Below are positions 1 through 38,669 of a DNA stretch of 38,669 nucleotides, in pieces. The translations under genes were made by a program, and so were the position numbers. The stretch's first letter is position 1. Every line of letters starts with the position of its first letter. The notes below the pieces were generated by a model that had not been told where the DNA came from, ran no database searches, and worked only from the letters and a program-made list of their open reading frames with translations. Where the stretch lies: assembly GCA_016934715.1 (NCBI GenBank), contig JAFGSI010000072.1:1-38669 (forward strand), written 5' to 3'. This DNA is from Anaerolineales bacterium. GTDB lineage: Bacteria > Chloroflexota > Anaerolineae > Anaerolineales > Villigracilaceae.

Positions 1-172
1 CGGGTATTGCTGTTTGCTGTTTCGTGCGAAAATCTCCGCACGCGCTGAAACGGCCGCCTTCAGGGAGCAAAACCAAATCTCGGGTTCAATCACGAACACG
101 GTGCTCTGTAGAAGACGGTAAAGCGAGTAAAATATAACCCTTCGCGTTCTTCATTCCCCGCGGTCTATTTCT
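1..172. other. Upstream region without a recognisable gene
   Basis: No convincing coding frame is visible. An imperfect stem-loop can form at 19-51: GTTTCGTGCG against CGCAC and GAAAC, with a 5-nt bulge. AT-rich -10-like boxes lie at 128-133 (TAAAAT) and 133-138 (TATAAC), and either could drive mutS2. No good -35 box is seen, and mutS2 has no clear Shine-Dalgarno sequence. Confidence 0.35.
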
Positions 173-2602
173 ATGGATGCCAAAACACTTCACGTTCTCG
201 ATTACCCCAAGATCCTCGAGCGCCTGGCCGGTTTCTGTGACTTTTCGGCCTCGGCCGAACTGGCTCTGGCCCTGACGCCGACCGGCGACTACGACGCTGC
301 CCTCGAATACCTGGCTGAGACGAGCGAGGCACGCAAGCTGCTCTCGATCAACGACCTGACCATCGGCGGTGCCCACGATATTCGTGAGCAGGTCGAACTG
401 GCCGCCCGCGGCGGCGTGCTCGAGCCGCAGGAGTTGCTCGATGTGCAGAATACGCTCGTCGCCTGCGGGCGTCTGCGCCGGACGCTGGAGAGGTCGGCCG
501 ACGAACATCCACATCTCGTCGAGATTGCCCTGCGCCTGCCGGCCTCGCCCGGATTGGTCGAGGCCATCGCCCGCTGCATCGCTGACAACGGCGAGGTGCT
601 CGACTCGGCCTCGCCCAAGCTGTCCGACCTGCGCCGCCAGGTGCGCATCACCCACGATCGACTGATGACCCGCCTGCAGAAGTACCTCACCGACTCGTCG
701 ACCGCTGCCAAGCTGCAGGATGCGGTCATCACCCAGCGTGACGGGCGCTACGTCATCCCGCTGCGGGCCGAGTTCAAGGGCCAGGTCAAATCGATCATTC
801 ACGACCAATCGTCCACCGGAGCGACGCTGTTCGTCGAACCCCTGGCGGTGGTTGAAATGAACAATGCCTTTCGCGAAGCCCAGCTCGCCGAGCGCGACGA
901 AGTCCGGCGCATCCTGGCCGAACTCTCCGACCAGGTCGGGGAACTGGCCCCCGAGATCAGCCCCGGCATCGCCGCCCTGGCCCAGCTGGACCTGGCCTTT
1001 GCCAAGGCCAAGTATGCCGACGAGATCCGGGCCAACGAGCCGGTCCTGCACCCGACCGCAGGCCGTCGGCCGCGGGCAGAAGCCGACCAGAGTCCAGGGA
1101 CTGCCATCATCCGGCTGCTCCACGCCCGTCACCCGCTGCTCGATCCGGAAACCGTCGTCCCGATCGAGGTCGACCCGACTCCCGGGACGTTCGCGGTGGT
1201 GATTACTGGCCCCAACACCGGCGGCAAGACCGTCTCGCTCAAGACAGTCGGACTGCTGGCGGCCATGGCCCAGAGCGGACTGCATATCCCGGCCCAGTCG
1301 GGCTCGGAACTGCCCTGCTTTGAAACCATCTTTGCTGACATCGGCGACGAGCAGTCGATCGAGCAATCCCTGAGCACCTTCTCGGGTCACATCACCAATA
1401 TCATCGGGATCCTGAAGAAGGCCGACCGGCGGTCACTGGTCATCCTGGACGAACTCGGCGCCGGCACCGACCCGGCCGAGGGTGCGGCCCTGGCGCGGTC
1501 CATCCTGAACGAATTGCTCGGGCGCGGCGTGACAACCTTCGTCGCCACCCACTACCCCGAACTGAAATCCTTTGCCCATACCACCAGCGGCGTAGTCAAC
1601 GCCTCGCTGGAATTCAACCTCCAGACCCTGCGCCCGACCTACAAACTAACCCTCGGCCTGCCCGGCCGCTCGAACGCCCTGGCGATCGCCCAGCGCCTGG
1701 GCCTGCCGCAGGCGATCATCGAGGCCGCCCGCGCAGACGTGAACCCCGACGAACTGCGCACCGACAAACTGATCGGCGACATCACCCGCCAGCGCAACCA
1801 GGCCCACAAGGAACGCCAGAAGGCCGAGAAATCCCGCAGCGAGGCCCGTCGATTGGAGCGCGAACTGAGCGATCGCTTGGACAAGATCGAGGACGAACGC
1901 CAGGTCGAACTGGCCAAAGCCCGCGCGGAGGGCGAACTGGAAGTCGAAGTCCTCAAGACCCAGATCGAAGCCCTGAAGAAAGACCTGAAGCAGGCCCGCC
2001 AGCCGCTCGACGCCCTCAAGGCGATCGAGGAAAAGGTGGAGTCCCTGCAGGAGCAGGTGGAGGCACCGGTCAAAAAGAGAAAAACCAAAAATGAAAAGAC
2101 GCTGTTCACAATCCGGGGTCCGCTGGCCGTCGGCGAGAAGGTGATCCTGCGCACGCTCGGGACCCAGGGCCTGATCACCGCCCTCGACGAGGACCAGGCC
2201 GAGGTTCAGGCCGGGGCGCTGCGGATGCGGGTCAAACTGGAAGATCTACGCAGGAAGGCCGATGAGCAAGAACCGGAAGAACAAAAAACAAAAAGGCAAA
2301 AGGATGCGACCCCGGTCCATGGTGGACCGTCTTCCGTCAACCTGGCCGCCTCGCCGGGCATGGAACTCGACCTGCGCGGCCAGAACTCTGAGGATGCCCT
2401 CGACAGGCTCGAGGATTACCTCGACCGGGCCTTCCTGGCCGGAATGCCCTTCGTGCGCATCATCCACGGCAAAGGAACCGGAAAACTGCGCCAGGTGGTC
2501 CGTGAAACGCTCCACGGCCACCCACATGTGACCTCCTTCGAGGAAGGCGGCGACAAGGAGGGCGGCGCAGGCGTCACGGTGGCGAAGATTGCCTCCGGGT
2601 GA
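173..2602 (+). CDS. mutS2: Endonuclease MutS2
   Basis: This is a MutS-family ATPase with a C-terminal Smr nuclease domain. Family members act on recombination intermediates and, in Bacillus, on collided ribosomes. At 809 aa it has the usual family length. The Walker A motif GPNTGGKT lies near residues 346-353, Walker B (VILDELGAGTDPAEGAAL) near 421-440, and a charged coiled coil spans about 530-650. The Smr domain occupies about 728-806, with the LDLRGQ motif near 730 and HGKGTG near 764, so both catalytic hallmarks are intact. The start ATG gives the family-typical N-terminus (KTLHVLDYPKILERL). No ribosome-binding site is obvious ahead of it. The next gene has its own promoter. The assignment is secure. 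Confidence 0.97.
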   Translation: MDAKTLHVLDYPKILERLAGFCDFSASAELALALTPTGDYDAALEYLAETSEARKLLSINDLTIGGAHDIREQVELAARGGVLEPQELLDVQNTLVACGRLRRTLERSADEHPHLVEIALRLPASPGLVEAIARCIADNGEVLDSASPKLSDLRRQVRITHDRLMTRLQKYLTDSSTAAKLQDAVITQRDGRYVIPLRAEFKGQVKSIIHDQSSTGATLFVEPLAVVEMNNAFREAQLAERDEVRRILAELSDQVGELAPEISPGIAALAQLDLAFAKAKYADEIRANEPVLHPTAGRRPRAEADQSPGTAIIRLLHARHPLLDPETVVPIEVDPTPGTFAVVITGPNTGGKTVSLKTVGLLAAMAQSGLHIPAQSGSELPCFETIFADIGDEQSIEQSLSTFSGHITNIIGILKKADRRSLVILDELGAGTDPAEGAALARSILNELLGRGVTTFVATHYPELKSFAHTTSGVVNASLEFNLQTLRPTYKLTLGLPGRSNALAIAQRLGLPQAIIEAARADVNPDELRTDKLIGDITRQRNQAHKERQKAEKSRSEARRLERELSDRLDKIEDERQVELAKARAEGELEVEVLKTQIEALKKDLKQARQPLDALKAIEEKVESLQEQVEAPVKKRKTKNEKTLFTIRGPLAVGEKVILRTLGTQGLITALDEDQAEVQAGALRMRVKLEDLRRKADEQEPEEQKTKRQKDATPVHGGPSSVNLAASPGMELDLRGQNSEDALDRLEDYLDRAFLAGMPFVRIIHGKGTGKLRQVVRETLHGHPHVTSFEEGGDKEGGAGVTVAKIASG

Positions 2603-2608
2603 TTTTTC

Positions 2609-2617
2609 TGGTATAGT
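2609..2617 (+). promoter_or_regulatory. Extended -10 promoter of the 80-aa gene
   Basis: TGG followed by TATAGT (2612-2617) forms an extended -10 element just after the mutS2 stop. A GGGAGG ribosome-binding site lies at 2629-2634, 7 nt before the ATG at 2642. The small gene may therefore be expressed apart from mutS2. Confidence 0.5.
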
Positions 2618-2641
2618 GGCGAAAATCCGGGAGGCCGCCGA

Positions 2642-2884
2642 ATGTCGCTTGACGCTGCCATCAATGACCTGAAAGACAAGATCACCGCCGCCGGCAAGAC
2701 GGCCGCTGTGAAAGTTGTCAAGATGTCGGCCGAGGAGGCGCGCATCAGCGTCTTCGCCACGGCCGCCGAGATGCAAGCGATCCGCGACGCCACCTTCCAG
2801 CCAGTGCTGGACTACCTGACCAGCGACGGCCTGGACATCCAGGTGCTGGTCTATGACCGGGACAATCCACCCGAAATCGGTTGA
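2642..2884 (+). CDS. Small hypothetical protein, 80 aa
   Basis: I do not recognise this family. It is an 80-aa soluble protein with a helical N-terminal half (DAAINDLKDKITAAGK) and an alternating strand/helix pattern ending in an acidic tail. There is no signal peptide, membrane segment or metal-binding motif. The coding case is good: GGGAGG sits 7 nt before the ATG, an extended -10 box lies upstream, codon use matches the neighbours, and a strong terminator follows the stop. It follows mutS2 by 39 nt but probably has its own transcript. Confidence 0.7.
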   Translation: MSLDAAINDLKDKITAAGKTAAVKVVKMSAEEARISVFATAAEMQAIRDATFQPVLDYLTSDGLDIQVLVYDRDNPPEIG

Positions 2885-2889
2885 GACGA

Positions 2890-2926
2890 AAGGCCGGGTT
2901 CCTGGCTGGAACCCGGCCTTCTTTTA
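2890..2926. terminator. Bidirectional rho-independent terminator
   Basis: A 13-bp stem (2890-2902 with 2908-2920) has a 5-nt loop and is followed on the + strand by CTTTTATC. It sits between the convergent ends of the 80-aa gene and the SGNH-like gene, and it overlaps the latter's stop region. Confidence 0.85.
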
Positions 2927-3892
2927 TCGCCCCGTCACCGCCCGCCAGACGGTGTCGAGCGCCTGCAGGCCGGTGAAACGTTGCAGCTGGAGGGCCTCAT
3001 CGGTCAGGTAGATGTCGCCCTGCAGGGGTCGGTCGCCGCGGGTGTACAGGCCGCCATTGGGTAAACTCTGGACCGCAGCCCAGAAGTTCCACAACGGCAG
3101 ATCGTACTCCTCCGCCAGGAGGGCATAGTCGCGGTTGACGCGCTCGTCCAGTTCGCGATTGTCGGCCTTGGCCACCAGGATCGGCACCACCCCCTCGGCC
3201 AGCAACTGGTCGATGATCTGGCGCAGGTAGGTGATATTGCGCGACTCGTAGTGCGTCCCGACGTGGATGAAGACGAAGGACGGGTTGTGGAGGCGCAGTT
3301 CGCAGGCCACGGGGGATTCGGCGAAGGAACAACCGTACATCCCCTGGTGCCACTCGTTCCACAGCAGCGCCCCGGCCGTCGTCCCACCGCGGACCGTCGG
3401 GCTATCCCGGTCAAATGAGCCGGCGAACCAACCGGCGGTTTCCTGCAGGTGCTCGGGCAGGGCCGCCACGGCACCGGGGTCGCTATCGTAGACTCCCCAG
3501 AAGGCCTCCGATTCCGATTGGCAGTCGCCGAAGACCGAGAAGGCGTGCGGGTCGTTGCCCAGCCGCTGACCAAGTGCGTAGATCTCGCTGACGCCGGCTG
3601 CAACCACTGGAAGCACCGGCCAGTTCTTCCAGTCCTCAGGATCCAGGTTAATGTGGACCGGGAACGGGGTGAGCGAGACAGTTGCTTGCAGCCCGGCCTG
3701 GATCGCCAGCACCGGGGTGGCAGTCTGCGTGGGAGGCGGATAATCAAGGCCAGGGGTGAAGGTCGCGAAGATCACCGTCGCCGGGGCCGGGGTCGGGGGC
3801 GTCGGGGATGGCGAGAGCGGCGCGGAGAACGCACAAAAAAAGAACAGGGGGAAAACGAAGAATAGTTCGAACGGAGGGCGGCGAAGAGGCAT
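2924..3892 (-). CDS. Secreted SGNH/GDSL-hydrolase-like protein
   Basis: This 322-aa exported protein has a short basic N-terminus, a hydrophobic segment (FELFFVFPLFFFCAF) and then a Pro/Thr-rich linker to about residue 50, so it is likely anchored or secreted. The body has SGNH-like order: FGDCQSES where the GDS nucleophile block normally lies, a later HVGTHYESRN block, and a C-terminal LQALDTVW helix. The usual Ser is replaced by Cys (GDC), and I see no canonical C-terminal DxxH pair, so catalytic competence is doubtful. The ATG is preceded at 6 nt by TAGAAT with no Shine-Dalgarno, suggesting a leaderless start. It converges on the 80-aa gene. Family assignment is moderate; the substrate is unknown. 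Confidence 0.6.
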   Translation of the reverse strand: MPLRRPPFELFFVFPLFFFCAFSAPLSPSPTPPTPAPATVIFATFTPGLDYPPPTQTATPVLAIQAGLQATVSLTPFPVHINLDPEDWKNWPVLPVVAAGVSEIYALGQRLGNDPHAFSVFGDCQSESEAFWGVYDSDPGAVAALPEHLQETAGWFAGSFDRDSPTVRGGTTAGALLWNEWHQGMYGCSFAESPVACELRLHNPSFVFIHVGTHYESRNITYLRQIIDQLLAEGVVPILVAKADNRELDERVNRDYALLAEEYDLPLWNFWAAVQSLPNGGLYTRGDRPLQGDIYLTDEALQLQRFTGLQALDTVWRAVTGR

Positions 3893-3898
3893 GGGCCG

Positions 3899-3904
3899 AT
3901 TCTA
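3899..3904 (-). promoter_or_regulatory. -10 box of the SGNH-like gene, leaderless type
   Basis: Read on the minus strand, TAGAAT ends 6 nt before the ATG at 3892, so transcription should begin at or next to the start codon. A GGTTGA/TTGAGT -35-like sequence lies 14-16 nt upstream. Confidence 0.5.
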
Positions 3905-3947
3905 ATTGATTTTTTAAAACTCAACCCGCCGGGGCGCTAAAATGGGG

Positions 3948-3953
3948 TATAAT
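3948..3953 (+). promoter_or_regulatory. -10 box of the thr leader transcript
   Basis: A consensus TATAAT with no good -35 at 17 bp. It places the transcript start near 3960, giving a leader of about 160 nt before thrC. It lies back to back with the SGNH-gene promoter. Confidence 0.6.
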
Positions 3954-3974
3954 GCGGCCCTTAAGGCGTCCGAT

Positions 3975-4040
3975 ATGTCTATACAGCCACCCGCAAACGA
4001 CCAGCGCACGACCACCACCACTCCCTGTCTCCCCACGTGA
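3975..4040 (+). CDS. thrL: Threonine-rich leader peptide (attenuation)
   Basis: An ATG-to-TGA frame encodes a 21-residue peptide with five consecutive threonines (residues 12-16; codons ACG, ACC, ACC, ACC, ACT) and a sixth Thr as the last residue. AAGG at 3963-3966 lies 8 nt before the ATG as a weak ribosome-binding site. The frame sits between a TATAAT box and an intrinsic terminator, directly upstream of the threonine biosynthesis genes thrC and thrB. This is the layout of classical amino-acid attenuators such as enterobacterial thrL. Function is inferred from layout; the symbol is used by analogy. Confidence 0.75.
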   Translation: MSIQPPANDQRTTTTTPCLPT

Positions 4041-4048
4041 GTGGACAG
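4025..4048 (+). promoter_or_regulatory. Possible pause hairpin of the thr attenuator
   Basis: CTGT (4025-4028) plus CCAC (4033-4036) pairs with GTGG (4041-4044) plus ACAG (4045-4048), with a 4-nt bulge on one side. It overlaps the end of the leader peptide, where a ribosome would block it. Its 3' arm region (4040-4046) can alternatively pair with 4083-4089, inside the terminator loop, a possible antiterminator contact. The alternative pairing is my reading by eye. Confidence 0.45.
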
Positions 4049-4074
4049 CCGGTCATACCTGATGCCAGCCCAGG

Positions 4075-4108
4075 CTCCCGAAGTCCGCTCCCTTCGGGAG
4101 TTTTCTTT
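4075..4108 (+). terminator. Attenuator terminator before thrC
   Basis: CTCCCGAA (4075-4082) and TTCGGGAG (4093-4100) form a perfect 8-bp stem, followed at once by TTTTCTTT. It lies between the leader peptide and the thrC ribosome-binding site (GGAGG, 4111-4115), so it must be read through for thrC expression. Confidence 0.8.
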
Positions 4109-4118
4109 CAGGAGGAAC

Positions 4119-5177
4119 ATGATCCCCTACCAAGGAGTCCTGCAGCGTTTCAGCTCCCTGCTCGACCTGCCGGAACACGCCCGCCCGGTCAGCCTGTTGG
4201 AAGGCGACACCCCGCTGATCCCGGCCGCCAGCCTGGCTCGGGAATTGGGCGGTGGTTTCGAGTTATTCATTAAGTATGAGGGCCTGAACCCGACCGGCTC
4301 GTTCAAAGACCGCGGCATGACCGCAGCCGTCAGCGAAGCCCTCGGACGGGGCGCCAGCGCCGTCATCTGTGCCTCGACCGGCAACACGGCTGCCTCGGCC
4401 GCCGCCTACGCTGCCCGGGCCGGGATGCGTTCGGTCGTGCTCATTCCACAGGGCAAGGTGGCGACCGGCAAACTGGCCGGGGCCCTGGCCTACGGAGCCC
4501 GGGTCGTCCAGGTCAATGGCTCGTTCGACGACGCCCTGACGATGGTCATAGAGATGAGCAACAAACACCCGCTCTGCCTGGTCAATTCGATCAACCCCTA
4601 CCGCATCGAGGGCCAGAAGAGCGCCGCCTTCGAGGTCTGCGATACCCTGGAGACGGCCCCCGACTGGTTGTGCCTGCCGGTCGGCAACGCCGGCAATATC
4701 ACCGCCTGCTGGGCCGGTTTCAAGCAGTATGAGACCCTGAAATCCAGCGGACTGCCGCAGCTACTGGGTGTCCAGGCCGAGGGAGCCGCCCCGCTGGTGC
4801 TCGGCCACCCGGTAGAGCATCCCGAGACGGTCGCCACAGCGATCCGGATCGGCAAGCCGGCGCGCGGTGAACAGGCCCTGCAGGCTGCCGAAGAGTCTGG
4901 CGGGCGGATCATCGCCGTCAGCGACGCGGCGATCCTGAAGATGCAGCAGGCCCTGGCCCGCCTGGAGGGCATCTGGGTCGAACCGGCCTCGGCTGCCGGG
5001 CTGGCCGGGCTGGCCGATGAACTGTCCGCCGGGCGCTTCGATGCCAGGGGCAAACGGATCGTGGCCATCTGCACCGGTCACGGTATGAAAGATCCCGACA
5101 TCATCACCCAGGATTTCACCTGCCCCACGGTCGTCCCGCCGCGGCTGGACGCGCTCGAGGAGGTATTGCTACGATGA
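4119..5177 (+). CDS. thrC: Threonine synthase
   Basis: This PLP enzyme converts O-phosphohomoserine to threonine in the cytoplasm. The protein is 352 aa, the short form of the family. The PLP lysine is K63 in NPTGSFKDRG. The ASTGNTAASAAAYAARAG segment that binds the cofactor phosphate follows, and CTGHGMKDP lies near the C-terminus. I choose the ATG at 4119 because GGAGG (4111-4115) precedes it and the sequence starts with the family-typical YQGVLQRF. An in-frame GTG at 4041 would run through the terminator hairpin and is rejected. The gene overlaps thrB by 4 nt (ATGA). It is probably regulated by the threonine attenuator upstream. Confidence 0.96.
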   Translation: MIPYQGVLQRFSSLLDLPEHARPVSLLEGDTPLIPAASLARELGGGFELFIKYEGLNPTGSFKDRGMTAAVSEALGRGASAVICASTGNTAASAAAYAARAGMRSVVLIPQGKVATGKLAGALAYGARVVQVNGSFDDALTMVIEMSNKHPLCLVNSINPYRIEGQKSAAFEVCDTLETAPDWLCLPVGNAGNITACWAGFKQYETLKSSGLPQLLGVQAEGAAPLVLGHPVEHPETVATAIRIGKPARGEQALQAAEESGGRIIAVSDAAILKMQQALARLEGIWVEPASAAGLAGLADELSAGRFDARGKRIVAICTGHGMKDPDIITQDFTCPTVVPPRLDALEEVLLR

Positions 5178-6136
5178 AAGCGATCCATATACGCGTCCCG
5201 GCAACGACCGCCAACCTGGGTCCCGGCTTCGACGCCCTGGGCCTGGCCCTCGACCTGTGGAATGAAGCCGTCTTCCTCCAGACCGAGGACGCCCACACCA
5301 CCCTGACCGTCTCCGGCGAAGGGGAAGGATCCCTGCCCGCGGATGAGCAAAATGCGATCGCCGGCGCAGTGTGCCAGTTGTTCGATCTGGTCGGCAAGGC
5401 CCCCCGCGGGCTGGTCATCCACTGCCTCAACCGCATCCCGCTCATGTCAGGGCTGGGGTCCAGTTCGGCGGCTCTGCTGACCGGCCTGCTGGGCGCCAAC
5501 ACCCTGCTGGGCAACCCCTTCTCCCACGAGGAGATCCTGACCCTGGCGACCCAGACCGAGGGCCACCCCGACAATGTCGTCCCGGCCATGCTGGGCGGGC
5601 TGGTGGCCTCGGCGATGTGCGACGGCCGGGTGGTCACGCGTAAACTGCTGGTCGCCCCCACGGCGATCACGGTCGTGCTGCCCGATTTCTACTTTCCCAC
5701 CAGGAATGCCCGCGAGATCCTGCCCGACTACGTCCGGCGTGAGGAGGCCATCTTCAACCTGAGCCGGGCCGTGCTGGTCATCAAAGCCCTCGAAATGGGT
5801 GATCTGGCGCTGCTTGGTGAGATCATGGAGGATTCCCTGCACCAGCCCTACCGCCTGCCCTTGATCCCGGGAGCCCAGGAGGCCATCCGGGCAGGGCGCG
5901 CGGCTGGGGCCAGCGCGGTGGTGCTTTCGGGCGCCGGCCCCAGCCTGATCGCCTTTTCCGGGCAGCCGGCGGACACAGGCATCGGCTCTGCCATGCAACA
6001 GGCTTTCGAAGCCGCCGGCCTGGAGGCGCGCGTGTTCCCGTTGAACATCAGCCAGAGCGGCGCCAGCGTTCTCGAAAAAGAAACTGCTGGAAAGGCTGCC
6101 GGTCTCTTGCCAGCGGAGGCATTTTTTGCGCGATAA
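5174..6136 (+). CDS. thrB: Homoserine kinase
   Basis: This GHMP kinase makes O-phosphohomoserine, the substrate of ThrC. It is 320 aa. The N-terminus VPATTANLGPGFDALGLALD is typical, the phosphate-binding loop GLGSSSA is at residues 93-99 and a C-terminal LSGAGPSLIAF motif is present. Its start overlaps the thrC stop (ATGA), so translation is coupled and both steps share the attenuator. No homoserine dehydrogenase or aspartokinase gene is seen in the window. Confidence 0.96.
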   Translation: MKAIHIRVPATTANLGPGFDALGLALDLWNEAVFLQTEDAHTTLTVSGEGEGSLPADEQNAIAGAVCQLFDLVGKAPRGLVIHCLNRIPLMSGLGSSSAALLTGLLGANTLLGNPFSHEEILTLATQTEGHPDNVVPAMLGGLVASAMCDGRVVTRKLLVAPTAITVVLPDFYFPTRNAREILPDYVRREEAIFNLSRAVLVIKALEMGDLALLGEIMEDSLHQPYRLPLIPGAQEAIRAGRAAGASAVVLSGAGPSLIAFSGQPADTGIGSAMQQAFEAAGLEARVFPLNISQSGASVLEKETAGKAAGLLPAEAFFAR

Positions 6137-6156
6137 TTGAGGACACAGGAGACCTC

Positions 6157-7026
6157 ATGCGCGCTCGACGAGCCCTGCTCTACATGCCCGGCGACGACCG
6201 GCACAAAATTGAAAAAGCCCTCACCCTGGGAGCGGACTGCATCTGCATGGACCTGGAGGATGGTGTCGCCCCCAGCCGCAAAGCGGCTGCCCGCCGGACC
6301 ATCGCGGCGGCTCTGGGCGAACTGGACTTCGGCCGATCTGAACGGCTGGCCCGCATCAACCCGGTCGGTTCGGGGCTGGAGGCAGACGATCTGGAAGCGG
6401 TCCTCCCGGCCCGCCCGGACGGGATCGTGATCCCCAAGGTGGAAACAGCCGAGCAGTTGGTCTGGGTCGGCGAACGGATCGAGGCCGCCGAGCTGGCCCA
6501 CGGCTGGCCGGTCAAGTCGATCCGGATCCTCGCCGATGTCGAAACCGCCAAAGGGATCCTGAACTTGAAGGAGATCGCCACCGCCCCGCGCCTGGAGGCC
6601 CTGATCTTCGGCGCTGAGGATCTGGCCGCCGATCTGGGTGCCGTGCGCACCCGGGAGGCCTGGGAGGTCTTTTATGCACGCAGCGCGGTCGTCATTGCCG
6701 CGGCGGCCTGCGGGCTGGGGGCCATTGACATGGTCTCAGTGGACTTCAAGAATCTGGAGGCCCTCCAGAACGAGGCAGCCTTTGGCGCCCGGATGGGATA
6801 CCTTGGCAAGCAGGTCATCCACCCGGCCCAGATCGGGCCGGTCCAGGAGGCCTTCACCCCCAACGAACCAGCCATTCTCCGCGCCCGCCAGATCATTGAG
6901 GCGTTTGCGGAGCACCAACGATCTGGCAGCGGCATCTTCACCATCGATGGCAGGATGATCGACCTGCCGCTGGTCAAGGCCGCCGAGAACGTCCTGGCTC
7001 GCGCTCAGGCGGCCGGAAAACTCTGA
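6157..7026 (+). CDS. CitE-like CoA-ester lyase (HpcH/HpaI family)
   Basis: This 289-aa TIM-barrel lyase belongs to the citrate lyase beta/malyl-CoA lyase group. It has LYMPGDDRHKIEKAL at the start, DLEDGV near 32-37 (metal and substrate site), the VETAKGI segment and the conserved FGAEDLAADLG motif. A C-terminal FTIDGRMIDLPLVKAA segment is typical of stand-alone CitE-like enzymes that cleave (S)-citramalyl-CoA or malyl-CoA. No citrate lyase alpha, gamma or accessory genes are nearby, so a citrate lyase complex is unlikely. AGGAGA lies just ahead of the ATG. It follows thrB by 20 nt, probably in the same transcript. The exact substrate is not determined by sequence. Confidence 0.85.
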   Translation: MRARRALLYMPGDDRHKIEKALTLGADCICMDLEDGVAPSRKAAARRTIAAALGELDFGRSERLARINPVGSGLEADDLEAVLPARPDGIVIPKVETAEQLVWVGERIEAAELAHGWPVKSIRILADVETAKGILNLKEIATAPRLEALIFGAEDLAADLGAVRTREAWEVFYARSAVVIAAAACGLGAIDMVSVDFKNLEALQNEAAFGARMGYLGKQVIHPAQIGPVQEAFTPNEPAILRARQIIEAFAEHQRSGSGIFTIDGRMIDLPLVKAAENVLARAQAAGKL

Positions 7027-7059
7027 TCCACCCAGACGACCCACAGGACCTGCCTCCAC

Positions 7060-7899
7060 TTGCTCCCCATCTTCTATGGAATTCTCTCCGCTCTCACCTG
7101 GGGGGCGGCCGACTTCTGCGGCGGGCTGGCCAGCCGCAAGGCAAACGCCAACCAGGTTGTGGTCTTCAGCGAGTTGACCGGGCTGCTTGCGATCCTGGTC
7201 CTCGCGCCCATCTTCGGCGCGCAGGCCCCCCCCTGGTCTGACCTGATCTGGTCGGCCGCCGCCGGGGCACTCGGCTGCACCGGGTTGGTGATCCTGTTCA
7301 AGGCCTTTTCCGACGGGCAGATGAGCACGACCGCCCCGGTCTCAGCCCTGGCCGCCGCAGCCCTGCCGCTCTTGGTCGGCCTGGTGCTTGAAGGACTGCC
7401 GGGCCTGCTCACGATCGGCGGATTCCTGCTGGCCCTGATCGCCATCTGGTTCATTCCGCAGGACAGTGACGAAAGGCCCTTCACCCGCCTGGCAGACCTG
7501 CGCCTGCCGCTGCTCTCGGGGATCTTCTTCGGCCTGTACTTCATCCTGATGGACAGGGGCACGCAGACGACCATCCTGTGGCCGATGGTGGCGTCGCGCT
7601 TCGGCGGGTCGTTGGTGATCACGCTCTACATGCTCGTCCGCCGCCTACCGCTCCTGCCGGGGCAGGCAGCCTGGCCGTTGATCCTGCTCAACGCCGCCCT
7701 CGATGTCGGCGGAAATGCCTTCTTCATCCTGGCGGCGCGCCTGGGGCGGATGGACGTGGCCGCCGTGATCAGTTCGCTCTACCCGGGCATGACCGTTTTC
7801 CTGGCCTGGCTGGTGTTGAAAGAACGTCTCGGCCGCCGCCAGCTGGTGGGGGTTCTGGCGGCGATCGGTGCCATCACCCTGATGACCCTCCCGGGTTAA
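7060..7899 (+). CDS. EamA/DMT-family transporter
   Basis: This 279-aa polytopic membrane protein has about ten hydrophobic helices arranged as two EamA repeats. The start is GILSALTWGAADFCGGLASRK, and the second half closes with VISSLYPGMTVFLAWLVLKERLGRRQLVGVLAAIGAI, the standard end of the DMT fold. The substrate cannot be read from sequence; relatives export metabolites or amino acids. The start codon is TTG with a weak AGGA upstream. It is in line with the thr genes (33-nt gap) and 18 nt ahead of the lipid kinase. A threonine or homoserine exporter is possible from context only. Confidence 0.85.
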   Translation: MLPIFYGILSALTWGAADFCGGLASRKANANQVVVFSELTGLLAILVLAPIFGAQAPPWSDLIWSAAAGALGCTGLVILFKAFSDGQMSTTAPVSALAAAALPLLVGLVLEGLPGLLTIGGFLLALIAIWFIPQDSDERPFTRLADLRLPLLSGIFFGLYFILMDRGTQTTILWPMVASRFGGSLVITLYMLVRRLPLLPGQAAWPLILLNAALDVGGNAFFILAARLGRMDVAAVISSLYPGMTVFLAWLVLKERLGRRQLVGVLAAIGAITLMTLPG

Positions 7900-7917
7900 T
7901 ACAAACAGGAGAACTCT

Positions 7918-8850
7918 ATGCCACCTATCAAAGTCATCGCCAATCCGACCGCCGGGCACGGCAAGGCTGCCCGGCTGATCCCCGACCTTGAGCGGGAACT
8001 GACCACTCTCGGCCTGGATTACGAGTTGGTCCGCACCGAACGGGCCGGCCACGGCCGCGAAATTGCCCGCCAGGCGGCCCGCGACGGTTATGCCGTGGTC
8101 GTCGCCGCCGGCGGGGATGGGACCATGAACGAGGTCCTCAACGGGCTGATGGCGGCCCGCGCCGAGAGCCCCAACCGCCCGGCCCTGGGTGTGATCTGCC
8201 TGGGGCGCGGCAATGATTTCGCCGCCTGCGTTGACATCCCCGCCGACCTGCCGTCCGCCTGCCGGGCGCTGCAGGCAGACCAGCGCCGCACGATCGATAT
8301 CGGGCGCATCACCGGCGGGGACTACCCGCAGGGCCGCTACTTCGCCAACAACGCCGGCATGGGTTTCGACGCCATCGGCACGATCGAAGTGGTCAAACTG
8401 CCAGAATGGGGCATGCTCAGTTTCATGATCGCCATTCTCAAGACGATCGTTCTGTATTACAAGGGTCCAACCGTGCGCATCGATTACGACGACCAGAGCC
8501 TCGAGACCTCGACCCTGATGGTCCTGACCATGAACGGAAAACGCATGGGGACCGGCTTCCAGATGGCTCCTGATTCACAACCCGACGACGGCCTGTTCGA
8601 CGTGGTCATCGTCCGCCAGGTCAGCCGCGGGCGGATCCTGACCCTGATCCCACATTTCATCCAGGGCACCCAGGGCTCTCAGCCCGAACTGCGCACCCTG
8701 CAGGCCGCCCGGGTGACGATCACCGCCCTGGAGGGCGTCCTGCCCTCCCAGGCCGACGGGGAGATCATCTGCGTTGCTGGCAAGCAACTGACCATGGAAG
8801 TGCTGCCGCGCCAGATCGAGGTCATCTGCCCCATGCCAGACCCGGCATGA
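7918..8850 (+). CDS. Diacylglycerol/lipid kinase (DagK/YegS family)
   Basis: This 310-aa soluble lipid kinase phosphorylates diacylglycerol or related lipids at the membrane. The N-terminal KVIANPTAGHGKA nucleotide-binding region, GGDGT at 65-69 and the GRGNDFA motif near 96-102 (family form GxGNDFA) are all present. CAGGAGA precedes the ATG. The stop overlaps the following acyltransferase start (ATGA), so the two are translationally coupled. Together they would make or recycle phosphatidic acid. Confidence 0.9.
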   Translation: MPPIKVIANPTAGHGKAARLIPDLERELTTLGLDYELVRTERAGHGREIARQAARDGYAVVVAAGGDGTMNEVLNGLMAARAESPNRPALGVICLGRGNDFAACVDIPADLPSACRALQADQRRTIDIGRITGGDYPQGRYFANNAGMGFDAIGTIEVVKLPEWGMLSFMIAILKTIVLYYKGPTVRIDYDDQSLETSTLMVLTMNGKRMGTGFQMAPDSQPDDGLFDVVIVRQVSRGRILTLIPHFIQGTQGSQPELRTLQAARVTITALEGVLPSQADGEIICVAGKQLTMEVLPRQIEVICPMPDPA

Positions 8851-9524
8851 ACATCAAGAAGCGAGTGACCGCCCTGTTCTTCCGGGCCCTGACCGGGCTG
8901 ATGTTCCGGGTCGACGCCCGGGCGCTGGCGCAGGTCCCACGGCAGGGACCTCTGATCCTGGTCGCCAATCATGTCCACATCCCCGAGATCCCGACCCTGT
9001 ACACCCGTTTGCTGCCGCGGCAGGTGCGCGGCATGGCCCTGGCCGAACGGGTTGAAAAAAACGACCTGTTCGGGGCGGTCCTGCGCCTGTTCGAGACCAT
9101 CCCGGTCCATCGCGGCGAAGCCGACCTGGCCGCCCTGCGAGCCGGGCTGGCGACCCTGGCCGAGGGTGGTATGGTGCTGCTCGACCCGGAGGGAACCCGC
9201 AGCCACGACGGGCGTTTGGGCCGCGGTCGCCCGGGGGCGATCCTGATCGCCCTGCACAGCGGCGCGCCGCTGCTTCCGGTGGTCCACTATGGAAGCGAGA
9301 ATTTCAAAAGGAGCCTGCGGCACCTGCGGCGTGAACCGCTGCACTTCGTGGTCGGCCGGCCGTTTAGGGTCGTCCCCGGGAGTGGGCGTGTGACCAGCCT
9401 CGTGCGCCAGGCGATGATCGACGAGGTGATGGTCGCGATGGCCCGCCTGCTGCCGTTCGAGTACCGCGGCGTGTATGCCGATATCGACCGGGCTCCGCGT
9501 TACCTGAAACCAATCGATCCATGA
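8847..9524 (+). CDS. PlsC-like 1-acylglycerol-3-phosphate acyltransferase
   Basis: This 225-aa acyltransferase of the PlsC family transfers fatty acyl groups to lysophosphatidic acid at the membrane. The EGTRS motif (115-119) and the downstream PLLPVVHYG segment fit well. The catalytic block reads NHVHIPE (H42...E47) rather than the usual NHX4D, so the Asp partner is replaced by Glu. It is coupled by a 4-nt overlap to the lipid kinase, which supports a phospholipid role. It closes the + strand run that starts at thrC and is followed by a hairpin. Confidence 0.85.
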   Translation: MNIKKRVTALFFRALTGLMFRVDARALAQVPRQGPLILVANHVHIPEIPTLYTRLLPRQVRGMALAERVEKNDLFGAVLRLFETIPVHRGEADLAALRAGLATLAEGGMVLLDPEGTRSHDGRLGRGRPGAILIALHSGAPLLPVVHYGSENFKRSLRHLRREPLHFVVGRPFRVVPGSGRVTSLVRQAMIDEVMVAMARLLPFEYRGVYADIDRAPRYLKPIDP

Positions 9525-9559
9525 CCGGGATGGAGGAGCCTTCCTGCACGCAAGGACGA

Positions 9560-9578
9560 GCCAGGCCTGAGGCCTGGC
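9560..9578. terminator. Hairpin between convergent genes
   Basis: GCCAGGCC (9560-9567) and GGCCTGGC (9571-9578) form an 8-bp stem with a 3-nt loop. Only a short GTTTG follows, so it is a weak intrinsic terminator. It lies between the plsC-like gene and the convergent lipoprotein gene. Confidence 0.5.
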
Positions 9579-9627
9579 CCGTTTGAATAGGAAAACTGTA
9601 TCAACGACCGTCACGAAGCGTCGCTCA

Positions 9628-11460
9628 CTACCGGTTGCTGCAATAACCCACGCAGGTGCCTTGCGTGTTTGTCCAGATACAGGCTGGATTGGCCATACAA
9701 GCCGCACAAGCCAACTGGCTGCAATCGACAGTCGGGACAGGCGTCGCAGTGCTTCCAGCAGGCTCATCGCTGCCTTGACCGGTCCCATCGTCGGTCGGCC
9801 CGGGCGCCGGCGGCGCCGTGCGGACCGCCAGGAGATTGACATCCTCCTCGGTGTTGACCAGCCCGGCACTGATCCAGCACTCCCCAAAGCCGTCCGGGCG
9901 GATGACGACCAGCCACGAGCCAGGCGCATTGCGCCCTACGACCTCAACTCCCTGCCCGCGGGTCAGGTAGAGCAGGATGGGATGATCGAGGCTTGGGCCG
10001 CTGCGGCAGACGGCATCCTGGTTGACCTGTCCGGAGGTCGAACGGTCGCAGGCGCCGCTGAAATTGGTGCGGAAGGCGCGCGTTTCTGAGAAGGGCCCTT
10101 CGCCGTTGGCAGTGGTGGCCGCCACGTGCCAGTAGTAGGTGGTGCAGTCATCCAGGACCACTGCCGCCGGGTCGAAGGTGTTGTACTCACCCGGGATATC
10201 GCCATAGACCACCAGGTCGGTGAAGGCGAGATTGCGAGCCACCTCGGCGTGAAAAGTGATCAACGCCTCGCAGCCATGGCCGGAATAGCCCCAGGTTACG
10301 ACCGGAGAGGTGCCGGCCCAATCGGCACCCTCGGCCGGTGAGAGCGGCGTGGGAGCCGGCAGGCCGGTCACGTCACAGACCCCACCCGGGCATGTGCCGG
10401 CCAAATCCGTGGTGAAGGACCAGGTCGTGGAGTACGGGCCGACTGTCCCGCCCGTATCGGCCGCCACGTGCCAGTAATAGGTGGTGCAGTCGTCCAGGAC
10501 CGCCGCCGCCGGATCGAAGGTCAGCCAGCCGCCGGGAACATCGCCGTAAACCACCAGGTCGGTGAAAGCGAGGTCGCGGGCCACCTCGGCATGGAAGTCC
10601 AGCCCCGCCAGGCAGACCGGATAGGGATAATCCCAACGGACGATCGGATAGTTTCCTGTCCAGGCGGAGCCGTCGAGCGGGGAGAGCGGTTGGGGGGACA
10701 CCAGGCCGGCGGCATCACAGGGCATCCCAGGGCAGGTGCCGTGGAAGTCGGTGACGAAGTACGCAGGGACATAGTGCTCGCTGGCCGTCCCACCGATGAC
10801 CGGCTGGACCCACCAGTAGTACAACTGGCAGTCATCCAGAAAGGGAACATTGGTCTCGAAACCGGCGTATGGCCCACCCTCTCCGCTCAGAGCCATGGCA
10901 CTGGTATCTTGATTTTGAACCCTGAACTGGTAGCCCTCCGGCAGACAGGAAGCATCGGGGTAGGACCAGGCCAAGGCGGGATGCTCTTCGGCCACCACTG
11001 TCCCAAACCCCGGCGACTCGAGCGTTACCGTCCAACGCTGGTCGTCCGCGCAAGCCGGGCCGGTGAAGAAGGACCGCTCCGGCGAATAGTCTCCGACCAC
11101 CCCGCCAACGTAGGCTGCCACCCGCCATTGATAATGGGAAGCTGGCTGCAGGTCACCGGACGGGGTCCAGGAACCGGCATCCGGACCGGTCGTGCCGATG
11201 ACCAGGCCCGGCGCGGTGAAATCGCCATCCAGGGCCACCTCTACCCGAAAGCCGTCAAAATCGCAATCGTAAGCGGCGGTCCATGGAAATTCGGGGGTCA
11301 GGTCCTCGGTGATGCCGGACGTGGATGGCCCGGTGCCGCTGATAACCCCCGGGGCCGTCAGATCGGCCGCCTCGCAAGGGTCAGCTGCCGGGCCGCAGCC
11401 GGGCAGGCCAAGCAGGATGACTGCACAAATCAGGATGCCGATCGATTGACGATGTTTCAT
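9628..11460 (-). CDS. Multi-repeat lipoprotein with SH3-like domain
   Basis: This 610-aa exported protein has a lipoprotein signal (GILICAVILLGLPGC), so it should be anchored outside the membrane. Four fibronectin-III-like units of about 100-115 residues follow (roughly 28-130, 135-235, 245-350 and 355-465). Each contains a Cys-Xn-YYWHVAA- or YQWRVAAY-type strand. A bacterial SH3-like domain spans about 480-545 (AVCRSGPSLDHPILLYLTRGQ). After a Pro/Thr-rich linker the protein ends in a cysteine-rich tail with seven cysteines (SQLACAACMANPACIW). It is probably an extracellular adhesion or binding protein; no enzymatic motif is seen. AGGAGGAGG lies just ahead of the ATG and a promoter lies at 11496-11524. 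Confidence 0.75.
   Translation of the reverse strand: MKHRQSIGILICAVILLGLPGCGPAADPCEAADLTAPGVISGTGPSTSGITEDLTPEFPWTAAYDCDFDGFRVEVALDGDFTAPGLVIGTTGPDAGSWTPSGDLQPASHYQWRVAAYVGGVVGDYSPERSFFTGPACADDQRWTVTLESPGFGTVVAEEHPALAWSYPDASCLPEGYQFRVQNQDTSAMALSGEGGPYAGFETNVPFLDDCQLYYWWVQPVIGGTASEHYVPAYFVTDFHGTCPGMPCDAAGLVSPQPLSPLDGSAWTGNYPIVRWDYPYPVCLAGLDFHAEVARDLAFTDLVVYGDVPGGWLTFDPAAAVLDDCTTYYWHVAADTGGTVGPYSTTWSFTTDLAGTCPGGVCDVTGLPAPTPLSPAEGADWAGTSPVVTWGYSGHGCEALITFHAEVARNLAFTDLVVYGDIPGEYNTFDPAAVVLDDCTTYYWHVAATTANGEGPFSETRAFRTNFSGACDRSTSGQVNQDAVCRSGPSLDHPILLYLTRGQGVEVVGRNAPGSWLVVIRPDGFGECWISAGLVNTEEDVNLLAVRTAPPAPGPTDDGTGQGSDEPAGSTATPVPTVDCSQLACAACMANPACIWTNTQGTCVGYCSNR
10119..10592. repeat. Two 342-bp-spaced direct repeats inside the lipoprotein gene
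   Basis: The stretches 10119-10250 and 10461-10592 are near-identical, offset by exactly 342 bp (114 codons). They encode successive fibronectin-like units and indicate recent intragenic duplication or gene conversion. Confidence 0.75.
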
Positions 11461-11495
11461 GGTTCCTCCTCCTTAGTCAGCGTGCCTTTGCGCTA

Positions 11496-11524
11496 ATTAT
11501 TCGATAGATCCTGTGAGAATCCAA
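11496..11524 (-). promoter_or_regulatory. Promoter of the repeat lipoprotein
   Basis: On the minus strand TTGGAT (11524-11519) and AATAAT (11501-11496) are separated by exactly 17 bp. The spacing and direction fit the lipoprotein gene starting at 11460. Confidence 0.5.
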
Positions 11525-11622
11525 TCCATAAAAGGTCATCCTCCAGGCAAACTCCCCTCCTGTTTCCACCTGGCCAGCGTCAGAAAACGTCAAGGCGGTC
11601 ACCGCTGCGACCCCGGCTTGAG

Positions 11623-11628
11623 TATAAT
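11623..11628 (+). promoter_or_regulatory. -10 box of the GNAT-like gene
   Basis: A consensus TATAAT 48 nt before the ATG at 11677, with no clear -35 and no strong Shine-Dalgarno. The 5' UTR would be about 40 nt. Confidence 0.45.
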
Positions 11629-11676
11629 CAGGCTACTCCGCAACAGTGAATCCCGTTATCAGCGAAAGCGAAGATT

Positions 11677-12813
11677 ATGGTTGAGGTCCTGCCCGTCCGT
11701 ACTCGTCGTGAACGGCAATCCTTTCTGACCTTTCCCTGGCGCATCTACCAGGACGATCCCTTATGGGTTCCGCCGCTGCTGGTCGAGCGTGCCAAGGTCC
11801 TCGATCCGCAGCGTGGACTGTTCTTCAAAGATGGCCACGCTGAACTCTTCCTGGCCTGGCAGGACGGCATCCCCGTGGGAACGATCTGCTGCGCCGAGGA
11901 CCGCAATCGGACCCGCAGCCGGGGCTTTGGCGAGTGCATGCTCGGCTTCTTTGAATGCATTGACGACCAGACCGTGGCGACGGCCCTTTTCTCCCGGGCC
12001 ACGGCCTGGGCCTGCCAGCATGGACTGACGGCCCTCTACGGGACCTACAACCTGGACCGCGAGGAGTCGCGCGGCCTGCTGATCGAGGGGCGCGACCGCT
12101 CTCCCGTCTCGTACTGTGGGCATAACCCCGATTACTATCCGGGTCTCTTCGAGCGCTTCGGCTTCATCCAGGACGGAGAAGATGCCCTGGCCTATGCCAT
12201 CGACCTCGACCTGGAGACGCCCCAACTGCAGCACCTGATGCGGCTGGCAGACCGGATCCGCAGCCGCAAGGCGATCACCATCCGCGGCGGCCGGCTGGAC
12301 GATATCGACGGCGAGATCGGCCGCATCGTCGAGTTGCAGAACCGCGGCCTGGCCCACTTCCCCGACTTCACCCCCTACACCCGCGCCGACATCGAGGCCC
12401 TGGTCCTGCCAGCCCTGGACGTGCTCGATCCCGACCTGGTCCTGTTCGCCGAGGTCGACGGGCAGACGGTCGGCTGGTTCCCCGGCATCCCTAACATGAA
12501 CGAAGTGCTCATCCACCTCAACGGCCTGCGCCGCCCCTGGGACTACCTGCAGGCCATCAAGTATGCCCGGTACCGGCCGGAGTGCCTGACGATCAAAAGC
12601 GTGATTGTCGTCCCCGAATACTGGGACACCGGTGTGGGCGTGCTGCTCTTCGACGAGATGGCCCGCCGGGCTGCCGCCAAGGGTTATCGCTGGATCGACC
12701 TGTCACTGACCGGTGAGGAGAATCCCGACACATCCCCCCTGGCCCACCGCATGGGTGCCCAGATCTACAAACGCTACCGCTTCTACAGGAAAGAACTGGC
12801 GGGCCGGGAATAA
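11677..12813 (+). CDS. GNAT-fold acetyltransferase-like protein
   Basis: This 378-aa soluble protein resembles the YghO-like group of GNAT-fold proteins. The N-terminal FPWRIYQDDPLWVPPLLVERAKVLDP and a first domain with GTICCAEDRN and FGFFE-like (LGFFECIDD) strands match that group. A second half contains the VIVVPEYWDTGVGVLLFDEMARRAAAKGYRWIDLSL segment, which looks like the acetyl-CoA-binding loop and helix. The substrate is unknown. It stands alone between a divergent lipoprotein and the PLP enzyme gene, with its own TATAAT box. Fold confidence is good, function is open. Confidence 0.7.
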   Translation: MVEVLPVRTRRERQSFLTFPWRIYQDDPLWVPPLLVERAKVLDPQRGLFFKDGHAELFLAWQDGIPVGTICCAEDRNRTRSRGFGECMLGFFECIDDQTVATALFSRATAWACQHGLTALYGTYNLDREESRGLLIEGRDRSPVSYCGHNPDYYPGLFERFGFIQDGEDALAYAIDLDLETPQLQHLMRLADRIRSRKAITIRGGRLDDIDGEIGRIVELQNRGLAHFPDFTPYTRADIEALVLPALDVLDPDLVLFAEVDGQTVGWFPGIPNMNEVLIHLNGLRRPWDYLQAIKYARYRPECLTIKSVIVVPEYWDTGVGVLLFDEMARRAAAKGYRWIDLSLTGEENPDTSPLAHRMGAQIYKRYRFYRKELAGRE

Positions 12814-12995
12814 CCGGTCTGTCAACGGGACACGGACGAGCATGGGGAAGGCCCAGGAAGGTTCGTGACCCCCAAGACTGGTGAGCAGTCTTCAGGTCCG
12901 CCATCGTTTTCCGCATCGTGTCGAGAAAGAATACCGGGCCAGGGGAAGTGATGAATTTCACGCTTTTTGAGGACATTCAGGCCGCGCAGACAATG

Positions 12996-13001
12996 TAAAA
13001 T
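12996..13001 (+). promoter_or_regulatory. -10 box of the MOCOS-like gene
   Basis: TAAAAT preceded directly by TG. AAGGAGA follows at 13008-13014, just before the ATG at 13019, implying a very short 5' UTR of about 10 nt. Confidence 0.5.
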
Positions 13002-13018
13002 AAGGCCAAGGAGAGCCG

Positions 13019-14413
13019 ATGCCCAATTACGCCGATCTGATCAATGCCTATCCCCAGTACGACCGGACCCATGACATCGACGAACTGCGCCAGCGTGAGT
13101 ACAGCCGTCTCGACCGCCAGGGTCACATTTACCTGGATTACACTGGCGGCGGATTATACGCCGACTCACAGGTCCGCCAGCACCACGATCTACTGGTCGA
13201 CAACGTCTTCGGCAACCCGCACTCGGCCAACCCGACCTCCCTGGCCGCCACCCGGATGGTCGAATCGGCGCGCCAGTACGTGCTGCATTACTTCAATGCC
13301 TCGCCTGACGAGTACGTGGCCATCTTCACCCAGAACGCCAGCGGGGCGCTCAAGCTGGTCGGCGAGTCCTACCCCTTTGGCAAGGGCTGCCACTACCTGC
13401 TGAGCTTCGACAACCACAACTCGGTCAACGGCATCCGCGAGTTCGCCCACACCAAGGGCGCCGATGTGACCTATGTTCCGCTGATGCTGCCTGACATGCG
13501 CGTTGACGAGGCCATGCTGGATGACTACCTTGAACTCGGGACGGCCGGCTGCGCCAACCTGTTCGCCTACCCGGCCCAGTCCAACTTCTCGTCAGTCCAA
13601 CACCCGCTGGAATGGATCGAGAAGGCCCACGCGAAAGGCTGGGACGTGCTGCTCGACGCGGCTGCCTTCACCCCTACCAACCGCCTCGACCTGAGCCAGG
13701 TCAGGCCCGACTTCGTCCCGCTTTCGTTCTACAAGATGTTCGGCTACCCGACCGGCCTGGGGGCGTTGATCGCCCGCAAGGAGGGCCTCGGAAAACTGCA
13801 CCGGCCCTGGTTCGCCGGCGGCACGATCACCGTCGCCTCGGTCCAGGGCGACAAATACTACCTTGCTGATGCCCCGGCCGCCTTCGAGGATGGCACGGTC
13901 GACTACCTGGATATCCCGGCGATCGAGATCGGGCTCAAGCACCTCGAGACGGTCGGCATCGACCTGATCCACGAGCGGGTACGCTGCCTGACCGGCTGGC
14001 TGCTGCACAACCTGTCCCTGCTGGAACACAGCACCGGGGTCCCGCTGGTGCGGGTCTACGGGCCATTGACCATCCCGCAACGTGGTGGTGCGGTGACGGT
14101 CAACTTTTTCGACAAGGACGGAAAGCCGATCGACATCCGCATCGTCGAACAGGCCGCCAGCGCCCGCAACATCTCGCTGCGCACCGGCTGCTTCTGCAAC
14201 CCGGGCGCGGGCGAGATCGCCCTGCAGATCTCGAAGATGGATTTGGCCGCCTGCTTCACCCAGTCCGATCACGTTCAGCGCCTGACCTACGACGACTTCC
14301 GCCTGTGCATCGACGACAAGGCCTCCGGAGCCGTGCGAATCTCGGTCGGGATGGTCAGCAATTACGAGGATATCGAAGAGCTGCTGAAATTTGCCGAAGG
14401 GCTGCTGGAATAG
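13019..14413 (+). CDS. Class V aminotransferase-fold enzyme, MOCOS/NifS-like
   Basis: This 464-aa PLP enzyme resembles the NifS-like half of molybdenum cofactor sulfurases and cysteine desulfurases. It has the IYLDYTGGGLYADSQV start and the GNPHSANPTS loop typical of MOCOS-like proteins. The Schiff-base lysine is K239 in SFYKMFGYPTGLGALI. The sulfur-accepting loop RTGCFCNPGAGE carries C391 and C393. The second MOSC domain of eukaryotic MOCOS is absent. The likely role is to mobilise sulfur from cysteine; the acceptor is not known. The presence of mobA elsewhere in the window makes a Mo-cofactor role possible but not proven. Confidence 0.8.
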   Translation: MPNYADLINAYPQYDRTHDIDELRQREYSRLDRQGHIYLDYTGGGLYADSQVRQHHDLLVDNVFGNPHSANPTSLAATRMVESARQYVLHYFNASPDEYVAIFTQNASGALKLVGESYPFGKGCHYLLSFDNHNSVNGIREFAHTKGADVTYVPLMLPDMRVDEAMLDDYLELGTAGCANLFAYPAQSNFSSVQHPLEWIEKAHAKGWDVLLDAAAFTPTNRLDLSQVRPDFVPLSFYKMFGYPTGLGALIARKEGLGKLHRPWFAGGTITVASVQGDKYYLADAPAAFEDGTVDYLDIPAIEIGLKHLETVGIDLIHERVRCLTGWLLHNLSLLEHSTGVPLVRVYGPLTIPQRGGAVTVNFFDKDGKPIDIRIVEQAASARNISLRTGCFCNPGAGEIALQISKMDLAACFTQSDHVQRLTYDDFRLCIDDKASGAVRISVGMVSNYEDIEELLKFAEGLLE

Positions 14414-14425
14414 AGCACTACGGAG

Positions 14426-14575
14426 GTGGGAGAGGGTGGAACACGCCTGCTGATCGCCTTATCAGGAATGGGGGCCATCCCGGGCATTTTCTTCCTGATC
14501 GATCTCCTACTCAGCCTGGCCGCGCTGAAAAACAGGCATAAGCCCGGGAAGAAACACCGGGCGCCTGGTCGATAG
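14426..14575 (+). CDS. Possible 49-aa membrane peptide, TM2-like fragment
   Basis: This short GTG-initiated frame lies in the same frame as, and 12 nt downstream of, the PLP enzyme stop. It encodes a hydrophobic segment (GAIPGIFFLIDLLLSLAA) followed by a basic tail (KNRHKPGKKHR). The pattern resembles the second helix of TM2-domain proteins, so it may be a truncated relic rather than a working gene. No good ribosome-binding site is seen ahead of the GTG or the internal ATG. Confidence 0.3.
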   Translation: MGEGGTRLLIALSGMGAIPGIFFLIDLLLSLAALKNRHKPGKKHRAPGR

Positions 14576-14598
14576 ACACAAACATGAGGAGGTCACCT

Positions 14599-15183
14599 AT
14601 GGCGTTGAAAGATCTGGTCCTGAAAAACCGCAGTTTCCGGCGCTTCCACGCCGATGAGCCTGTCAGTCTGGAGACCCTGCGTCAGCTGGTCGACCTGGCC
14701 CGCCTTTCGGCCTCGGGGTCCAACATCCAGCCATTGAAGTACATCCTATCCTGCGAGGCGGCGACCAATAACCGCATCTTCCCGACCCTGTCCTGGGCCG
14801 GCTACCTCAAGGACTGGCCCGGACCCATCGAGAACGAACGCCCGGCAGCCTACATCGTCATTCTGGGCGACGCGCGCCTGCGCCCAACCTTCGGTGTCGA
14901 CCCGGGGATCGCCGCCCAGTCGATCCTGCTGGGAGCAGTCGAAAAAGGCCTCGGAGGCTGCATCATCGCCTCGGTCAAAAAAGAGGAATTGGGACAAACA
15001 CTCGCCATCCCCGACCACTTCGAGGTCCTGCTGGTCCTGGCCCTGGGTGTGCCCAAGGAGACGGTTGAGATCGAACCGCTCGGGCTGGACGGCGATATCA
15101 AGTACTGGCGCGACGCCGACGGCGTCCACCATGTCCCCAAGCGCGCACTGGAGGAGATCATCGTGGGGCAGCATGGACGGTAG
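14599..15183 (+). CDS. Nitroreductase-family flavoprotein
   Basis: This 194-aa FMN-dependent oxidoreductase fold protein has an N-terminal RSFRRFHADEPV motif (Arg contacts to FMN), SASGSNIQPLKYI (phosphate site) and a C-terminal GGCIIASV-LALGVPKE pair. The physiological substrate is unknown. I choose the ATG at 14599 because GAGGAGGT (14586-14593) lies just upstream; an ATG at 14584 would overlap that site. Its last 11 nt overlap the ywbE-like gene, so the two are co-translated. Confidence 0.87.
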   Translation: MALKDLVLKNRSFRRFHADEPVSLETLRQLVDLARLSASGSNIQPLKYILSCEAATNNRIFPTLSWAGYLKDWPGPIENERPAAYIVILGDARLRPTFGVDPGIAAQSILLGAVEKGLGGCIIASVKKEELGQTLAIPDHFEVLLVLALGVPKETVEIEPLGLDGDIKYWRDADGVHHVPKRALEEIIVGQHGR

Positions 15184-15367
15184 GAAACGCGCCGACATCC
15201 AGCCCGGTCAGCGGGTCAAGATCGTCCTGAAGAAAGACCAGCCCACCGGGAAACTGACCGAGGGCGTCGTCCTGATCATCCTGACCAGTTCGGCCACCCA
15301 CCCGCACGGGATCAAGGTCCGGTTGGTGAGCGGGGAGGTCGGGCGGGTCAAGGAGATCGTTGGCTGA
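15173..15367 (+). CDS. ywbE: YwbE-family small protein
   Basis: This 64-aa protein matches the YwbE family closely: GRKRADIQPGQRVKIVLKKD at the start, a central GKLTEGVV and THPHGIKVRL, then GEVGRVKEI at the end. The family is small, conserved and of unknown role; the sequence looks like an SH3/KOW-type barrel that might bind nucleic acid. The start ATG lies inside the end of the nitroreductase gene (11-nt overlap). Confidence 0.88.
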   Translation: MDGRKRADIQPGQRVKIVLKKDQPTGKLTEGVVLIILTSSATHPHGIKVRLVSGEVGRVKEIVG

Positions 15368-15399
15368 GTCCCCGTCCAGAGGGAAAGGGAGGAATAACG

Positions 15400-16035
15400 A
15401 TGAAGAAAATTATAGTGCGGCTGGTGTTACTGCTGGGATTGGCACTCGCTGCTGGCTGCGGGCTCGGGCCCGATCTGCCCTGCCCGATCCCGCTCGAGCT
15501 GAATGCCCCCGGCGAGGGGCGGGTGGCCTTCAGCCTGCAGAACGACAGCTGCACGACCATCTGCGGCCTGTACATCAGCCCGACCGCCTGCGATGACTGG
15601 GGGATGGAATGGCTGGGAGACGACAATGTCCATAGCGGCGAATCGGCCAGCGTGTATCTGCCTCCGGGCCGCTACGATGCCATGATCGAATACTGCACCG
15701 ATGAGGCCTTCATCATCGAGCGGCTGAGGATCGAGGAGGACCAGACCTGGACCCTGAGCAGCGAAGACCCGGCTGACGGCCCTCCCTGCGGGACATCGCT
15801 GGCGGTTGTCAACAATTCCCCCAGTCCCATCTGCCACATGTGGATCGCCAATCAGTACAGCGAACGCTTCGGGAACAACTGGTTGGGCAACGAACAGATC
15901 GCTTCCGGTGAGACACGTCTCTTCGTTCTTGAACCCGGCACCTACGACCTGAAAGCCGAGGCCTGCGACTGGACCCTGCTGCGGATCGAGGTCGGTGTGC
16001 CCCTTTCCGGCCCCGTGACCTGGACGGTGCCGTGA
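15400..16035 (+). CDS. Lipoprotein with two tandem Cys-rich repeats
   Basis: This 211-aa protein has a lipoprotein signal (VLLLGLALAAGC). The mature part contains two similar units of about 75 residues. The first has SCTTICGLYISPT...WLGDDNVHSGESASVYLPPGRYD; the second has PSPICHMWIANQ...NWLGNEQIASGETRLFVLEPGTYD. Each pairs a cysteine motif with a beta-sandwich-like end, so it is probably an extracellular binding or structural protein. A perfect AAAGGAGG precedes the ATG. No catalytic motif is visible. Confidence 0.75.
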   Translation: MKKIIVRLVLLLGLALAAGCGLGPDLPCPIPLELNAPGEGRVAFSLQNDSCTTICGLYISPTACDDWGMEWLGDDNVHSGESASVYLPPGRYDAMIEYCTDEAFIIERLRIEEDQTWTLSSEDPADGPPCGTSLAVVNNSPSPICHMWIANQYSERFGNNWLGNEQIASGETRLFVLEPGTYDLKAEACDWTLLRIEVGVPLSGPVTWTVP

Positions 16036-16076
16036 CAGGTTTGGGCTGTGACGTATCCGCGCAGCCGGATGGCGGG

Positions 16077-16328
16077 TTAAGCCTGGCGTTTCTGGTGCAC
16101 TCCTTCCTCTCGCCGCAGAAAGTAATCATAGTCTCCCCGGTCTTGAGGAAAACTAAAATGGTCCAGTCGTTCGGCCTTTTCATCGATTACGACGACCATA
16201 TTCTTCTCCAATGCCAGGTCGACTCCCACGTGCAGGGTCCCTGGTTGGACTTGCCTTAATTTATTGGATGTGGTAGATTTCGATATGAGGTATCCTCCTA
16301 GGTACGGTTTGATCCACGATTGGTTCAT
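16077..16328 (-). pseudogene. IS110-family transposase N-terminal remnant
   Basis: The minus-strand frame encodes 83 residues that include LHVGVDLALEKNMVVVIDEK and DRGDYDYFLRR. This is the start of a DEDD transposase of the IS110/IS1111 family, with the first catalytic Asp as D37. The other catalytic residues and the C-terminal serine domain are missing, because the frame stops shortly after. The surrounding 16036-16370 stretch is visibly more AT-rich than its neighbours, fitting an imported element. This fills the only gap over 300 bases between genes in the window. The ATG choice (16326-16328) is uncertain. Confidence 0.7.
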
Positions 16329-16347
16329 GTACACAGAGGATACCTCA
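16286..16347. repeat. Perfect 12-bp inverted repeat upstream of plsY
   Basis: TGAGGTATCCTC (16286-16297) and its exact reverse complement (16336-16347) flank a 38-nt loop with inner GTAC/GTAC arms. It overlaps the 5' part of the transposase remnant and ends 8 bp before the plsY extended -10. It may be a relic of the element's structured end or an operator for plsY. Confidence 0.65.
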
Positions 16348-16355
16348 CTCTTATT

Positions 16356-16364
16356 TGCTATACT
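16356..16364 (+). promoter_or_regulatory. Extended -10 promoter of plsY, leaderless type
   Basis: TGC followed by TATACT (16359-16364) is an extended -10 element. The GTG start at 16371 is 6 nt downstream, so the transcript should begin at or next to it. Confidence 0.6.
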
Positions 16365-16370
16365 CGATAA

Positions 16371-17012
16371 GTGGTTATGGAGACCCTGCCTTTCCTTCTC
16401 TCCGTCATCGGCCTCGGCCTGCTCGGCTACTTGAGCGGTTCGCTGCCCTTCTCGATCTGGATCACCCGGCTGGTCAAGGGCGTGGACGTGCGCGACTTCG
16501 GCTCGAAGCACGCCACGACCACCAACACGATCCGCACCGTCGGCTTCGGCTGGGGCGCGCTGGTCTTTGTGCTGGACACGGCCAAGGGATTCCTGCCTAC
16601 CTGGCTGGCCCTGCATGTCGGCCAGCCCTGGATCGCCAGCCTGACCGCCGGACTGGTCATCGTCGGTCACTGCTGGCCGGTCTTCGCCCGCTTCCGGGGT
16701 GGGATGGGCATCGCCAGCGCCGGCGGCTGCCTGCTGGCGGTCAGCCCGCTGGCCTTCCTGCTGGCCCTGGGCCTGCTGGTCGCCCTGACCCTGATCTTGC
16801 ACCACAATGCCCGGGCCAGCCTGCTGACCGGGCTGTTCGTCGCCCCACTCTTCTGGCTGCTCCACCTCGACGCGGCGGTCATCTGGGTCGCGGCCGGGGC
16901 GGGATTGATCCTCGTCGTTCGCTTTCCAATCGACTGGAACCGCAAGTACCGCGAACTGTGGCTCGACCGGGAACAGCCTCCCGGCACCCTGCCCAAAGAG
17001 AACGAACGTTAA
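16371..17012 (+). CDS. plsY: PlsY-like glycerol-3-phosphate acyltransferase
   Basis: This integral membrane acyltransferase would transfer acyl groups from acyl-phosphate to glycerol-3-phosphate, the first step of phospholipid synthesis. It is about 213 aa with several helices. The first conserved loop reads GVDVRDFGSKHATTTNTIRT, so the usual GSGN...GATN is altered to GSKH...TTTN. The second loop GHCWPVFARFRGGMGIA carries Met where PlsY has the conserved Lys of GGKG. Start is GTG 16371 or ATG 16377. With a PlsC-like gene at 8847 the window holds two acylation enzymes, though not adjacent. Family is clear; activity is less certain because of the changed loops. Confidence 0.8.
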   Translation: MVMETLPFLLSVIGLGLLGYLSGSLPFSIWITRLVKGVDVRDFGSKHATTTNTIRTVGFGWGALVFVLDTAKGFLPTWLALHVGQPWIASLTAGLVIVGHCWPVFARFRGGMGIASAGGCLLAVSPLAFLLALGLLVALTLILHHNARASLLTGLFVAPLFWLLHLDAAVIWVAAGAGLILVVRFPIDWNRKYRELWLDREQPPGTLPKENER

Positions 17013-17020
17013 TCAAAACG

Positions 17021-17048
17021 GCCCTGGTGATTACCAGGGCTGCTTTTT
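17021..17048 (+). terminator. Rho-independent terminator of plsY
   Basis: GCCCTGG (17021-17027) and CCAGGGC (17034-17040) form a 7-bp stem followed by TGC and TTTTT (17044-17048). Confidence 0.85.
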
Positions 17049-17066
17049 ATCGAATGCCTTGCCGGG

Positions 17067-17294
17067 CTAGAACAGCCCACGCACGATCAGCATGAAGCCG
17101 AAGACGATGAACGGCACGCCGATGATGGCACCGATGATCGTCACGCTCAGCAACACGCCGACGATCAAGAACACCAGCCCCAGGACCACAGCGACCAGGC
17201 GACCGGTCAGGGCGACGACGCCCACGACCAGCTTCCACAGGGCGACGAAAGGCCAGAGATACCAGGGGACCCTCTTCTCGGTTTCAGCAGTCAT
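17067..17294 (-). CDS. Small membrane protein, 75 aa
   Basis: This protein of unknown family has a charged N-terminus (TAETEKRVPWYLWPF) and two long hydrophobic helices, ending in IVFGFMLIVRGLF. I choose the ATG at 17294 because AGAGG lies 6 nt upstream; a longer frame exists upstream without such a site. It converges on plsY and follows the PP2C gene on the same strand, separated from it by a terminator. Confidence 0.65.
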   Translation of the reverse strand: MTAETEKRVPWYLWPFVALWKLVVGVVALTGRLVAVVLGLVFLIVGVLLSVTIIGAIIGVPFIVFGFMLIVRGLF

Positions 17295-17318
17295 TTTACC
17301 TCTATCAGGATATACGCA

Positions 17319-17352
17319 CGAAAACGGGCAGGGTTTCAGCTGCAACCCTGCC
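17319..17352 (-). terminator. Terminator of the xpt-to-PP2C operon
   Basis: GGCAGGGTT (17327-17335) pairs with AACCCTGCC (17344-17352). Read on the minus strand the hairpin is followed by CGTTTTCG. It lies immediately after the PP2C stop codon. Confidence 0.65.
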
Positions 17353-17354
17353 TG

Positions 17355-18329
17355 CTAAGGCATCGGCGAGAGCACCTGGAGTGTCGCCAGGTATGCCAAG
17401 ACTGCCGGCTCGAGGATATACCAGGCCAACACCCCCAGGACAGCCGCCAGCAGGAGCAGGAGCAGCGCCGTGATCGCCATCCTGGCCCGCAACCTGGCCG
17501 GGATCCGCCGGGCCCGCGGCCGGAATGGCATCGTCATCAATAGGACGGTGATATTGTCGTAGCCGCCGCGCTCGCAAGCCATGTTCACCAGTGCCTGGGC
17601 CGCCGTCTCCAGGTCCGAACCGTTCACCAGCGTCAGGATCTCCTGATCCATGACCAGGTCGGTCAATCCATCGGTGCACAGCAGCAGGATGTCGTTCACT
17701 TCCATCCGGGTGCCCTGGTTCGCCTCGGCCTGGGAGTCGCTCTCCTCCTTGCCCAGGCGCAGGCGCAGGTCAGCTTCAGGCGGCTGGGGAGAGCCCAGGT
17801 AGCGGCGGATGACATGCACATTGGGATGGTTGTGTGCCTCTTCAGGGGTCAGGATGCCTCGATCGAGGGCCTCCTGGATCCAGGTATGGTCAGTGGTCAA
17901 CTGGCGGATCGCCCCGCCGCGCAGCAGGTAGATGCGCGAGTCTCCCACCGAGGCGGTGTAGAACCGGTCATCGACAACCAGGGCACAGACGCAGGTGGTA
18001 CCCATCCCCAGGCGCTGGGTGTCATCCCTGGCCTGGGCGGCGATCATCCTGCTGGTCGCCTGGATGGCCTCCTGGAGAATGATCTGCGGTTGGCTCCCAT
18101 CGCTCTCGGCCACCACCCTGCTGATGGCCTCGACGGCCAGTTCGGAGGCAACCTCCCCGGCCCGGTGCCCGCCAATGCCGTCGGAAACGATGGCAAAAAC
18201 CACCGGCGTGGGGTCGTCGTGGTCAAGCTGGAAGGCGGAGACGGCGTAATTGTCTTCGTTCTGCTTGCCTGTCATGCCTGCATGCGATAGGGCAGCCACT
18301 TTCAGGTGGGCGTGGGGAAGGCGAATCAT
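17355..18329 (-). CDS. PP2C-family protein phosphatase with C-terminal TM
   Basis: This 324-aa metal-dependent Ser/Thr phosphatase has QNEDN at 23-27 and SDGIGGHRAGE at 49-59 (metal Asp D50). GTTCVCALV, VGDSRIYLL, CTDGLTDLV and the closing GGYDNITVLLM follow in canonical order. After the catalytic domain a basic stretch leads into one transmembrane helix (about 285-307), so the phosphatase should be tethered with its domain in the cytoplasm. It overlaps the VWA/FHA gene by 4 nt (ATGA). Phosphatase and phosphothreonine-binding FHA domain probably work in the same signalling route; no protein kinase gene is in the window. Confidence 0.92.
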   Translation of the reverse strand: MIRLPHAHLKVAALSHAGMTGKQNEDNYAVSAFQLDHDDPTPVVFAIVSDGIGGHRAGEVASELAVEAISRVVAESDGSQPQIILQEAIQATSRMIAAQARDDTQRLGMGTTCVCALVVDDRFYTASVGDSRIYLLRGGAIRQLTTDHTWIQEALDRGILTPEEAHNHPNVHVIRRYLGSPQPPEADLRLRLGKEESDSQAEANQGTRMEVNDILLLCTDGLTDLVMDQEILTLVNGSDLETAAQALVNMACERGGYDNITVLLMTMPFRPRARRIPARLRARMAITALLLLLLAAVLGVLAWYILEPAVLAYLATLQVLSPMP

Positions 18330-20197
18330 TTCTTCTCGGTAATCAGGCGCGGCCCGGGGCGCTCCGGAGGTTTGTTGTACAGGAAACGATAGGACAACTG
18401 CCCGATCTGGATCACGTCGCCGTGGACGAGCCGGCGCGGCTCTCCGCTGACGGGTTCGTAATTGACCCAGGTGCCGGCAACCGACTTCTCATCCTTGACA
18501 TAGTACTCGTCCTCATTCTTGCGGATCAGGCGGGCATGCAACGGAGAGACAGACGGATCGCTGACCAGGCGCTCGGCCTTGGTCGGATCGGTGCCGAAGG
18601 TGATCTGCTCCTCGACCAGTGGGATTGGCGGAGCCGTCATCGGCTGTCCGTCGGGGCGCAGACGCTGCAGATAGGCAGGGGCCGGTTTGGCCCGTCGCGA
18701 CCAGGGCGGGCGCGCCGACCGGTTGACATCCGCGCGCGGGATCGGCTGGGTCACCGGGTCCAGCACATTGCGCCGGGACCGGCCCCGCCCACTCCGCCGC
18801 CGGCCGCCCAGAAGCAGCACCAGGGTCAGAATCACGCCGGCGACACCAACCGCTCCCAGCACCACCCAGACCACATTGCGAGTCAGGAAGATCATCAGGC
18901 CGCTCGGCGGCTGGATGACCGTCACCGTCACCGGAACCCCCAGGGTGACCTGGCTCAAGCCGAGCGTATCGACTGCCTCGACCCGCAGCATGTGCTGGCC
19001 ACTGCTTGTATAACCAGACAGATCCCAGGCGAATAGTTCGAACGGCGGTTCGAGGTTCTCGTCGGCGATCTGATCGTCCACGTACAGGGTCGTGCGGACC
19101 AGCGGACGGGTATGCCCGTCGGGAAATTCGACCAGGACCTCGACCACCTGTGTGGCAGGCTCCAAAGCGGTCAGATCGGTGATCGTGATGTCCGGCACCC
19201 GGCGGACGATCTGGTCGGGCGGCGAGACGAACATCGGATTGGGCGGCTGGACGTCGAGGCTGAAGAGTCGCGGATTGGAAACCGCCGGCTGGCCGTCGAG
19301 ATTGGCCAGTACCGACAGGCTGTGCTCGCCCGAGGTGGTCAGGGTCGAGAGGTAGGTCAGGCGGTACAGGTCACGGAAGGGTGCCAGGTAGGAATCGGGA
19401 TCGGGCAGGGTCTCTTCACCGGAATAGGTGAAGTAGGTCCCGTCGGTGCGGATGGCGACATCCTTGAGCGCCGTCGCCCCGGTCGTATTGAAGTAATCCC
19501 GCGAGGCCACGATCCAGACGTGGATGCAGACACCCAACTCGTCTGCCCGGGCGGCCAGGCTCTGCAGGATCGGGATGGCATCTACGTCCGGGATAGGCGA
19601 GATGAACAGGACAACGCGCCTCATGTCGGGGCGCGGGGTCGGTTCGGCAGCGATGTCGATGGCCCGCGAGAGCGTGTCCAAGGTGGGAGCGACATTGCGG
19701 GCGTCGGTCTGGTAGCCAGCCAGCAGGTCGAGGAAGGCGGCCGGGGAAGACAGGTGCGTGGAAGCGTAGCTGTCGGATGTCACCAGGCTCAGATCGTCCG
19801 GGTTGTCGGCCGGGCGGGCATCTGCCCAACCGCGCAGGGCCGTCAGAACCCCATCCAGGCGCGAGATAGCCTGGGCGTTGCGGGTCGCCAATCCCGGGCC
19901 GGTGTTGAGCGCCACGACGAACTGGACCCCTGGCTGGAGCTGCTCCAGGCTGTTGACCGGGTGCGGATTGCCCGACTCCATCACCGCAACATCAGCGGCG
20001 GCCAACCCGTAGACAAAATTCCCCTCTCCATCATAGGGCCGGAAGGAGGCCGCGATGATCGGGAAGCCCTCGGCCGAGAGCGAAACCAGTTCGACCTGCG
20101 CCGGAGCCTGGGCGCGGGCCAAGGGCGCGCTGATCAAAAGGATCAGTGCCAATGAAAAGAGGAAAAAGGAACGGGGAAAACAAACCTTCACAGGCAA
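18326..20197 (-). CDS. Membrane VWA-FHA protein
   Basis: This protein of about 623 aa has an N-terminal signal sequence (FLFSLALILLISAPLARA), a von Willebrand A-like domain at about 80-270, Ig-like beta units, a single TM helix near 425-455 and a basic stop-transfer. A cytoplasmic FHA domain lies at about 532-612 (SVSPLHARLIRK and GTWVNYEPV). The VWA MIDAS site is degenerate: FVVALNTGPGL replaces DxSxS. This is a sensor-like layout with an outside adhesion or scaffolding part and an inside phosphothreonine reader. The start is TTG 20197 or GTG 20191. A TAGAAT box 6 nt before the TTG hints at an internal leaderless promoter. It is coupled to the PP2C gene. Confidence 0.85.
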   Translation of the reverse strand: MPVKVCFPRSFFLFSLALILLISAPLARAQAPAQVELVSLSAEGFPIIAASFRPYDGEGNFVYGLAAADVAVMESGNPHPVNSLEQLQPGVQFVVALNTGPGLATRNAQAISRLDGVLTALRGWADARPADNPDDLSLVTSDSYASTHLSSPAAFLDLLAGYQTDARNVAPTLDTLSRAIDIAAEPTPRPDMRRVVLFISPIPDVDAIPILQSLAARADELGVCIHVWIVASRDYFNTTGATALKDVAIRTDGTYFTYSGEETLPDPDSYLAPFRDLYRLTYLSTLTTSGEHSLSVLANLDGQPAVSNPRLFSLDVQPPNPMFVSPPDQIVRRVPDITITDLTALEPATQVVEVLVEFPDGHTRPLVRTTLYVDDQIADENLEPPFELFAWDLSGYTSSGQHMLRVEAVDTLGLSQVTLGVPVTVTVIQPPSGLMIFLTRNVVWVVLGAVGVAGVILTLVLLLGGRRRSGRGRSRRNVLDPVTQPIPRADVNRSARPPWSRRAKPAPAYLQRLRPDGQPMTAPPIPLVEEQITFGTDPTKAERLVSDPSVSPLHARLIRKNEDEYYVKDEKSVAGTWVNYEPVSGEPRRLVHGDVIQIGQLSYRFLYNKPPERPGPRLITEKK

Positions 20198-20206
20198 ATC
20201 AGCATT

Positions 20207-20626
20207 CTATTCTGTCTCGACGTCCACGACCTCGCCCTCGGTAGCCCCTTCCTTCGGGAAAGAGAGGCGCTCAACATGCGAGCCGGGTAGCCTGATGAAC
20301 TGGTGCAGACCGGCCCAGGCCAGCAGTGGGATTCCGACCACCGTCCCGGCCACCGGGTAGGGCACGCCAGCCAGGATGCCCATCAACAAGCCCTTGGCCA
20401 CCGCCGGTCCCCACTCGTCGCTGGCCAGGTAACGCTGGAGCAGGGTCACGACAGTCATCCCCAAGGCCCCGATCCCCAGGCTGGTCAGGAGCAGCATCGG
20501 TGGGGCCAGGGTCGAGAACAATTCGGGGATCGTGAAGACATAGTCGAACGCCAGCGTGACCAACGCCGCCAGCGGATGGATCGGTGCCGGCGGGATCGGA
20601 CGGCGAGGTTCGATTTCATCAGGCAT
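20207..20626 (-). CDS. Conserved-looking membrane protein, 139 aa
   Basis: Unknown family. There is a proline-rich N-terminus (EPRRPIPPAPIHPLAALV), then two to three hydrophobic helices (YVFTIPELFSTLAPPMLLL; AVAKGLLMGILAGVPYPV) and an acidic C-terminal tail after the last helix. GAGGTG precedes the ATG. It lies 9 nt upstream of the VWA/FHA gene in the same operon, so a role at the same membrane site is plausible but unproven. Confidence 0.65.
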   Translation of the reverse strand: MPDEIEPRRPIPPAPIHPLAALVTLAFDYVFTIPELFSTLAPPMLLLTSLGIGALGMTVVTLLQRYLASDEWGPAVAKGLLMGILAGVPYPVAGTVVGIPLLAWAGLHQFIRLPGSHVERLSFPKEGATEGEVVDVETE

Positions 20627-20667
20627 GGTTCACCTCGGGAGAAGGATCAAGTTGGAGTTCACCCGTC

Positions 20668-20922
20668 TCAAGCTGCGGCAGGGTCAGGCGTAAATAAGCC
20701 CGCATCCAGGCAGATCGGGGATGGATCAAAAACAACCCCTGCAGGATAATGAACAACGGCCACGGTCCGCAGGATACCGGCATATCCAACTGCAGAAGCC
20801 GGGGCGATCGCCATCCCGAACAGGTTCGGAATCAAAACCAGGGCCAGCCCGAAGCCGAGGCTGGCTTTGGGTTTCCAGAGAATCTTCCAAGGATCGAGTA
20901 GAAGTGCGCCGTGGTTCAACAT
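20668..20922 (-). CDS. Small protein translationally coupled to guaA
   Basis: The guaA stop and this ATG share one base (TAATG), which is a coupling signal. The 84-aa product has a hydrophobic central region (ASLGFGLALVLIPNLFGMAIAP) and no recognisable motif. The frame is open and in line with the operon, but codon use is less GC-biased than in its neighbours, so it may be a decaying or fast-evolving gene. Confidence 0.45.
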   Translation of the reverse strand: MLNHGALLLDPWKILWKPKASLGFGLALVLIPNLFGMAIAPASAVGYAGILRTVAVVHYPAGVVFDPSPICLDAGLFTPDPAAA

Positions 20923-22463
20923 TATTCCCATTCAATCGTCGCCGGCGGTTTACTGGTTATATCATACACCACTCTATTGATTCCGTGGACCTCGTTAACG
21001 ATTCTGTTGGCTACCCGGGCCAGCACGTCGTAGGGGATGCGAGCCCAATCGGCGGTCATGAAGTCTTCGGTGACCACCGCCCGGATGGCACAGGTCTCCT
21101 GGTAGGTACGCTCGTCGCCCATCACGCCCACTGAACGGACCGGCAGCAAGACGGCGAAGGCCTGGCTGGTGCCGGCATCCTTGCCGAGCAGGCCGGCAGT
21201 GGATAGTTCGCCTGTGAAGATGGCGTCCGCCGCCCGCAGGCGGGCAACCCGTTCGGGGGTCGCCTCGCCCAGGACGCGTACGGTCAGACCCGGGCCTGGG
21301 AACGGCTGCCGCCAGACCATCGATTCCGGCAGCCCGAGGGCCTCACCCACCGCCCGGACCTCATCCTTGAACAGATAGCGCAGCGGCTCGACCAGGGTCA
21401 GCTGCATGTCCTCGGGTAGGCCGCCGACGTTGTGGTGTGACTTGATCTTGGCTGCCTTGCCCCGGTCGGGGGCAGCCGACTCGACCACGTCGGGGTAGAT
21501 CGTTCCCTGGGCCAGGAACCGCAGGGTGCCGAGTTTCCTGGCTTCACGTTCAAAGATCCGGATGAACTTCTCGCCGACGATCTTGCGCTTCTGCTCGGGG
21601 TCGGTCACGCCCTGCAGGGCCGCGAAGAACTCGCCGGCAGCCTCGACGGCCACCAGTTCGCTGCCCATCTGCTGATGGAAGGTCTTGACCACCTGTTCGG
21701 GCTCGCCCTGGCGCAGCAGGCCGGTATCGACAAAGACCGAAACCAGCTGGTCGCCGACCGCCCGGTGGACCAGCGCTGCAGCAACTGACGAGTCGACCCC
21801 ACCCGAAACTGCCGCCAGGACACGCTCCTCACCCACCTGGGCACGGATGCGTTCGACGCTCTGTTCGATGATCGAGGCCGGGGTCCAGTCGGGCCGGCAG
21901 CCGCAGATCTCGATCACGAAGCTGCGCAGCATCGCCGGACCGTCAGGGGTGTGCTTCACTTCCGGGTGGAACTGCAGGCCATAGTAGCGCCGCTGCAGAT
22001 CGGCCATGGCGGCGAAGGGGCTGTTGTCGGAGCGGGCGATGATGGCGAAGCCCTGCGGCAGGCGTGTGATCCGATCGCCGTGCGACATCCAGGCCGGGAA
22101 GGCGCCGTCCGGAAGCAGCGGATTAGGTTCGAGCGTCTTGACGGTCGCCAGGCCGTATTCGCGCTCGGGAGCCGGGTCCACCTGGCCGTCCAGGTTGTAG
22201 GCCAGGAGCTGCATCCCGTAGCACAGGCCCAGCACCGGCAACCCTGACTCGAGCACATAGGGTGGCAGGGTCGGGGCGCCCGCAGCGTAGACCGAGGCCG
22301 GCCCACCAGAGAGGATAAAGCCCTGCGGCCGAATGGCCAGCACCGCCCCGGCAGGGGTATCCCAGGGGAAGAGCTCACAGTAGACCTGGGCCTCACGCAC
22401 CCGCCGGGCGATCAGTTGGGCATACTGTGAACCGAAGTCGAGGATGGCGATGGAGTTGGGCAT
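20922..22463 (-). CDS. guaA: GMP synthase (glutamine-hydrolysing)
   Basis: This 513-aa cytoplasmic enzyme aminates XMP to GMP using glutamine and ATP. The amidotransferase triad is C81 (LGLCYGMQ), H166 and E168 (QFHPEVKHT). The ATP pyrophosphatase P-loop is SGGVDSS, and the dimerisation domain ends in [15 protein letters not shown] as in the family. It sits 3 nt downstream of the HIT gene and shares the operon with xpt, giving two consecutive steps xanthine to XMP to GMP. Confidence 0.98.
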
Positions 22464-22466
22464 GGG

Positions 22467-22868
22467 TCATTTCCCGTAAGGTGACGCGGCCCCGGCAGAC
22501 GTGCTGCGCGTCGCCGCCTGGTCCGATATCAGGTGAAAATGCAAATGCGGGAACTCCTGGTGCGCCCCGCCGTTGACGATCAACCGGTAGGCCGGCAGGC
22601 CGTACTCGGCCACCAGTGACTGCGTTGCAGCGACGAGGTCGCCCAGGAACGGATCGGCTGGATCGAGGTCCGGGAGGCCCCGCACGACCTGCCGGGGGAT
22701 CAGGAGCACGTGAAAGGGATAGGCCGGCCGGGGATGGAAGAAGGCCAGCAGGGCTTCCGTTTGACGCAATCGCTCGACCGGAATGGCGAAGGGCAGGTGT
22801 TTCAGCATCCAGATGAATATGCGATAGAAGACGGGACGGCGCAGCAGGCGAAAGAAAAGGCGAAGCAT
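22467..22868 (-). CDS. HIT-family nucleotide-binding protein
   Basis: This 133-aa histidine-triad protein has H108, H110 and H112 in FPHLHFHLI, the catalytic loop for nucleotidyl or nucleoside-phosphoramidate hydrolysis. The middle FHVLLIPRQ strand is also typical. The first 30 residues are basic and hydrophobic (LRLFFRLLRRPVFYRIFIW), so the protein may attach to the membrane. It is packed between xpt and guaA (9-nt and 3-nt gaps), consistent with purine nucleotide metabolism. Confidence 0.85.
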   Translation of the reverse strand: MLRLFFRLLRRPVFYRIFIWMLKHLPFAIPVERLRQTEALLAFFHPRPAYPFHVLLIPRQVVRGLPDLDPADPFLGDLVAATQSLVAEYGLPAYRLIVNGGAHQEFPHLHFHLISDQAATRSTSAGAASPYGK

Positions 22869-22877
22869 CCCCCACCT

Positions 22878-23453
22878 TTAGCTGTCCGCAAAGGTGATCT
22901 GGTCCTCGTCCATCGAGGTGATTACTGCCAGCGACTCGACCGGCACGCCGAGTTGCTCGAGCAGGTCGCGGCCGCCCTCGAAGGTCTTCTCGATCAGGGT
23001 CCCGATGCCGACAATCCGGGCCCCGGCGGTTTGGGCCAAGCGCACCAGGCCCATGATGGTCGCCCCGGAGGCCAGGAAGTCGTCGATGATCAGCACCCGG
23101 TCGCCCTCATCGAGATGTTCAGGGGAGATGATCAATTCGACCATACGGCCCTTGGTGTGCGAGGGGGCCAGGGTCAGATAGACCTGGTCGGGCATGGTCA
23201 CCGGCTTGGTCTTGCGGGCATAGACCACCGGCAATCCGAGCGGCAGGGCGGTCAGCAGGGCCGGGGCGATGCCGGAAATCTCGGCCGTCAGCACCTTGGT
23301 AGCGTCGACATTGGCGAAACGGCGGGCGAGTTCCTGCCCGCACAAATCCATCAGCTCCGGGTCAACCTGGTGATTGATGAAACTGTCGACCTTCAAAATT
23401 CCATTGCCCAGGTTCTTTCCATCCTGGCGAATGCGCGCGACTAACTCCTTCAA
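22878..23453 (-). CDS. xpt: Xanthine phosphoribosyltransferase
   Basis: This 191-aa purine salvage enzyme transfers xanthine (or guanine) onto PRPP to give XMP or GMP. The PRPP loop VLIIDDFLASGAT lies at 120-132. The N-terminal KVDSFINHQVDP and the AEISGIAPALLTAL region match Xpt rather than other phosphoribosyltransferases. The start is TTG, supported by AAGGAGG six to seven bases upstream. It opens the operon xpt-HIT-guaA and is preceded by a structured leader that can pair with its ribosome-binding site. Confidence 0.93.
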   Translation of the reverse strand: MKELVARIRQDGKNLGNGILKVDSFINHQVDPELMDLCGQELARRFANVDATKVLTAEISGIAPALLTALPLGLPVVYARKTKPVTMPDQVYLTLAPSHTKGRMVELIISPEHLDEGDRVLIIDDFLASGATIMGLVRLAQTAGARIVGIGTLIEKTFEGGRDLLEQLGVPVESLAVITSMDEDQITFADS

Positions 23454-23569
23454 ACCAGCCTCCTTGAACGCGGATTAAAGAATACTGCGTGATTATCCGA
23501 ACTGAAATCGTTGCTACCACCTGCTTCACGGCAACTTCAGTTCAGCGATTTCTGCAAGAAGCAGGTAGA
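23454..23569 (-). promoter_or_regulatory. Structured 5' leader of xpt, candidate riboswitch
   Basis: Read on the minus strand, the leader starts near 23569. Stem A pairs ACCTGCTTC (23566-23558) with GAAGCAGGT (23527-23519), 9 bp. Stem B pairs GAACTGAAGTTGC (23543-23531), which lies inside the loop of A, with GCAAC (23514-23510) and TTCAGTTC (23506-23499) across a 3-nt bulge, 13 bp. Together they form an H-type pseudoknot. The 5' arm of stem A (ACCTGCTTCTT, 23566-23556) can instead pair with the Shine-Dalgarno region (AAGGAGGCTGGT, 23465-23454), 10 of 11 positions including two G-U. This suggests two exclusive states. I do not recognise a known riboswitch class. Confidence 0.55.
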
Positions 23570-23575
23570 TACGCC

Positions 23576-23583
23576 ATTTTACA
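23576..23583 (-). promoter_or_regulatory. -10 region of the xpt operon
   Basis: Minus strand TG directly followed by TAAAAT (23581-23576). Transcription would start at about 23569, right at the 5' arm of the pseudoknot. No good -35 is seen. A GC-rich hairpin GGCGGG/CCCGCC lies just upstream at 23587-23603. Confidence 0.5.
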
Positions 23584-23647
23584 ACGGGCGGGGAGAACCC
23601 GCCAGAGGCGGCGGCCTAGTTGGTCTATACAATCCCAGTCTGCGGGT

Positions 23648-23676
23648 TTGCTCTTTTCCCCAAAGCACAGTAGAAT
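23648..23676 (+). promoter_or_regulatory. Promoter of maf, leaderless type
   Basis: TTGCTC (23648-23653), a 17-bp spacer, then TAGAAT (23671-23676). The GTG start at 23684 is 7 nt downstream and there is no Shine-Dalgarno. Confidence 0.6.
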
Positions 23677-23683
23677 CACGCCC

Positions 23684-24355
23684 GTGAGCAACGAACCGGT
23701 TCTGGTGCTGGCGTCGAACTCTCCCCGCCGTAGCGAACTGCTGGCCCTGGGAGCGTGGATGTTCCACATCCAGCCGGCCAGCGTGGACGAAAGCGTCCGC
23801 CCGGGTGAAGCACCCGGCGACTACGTGCTGCGGCTGGCCGAGGCCAAGGCCCGCATCTGCGCCGCAAGCGGCCATCCCGGGCAGACCATCCTGGCCGCCG
23901 ACACGGCCGTGGTCATCGAGGACACCATCCTGGGCAAGCCAAATGGTATGGACGAGGCGATCACGATGCTCACCCGCCTGCGCGGGCGCACCCACCAGGT
24001 CTGCACCGCCATCGCCGTGCTGCGCATGGCCGACGACAAGCTGCTGACCGAGTTGTGCATCACCGACGTCCCGATGCGTGACTACAGCGAGGCTGAACTC
24101 CTCGCTTATGTTGCCAGCGGCGATCCGCTCGACAAGGCCGGGGCCTACGCCATCCAGCATCCCGGCTTCCACCCGGTCAGCGACCTGCAGGGCTGTTTCG
24201 CCAGCGTGATGGGGCTGCCGCTCTGCCACCTGGTGCGGGCCCTGCGCCAGCTGGATGTGGCTCCCAACGCCGACGTGCCCGCCAGCTGCCAGGTTCACTT
24301 GCGATATCAATGCCCGATCAGCCACCGCGTCCTGCGCGGCGAGCAGGTCGGATAA
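23684..24355 (+). CDS. maf: Maf-family nucleotide pyrophosphatase
   Basis: This 223-aa nucleoside-triphosphate pyrophosphatase cleans modified nucleotides (m5UTP, UTP or dTTP type) and has been linked to septum formation. LASNSPRRSELL at residues 9-20, ADTAVVIEDTILGKP and GDPLDKAGAYAIQ are canonical. I choose the GTG at 23684, since the -10 box lies just upstream and the sequence before it has no Maf similarity. It is followed 15 nt later by a penicillin-binding protein, a common cell-division neighbourhood. Confidence 0.92.
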   Translation: MSNEPVLVLASNSPRRSELLALGAWMFHIQPASVDESVRPGEAPGDYVLRLAEAKARICAASGHPGQTILAADTAVVIEDTILGKPNGMDEAITMLTRLRGRTHQVCTAIAVLRMADDKLLTELCITDVPMRDYSEAELLAYVASGDPLDKAGAYAIQHPGFHPVSDLQGCFASVMGLPLCHLVRALRQLDVAPNADVPASCQVHLRYQCPISHRVLRGEQVG

Positions 24356-24370
24356 TCCGAAAGGAACAGA

Positions 24371-26578
24371 ATGAAACGCTTCCGTTCGCTCTCCGTGGTC
24401 ATGGCGCTGCTCTTGCTGGCTGCCTGTGCAGGCGCTCCGTTCGGGACCGAGCCCTCCACCCTGCCCCCGCCCGAGGTGACGATCATCCCTGCCCCGGACG
24501 TGGGAACAGCGATGCAGGCCTTCCTGAATGCGCTGATCCTCAAAGACTACCCCACCATGTATGCCATGCTGTCCGAACAAAGCCGGCAGGCGATCCCCTT
24601 CGATGCCTTCGCCCAACGCTACACCGACGCTTTCAATGCCATGAGCGTTAATGAAATCGAGTTTACTGTCCTCTCTTCCATGACCAGCGATGTGGACAGA
24701 GCCCGGGCTTCCTTCCGGGTGATCTATCACACCGCCCTGTTCGGAGATTTCCAACGTGACATGCTCACCAATCTGGTCCTGGAAGAGGGCAACTGGCACC
24801 TGCTGTGGGTTGAGACCCTGATCCTGCCCGAGCTGGCTGGCGGCAGGACCCTGGCGACCAATTACAACCCGCCGTCGCGCGGCGACATCTACGACCGCGA
24901 CGGGGAGGCGATCGTCACTCAGGCCGACGCGGTGGCCATCGGCATCGTCCCCGCGCAGGTCTTCCCCGACGAAGAGGAATCCATGCTGGTGGCCCTCTCC
25001 CAGGCGACCGGCATGCGCCCCGAAACGATCTACGAGATGTACCGTTATTACTCACCAGACCAGTATGTGCCCATCGCCGAGGTGGCGGCCGAGGATATCA
25101 ACGCCGGTTGGATCTGTTCTTACGGCGGCGTGGTCTGTTCCCAATACACCTCGCGCTACTACCAGGACGGCGGCATCGCCCCGCAGGTCGTCGGTTACAC
25201 CCTGTCGATCAGCCCGGCCAACTACGATTCTTACCGCAGCCTGGGCTACAGCGGGGCGGAGCGGGTCGGCGATACGGGCATCGAGGAATGGGGTGAGGAA
25301 TACCTGTCCGGCCGCAGCGGAGCCACGCTCTACCTGGTGGATCCCAATGGCACGGTCGTCAGCACGCTGGCCAGTGTCGACCCGGTCCCGGCCCAGTCGA
25401 TCTACCTGACCATCGACCGTGACCTGCAGTACCAGGCCCAACAGGCCTTTGACGGCCTGCCCGGCGCGGCAGTGGTGATCGAGGTCGACACCGGCCGGGT
25501 GCTGGCAATGGTCTCCTCGCCGGGCTACGATCCCAACCTGTTCGATCCCAACAACTACAACAATCTGGCCCTGGGCAACCTGCTCCAGGACCAGGCCCAA
25601 CCGCTCTTCAACCGCGCCGCCCAGGGCCATTACCCGCTTGGCTCGGTCTTCAAGATCATCACCATCTCGGCCGCCCTGGAAAGCGGGTCCTTCACCCCTG
25701 AGACGACCTACGACTGCCAGTACGATTTCACCGAACTCGGCTCGGACAACATCAAGCACGACTGGACCTGGCAGCACTGCCAGGATGAACTTCTGCGAAC
25801 CGGGCAATGCCGCACACAGCCCAGCGGCCTGCTGACCCTGCCGCAGGGCCTGATGCGCTCCTGCAACCCCTGGTTCTATCACATCGGCCTGGGCCTCTAC
25901 AACCAGGGCCGTCCCAATCTGATCTCGGACATGGCCTTCGGCTTTGGCCTGGGCCAGCCGACCGGCATCGGGCAGATCGCCGAATCGGCCGGCAACATCC
26001 CCTACCCGACCGACGGCAACGACGCCACAAACATCGCCACCGGCCAGGGCGAGGTCGAAGTCTCCCCGCTCCAGGTGGCGGTCTTCACCGCCGCGATCGG
26101 CAACGGCGGGACGCTCTACCGACCTCAGTTGGTCGAGCGCGTCCAACCGGTGGCTGGCGACCCAACCTACACTTTCGAACCACAGGTCAACGGTACGCTG
26201 CCGATCAGCCCCGAAAACCTGGAGATCGTTCAGGCGGCGATGCGCGAAGTGGTTGTCAACCCGCGCGGCACAGCTTATTTCCGCCTGTCCTCCCTGCCCA
26301 TCCCGGTGGCCGGCAAGACCGGCACCGCCGAAACAGGGGGGGCATACCCGCACGCCTGGTTCGCCGGCTACACCATGGCCAACCGCGAAGATAAACCCGA
26401 CATTGCCGTGGTCGTCTTCGTACCCAGCATCGGTGAGGGGTCCGATTACGCTGCGCCAATCTTCCGGCGCATCGTCGAGATCTACTTCTACGGCCGCCCG
26501 CAGAGCCTGTACTGGTTCGAAGCCAACATTGGCATCACCGAAACCCCGACGCCCTTCGGCTATACCCCCGAACCATAG
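24371..26578 (+). CDS. Penicillin-binding transpeptidase, MecA-like architecture
   Basis: This 735-aa class B PBP cross-links peptidoglycan outside the membrane. It has a lipoprotein-type N-terminus (MALLLLAACAG). An NTF2-like domain at about 45-155 resembles the MecA N-terminal domain. A PBP dimer region (SRGDIYDRDG near 173-183) and the transpeptidase domain follow. The active-site motifs are S425-V-F-K428, S497-C-N499 and K649-T-G. A Pro/Thr-rich tail ends the protein. AAGGAA precedes the ATG. It is probably co-transcribed with maf. A MecA-like fold does not by itself mean beta-lactam resistance. Confidence 0.9.
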   Translation: MKRFRSLSVVMALLLLAACAGAPFGTEPSTLPPPEVTIIPAPDVGTAMQAFLNALILKDYPTMYAMLSEQSRQAIPFDAFAQRYTDAFNAMSVNEIEFTVLSSMTSDVDRARASFRVIYHTALFGDFQRDMLTNLVLEEGNWHLLWVETLILPELAGGRTLATNYNPPSRGDIYDRDGEAIVTQADAVAIGIVPAQVFPDEEESMLVALSQATGMRPETIYEMYRYYSPDQYVPIAEVAAEDINAGWICSYGGVVCSQYTSRYYQDGGIAPQVVGYTLSISPANYDSYRSLGYSGAERVGDTGIEEWGEEYLSGRSGATLYLVDPNGTVVSTLASVDPVPAQSIYLTIDRDLQYQAQQAFDGLPGAAVVIEVDTGRVLAMVSSPGYDPNLFDPNNYNNLALGNLLQDQAQPLFNRAAQGHYPLGSVFKIITISAALESGSFTPETTYDCQYDFTELGSDNIKHDWTWQHCQDELLRTGQCRTQPSGLLTLPQGLMRSCNPWFYHIGLGLYNQGRPNLISDMAFGFGLGQPTGIGQIAESAGNIPYPTDGNDATNIATGQGEVEVSPLQVAVFTAAIGNGGTLYRPQLVERVQPVAGDPTYTFEPQVNGTLPISPENLEIVQAAMREVVVNPRGTAYFRLSSLPIPVAGKTGTAETGGAYPHAWFAGYTMANREDKPDIAVVVFVPSIGEGSDYAAPIFRRIVEIYFYGRPQSLYWFEANIGITETPTPFGYTPEP

Positions 26579-26605
26579 GAGCGGGAAACACCCCAGCGGA
26601 AAGGT

Positions 26606-27520
26606 ATGCCTACAAGCCTAACAGAAACCGGCCTTGTCATTCGTGCCCAATCGGGCTTCTTCACCGTCCAGGCGCCCGGCGGTCCCCTGACCTGTCAGCT
26701 GCGCGGCCGCCTCAAGCAGGGGCCCCGCACAGGCGACATCGCCGCCGTTGGCGACCGGGTGAAGGTGACCCGCCTGCCCGACGGCAGCGGGATGATCGAG
26801 TCGGTCGCCGAGCGCGACCGGGCCCTGGTCCGGCTCGACCCGCGGCCACGGGGTGTCTACCAACAGGTCATCCTGGCCAACCCGGACCAGGCCGTGTTCG
26901 TCTTCGCCTGCGCCAACCCGGCCCCACACCTGCGCATGCTCGATCGATTCCTGGTCATCGCCGAGAAGCAGGGCATCCCGGCCTTGATCGTGGCCAACAA
27001 GATCGACCTGGTCGAGCGGCAGGAGGCCGAGGCCCTCTTTGGCTTCTACCCGCCGATCGGCTACCCGGTGATCTACACCAGTGCCCGCCGCAGCGAAGGG
27101 GTGGATGAACTGCGCCGGAGGCTGACCGGCAAGGTCTCAGCGCTGGCCGGGCCGAGCGGGGTGGGCAAATCCAGCCTGCTCAACACCATCCAGCCCGGGC
27201 TGGGGCTGGCGGTACGCGAAGTCAGCGCAGCGTTCAAGAAGGGCCGCCACACTACCAACGTGCGTGAACTGTACCCGCTCGACGACGGCGGCTACGTGGC
27301 TGACACCCCGGGCATGCGCGCCCTGGCCCTGTGGGACACCCAGGCGGAAGAATTGGACGGGTACTTTCCCGAGATCGCCCCGCTGGTGCGTCACTGCCCG
27401 TTCAGCGACTGCACCCACGAACACGAACCTGGCTGTGCCGTAAAGGCCGCGGTGGAGGCCGGCCGGGTCCACCCGCAACGTTATGAGTCCTATCTGAGAT
27501 TGAGAGCTGGAGAGGAATGA
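26606..27520 (+). CDS. rsgA: Ribosome small subunit GTPase RsgA
   Basis: This circularly permuted GTPase acts late in 30S subunit assembly. It is 304 aa. An OB domain comes first, then NKID (131-134, G4) before GPSGVGKSS (182-190, G1) and DTPG (233-236, G3), which is the diagnostic permuted order. A zinc site near 264-277 (CPFSDCTHEHEPGC) completes the family pattern. Its stop overlaps the holB start by 4 nt. Confidence 0.96.
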   Translation: MPTSLTETGLVIRAQSGFFTVQAPGGPLTCQLRGRLKQGPRTGDIAAVGDRVKVTRLPDGSGMIESVAERDRALVRLDPRPRGVYQQVILANPDQAVFVFACANPAPHLRMLDRFLVIAEKQGIPALIVANKIDLVERQEAEALFGFYPPIGYPVIYTSARRSEGVDELRRRLTGKVSALAGPSGVGKSSLLNTIQPGLGLAVREVSAAFKKGRHTTNVRELYPLDDGGYVADTPGMRALALWDTQAEELDGYFPEIAPLVRHCPFSDCTHEHEPGCAVKAAVEAGRVHPQRYESYLRLRAGEE

Positions 27521-28527
27521 TCAAGGACGAGGAACGGACGACTGATAACTGGGGCTTGCTCGGCCACCAATGGGCGGTGGAGATGCTCAAGCAGCATATC
27601 ACCCACCAGGCCGTGCGCCACGCCTACCTCCTCACCGGACCGGGCGGCCTGGGCCGCCGGACCCTGGCCCTGCGCTTCGCCCAGGCTCTGGCCTGCCCGC
27701 AGCCCCCGGCCGCGGCCGTTCCTTGCGGCACCTGCCAGACCTGCCGGCAGATCGAGGCCATGCAGTTCCCCGACCTGGCCGTCGTGCAGGCCGAGAAGGA
27801 GGGCGGAGTGCTCAAGGTCGAGCAAGTGCGCGCGGTCCAGCACAACCTGTCCCTGAAGCCCTACCAGGCCGCCTATCGCCTGGCACTGTTCCTGCGCTTC
27901 GAGGAGGCCAACCCGAGCGCAGCCAACGCCTTGCTCAAGACCCTCGAGGAGGCCCCGGCGCACGCCATCCTGATCCTGACCGCCGGGGATGCTGAGGCGC
28001 TGCTGCCGACCATCGTCTCGCGCTGCGAAGTCCTGCGCCTGCGCCCCCTGACAGTGGAGGCCGTGGAGGCTTTCCTGCTCACCCGCGGCGCCGGGGCAGA
28101 CGAGGCCCGCTTGCTGGCCCACGTCTCCGGCGGTCGGCCCGGGCAGGCCGTGCGCCTGCTGCTGGATAAGAAGAGCACCACCTTGCGCCGCCAGCGGCTG
28201 GATGAGGTCGCCACCCTGCTGTCCGCCAGCCGTCGCCAGCGCTTCGTCTTCGCCGAGACCCTCGCCAAAGATAAAGACGGCTTCCGCAACAGTTTACTGA
28301 TCTGGCAATCCTACTGGCGCGACGTGTTGCTCCGCCATACCGGCGCCGGCGCCCCCCTGGCCAACGTCGACCGGGAAACCGAGATCGCCGCCCTGGCCAA
28401 CCGACTGGAACTGGGCGAGCTCCGCCGCCTGATCCGGGACAGCGAGCTGGCCGTCGAACGATTGGAAAAGAACCTCAACACCCGCCTGCTGGCCGAGGTC
28501 CTGTTGCTGGACTGGCCGCGGTTCTGA
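27517..28527 (+). CDS. holB: DNA polymerase III delta' subunit
   Basis: This 336-aa clamp-loader subunit has the AAA+ fold. The P-loop reads GPGGLGRRT with Arg in place of the catalytic Lys, acceptable because delta' does not hydrolyse ATP. The zinc-binding cysteines are C60, C70, C73 and C76. NALLKTLEEAP and IVSRCEVLRL are typical. It is coupled to rsgA through an ATGA overlap. Confidence 0.93.
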   Translation: MIKDEERTTDNWGLLGHQWAVEMLKQHITHQAVRHAYLLTGPGGLGRRTLALRFAQALACPQPPAAAVPCGTCQTCRQIEAMQFPDLAVVQAEKEGGVLKVEQVRAVQHNLSLKPYQAAYRLALFLRFEEANPSAANALLKTLEEAPAHAILILTAGDAEALLPTIVSRCEVLRLRPLTVEAVEAFLLTRGAGADEARLLAHVSGGRPGQAVRLLLDKKSTTLRRQRLDEVATLLSASRRQRFVFAETLAKDKDGFRNSLLIWQSYWRDVLLRHTGAGAPLANVDRETEIAALANRLELGELRRLIRDSELAVERLEKNLNTRLLAEVLLLDWPRF

Positions 28528-28538
28528 GGGCAACATTG

Positions 28539-29264
28539 ATGAAGGAAATGTGGAAAGCTCTTTACGTCCGTTTGAACCGCTCCAGTCCACTGCTGGGCTC
28601 AATCCTCCAGCGCATCGTCATCGGAAAGCGGTTCCTTCGCAAGCGCATCAAGGGCAAGAACAATCGGTTTCTGGCATCCAGGGCCATGTTGAAGAACATC
28701 ACCGTCAAAATCGACGGGGCTGACAATCTGATCGAGATCGCCGAGGACGCTCGTCTCAACGGTGTCACCTTTCACATCCGCGGGTCCGGGCACCGGGTCC
28801 GGATCGGGGCTGGCTGCAGGTTCAACCGGGGCGGAACCATCTGGATGGATGATCAGAATTGCTGTCTGCAAATCGGCCCTGGAACCACCTTTGAGGATGT
28901 GCATATCGCCGTTCTGGAGCCGAACTCCAGGGTCGTCATCGGTGATGATTGTATGTTCGCTTACGACATCGATATCCGCACAAGCGACTCGCATCCGATC
29001 TTCGCGATCGGGACTGGCGAACGGATCAATCTGGCCCGTGACATCAGAATCGCAGACCATGTCTGGGTAGCTGCCCATGCTGTCATCCTAAAAGGTGTGG
29101 AGATCGGCTACGGCGCGATTGTGTCCACCGGCGCGATTGTGACACGTCCGGTTGGTCCGAACACCATCGCGGCTGGAAATCCTGCCACGGTCATCAAAGA
29201 GGGTGTAACCTGGGGCCGGGACTGGACGGTCACGTCCCCGCCTGACCGTCCGCAGGACATATAA
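28539..29264 (+). CDS. Left-handed beta-helix acyltransferase
   Basis: This 241-aa protein of the hexapeptide-repeat family has repeat turns in the middle (about 45-150) and the closing motif HVWVAAHAVILKGVEIGYGAIVSTGAIV followed by NTIAAGNPATVIKEG. Such enzymes O- or N-acetylate sugars, often in surface polysaccharides. The acceptor is unknown and no glycan cluster is nearby. I place the start at ATG 28539 with GAGGG 8 nt ahead; a TTG directly before it also reads in frame. Base composition is a little richer in A and T than in holB. Confidence 0.82.
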   Translation: MKEMWKALYVRLNRSSPLLGSILQRIVIGKRFLRKRIKGKNNRFLASRAMLKNITVKIDGADNLIEIAEDARLNGVTFHIRGSGHRVRIGAGCRFNRGGTIWMDDQNCCLQIGPGTTFEDVHIAVLEPNSRVVIGDDCMFAYDIDIRTSDSHPIFAIGTGERINLARDIRIADHVWVAAHAVILKGVEIGYGAIVSTGAIVTRPVGPNTIAAGNPATVIKEGVTWGRDWTVTSPPDRPQDI

Positions 29265-29293
29265 CCAGAATCAAGCCCGAAGACCGATCAAAG

Positions 29294-29324
29294 AAAAATG
29301 CCCGCCTGAGCAGGCGGGCATTTA
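29294..29324. terminator. Bidirectional terminator
   Basis: GCCCGCCTG (29300-29308) pairs with CAGGCGGGC (29311-29319), extended by AAAT/ATTT on the flanks. The A-run upstream gives a T-run for the minus strand. It ends both the beta-helix acyltransferase and the ABC permease operon. Confidence 0.85.
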
Positions 29325-29347
29325 CATCCTGGTTTTAGGAAAATTAT

Positions 29348-30301
29348 CTACCCGCTGACGTGACCCAGCCGAGGGTCCAGGGCATCACGCAGTCCGTCGC
29401 CCAGCAGGTTGAAGGCCAGGACGGTCAGCATGATCGCCAGGCCGGGATAGAAGACCAGGTGCGGCGCGGTGAAGACCTGGTTACGCTCCGCGCCGACCAT
29501 CGAGCCCCATTCGGGCAGGGGCGGCTGGGCGCCCAGACCAAGGAAGGAGAGAGCCGCCGCATCCAGGATGGCAGTGGCAATGCCGAGCGTTCCCTGGACG
29601 ATCAGGGGGGTCAGGGCATTCGGCAGGATGCGTCCAAAGAGAATGTAAAGCGTACTGCCGCCCACGGCCCTGGAGGCCGAGACGAAGTCCATCTCCCGCA
29701 CCGACAGGACGCTGGCCCGCACCACGCGGGCATAAGCCGGGACGGAGACAATCCCAATCGCCAGCAGGGCATTCGTCAGTCCGGGACCGAGCACGGACAC
29801 GATTGCGATCGCCAGAAGCAGGGATGGGAAGGCCAGTAGCACGTCCATGACGCGCATGATCACGTTGTCCATCCACCCGCCGAGGTAGCCAGCCATGGCT
29901 CCCAGGAAGGTTCCGACGACGATGGCAAAACCCACCGTGGCGAAACCGATGAACAAGCTGTAGCGGGACCCGTACAGGACGCGGCTGAATTCGTCGCGCA
30001 CGTTGCCGTCGATGCCCATGATGTGCTGCGGTTGGTCTTCAGGGCAGCCGAAGAGATGGATGCAGGGCGCCTGGCGCACACGGACATCCTCGACGTCGAT
30101 CAGGACTGCGATCGGATCATAGGGAGCAATCCAGTCGGCCGTCAGGGCGATCAGGACCAGACCCCCCAGAATTACCAACCCGACGATAGCCGACTTGCGG
30201 CGAAACAGGCGCCGCCAGGTGATCTGCCAAAGACTGACAGATTTGAGCGAGAGACCCTCGGCATCCAGCTTGGCAATGTTGTTGTTGACCGGTTTCTCCA
30301 T
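29348..30301 (-). CDS. Peptide/nickel-type ABC transporter permease (DppC)
   Basis: This integral membrane permease of 317 aa has a cytoplasmic N-terminus, a first helix (AIVGLVILGGLVLIALTADWIAPYD) and a BPD-type EAA loop (VSASRAVGGSTLYILFGRILPNALTPLIV). A C-terminal helix ends in NLLGDGLRDALDPR. The ATG at 30301 is preceded by AGGA at 9 nt; a TTG at 30310 is the alternative. It lies downstream of dppB and SBP genes. No cognate ATPase is in the window. Confidence 0.92.
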   Translation of the reverse strand: MEKPVNNNIAKLDAEGLSLKSVSLWQITWRRLFRRKSAIVGLVILGGLVLIALTADWIAPYDPIAVLIDVEDVRVRQAPCIHLFGCPEDQPQHIMGIDGNVRDEFSRVLYGSRYSLFIGFATVGFAIVVGTFLGAMAGYLGGWMDNVIMRVMDVLLAFPSLLLAIAIVSVLGPGLTNALLAIGIVSVPAYARVVRASVLSVREMDFVSASRAVGGSTLYILFGRILPNALTPLIVQGTLGIATAILDAAALSFLGLGAQPPLPEWGSMVGAERNQVFTAPHLVFYPGLAIMLTVLAFNLLGDGLRDALDPRLGHVSG

Positions 30302-30312
30302 GAAGTCCAATC

Positions 30313-31389
30313 CTAATCCAACCGAATGCGGGGGTCGAGATATGCGTAGGAAATGTCGACGATCAGATTCAAAGCCACGAAGAAGATGGCGACCACGACA
30401 GTAAAGGCCTGCACAATGCCGTAGTCGCGAGCAGTAATGGCGTCGTACAGGATCCGGCCGACGCCGTTCAGGCCGAAGATCGTCTCGGTCAGCACGGCAC
30501 CCCCCAACAGGCTCCCCAACGAGAGGCCGATGATTGTCGCCAGGGGCAGCAGTGCGTTGCGGAAAGCGTGCTTCAGAACCACTGCGTTCTTGCGCAAGCC
30601 CTTGGCGCGCGCCGTGCGGATGTAATCCTGGCCGAGGACTTCCAGCATGCTGGAACGGGTCATGCGGGCGATCAGCGCCATCGGGATCGTACCGAGTGCC
30701 AGGGCGGGCAGCAGTAGATGTTTAAGCGCATCGCCCAGAACCTTCCCATTGAGGGTCAGGAGGGAATTCAGAACGTTCATCCGGCTGAAGAATTCCTGCG
30801 CGGCTCCCCAGAACCCTTCCCGGGCTTCCCATCCCCAGGCCTCGAAGAACGGTGTGGGCAGGACGCCCGACGTCAGTCGTCCGGAGGGTGGAAGTTGAAA
30901 TGCTGTGTCCTTGAGCAGAAGCGCAAAGATATACTGAAAGAGCAAACCCAGCAGGAAGACCGGGATGGAAACCCCGAGGTTGGCCCAGAACATTGTGGCC
31001 ACATCCACCCAGGAGTTGTGCCGGACAGACGAGATTACGCCCAGGGGGATGCCAACCAGGATGGCGACAATCAAAGCACAGAGACTCAGTTCGACCGTGG
31101 TAGGCAGCCGCTCGACGATCATGTCGGCGACCGGCTCACCATAGCGGAATGATTGGCCGAAATCGCCATGCGCAATTTCATTCAAGTAATAGCCGAACTG
31201 AATGTGGACGGGACGATCCAGGCCGTGTTCGCGAATAAAGCGATCACAGATCTCGTCGGTGGCCTTTTCCCCCAGGATGGCACGACACGGATCGCTGGGG
31301 ATCATGCGCCCCAGGGCAAAGGTGGCAAAAAGAATGCCAAAAAGGACAGGGATGCTGGAAAAAAGACGCCGCAGGATGTAGGTAGTCAT
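30313..31389 (-). CDS. Peptide/nickel-type ABC transporter permease (DppB)
   Basis: This 358-aa membrane permease partners with DppC. It has YILRRLFSSIPVLFGILFATFALG at the start, the EAA-type segment YIRTARAKGLRKNAVVLKHAF and a closing VALNLIVDISYAYLDPRIR. The periplasmic-side insertion around 155-205 is somewhat longer than in enteric DppB. It follows the SBP gene after a 12-bp hairpin and precedes dppC by about 11 nt. Confidence 0.92.
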   Translation of the reverse strand: MTTYILRRLFSSIPVLFGILFATFALGRMIPSDPCRAILGEKATDEICDRFIREHGLDRPVHIQFGYYLNEIAHGDFGQSFRYGEPVADMIVERLPTTVELSLCALIVAILVGIPLGVISSVRHNSWVDVATMFWANLGVSIPVFLLGLLFQYIFALLLKDTAFQLPPSGRLTSGVLPTPFFEAWGWEAREGFWGAAQEFFSRMNVLNSLLTLNGKVLGDALKHLLLPALALGTIPMALIARMTRSSMLEVLGQDYIRTARAKGLRKNAVVLKHAFRNALLPLATIIGLSLGSLLGGAVLTETIFGLNGVGRILYDAITARDYGIVQAFTVVVAIFFVALNLIVDISYAYLDPRIRLD

Positions 31390-31402
31390 GAGCCTCTGAA
31401 AT

Positions 31403-31430
31403 CCTCCGGCGGGGAGACCCCCGCCGGAGG
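31403..31430 (-). other. Intercistronic hairpin between SBP and dppB
   Basis: CCTCCGGCGGGG (31403-31414) and CCCCGCCGGAGG (31419-31430) form a perfect 12-bp stem with a 4-nt loop. There is no U-run, so it is more likely to shield the SBP mRNA 3' end or cause partial termination, giving more binding protein than permease. Confidence 0.6.
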
Positions 31431-31451
31431 AAAGGTATTACGAACGCCGGG

Positions 31452-33149
31452 TTATTCGTCCGCGTTCAGGAAGCCGCCAAACAGCGACGTGAAGTAGGTG
31501 AATGCACCGGTATTGCCGACGTGCAGCGGGTGGTTTGCATCCCACTGCAGGGTGAAGGACAGGACCACATCGTTGGCATCGAGCGTCGTGCCATCGTGGA
31601 ACTGGACGCCTTGGCGCAGGTAGCAGGTCCAGACGGTCAGGTCGGCATTGGCCTCGCAGCGCTCGGCCAGGGAGGGCTTGACCGCCGTGCCTCCGACTTC
31701 GTAGGCCAGCAGGGCTTCGGTAACCTGCTCGCAGGCTCGCAGGGATTCGCCGTCGGTCTCATCGGCGCAGAACAGCGAGATAGGCTCGGCGTTCTGCATC
31801 CAGACGAAGGTGTCCTGGCCGGGTACTTCCATGACCGCGAAGTACTCGTTGCCAAGCGGGCTGGCATGCGCACCCACAGCTGCGGCGTCATACGCCGTGG
31901 CAGAACCGCCATGGGCGACCGGGATCATCGGGACGTGCTGGCGGATGGCGTTGTTGGCTGCCTCATAGTACGGCGCCCGGGCGGCATCATCAGCCAGCTG
32001 GGCCCCGGCAGCCAGATTCTCGTAGATGTCCGGCCATTTCTCGCCGAACTGGTTCGAGGAACCGCTGCCGAAGTGATAGTCCAGGAAGTTGGTCTGATCC
32101 GGATAGTCGGCGCCCCAACCCAGCAGGTGCAGGCCGTCGAGCTGACCGGAGTCAGCTGCATCCAGGAAAGCGCCCGATTCCATCGAGACGACCTGAGCAT
32201 CGATGTTCAGGTTCTCGAGCAGTTGGGCCTGGATATCCTGGGCCACATTGCTCACCTGCGGCAGATAACCGCGCACGACGTCACGGAAGAAGATCGAGGT
32301 CGTAAAGCCATCCGGGTAACCGGCATCGGCCAGCAGGGCACGACCGGCCTCGGGATCGAAGGTGTACCATGCCTCACCCACGCAGCCGTTGGGGATCGCG
32401 CAGGGCGTGAAGTGTGAAGCGACTTCCGAGCCCACCGGGTAGAAGTTGTCCACGATGCGCTGGCGGTCGATCGACATGGCAATCGCCTGGCGGACACGCT
32501 CGTCATCGAACGGCGGATAGGTGTTATTGAAACCGATGTAGAAGATGTTCAGCGCCGGGCGGGCGACCAGTTGCAGGCCGGGATCGGCCTGGATGACCGC
32601 AAAATCACCCGGGCCGGGGTTGTCGATGCCATCGACCGTGCCGGCCTGGAGTTCGAGCACGCGCTGGGCTGATTCCGTGCTCCAGCGGAAGACCAGGGTC
32701 GGGGTCAGGGCAGCATCGCCCCAGTAGCCGTCGAAGCGGGTCAGAACCAGCTGTTCACCGCGCACCCAGTCGGCCACCATGTAGGGACCAGTACCGATCG
32801 GGTGGGTCAGCAGGTCACCCGCGCCGCCGGAGGCCTCAACATATTCGCTCGGCAGGATGGCAAAGGCAGTGAAGGCGATCTTCGAGGGAAAGGCCGGGTC
32901 GGGATAGCACAGCGTGAACTGCACGGTGTACTCATCGACTGCCTCAATCCTGAGGAACTCGCCGCCGTAATCGCAATTGGGCGCTTCGGAGACCATGCCG
33001 TCGTATGCCTCGACCGGGGCTTCCGTGGCTGCCTCGGTTGGGGCCTCGGTGGCTGCCTCGGTGGCCGCCTCGGTGGCACCACCGCAGGAAACGAGCAGCA
33101 TGCTGACCAGCACCATCAGCGACATAAGCAAGAATAGTTTCTGTTTCAC
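31452..33149 (-). CDS. Circularly permuted solute-binding protein (family 5)
   Basis: This 565-aa lipoprotein (Cys22 after MVLVSMLLVS, then an Ala-Thr-Glu linker to about residue 48) has an OppA/DppA-type body in permuted order. It begins at residue 50 with the part that normally follows the N-terminal lobe start (LRIEAVDEYTVQFTL, then HPIGTGPYMVADWVRGEQL). It runs through the usual core (IGFNNTYPPFDDERVRQAI) to IPVAHGGSATAYD. Residues 446-565 then hold what is normally the N-terminus: FVWMQNAEPISLF, then LRQGVQFHDGTTLDANDVV. The start is GTG with AGGAGGAG upstream. It feeds DppB/DppC; the substrate is unknown. Confidence 0.9.
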   Translation of the reverse strand: MKQKLFLLMSLMVLVSMLLVSCGGATEAATEAATEAPTEAATEAPVEAYDGMVSEAPNCDYGGEFLRIEAVDEYTVQFTLCYPDPAFPSKIAFTAFAILPSEYVEASGGAGDLLTHPIGTGPYMVADWVRGEQLVLTRFDGYWGDAALTPTLVFRWSTESAQRVLELQAGTVDGIDNPGPGDFAVIQADPGLQLVARPALNIFYIGFNNTYPPFDDERVRQAIAMSIDRQRIVDNFYPVGSEVASHFTPCAIPNGCVGEAWYTFDPEAGRALLADAGYPDGFTTSIFFRDVVRGYLPQVSNVAQDIQAQLLENLNIDAQVVSMESGAFLDAADSGQLDGLHLLGWGADYPDQTNFLDYHFGSGSSNQFGEKWPDIYENLAAGAQLADDAARAPYYEAANNAIRQHVPMIPVAHGGSATAYDAAAVGAHASPLGNEYFAVMEVPGQDTFVWMQNAEPISLFCADETDGESLRACEQVTEALLAYEVGGTAVKPSLAERCEANADLTVWTCYLRQGVQFHDGTTLDANDVVLSFTLQWDANHPLHVGNTGAFTYFTSLFGGFLNADE

Positions 33150-33214
33150 GTTTCTCTCCTCCTAAGAGATGAAAGGGATTGTCTGAAAAGGTGGGGGGGA
33201 AAAATCAGCGGCAA
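33146..33214 (-). CDS. Possible upstream ORF in the SBP leader
   Basis: A TTG-initiated frame of 22 residues (Pro/Arg/Ser-rich) ends with a TGA that overlaps the SBP GTG start. A 13-nt Shine-Dalgarno match (33225-33237) lies about 14 nt before the TTG, farther than usual. A translated peptide is possible but not strongly supported. Confidence 0.2.
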   Translation of the reverse strand: MPLIFPPHLFRQSLSSLRRRET

Positions 33215-33224
33215 CCTGCGACGA

Positions 33225-33237
33225 ATCACCTCCTTTC
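33225..33237 (-). promoter_or_regulatory. Orphan 13-nt perfect Shine-Dalgarno sequence
   Basis: Minus-strand GAAAGGAGGTGAT matches the complement of the 16S rRNA 3' tail over 13 bases, but no ATG, GTG or TTG follows at 5-10 nt. It lies inside the SBP leader about 75 nt upstream of the real start, which has its own AGGAGGAG. Confidence 0.6.
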
Positions 33238-33269
33238 AGAAAGGGAAACTGTTCTGGTTGCATTCGACC

Positions 33270-33275
33270 ATTATA
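33270..33275 (-). promoter_or_regulatory. -10 box of the SBP-DppB-DppC operon
   Basis: Minus-strand TATAAT 11 nt after the amrS stop. Transcription would begin near 33263, giving a leader of about 115 nt. No good -35 is seen. Confidence 0.55.
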
Positions 33276-33285
33276 CAGCAAAACC

Positions 33286-34401
33286 CTAGAACCGGGCTGG
33301 TTTAGGTCGGCCCGGTCCGTCAATCTGGACGGAATCCGGATCTGCGCTCCAGATCCCCGGCATGGGTGTGCCACACTGCGGGCACGCCCCCCCCGCAGTC
33401 AGGTGGTACTCCGAAACCACATATGCCCGGCGCCGCACAAGCGCCAGACCGCACTGGTGGCAGAAGGTGGTCTCATACTCCTCCACCCGGCCGGGCAGGT
33501 TTCCGGCGTAGACATAGCGCAGGCCAGCCTCGCGCCCGATCTCCGCTGCCCGCAGCAGGGTCCGGGAGGGCGTTGGGGCCGGATCGGTCATCCGGTAATC
33601 GGGGTGATAGGCGGTCACGTGCCAGGGGATGTCGGGGGAGCTCCCGGCCAGGAAGCGCCCGATCTCCCATAGTTCCTGGTTGCTGTCATTGAAGCCCGGC
33701 ACGACCAGCGTCACCACCTCGACCCACAGGCCCATTTCCTTGGCCCGCCGGATCGTATCGAGCACGTTCTGCAAGACCCCCCCCAGTCGGCGATAGTTCT
33801 TGTCCTGCATCGATTTCAGGTCGATCTTCATCCCGTGCAGGTACGGGCGCAGGTAGTCCAGCACCTCGGGCGTGGCATTGCCGTTCGAAACGTAGACGCA
33901 CTTCATCCCGGCTGCCATCGCCTGCTTGAAGATCGCCACGGCCCACTCGCTGGTGATCAGCGGTTCATTGTAGGACGAAGCGACGATCTCCGCCCCCATG
34001 CGGCTTCCGAACTCAACCACCTGTTCAGGGGAGATGCGGCGCACGAACTGGACCGAGACATCCGACTCGGGGTCGCGCAGCACCTGGGAAGTCAGCCAGT
34101 TCTGGCAGTACTCGCAGTGGAAGTCACAGCCCAGCATGCCGAAGGTCAGGGCGGTCGCACCGGGCAGGACATGGAAGAAAGGCTTCTTCTCGATCGGGTC
34201 GGCTTGCAGACCCGCGACATAGCCCCAGGGCACGCGCAGGGCCCCCTGGTCATTGAAGCGCACCTGGCAGATGCCACGCCGTCCCGGTCGCACCAGGCAA
34301 CGGTGCGCGCAGGCCGTGCAGCGCACCGCACCGGCGGCCTGCTTTTCATAGAGTTCGCCCTCAGCAGTCAGGCGATCAAGCACATCGGCCAGGGTCGTCA
34401 T
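33286..34401 (-). CDS. amrS: AmmeMemoRadiSam-system radical SAM enzyme
   Basis: This 371-aa radical SAM protein has the CX3CX2C cluster motif C92-DFH-C96-EY-C99, followed by QN as in AmrS. An N-terminal cysteine set (C28, C31, C35, C45) and a C-terminal CHQC...CPQC zinc-like module are typical of the family. The family is found with AMMECR1 and Memo homologues and its reaction is not firmly known; neither partner is in this window. I choose the ATG at 34401 with GGAG about 10 nt ahead; the longer frame upstream runs through the divergent promoter into mobA. Confidence 0.88.
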   Translation of the reverse strand: MTTLADVLDRLTAEGELYEKQAAGAVRCTACAHRCLVRPGRRGICQVRFNDQGALRVPWGYVAGLQADPIEKKPFFHVLPGATALTFGMLGCDFHCEYCQNWLTSQVLRDPESDVSVQFVRRISPEQVVEFGSRMGAEIVASSYNEPLITSEWAVAIFKQAMAAGMKCVYVSNGNATPEVLDYLRPYLHGMKIDLKSMQDKNYRRLGGVLQNVLDTIRRAKEMGLWVEVVTLVVPGFNDSNQELWEIGRFLAGSSPDIPWHVTAYHPDYRMTDPAPTPSRTLLRAAEIGREAGLRYVYAGNLPGRVEEYETTFCHQCGLALVRRRAYVVSEYHLTAGGACPQCGTPMPGIWSADPDSVQIDGPGRPKPARF

Positions 34402-34431
34402 AATACACCAACTCCTATATAATAATACACC
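34400..34431. promoter_or_regulatory. Divergent amrS/mobA promoter with direct repeats
   Basis: Only 31 bp separate the two start codons. The perfect 10-bp direct repeat ATAATACACC occurs at 34400-34409 and 34422-34431, spaced 22 bp, two helical turns. It contains a TATAAT (34418-34423) 9 nt before the mobA ATG and minus-strand TATTAT and GGAG elements for amrS. The repeats look like a site for a dimeric regulator or tandem promoter elements. Confidence 0.55.
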
Positions 34432-34432
34432 G

Positions 34433-35053
34433 ATGTTGACGATTTCGGTGCAGGCTGGCGGTAAATCAAACCGTATGGGCCGGGAAAAGGCCCGCATGCT
34501 CTTCCTGGGACGCCCTCTGTTGGAGCGGATTGTCGAGCGACTCGCGCCAATCGCCGTCGAGGTCCTGGTGACAGTCGCCAGACCCGAGGACTGCTCGGCC
34601 TTTCCCGACCTGCGCTGCGTCCCGGACCTGCTGCCCGGTTTCGGCCCCCTGGGCGGACTCTACACTGCCCTGTCTGCTGCCAGCCAGCCACTGGTCGGCC
34701 TGGTCGCCTGCGACATGCCCTTCGCCAGCCCAGCCCTGCTGGCCCGCGCCTGTGACCTGCTGCTCGGAGGGCAGTACGATGCCGTGGTTCCAATCAGCAG
34801 GTCGGGTCGGGAGCCGCTGCACGCCGTCTACCGCCGCCAGACCTGCCTGCCGCTCGTCCACTTGGCCCTGGAAACCGGGGAACGGAAACTGGACTCCTGG
34901 TTCTCGCAGGCCGAGGTGTACTTTCTGACTCCTGACGAAATTGCCCGCTCCGACCCGGGCGGCCGGGCATTCTGGAATCTGAATACACTCGAGGAATTCC
35001 GGCAGGCCGAAGAACTTGCCCGGGAAGAAGAGGATCCACACGCCCGGAAATGA
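34433..35053 (+). CDS. mobA: Molybdenum cofactor guanylyltransferase
   Basis: This 206-aa nucleotidyltransferase attaches GMP to molybdopterin. The N-terminal loop is AGGKSNRMGREK (8-19), with GPLGG at 71-75 and the metal Asp D94 in CDMPF. The C-terminal NLNTLEEF is typical. The start ATG is 9 nt after a TATAAT and lacks a Shine-Dalgarno, so the mRNA is probably leaderless or nearly so. Confidence 0.88.
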   Translation: MLTISVQAGGKSNRMGREKARMLFLGRPLLERIVERLAPIAVEVLVTVARPEDCSAFPDLRCVPDLLPGFGPLGGLYTALSAASQPLVGLVACDMPFASPALLARACDLLLGGQYDAVVPISRSGREPLHAVYRRQTCLPLVHLALETGERKLDSWFSQAEVYFLTPDEIARSDPGGRAFWNLNTLEEFRQAEELAREEEDPHARK

Positions 35054-35087
35054 GTACAGGGCAGCGGGGCGCCGCCGCCCTGTACTC
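35052..35087. terminator. Long GC-rich hairpin after mobA
   Basis: GAGTACAGGGC (35052-35062) pairs with GCCCTGTACTC (35077-35087), and the interior also pairs with one mismatch. It starts inside the mobA stop codon. There is no U-run, so it may act as an mRNA-end stabiliser or a factor-dependent terminator. The rest of 35088-35216 holds nothing I can assign. Confidence 0.55.
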
Positions 35088-35216
35088 CATTGACTTCAAT
35101 GATCGCCACTTTTTATGACGACAAGACATCCCAATCGCGCCACCCCGAATTCCATGACGGTTGTCTCGCCTTGACCCCCACTGGCATCGGGCGATCACAT
35201 ATCAATCAAGATCATC

Positions 35217-37727
35217 CTACCCAGTCAAATAGACAGCTTCACTCATCAGCGCATCAAAGCGCGGGTCACCGTGCAGCAAGGCCAGGTCGGGATCCTTGCG
35301 GATCTGATCCACCGATGTCTGGTTGCGCTGGATCGACTGACGTAAAAGGTCTAGCGCCCTGGCCACATTCCCGCAGATGGCCTCAAAGCAAGCCTGGTTG
35401 TATTCCTTTTCATGCGCCATTTTCGGCGCCACGATCTCGATGTGCGCCCGGGCATCCTCGTCGCGGCCCAGGTGACGGAAGCTGCTGGCCAGCGCACTGT
35501 GGGCATAGATACACCCCGGATTCAGGCGGACCGCCTCCTGGAATACCCGAATCGCATCCGCGAACCAGCCTTTTGCCATATAGGCCTGGCCAAGATGGTA
35601 ATAATAATCTTCTTTGCTTGCGTCCACCGAAATTGCCTGCTGAAAGGCACTGATGGCCTCTTCATACTGCCCGAGTGAGGAATACAGATCGCCCAGTTTG
35701 TCCCAGGCGGCACTGTTCTCCGGATTCATCTCGGTCACTCGCTTATAGGTCGCGATCACTCCGCGTAAATTGACCTCATCCGGGCTGGTTACACTGACCC
35801 CCGGCGGCAGACTGCCGTTGCCGGAAGGCTGGCGCCGATCGATGGCGCCTTCGTCCTGCTCCTCCTGCACCGCAGGCATTTCCGGGATCGGAGCACTCGA
35901 TCGGACGGCCTCAGGCTCTTTCACGCCCTCGCTGGATGAGTCACCACCCACTTCCCGCCCGGGCAGTGGCATCCATCCCGACTCCCCGGCACAAGCGTGG
36001 AACAGGCTCTCGAACGCGGGGACGGCGTCCTCGCTGACCTCCGCCTCCGCTTGCTGAGGCGGTCCATTGGGGGCTGCCGGCGGCACGTCCAGAGATGACC
36101 AGATATCCATCCCTTCCACGGCCGCCAGATCTTCATCTTCTTCCTCCGACCCTTCTTCGGATTCTGTCACGCGACCCGCGAGAAGCTCAACTTCAGGCGG
36201 AACTTGCCGCTCCTCGGTGAAATCTGCCGCCTCAGACTCAAGGGCCAGGCGCGTGGCTGGGGTGGCCAGGTTTTCGGTCGGGCATTCGACCTGTGCGGCT
36301 GAATCCGGCGTTTTGACTTCATCTTCCAGGCCGGTTGGTTCCTGGACCGAGACCGCCGCCCTGACCTGCTGTTCCGCCAGAGAGGGCGCGCGCACCAGGG
36401 CTTCCGTCTGGCGGACGGAAAGATTCTCAGCCAAGATTTGTCGCAATCCCTCCACCTGAAGGGATGCGGCCGGCAGCGCGAGCAATGCCCTGGCATGCCC
36501 CTCACTGATCCGTCTGCCCGTCAACGCACGTTTTACCTCGTCCGGCAGGTTAAGCAGGCGCAGGACATTGGTCACCGCCACACGGCTCCGGCCGACCCGC
36601 CTGGCGATTTCGCCATGCGACAGGCCGAACTCCTCCCCCAACTGTCGGTAGGCTTCGGCGAGTTCAAGCACTCCCAGGCCCTGACGCTGCACATTCTCGA
36701 CCAGGGCCAGTTCCAACCGCTGTTGTTCGTCTGCCGCCCGAACGATGACCGGGACCTTGTCCATCCCGACCTGACGGGCCGCTTCCAGGCGCCGCTCGCC
36801 GGCAATCAGCACATACCTGCCACCTGCCTCGAGGGTCGCCAGAAGCGGCTGGATGATCCCGTATTCACGGACCGAGTCCACCAGATCTTCCACATCCACC
36901 TCGACGCGCGGTTGATATGGATTGGGAAAAATACAGTCGATGAAGATTTCCCGGACCGCGCCCTCTTCCAGCATGGCAGGTGGCAGTGACGAGGCCATCC
37001 CTTGACTTGGCTCGCCCTCGACCCCGGTACCTTCCAACGACCCTGGTACTGGTGCAGATAAAGCTATTACTGTGTCATCCACCTGCGGAACTGCAGGTTC
37101 TCCCGGAATCATATCAACATGCGCATTGAGATAAGCTACGTCACCAACGAAACCGGAATGATCCTGTTGGATGGCCTGCAATTCCGCAGGTTCAAGGAAA
37201 CCATCAATGGCTTCGGCTGTCTGGCGAATTTCGTCGCCGAAGGCCTCGGGGTGGATCCCATCCACGGAATCCTGCTCTTCGGCCTGCCGCGCGCGCTCGA
37301 ACGAACCCGGTTCAACTGTCGCCTGGGAAACGGCCTTTTCGCCCTCACTCTCCAGATTGGCGATCTCCAGCCGCAACGCGACCAGGTCATGCTGAAAGCC
37401 ATCATTCCCGGGCGCCAAGTCGACAGCCTTCTGATAAGAGGTGAGCGCATTGGGGTAGTCACCGATCATGAAATGTGCGTCGCCCAACTTGTTCCAGGCT
37501 ATCGCCTTTTCCTGGCTGCCTTCCAACCCGCTCAGGCTCCTCCGGTACAGGCTGATCGCTTCGGAATAGTTTCCCTTGCGAGCCTGAGCCTTGGCGAGAT
37601 TGTACATGGCGAGACCAAATGTACTCTCCAGTTCGAGCGCTTTGCGATACGCTTTGATCGCGTCATCATAGGCACCAGCATTGAGGTGAAGGTTTCCTAG
37701 CTCATTCCAGATAGCGTATTCGCTCAT
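35217..37727 (-). CDS. TPR-ParB-TPR fusion protein
   Basis: This 836-aa protein has three TPR units at 1-110. A low-complexity acidic linker runs to about 250. A ParB/Spo0J/KorB-type module lies at about 256-420, and TPR units return at about 655-770. The ParB module keeps IFPNPYQPR, GIIQPL, AGERRLEAARQ (the GERR CTP-binding motif), ENVQRQ (P motif) and a helix-turn-helix (LSHGEIARRVGRSRVAVTNVLR). The usual C-terminal dimerisation domain is absent, replaced by an acidic linker and TPRs. No parA is visible. The ATG follows GAGG. It lies 33 nt downstream of another TPR gene on the same strand. The module is clear, the role is unknown. Confidence 0.85.
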   Translation of the reverse strand: MSEYAIWNELGNLHLNAGAYDDAIKAYRKALELESTFGLAMYNLAKAQARKGNYSEAISLYRRSLSGLEGSQEKAIAWNKLGDAHFMIGDYPNALTSYQKAVDLAPGNDGFQHDLVALRLEIANLESEGEKAVSQATVEPGSFERARQAEEQDSVDGIHPEAFGDEIRQTAEAIDGFLEPAELQAIQQDHSGFVGDVAYLNAHVDMIPGEPAVPQVDDTVIALSAPVPGSLEGTGVEGEPSQGMASSLPPAMLEEGAVREIFIDCIFPNPYQPRVEVDVEDLVDSVREYGIIQPLLATLEAGGRYVLIAGERRLEAARQVGMDKVPVIVRAADEQQRLELALVENVQRQGLGVLELAEAYRQLGEEFGLSHGEIARRVGRSRVAVTNVLRLLNLPDEVKRALTGRRISEGHARALLALPAASLQVEGLRQILAENLSVRQTEALVRAPSLAEQQVRAAVSVQEPTGLEDEVKTPDSAAQVECPTENLATPATRLALESEAADFTEERQVPPEVELLAGRVTESEEGSEEEDEDLAAVEGMDIWSSLDVPPAAPNGPPQQAEAEVSEDAVPAFESLFHACAGESGWMPLPGREVGGDSSSEGVKEPEAVRSSAPIPEMPAVQEEQDEGAIDRRQPSGNGSLPPGVSVTSPDEVNLRGVIATYKRVTEMNPENSAAWDKLGDLYSSLGQYEEAISAFQQAISVDASKEDYYYHLGQAYMAKGWFADAIRVFQEAVRLNPGCIYAHSALASSFRHLGRDEDARAHIEIVAPKMAHEKEYNQACFEAICGNVARALDLLRQSIQRNQTSVDQIRKDPDLALLHGDPRFDALMSEAVYLTG

Positions 37728-37760
37728 GGTCGCCTCGCTAATCCACGGGAGGTGGCACCC

Positions 37761-38669
37761 TCAAATACGAGTTCCACTCAGCAGACCGGAGCGCGTCCAC
37801 ACCTTGAGAGACAGGTTCTCGGGATCCAACTCGTCGGCAGCCTGGTAGGCCTTGGCCGCACTGGCATAATCATCCAGCATCCGGTAAGCATTGCCCAGGC
37901 TGTTCCAGGAGGTGGCCTTGTCATGCTTATCCTTCAGCAGATCGATGCCCCTGTTGTACAGGGGAAGCGCTTCCTGGTACCTGCCCGTCTTGACATATGT
38001 CAGCGCCAGGTTGTGCACGGCATAGCCGTAATCCGGATCGAGTTCGATCGCCCGGGTATAAGCCATCAGAGCCTCTTCGAAGGCCGCGGCATTGAAGAAG
38101 ACATTGCCTAGGGCGTTCCAAACCGGCGCGTTGTTCTTGTTACCGTTGCCATTGGAGGGCAACGCGGCATTGAAGATCTCGACCGTTGCAGCCACATCCT
38201 CCGCTTCATTCTCGATTGTGGCTTCCGACGCGTTGACGGCCACCTCGGACTCGGTAAGGGCCACCATCTCAACCTCGGGCTCGGTCTCCGCGACCTCCCC
38301 CTCGGGCTCGGCCAGGGCCACCGTCGCGACCTCAGGCTCGGTCTCCGCGACCTCCCCCTCGGGCTCGACCTCGACCAGGGCCACCATCTCAACCTCAGGC
38401 TCGCTCTCCGCGACCTCCCCCTCGGGCTCGGCCTCGACCAGGGCCACCATCTCAACCTCAGGCTCGCTCTCCGCGACCTCCCCCTCGGGCTCGGCCTCGA
38501 CCAGGGCTACCATCTCGACCTCAGGCTCGCTCTCCGCGACCTCCCCCTCGGGCTCGACCAGCACCACCGCAGCCTCGATCTCGGCCACCGTCTCGGGCTC
38601 GGCCAGGGCCACCGTCTCGACTTCAGGCTCGGTCTCCACGACCTCCCCCTCGGGCTCGACCAGCACCAC
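37761..38669 (-). CDS. TPR protein with acidic tandem repeats (5' end outside window)
   Basis: At least 302 residues; the frame is open to the window edge, so the N-terminus is missing. The N-terminal part present here is a highly acidic repeat with a core unit of 21 residues rich in Glu, Pro and Val (EPEGEVAESEPEVEMVALVE). It is followed by a linker and three TPRs (about 170-290; AFEEALMAYTRAIELDPDYG). No enzymatic motif is visible. The gene sits just ahead of the TPR-ParB fusion and probably shares its transcript. Confidence 0.75.
   Translation of the reverse strand: MVLVEPEGEVVETEPEVETVALAEPETVAEIEAAVVLVEPEGEVAESEPEVEMVALVEAEPEGEVAESEPEVEMVALVEAEPEGEVAESEPEVEMVALVEVEPEGEVAETEPEVATVALAEPEGEVAETEPEVEMVALTESEVAVNASEATIENEAEDVAATVEIFNAALPSNGNGNKNNAPVWNALGNVFFNAAAFEEALMAYTRAIELDPDYGYAVHNLALTYVKTGRYQEALPLYNRGIDLLKDKHDKATSWNSLGNAYRMLDDYASAAKAYQAADELDPENLSLKVWTRSGLLSGTRI
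38285..38669. repeat. 63-bp tandem repeats inside the TPR gene
   Basis: The core GACCTCCCCCTCGGGCTCG recurs at 38292, 38349, 38412, 38475 and 38538, with spacings of 57, 63, 63 and 63 bp. A further variant copy lies near 38640. All spacings are multiples of three, so copy-number change would keep the frame. The array reaches the window edge. Confidence 0.85.

Follow-up and report, generated by a model that had tools for sequence, protein, structure and literature searches.

The stretch of DNA analyzed here, hereafter the window, comprises 38,669 nucleotides from an Anaerolineales bacterium (Chloroflexota; contig JAFGSI010000072.1). Its thrC and thrB genes are preceded by a short leader, whose features and neighbors are as follows:

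2924-3892, minus strand: gene of a 322-aa protein upstream of the leader (ORF list)
3948-3953, plus strand: -10 box TATAAT of the likely leader promoter, which lacks a good -35 at the expected distance (sequence reading)
ATG 3975 to TGA 4038-4040, plus strand: leader ORF of 21 codons, MSIQPPANDQRTTTTTPCLPT then stop (sequence; orthologous frames in loci L122 and L074, see below)
4008-4022, plus strand: region 1, putative regulatory Thr codons ACG ACC ACC ACC ACT (sequence reading)
4018-4044, plus strand: region 1:2 protector or pause hairpin, CCACTC (4018-4023) with GAGTGG (4039-4044) (MFE fold; no-ribosome fold)
4039-4056, plus strand: region 2, formed by the post-stop block GAGTGGACAGCCGGTCAT and providing the antiterminator with its 5' strand (alignments of three leaders; fold)
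4073-4091, plus strand: region 3, comprising 5' arm and loop of the terminator and serving as the 3' strand of the antiterminator (folds)
4075-4108, plus strand: intrinsic terminator with U-rich tail (sequence, MFE fold, covariation)
4110-4115, plus strand: Shine-Dalgarno AGGAGG of thrC (sequence reading)
4119-5177, plus strand: thrC, threonine synthase (NCBIfam equivalog TIGR00260, 297.3 bits, cut-off 167.1)
5174-6136, plus strand: thrB, homoserine kinase, with a 4-base overlap with thrC (NCBIfam equivalog TIGR00191, 230.2 bits, cut-off 168.25)

The order of leader, terminator and thrC-thrB is the right one for attenuation: the leader ORF lies between the TATAAT and thrC-thrB, and the intrinsic terminator is placed between the leader stop codon and the first gene, thrC. 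An initial annotation of this DNA had already pointed to the TATAAT, the 21-codon frame with five consecutive Thr codons, the pause-type hairpin over the end of the frame and the thrC-thrB pair, and all of them were confirmed, both genes being NCBIfam equivalogs above cut-off. The terminator and its U-rich tail stood as well, the stem having 9 bp instead of the 8 bp first given. It consists of perfect pairs between 4075-4083 and 4092-4100, to which the fold adds two G-U pairs, and is followed by the tail TTTTCTTT at 4101-4108; the loop has 8 nt (4084-4091).

Neither NCBIfam nor Pfam gave a match, at E values up to 0.001, to the 322-aa protein encoded upstream of the leader. A homologue, 58% identical (170 of 293 aligned positions), occupies the same place before the leader of another genome of the same family, G110. 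Since the 322-aa gene runs on the minus strand, the terminator at 4075-4108 is not the 3' end of this neighbor. Farther upstream, the window carries on its plus strand (2642-2884) an intact conserved gene of 80 amino acids (MSLDAAINDLKDKITAAG...), without Pfam match, whose relatives are found close upstream of thrC in the loci L002, L004, L016, L042, L065 and L072. Some of these relatives have a tail rich in Thr and Pro, such as ITTTPPPA in L016, and are separated from thrC by a hairpin resembling a terminator.

The TATAAT at 3948-3953 is absent from the output of a promoter consensus scan of 3600-4300, which gave plus-strand sites at 3717-3744 and 3914-3943 and returned nothing in the stretch from the leader to thrC. 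In L122 the leader is likewise preceded by TATAAT, and in L074 by TTGACA-N16-TACAAT. The poor -35, the weak Shine-Dalgarno of the leader ORF (AAGG, 3963-3966) and the rarity of the leader are among the points against reading it as an attenuator. The terminator fold reached a z score of -2.57, with 2 of 200 shuffles as good; a terminator consensus scan reported a shorter register only (4087-4101), and shuffles averaged 0.7 such sites. Folded as a single structure, the whole 159-nt leader has a z score of -0.50 and is equalled in stability by 65 of 200 shuffles, though exceptional stability of any single fold is not required of a switch.

We found an orthologous leader before thrC in two further genomes, that is, G110 (locus L122) and the contig JADBJJ010000032.1 (locus L074). 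The latter belongs to a MAG, Chloroflexi bacterium isolate Tumba.bins.32, from the class of the window, another order and family f24; judged by coordinates and score, the same locus is G434 and G588 in our genome samples, and its leader is also L170. Both genomes keep the frame, the Thr run, the post-stop block, the terminator and thrC. DNA similarity, not Thr content, led to the L122 leader. The L074 leader was located by its Thr run, and this run is therefore not independent evidence, all other features of L074 being independent.

The encoded peptides are MYRPDNIITTNTTTTPPPA in L122 and ...MITTTTTEPPPDG in L074, each followed by a stop codon. Their ends (TTTTTPCLPT in the window, TTNTTTTPPPA in L122 and TTTTTEPPPDG in L074) differ in sequence and keep the Thr run, with five, six and six Thr codons, respectively, in an 8-codon span, and with five, four and six codons from the run to the stop. 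When the runs were aligned from their ends, the pairwise differences numbered four (over four codons), three (over five) and four (over four), and all 11 fell on third codon positions, as would be expected of codons kept for threonine.

The block GAGYGGACRGNNGGTCRT directly after the stop codon is common to the three leaders in the alignments, and in each of them it is able to pair with the terminator 5' arm and loop. The sequence of the terminator itself varies among the three: in three of eight aligned pairs both partners are exchanged while pairing is kept in every sequence, and none of six slid controls showed such a pair. The covariation of the stem, which the initial annotation had proposed to check, thus stood against the slid controls; it did less well against shuffling, as 39 of 500 shuffles of these sequences (n = 3) equalled it. 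All these comparisons rest on three related sequences.

To follow the alternative pairings, the nascent RNA was folded up to the terminator 3' arm with the ribosome-covered part removed, on the assumption of a ribosome footprint reaching 11 nt beyond the A-site codon; the folded transcripts begin at the leader ATG, and in L074 from the inner ATG only. A ribosome placed at the last Thr codon gave 7.99 expected antiterminator pairs in the window, 7.62 in L122 and 6.89 in L074. With the ribosome at the stop codon there were 0.00 in each of the three leaders, and with no ribosome 0.95, 0.08 and 0.02, the Thr-codon region pairing with region 2 in the three no-ribosome folds. In L074, a stall three codons earlier gave 0.74 antiterminator pairs, even before the 3' arm was made. 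The antiterminator first suggested for the window, 4040-4046 with 4083-4089, proved right and extends to 4039-4046 with 4083-4090 in the nascent-RNA fold.

At equilibrium, the complete leader favors the terminator in the window and in L074 in every state tried, a stalled ribosome included. The complete L122 leader keeps the antiterminator, with 3.13 pairs for a stall at the last Thr codon and 7.61 for a stall three codons earlier. As the terminator wins at full length in two of the three leaders, antitermination must be kinetic. Shuffles of the spacer reached the observed nascent 2:3 pairing in 38 of 500 cases for the window and in 0 of 500 for both L122 and L074, and the energy of the region 2:3 duplex was reached by 23, 6 and 13 of 1000 shuffles of the 19 nt after the stop (window, L122 and L074, respectively). 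The window alone is moderately convincing only; the three leaders together are convincing.

The geometry of the switch deserves a comment. Region 3 would be largely the terminator loop, and the nascent-RNA folds have the antiterminator also occupying part of the terminator 5' arm. If region 2 paired along the whole loop while the stem was closed, the result would be a pseudoknot in which hardly any nucleotide remains to span the 8-bp helix; antiterminator and terminator should therefore be mutually exclusive despite the few bases that they share.

Taken together, we consider it very likely that the thrC-thrB leader is a classical ribosome-mediated transcription attenuator sensing threonyl-tRNA, in which the leader and its RNA switch very probably turn thrC-thrB on when charged threonine tRNA is scarce. 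The anatomy of the leader, its conservation in three genomes and the alternative pairings in folds are what the analysis shows. The claim that this order of elements "defines" ribosome-mediated attenuation was right as to the anatomy, which two further genomes keep, and too strong as a definition, because the response to Thr-tRNA charging, like the start site, the translation of the ORF and the co-transcriptional timing, is what we infer. RNA polymerase would start near 3960 and the leader would be translated by a ribosome. With ample charged tRNA-Thr, the ribosome would reach the stop codon at 4038 and cover region 2; no antiterminator could then form, the terminator at 4075-4108 would, and transcription would end before thrC. 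With charged tRNA-Thr scarce, the ribosome would stall within the Thr run, four to six codons short of the stop. Region 2, left uncovered, could then pair with the 5' arm and loop of the terminator while these are being transcribed, so that the terminator would be pre-empted and thrC-thrB transcribed. If no ribosome were present, region 2 would be taken by the Thr-codon region, and termination would follow.

A stop codon closely after at least five Thr in eight codons occurs once on the two strands of the window, at the leader, and seven times in 1,057,246 strand-bases from 80 related loci, the leader of L074 being one of the seven. From this background rate, about 0.3 would be expected in 160 upstreams of 300 nt, and three were found in the 160 distinct thrC loci. 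So low a background speaks against a constitutive leader, that is, a leftover 5' terminator beside a meaningless short frame whose Thr run arose by chance. Such a leader would agree with the fact that 157 of the 160 distinct thrC loci manage without one and with the modest statistics of the window taken by itself (whole-leader z of -0.50; 38 of 500 spacer shuffles). Nevertheless, the frame, the Thr run, the post-stop block and the terminator persist in another order despite a different terminator sequence, and the differences within the run are all synonymous, including those between the window and L122, which was found by DNA similarity. We regard a constitutive leader as very improbable.

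T-box leaders respond to the charging of tRNA and may exert their effect on a terminator, as we propose for the leader described here; they do so by direct tRNA binding, with no translated run. A T-box, or a leader binding some metabolite or protein, could in principle act on the terminator with the peptide being incidental, and leaders of this type control amino acid genes elsewhere, his genes under T-boxes among them (PMC9413887). The window, however, has no Rfam family at gathering score and no T-box match at E values up to 10 in 3900-4200, the leader has only about 150 nt, and the differences within the Thr run are synonymous; we regard this explanation, too, as very improbable. The same goes for a short frame that is a deletion remnant of the conserved gene of about 80 amino acids together with that gene's 3' terminator. 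In its favor, this gene lies upstream of thrC and in the same orientation in L004, L009 and L016, where its tail reads VTPPPA, ETTPPPE and ITTTPPPA, respectively, and a hairpin resembling a terminator stands ahead of thrC, but we reject it because the gene is intact in the window at 2642-2884, with another tail and a minus-strand gene between it and thrC, and also in view of L074, where no match to it was found within 3 kb upstream of thrC, and of the region 2:3 pairing, which a remnant does not predict.

The leader is rare. We located thrC in 228 of 268 loci, 160 of them distinct by thrC sequence (the upstream sequence of L131 is shorter than 250 nt; none had to be removed for being partial or for an identity below 50%), and the Thr scan together with R1, a model built from the three leader sequences, found the leader in three of the 160 and not in the remaining 157. 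The initial annotation had named orthologous leaders without the frame and the Thr run as grounds for refutation. Both are kept in the three loci where the leader exists; the other 157 upstreams are without a frame with a Thr run, and the rest of the leader is also absent from them as far as R1 sees. Run on one representative for each of the 160 loci, R1 returned the same three leaders and no other at E values up to 0.001. These figures, and those that follow, are to be read with the facts that R1 can miss divergent leaders and that the genome samples overlap. A Thr scan loosened to at least four Thr in eight codons gave seven further upstreams (L080, L019, L038, L089, L098, L167 and L248), none of which reaches 10 bits with R1.

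Within the family, thrC was matched at E values up to 1e-90 in 112 of 152 genomes. Leaving out G081 (contig edge) and G151 (match without the N-terminus), the leader is present in 2 of 110 thrC upstreams, those of the window genome (G000) and of G110, and was not found in 108. R1 matched 5 of the 152 genomes at E values up to 1e-4: these two leaders and three matches of 31-33 bits, without nearby thrC or thrB, which were set aside as terminator-like hairpins. In the class sample, 97 of 396 genomes had some R1 match at E values up to 0.1, two of them above 90 bits (G000 and G588, the latter being G434), with the next best at 31.5 bits. Apart from the match in the window, 29 R1 matches (L170-L198) were inspected; a neighboring thrC or thrB was seen for L170 alone, and the other readable ones are terminator-like hairpins or coding sequence. 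R1 matched 1 of 48 genomes in the order of G434 and, at E values up to 1e-6, 1 of 400 in the phylum sample, the window itself. The post-stop block was also tried alone as a DNA pattern: it matched 8 of 400 genomes of the order, whose contexts show the leader in the window only, and a reversed control pattern also matched 8 genomes, so the block alone is without power.

Some further observations concern other loci. Hairpins of terminator type, nearly identical to one another and sharing the core TTCCGAAGT...ACTTCGGAA, occur in L173, L174, L179, L190, L191 and other loci of Anaerolineae, and the attenuator terminators of the window and L122 resemble them; an exact match to TTCCGAAGN{2,12}CTTCGGAA is absent from the genome of the window. 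About 200 nt upstream of thrC in L089, a frame ending in LPPTTTTPRSS and a stop is followed by a CCCCGGTC...GACCGGGG hairpin, and this frame may be the end of an upstream gene or a degenerate leader. In L006, short repeats (CGACTACCC/CGGCCACCC) 30-170 nt upstream of thrC give Thr/Pro-rich frames.

In a thrC tree (quick method, 120 rows), the window and L122 are sisters with an SH-aLRT of 91, and L074 stands apart, in a poorly resolved part. One origin of the leader and transfer are both compatible with this tree. The two genus-mates of the window in our genome set (G001 and G002) have no thrC match at E values up to 1e-90, and among the matches listed every genus-mate of G110 except one is likewise without such a thrC. 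The only thrC homologues of G001 and G002 are about 38-40% identical, and some of these are also found in the window genome. Based on the absence of such a thrC from the genus-mates of the window and nearly all those listed for G110, we tentatively suggest, as a possibility rather on the doubtful side, a Chloroflexota lineage of thr attenuators not derived from the proteobacterial one, with a conserved region-2 block pairing largely with the terminator loop, that is a self-regulated module passed from order to order along with thrC-thrB. The patchy spread, three genomes in two orders, makes a case for asking if such attenuators originated repeatedly or travelled with their genes.

The thr operon leader of Escherichia coli (thrL; RF00506, Thr_leader) is the known system most directly comparable, with its Thr-rich peptide, its terminator before threonine genes and its alternative pairings that exclude each other. 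With RF00506, the leader of L074 (L170) gives a full-length match at 23.7 bits and an E value of 0.4, below the gathering threshold of 55 bits; the window has no RF00506 match at E values up to 10 and L122 has none, nor is any Rfam leader matched in the two. The E. coli leader peptide mixes Thr and Ile codons, whereas in the window the Thr codons follow one another without a break and lie near the stop. Moreover, the window leader controls, in our reading, thrC-thrB with no thrA in front, and its region 3 is largely the terminator loop. Unlike T-box leaders, the window leader matches no T-box of Rfam.

Our search of the accessible literature found no Chloroflexota threonine attenuator, and no conserved RNA structure is reported upstream of the threonine operons of Actinobacteria (PMC1262725). 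Leader-peptide attenuators of histidine genes are described in Firmicutes, for Bacillus hisS*/hisZ (PMC2965389) and for his operons (PMC9413887). They resemble the leader of the window in having a lineage-restricted peptide with a run of cognate codons, a terminator with an antiterminator and a presence in few related species; they differ in the amino acid, histidine versus threonine, and in the phylum, Firmicutes versus Chloroflexota. The mechanism of attenuation is a known one, and we take the threonine attenuator to be real, ordinary in kind and unusual for its phylum. With it, the Anaerolineae would join the bacteria in which leader-peptide attenuation governs an amino acid operon, and ribosome stalling together with a coupling of transcription to translation would be implied for a little-studied phylum.
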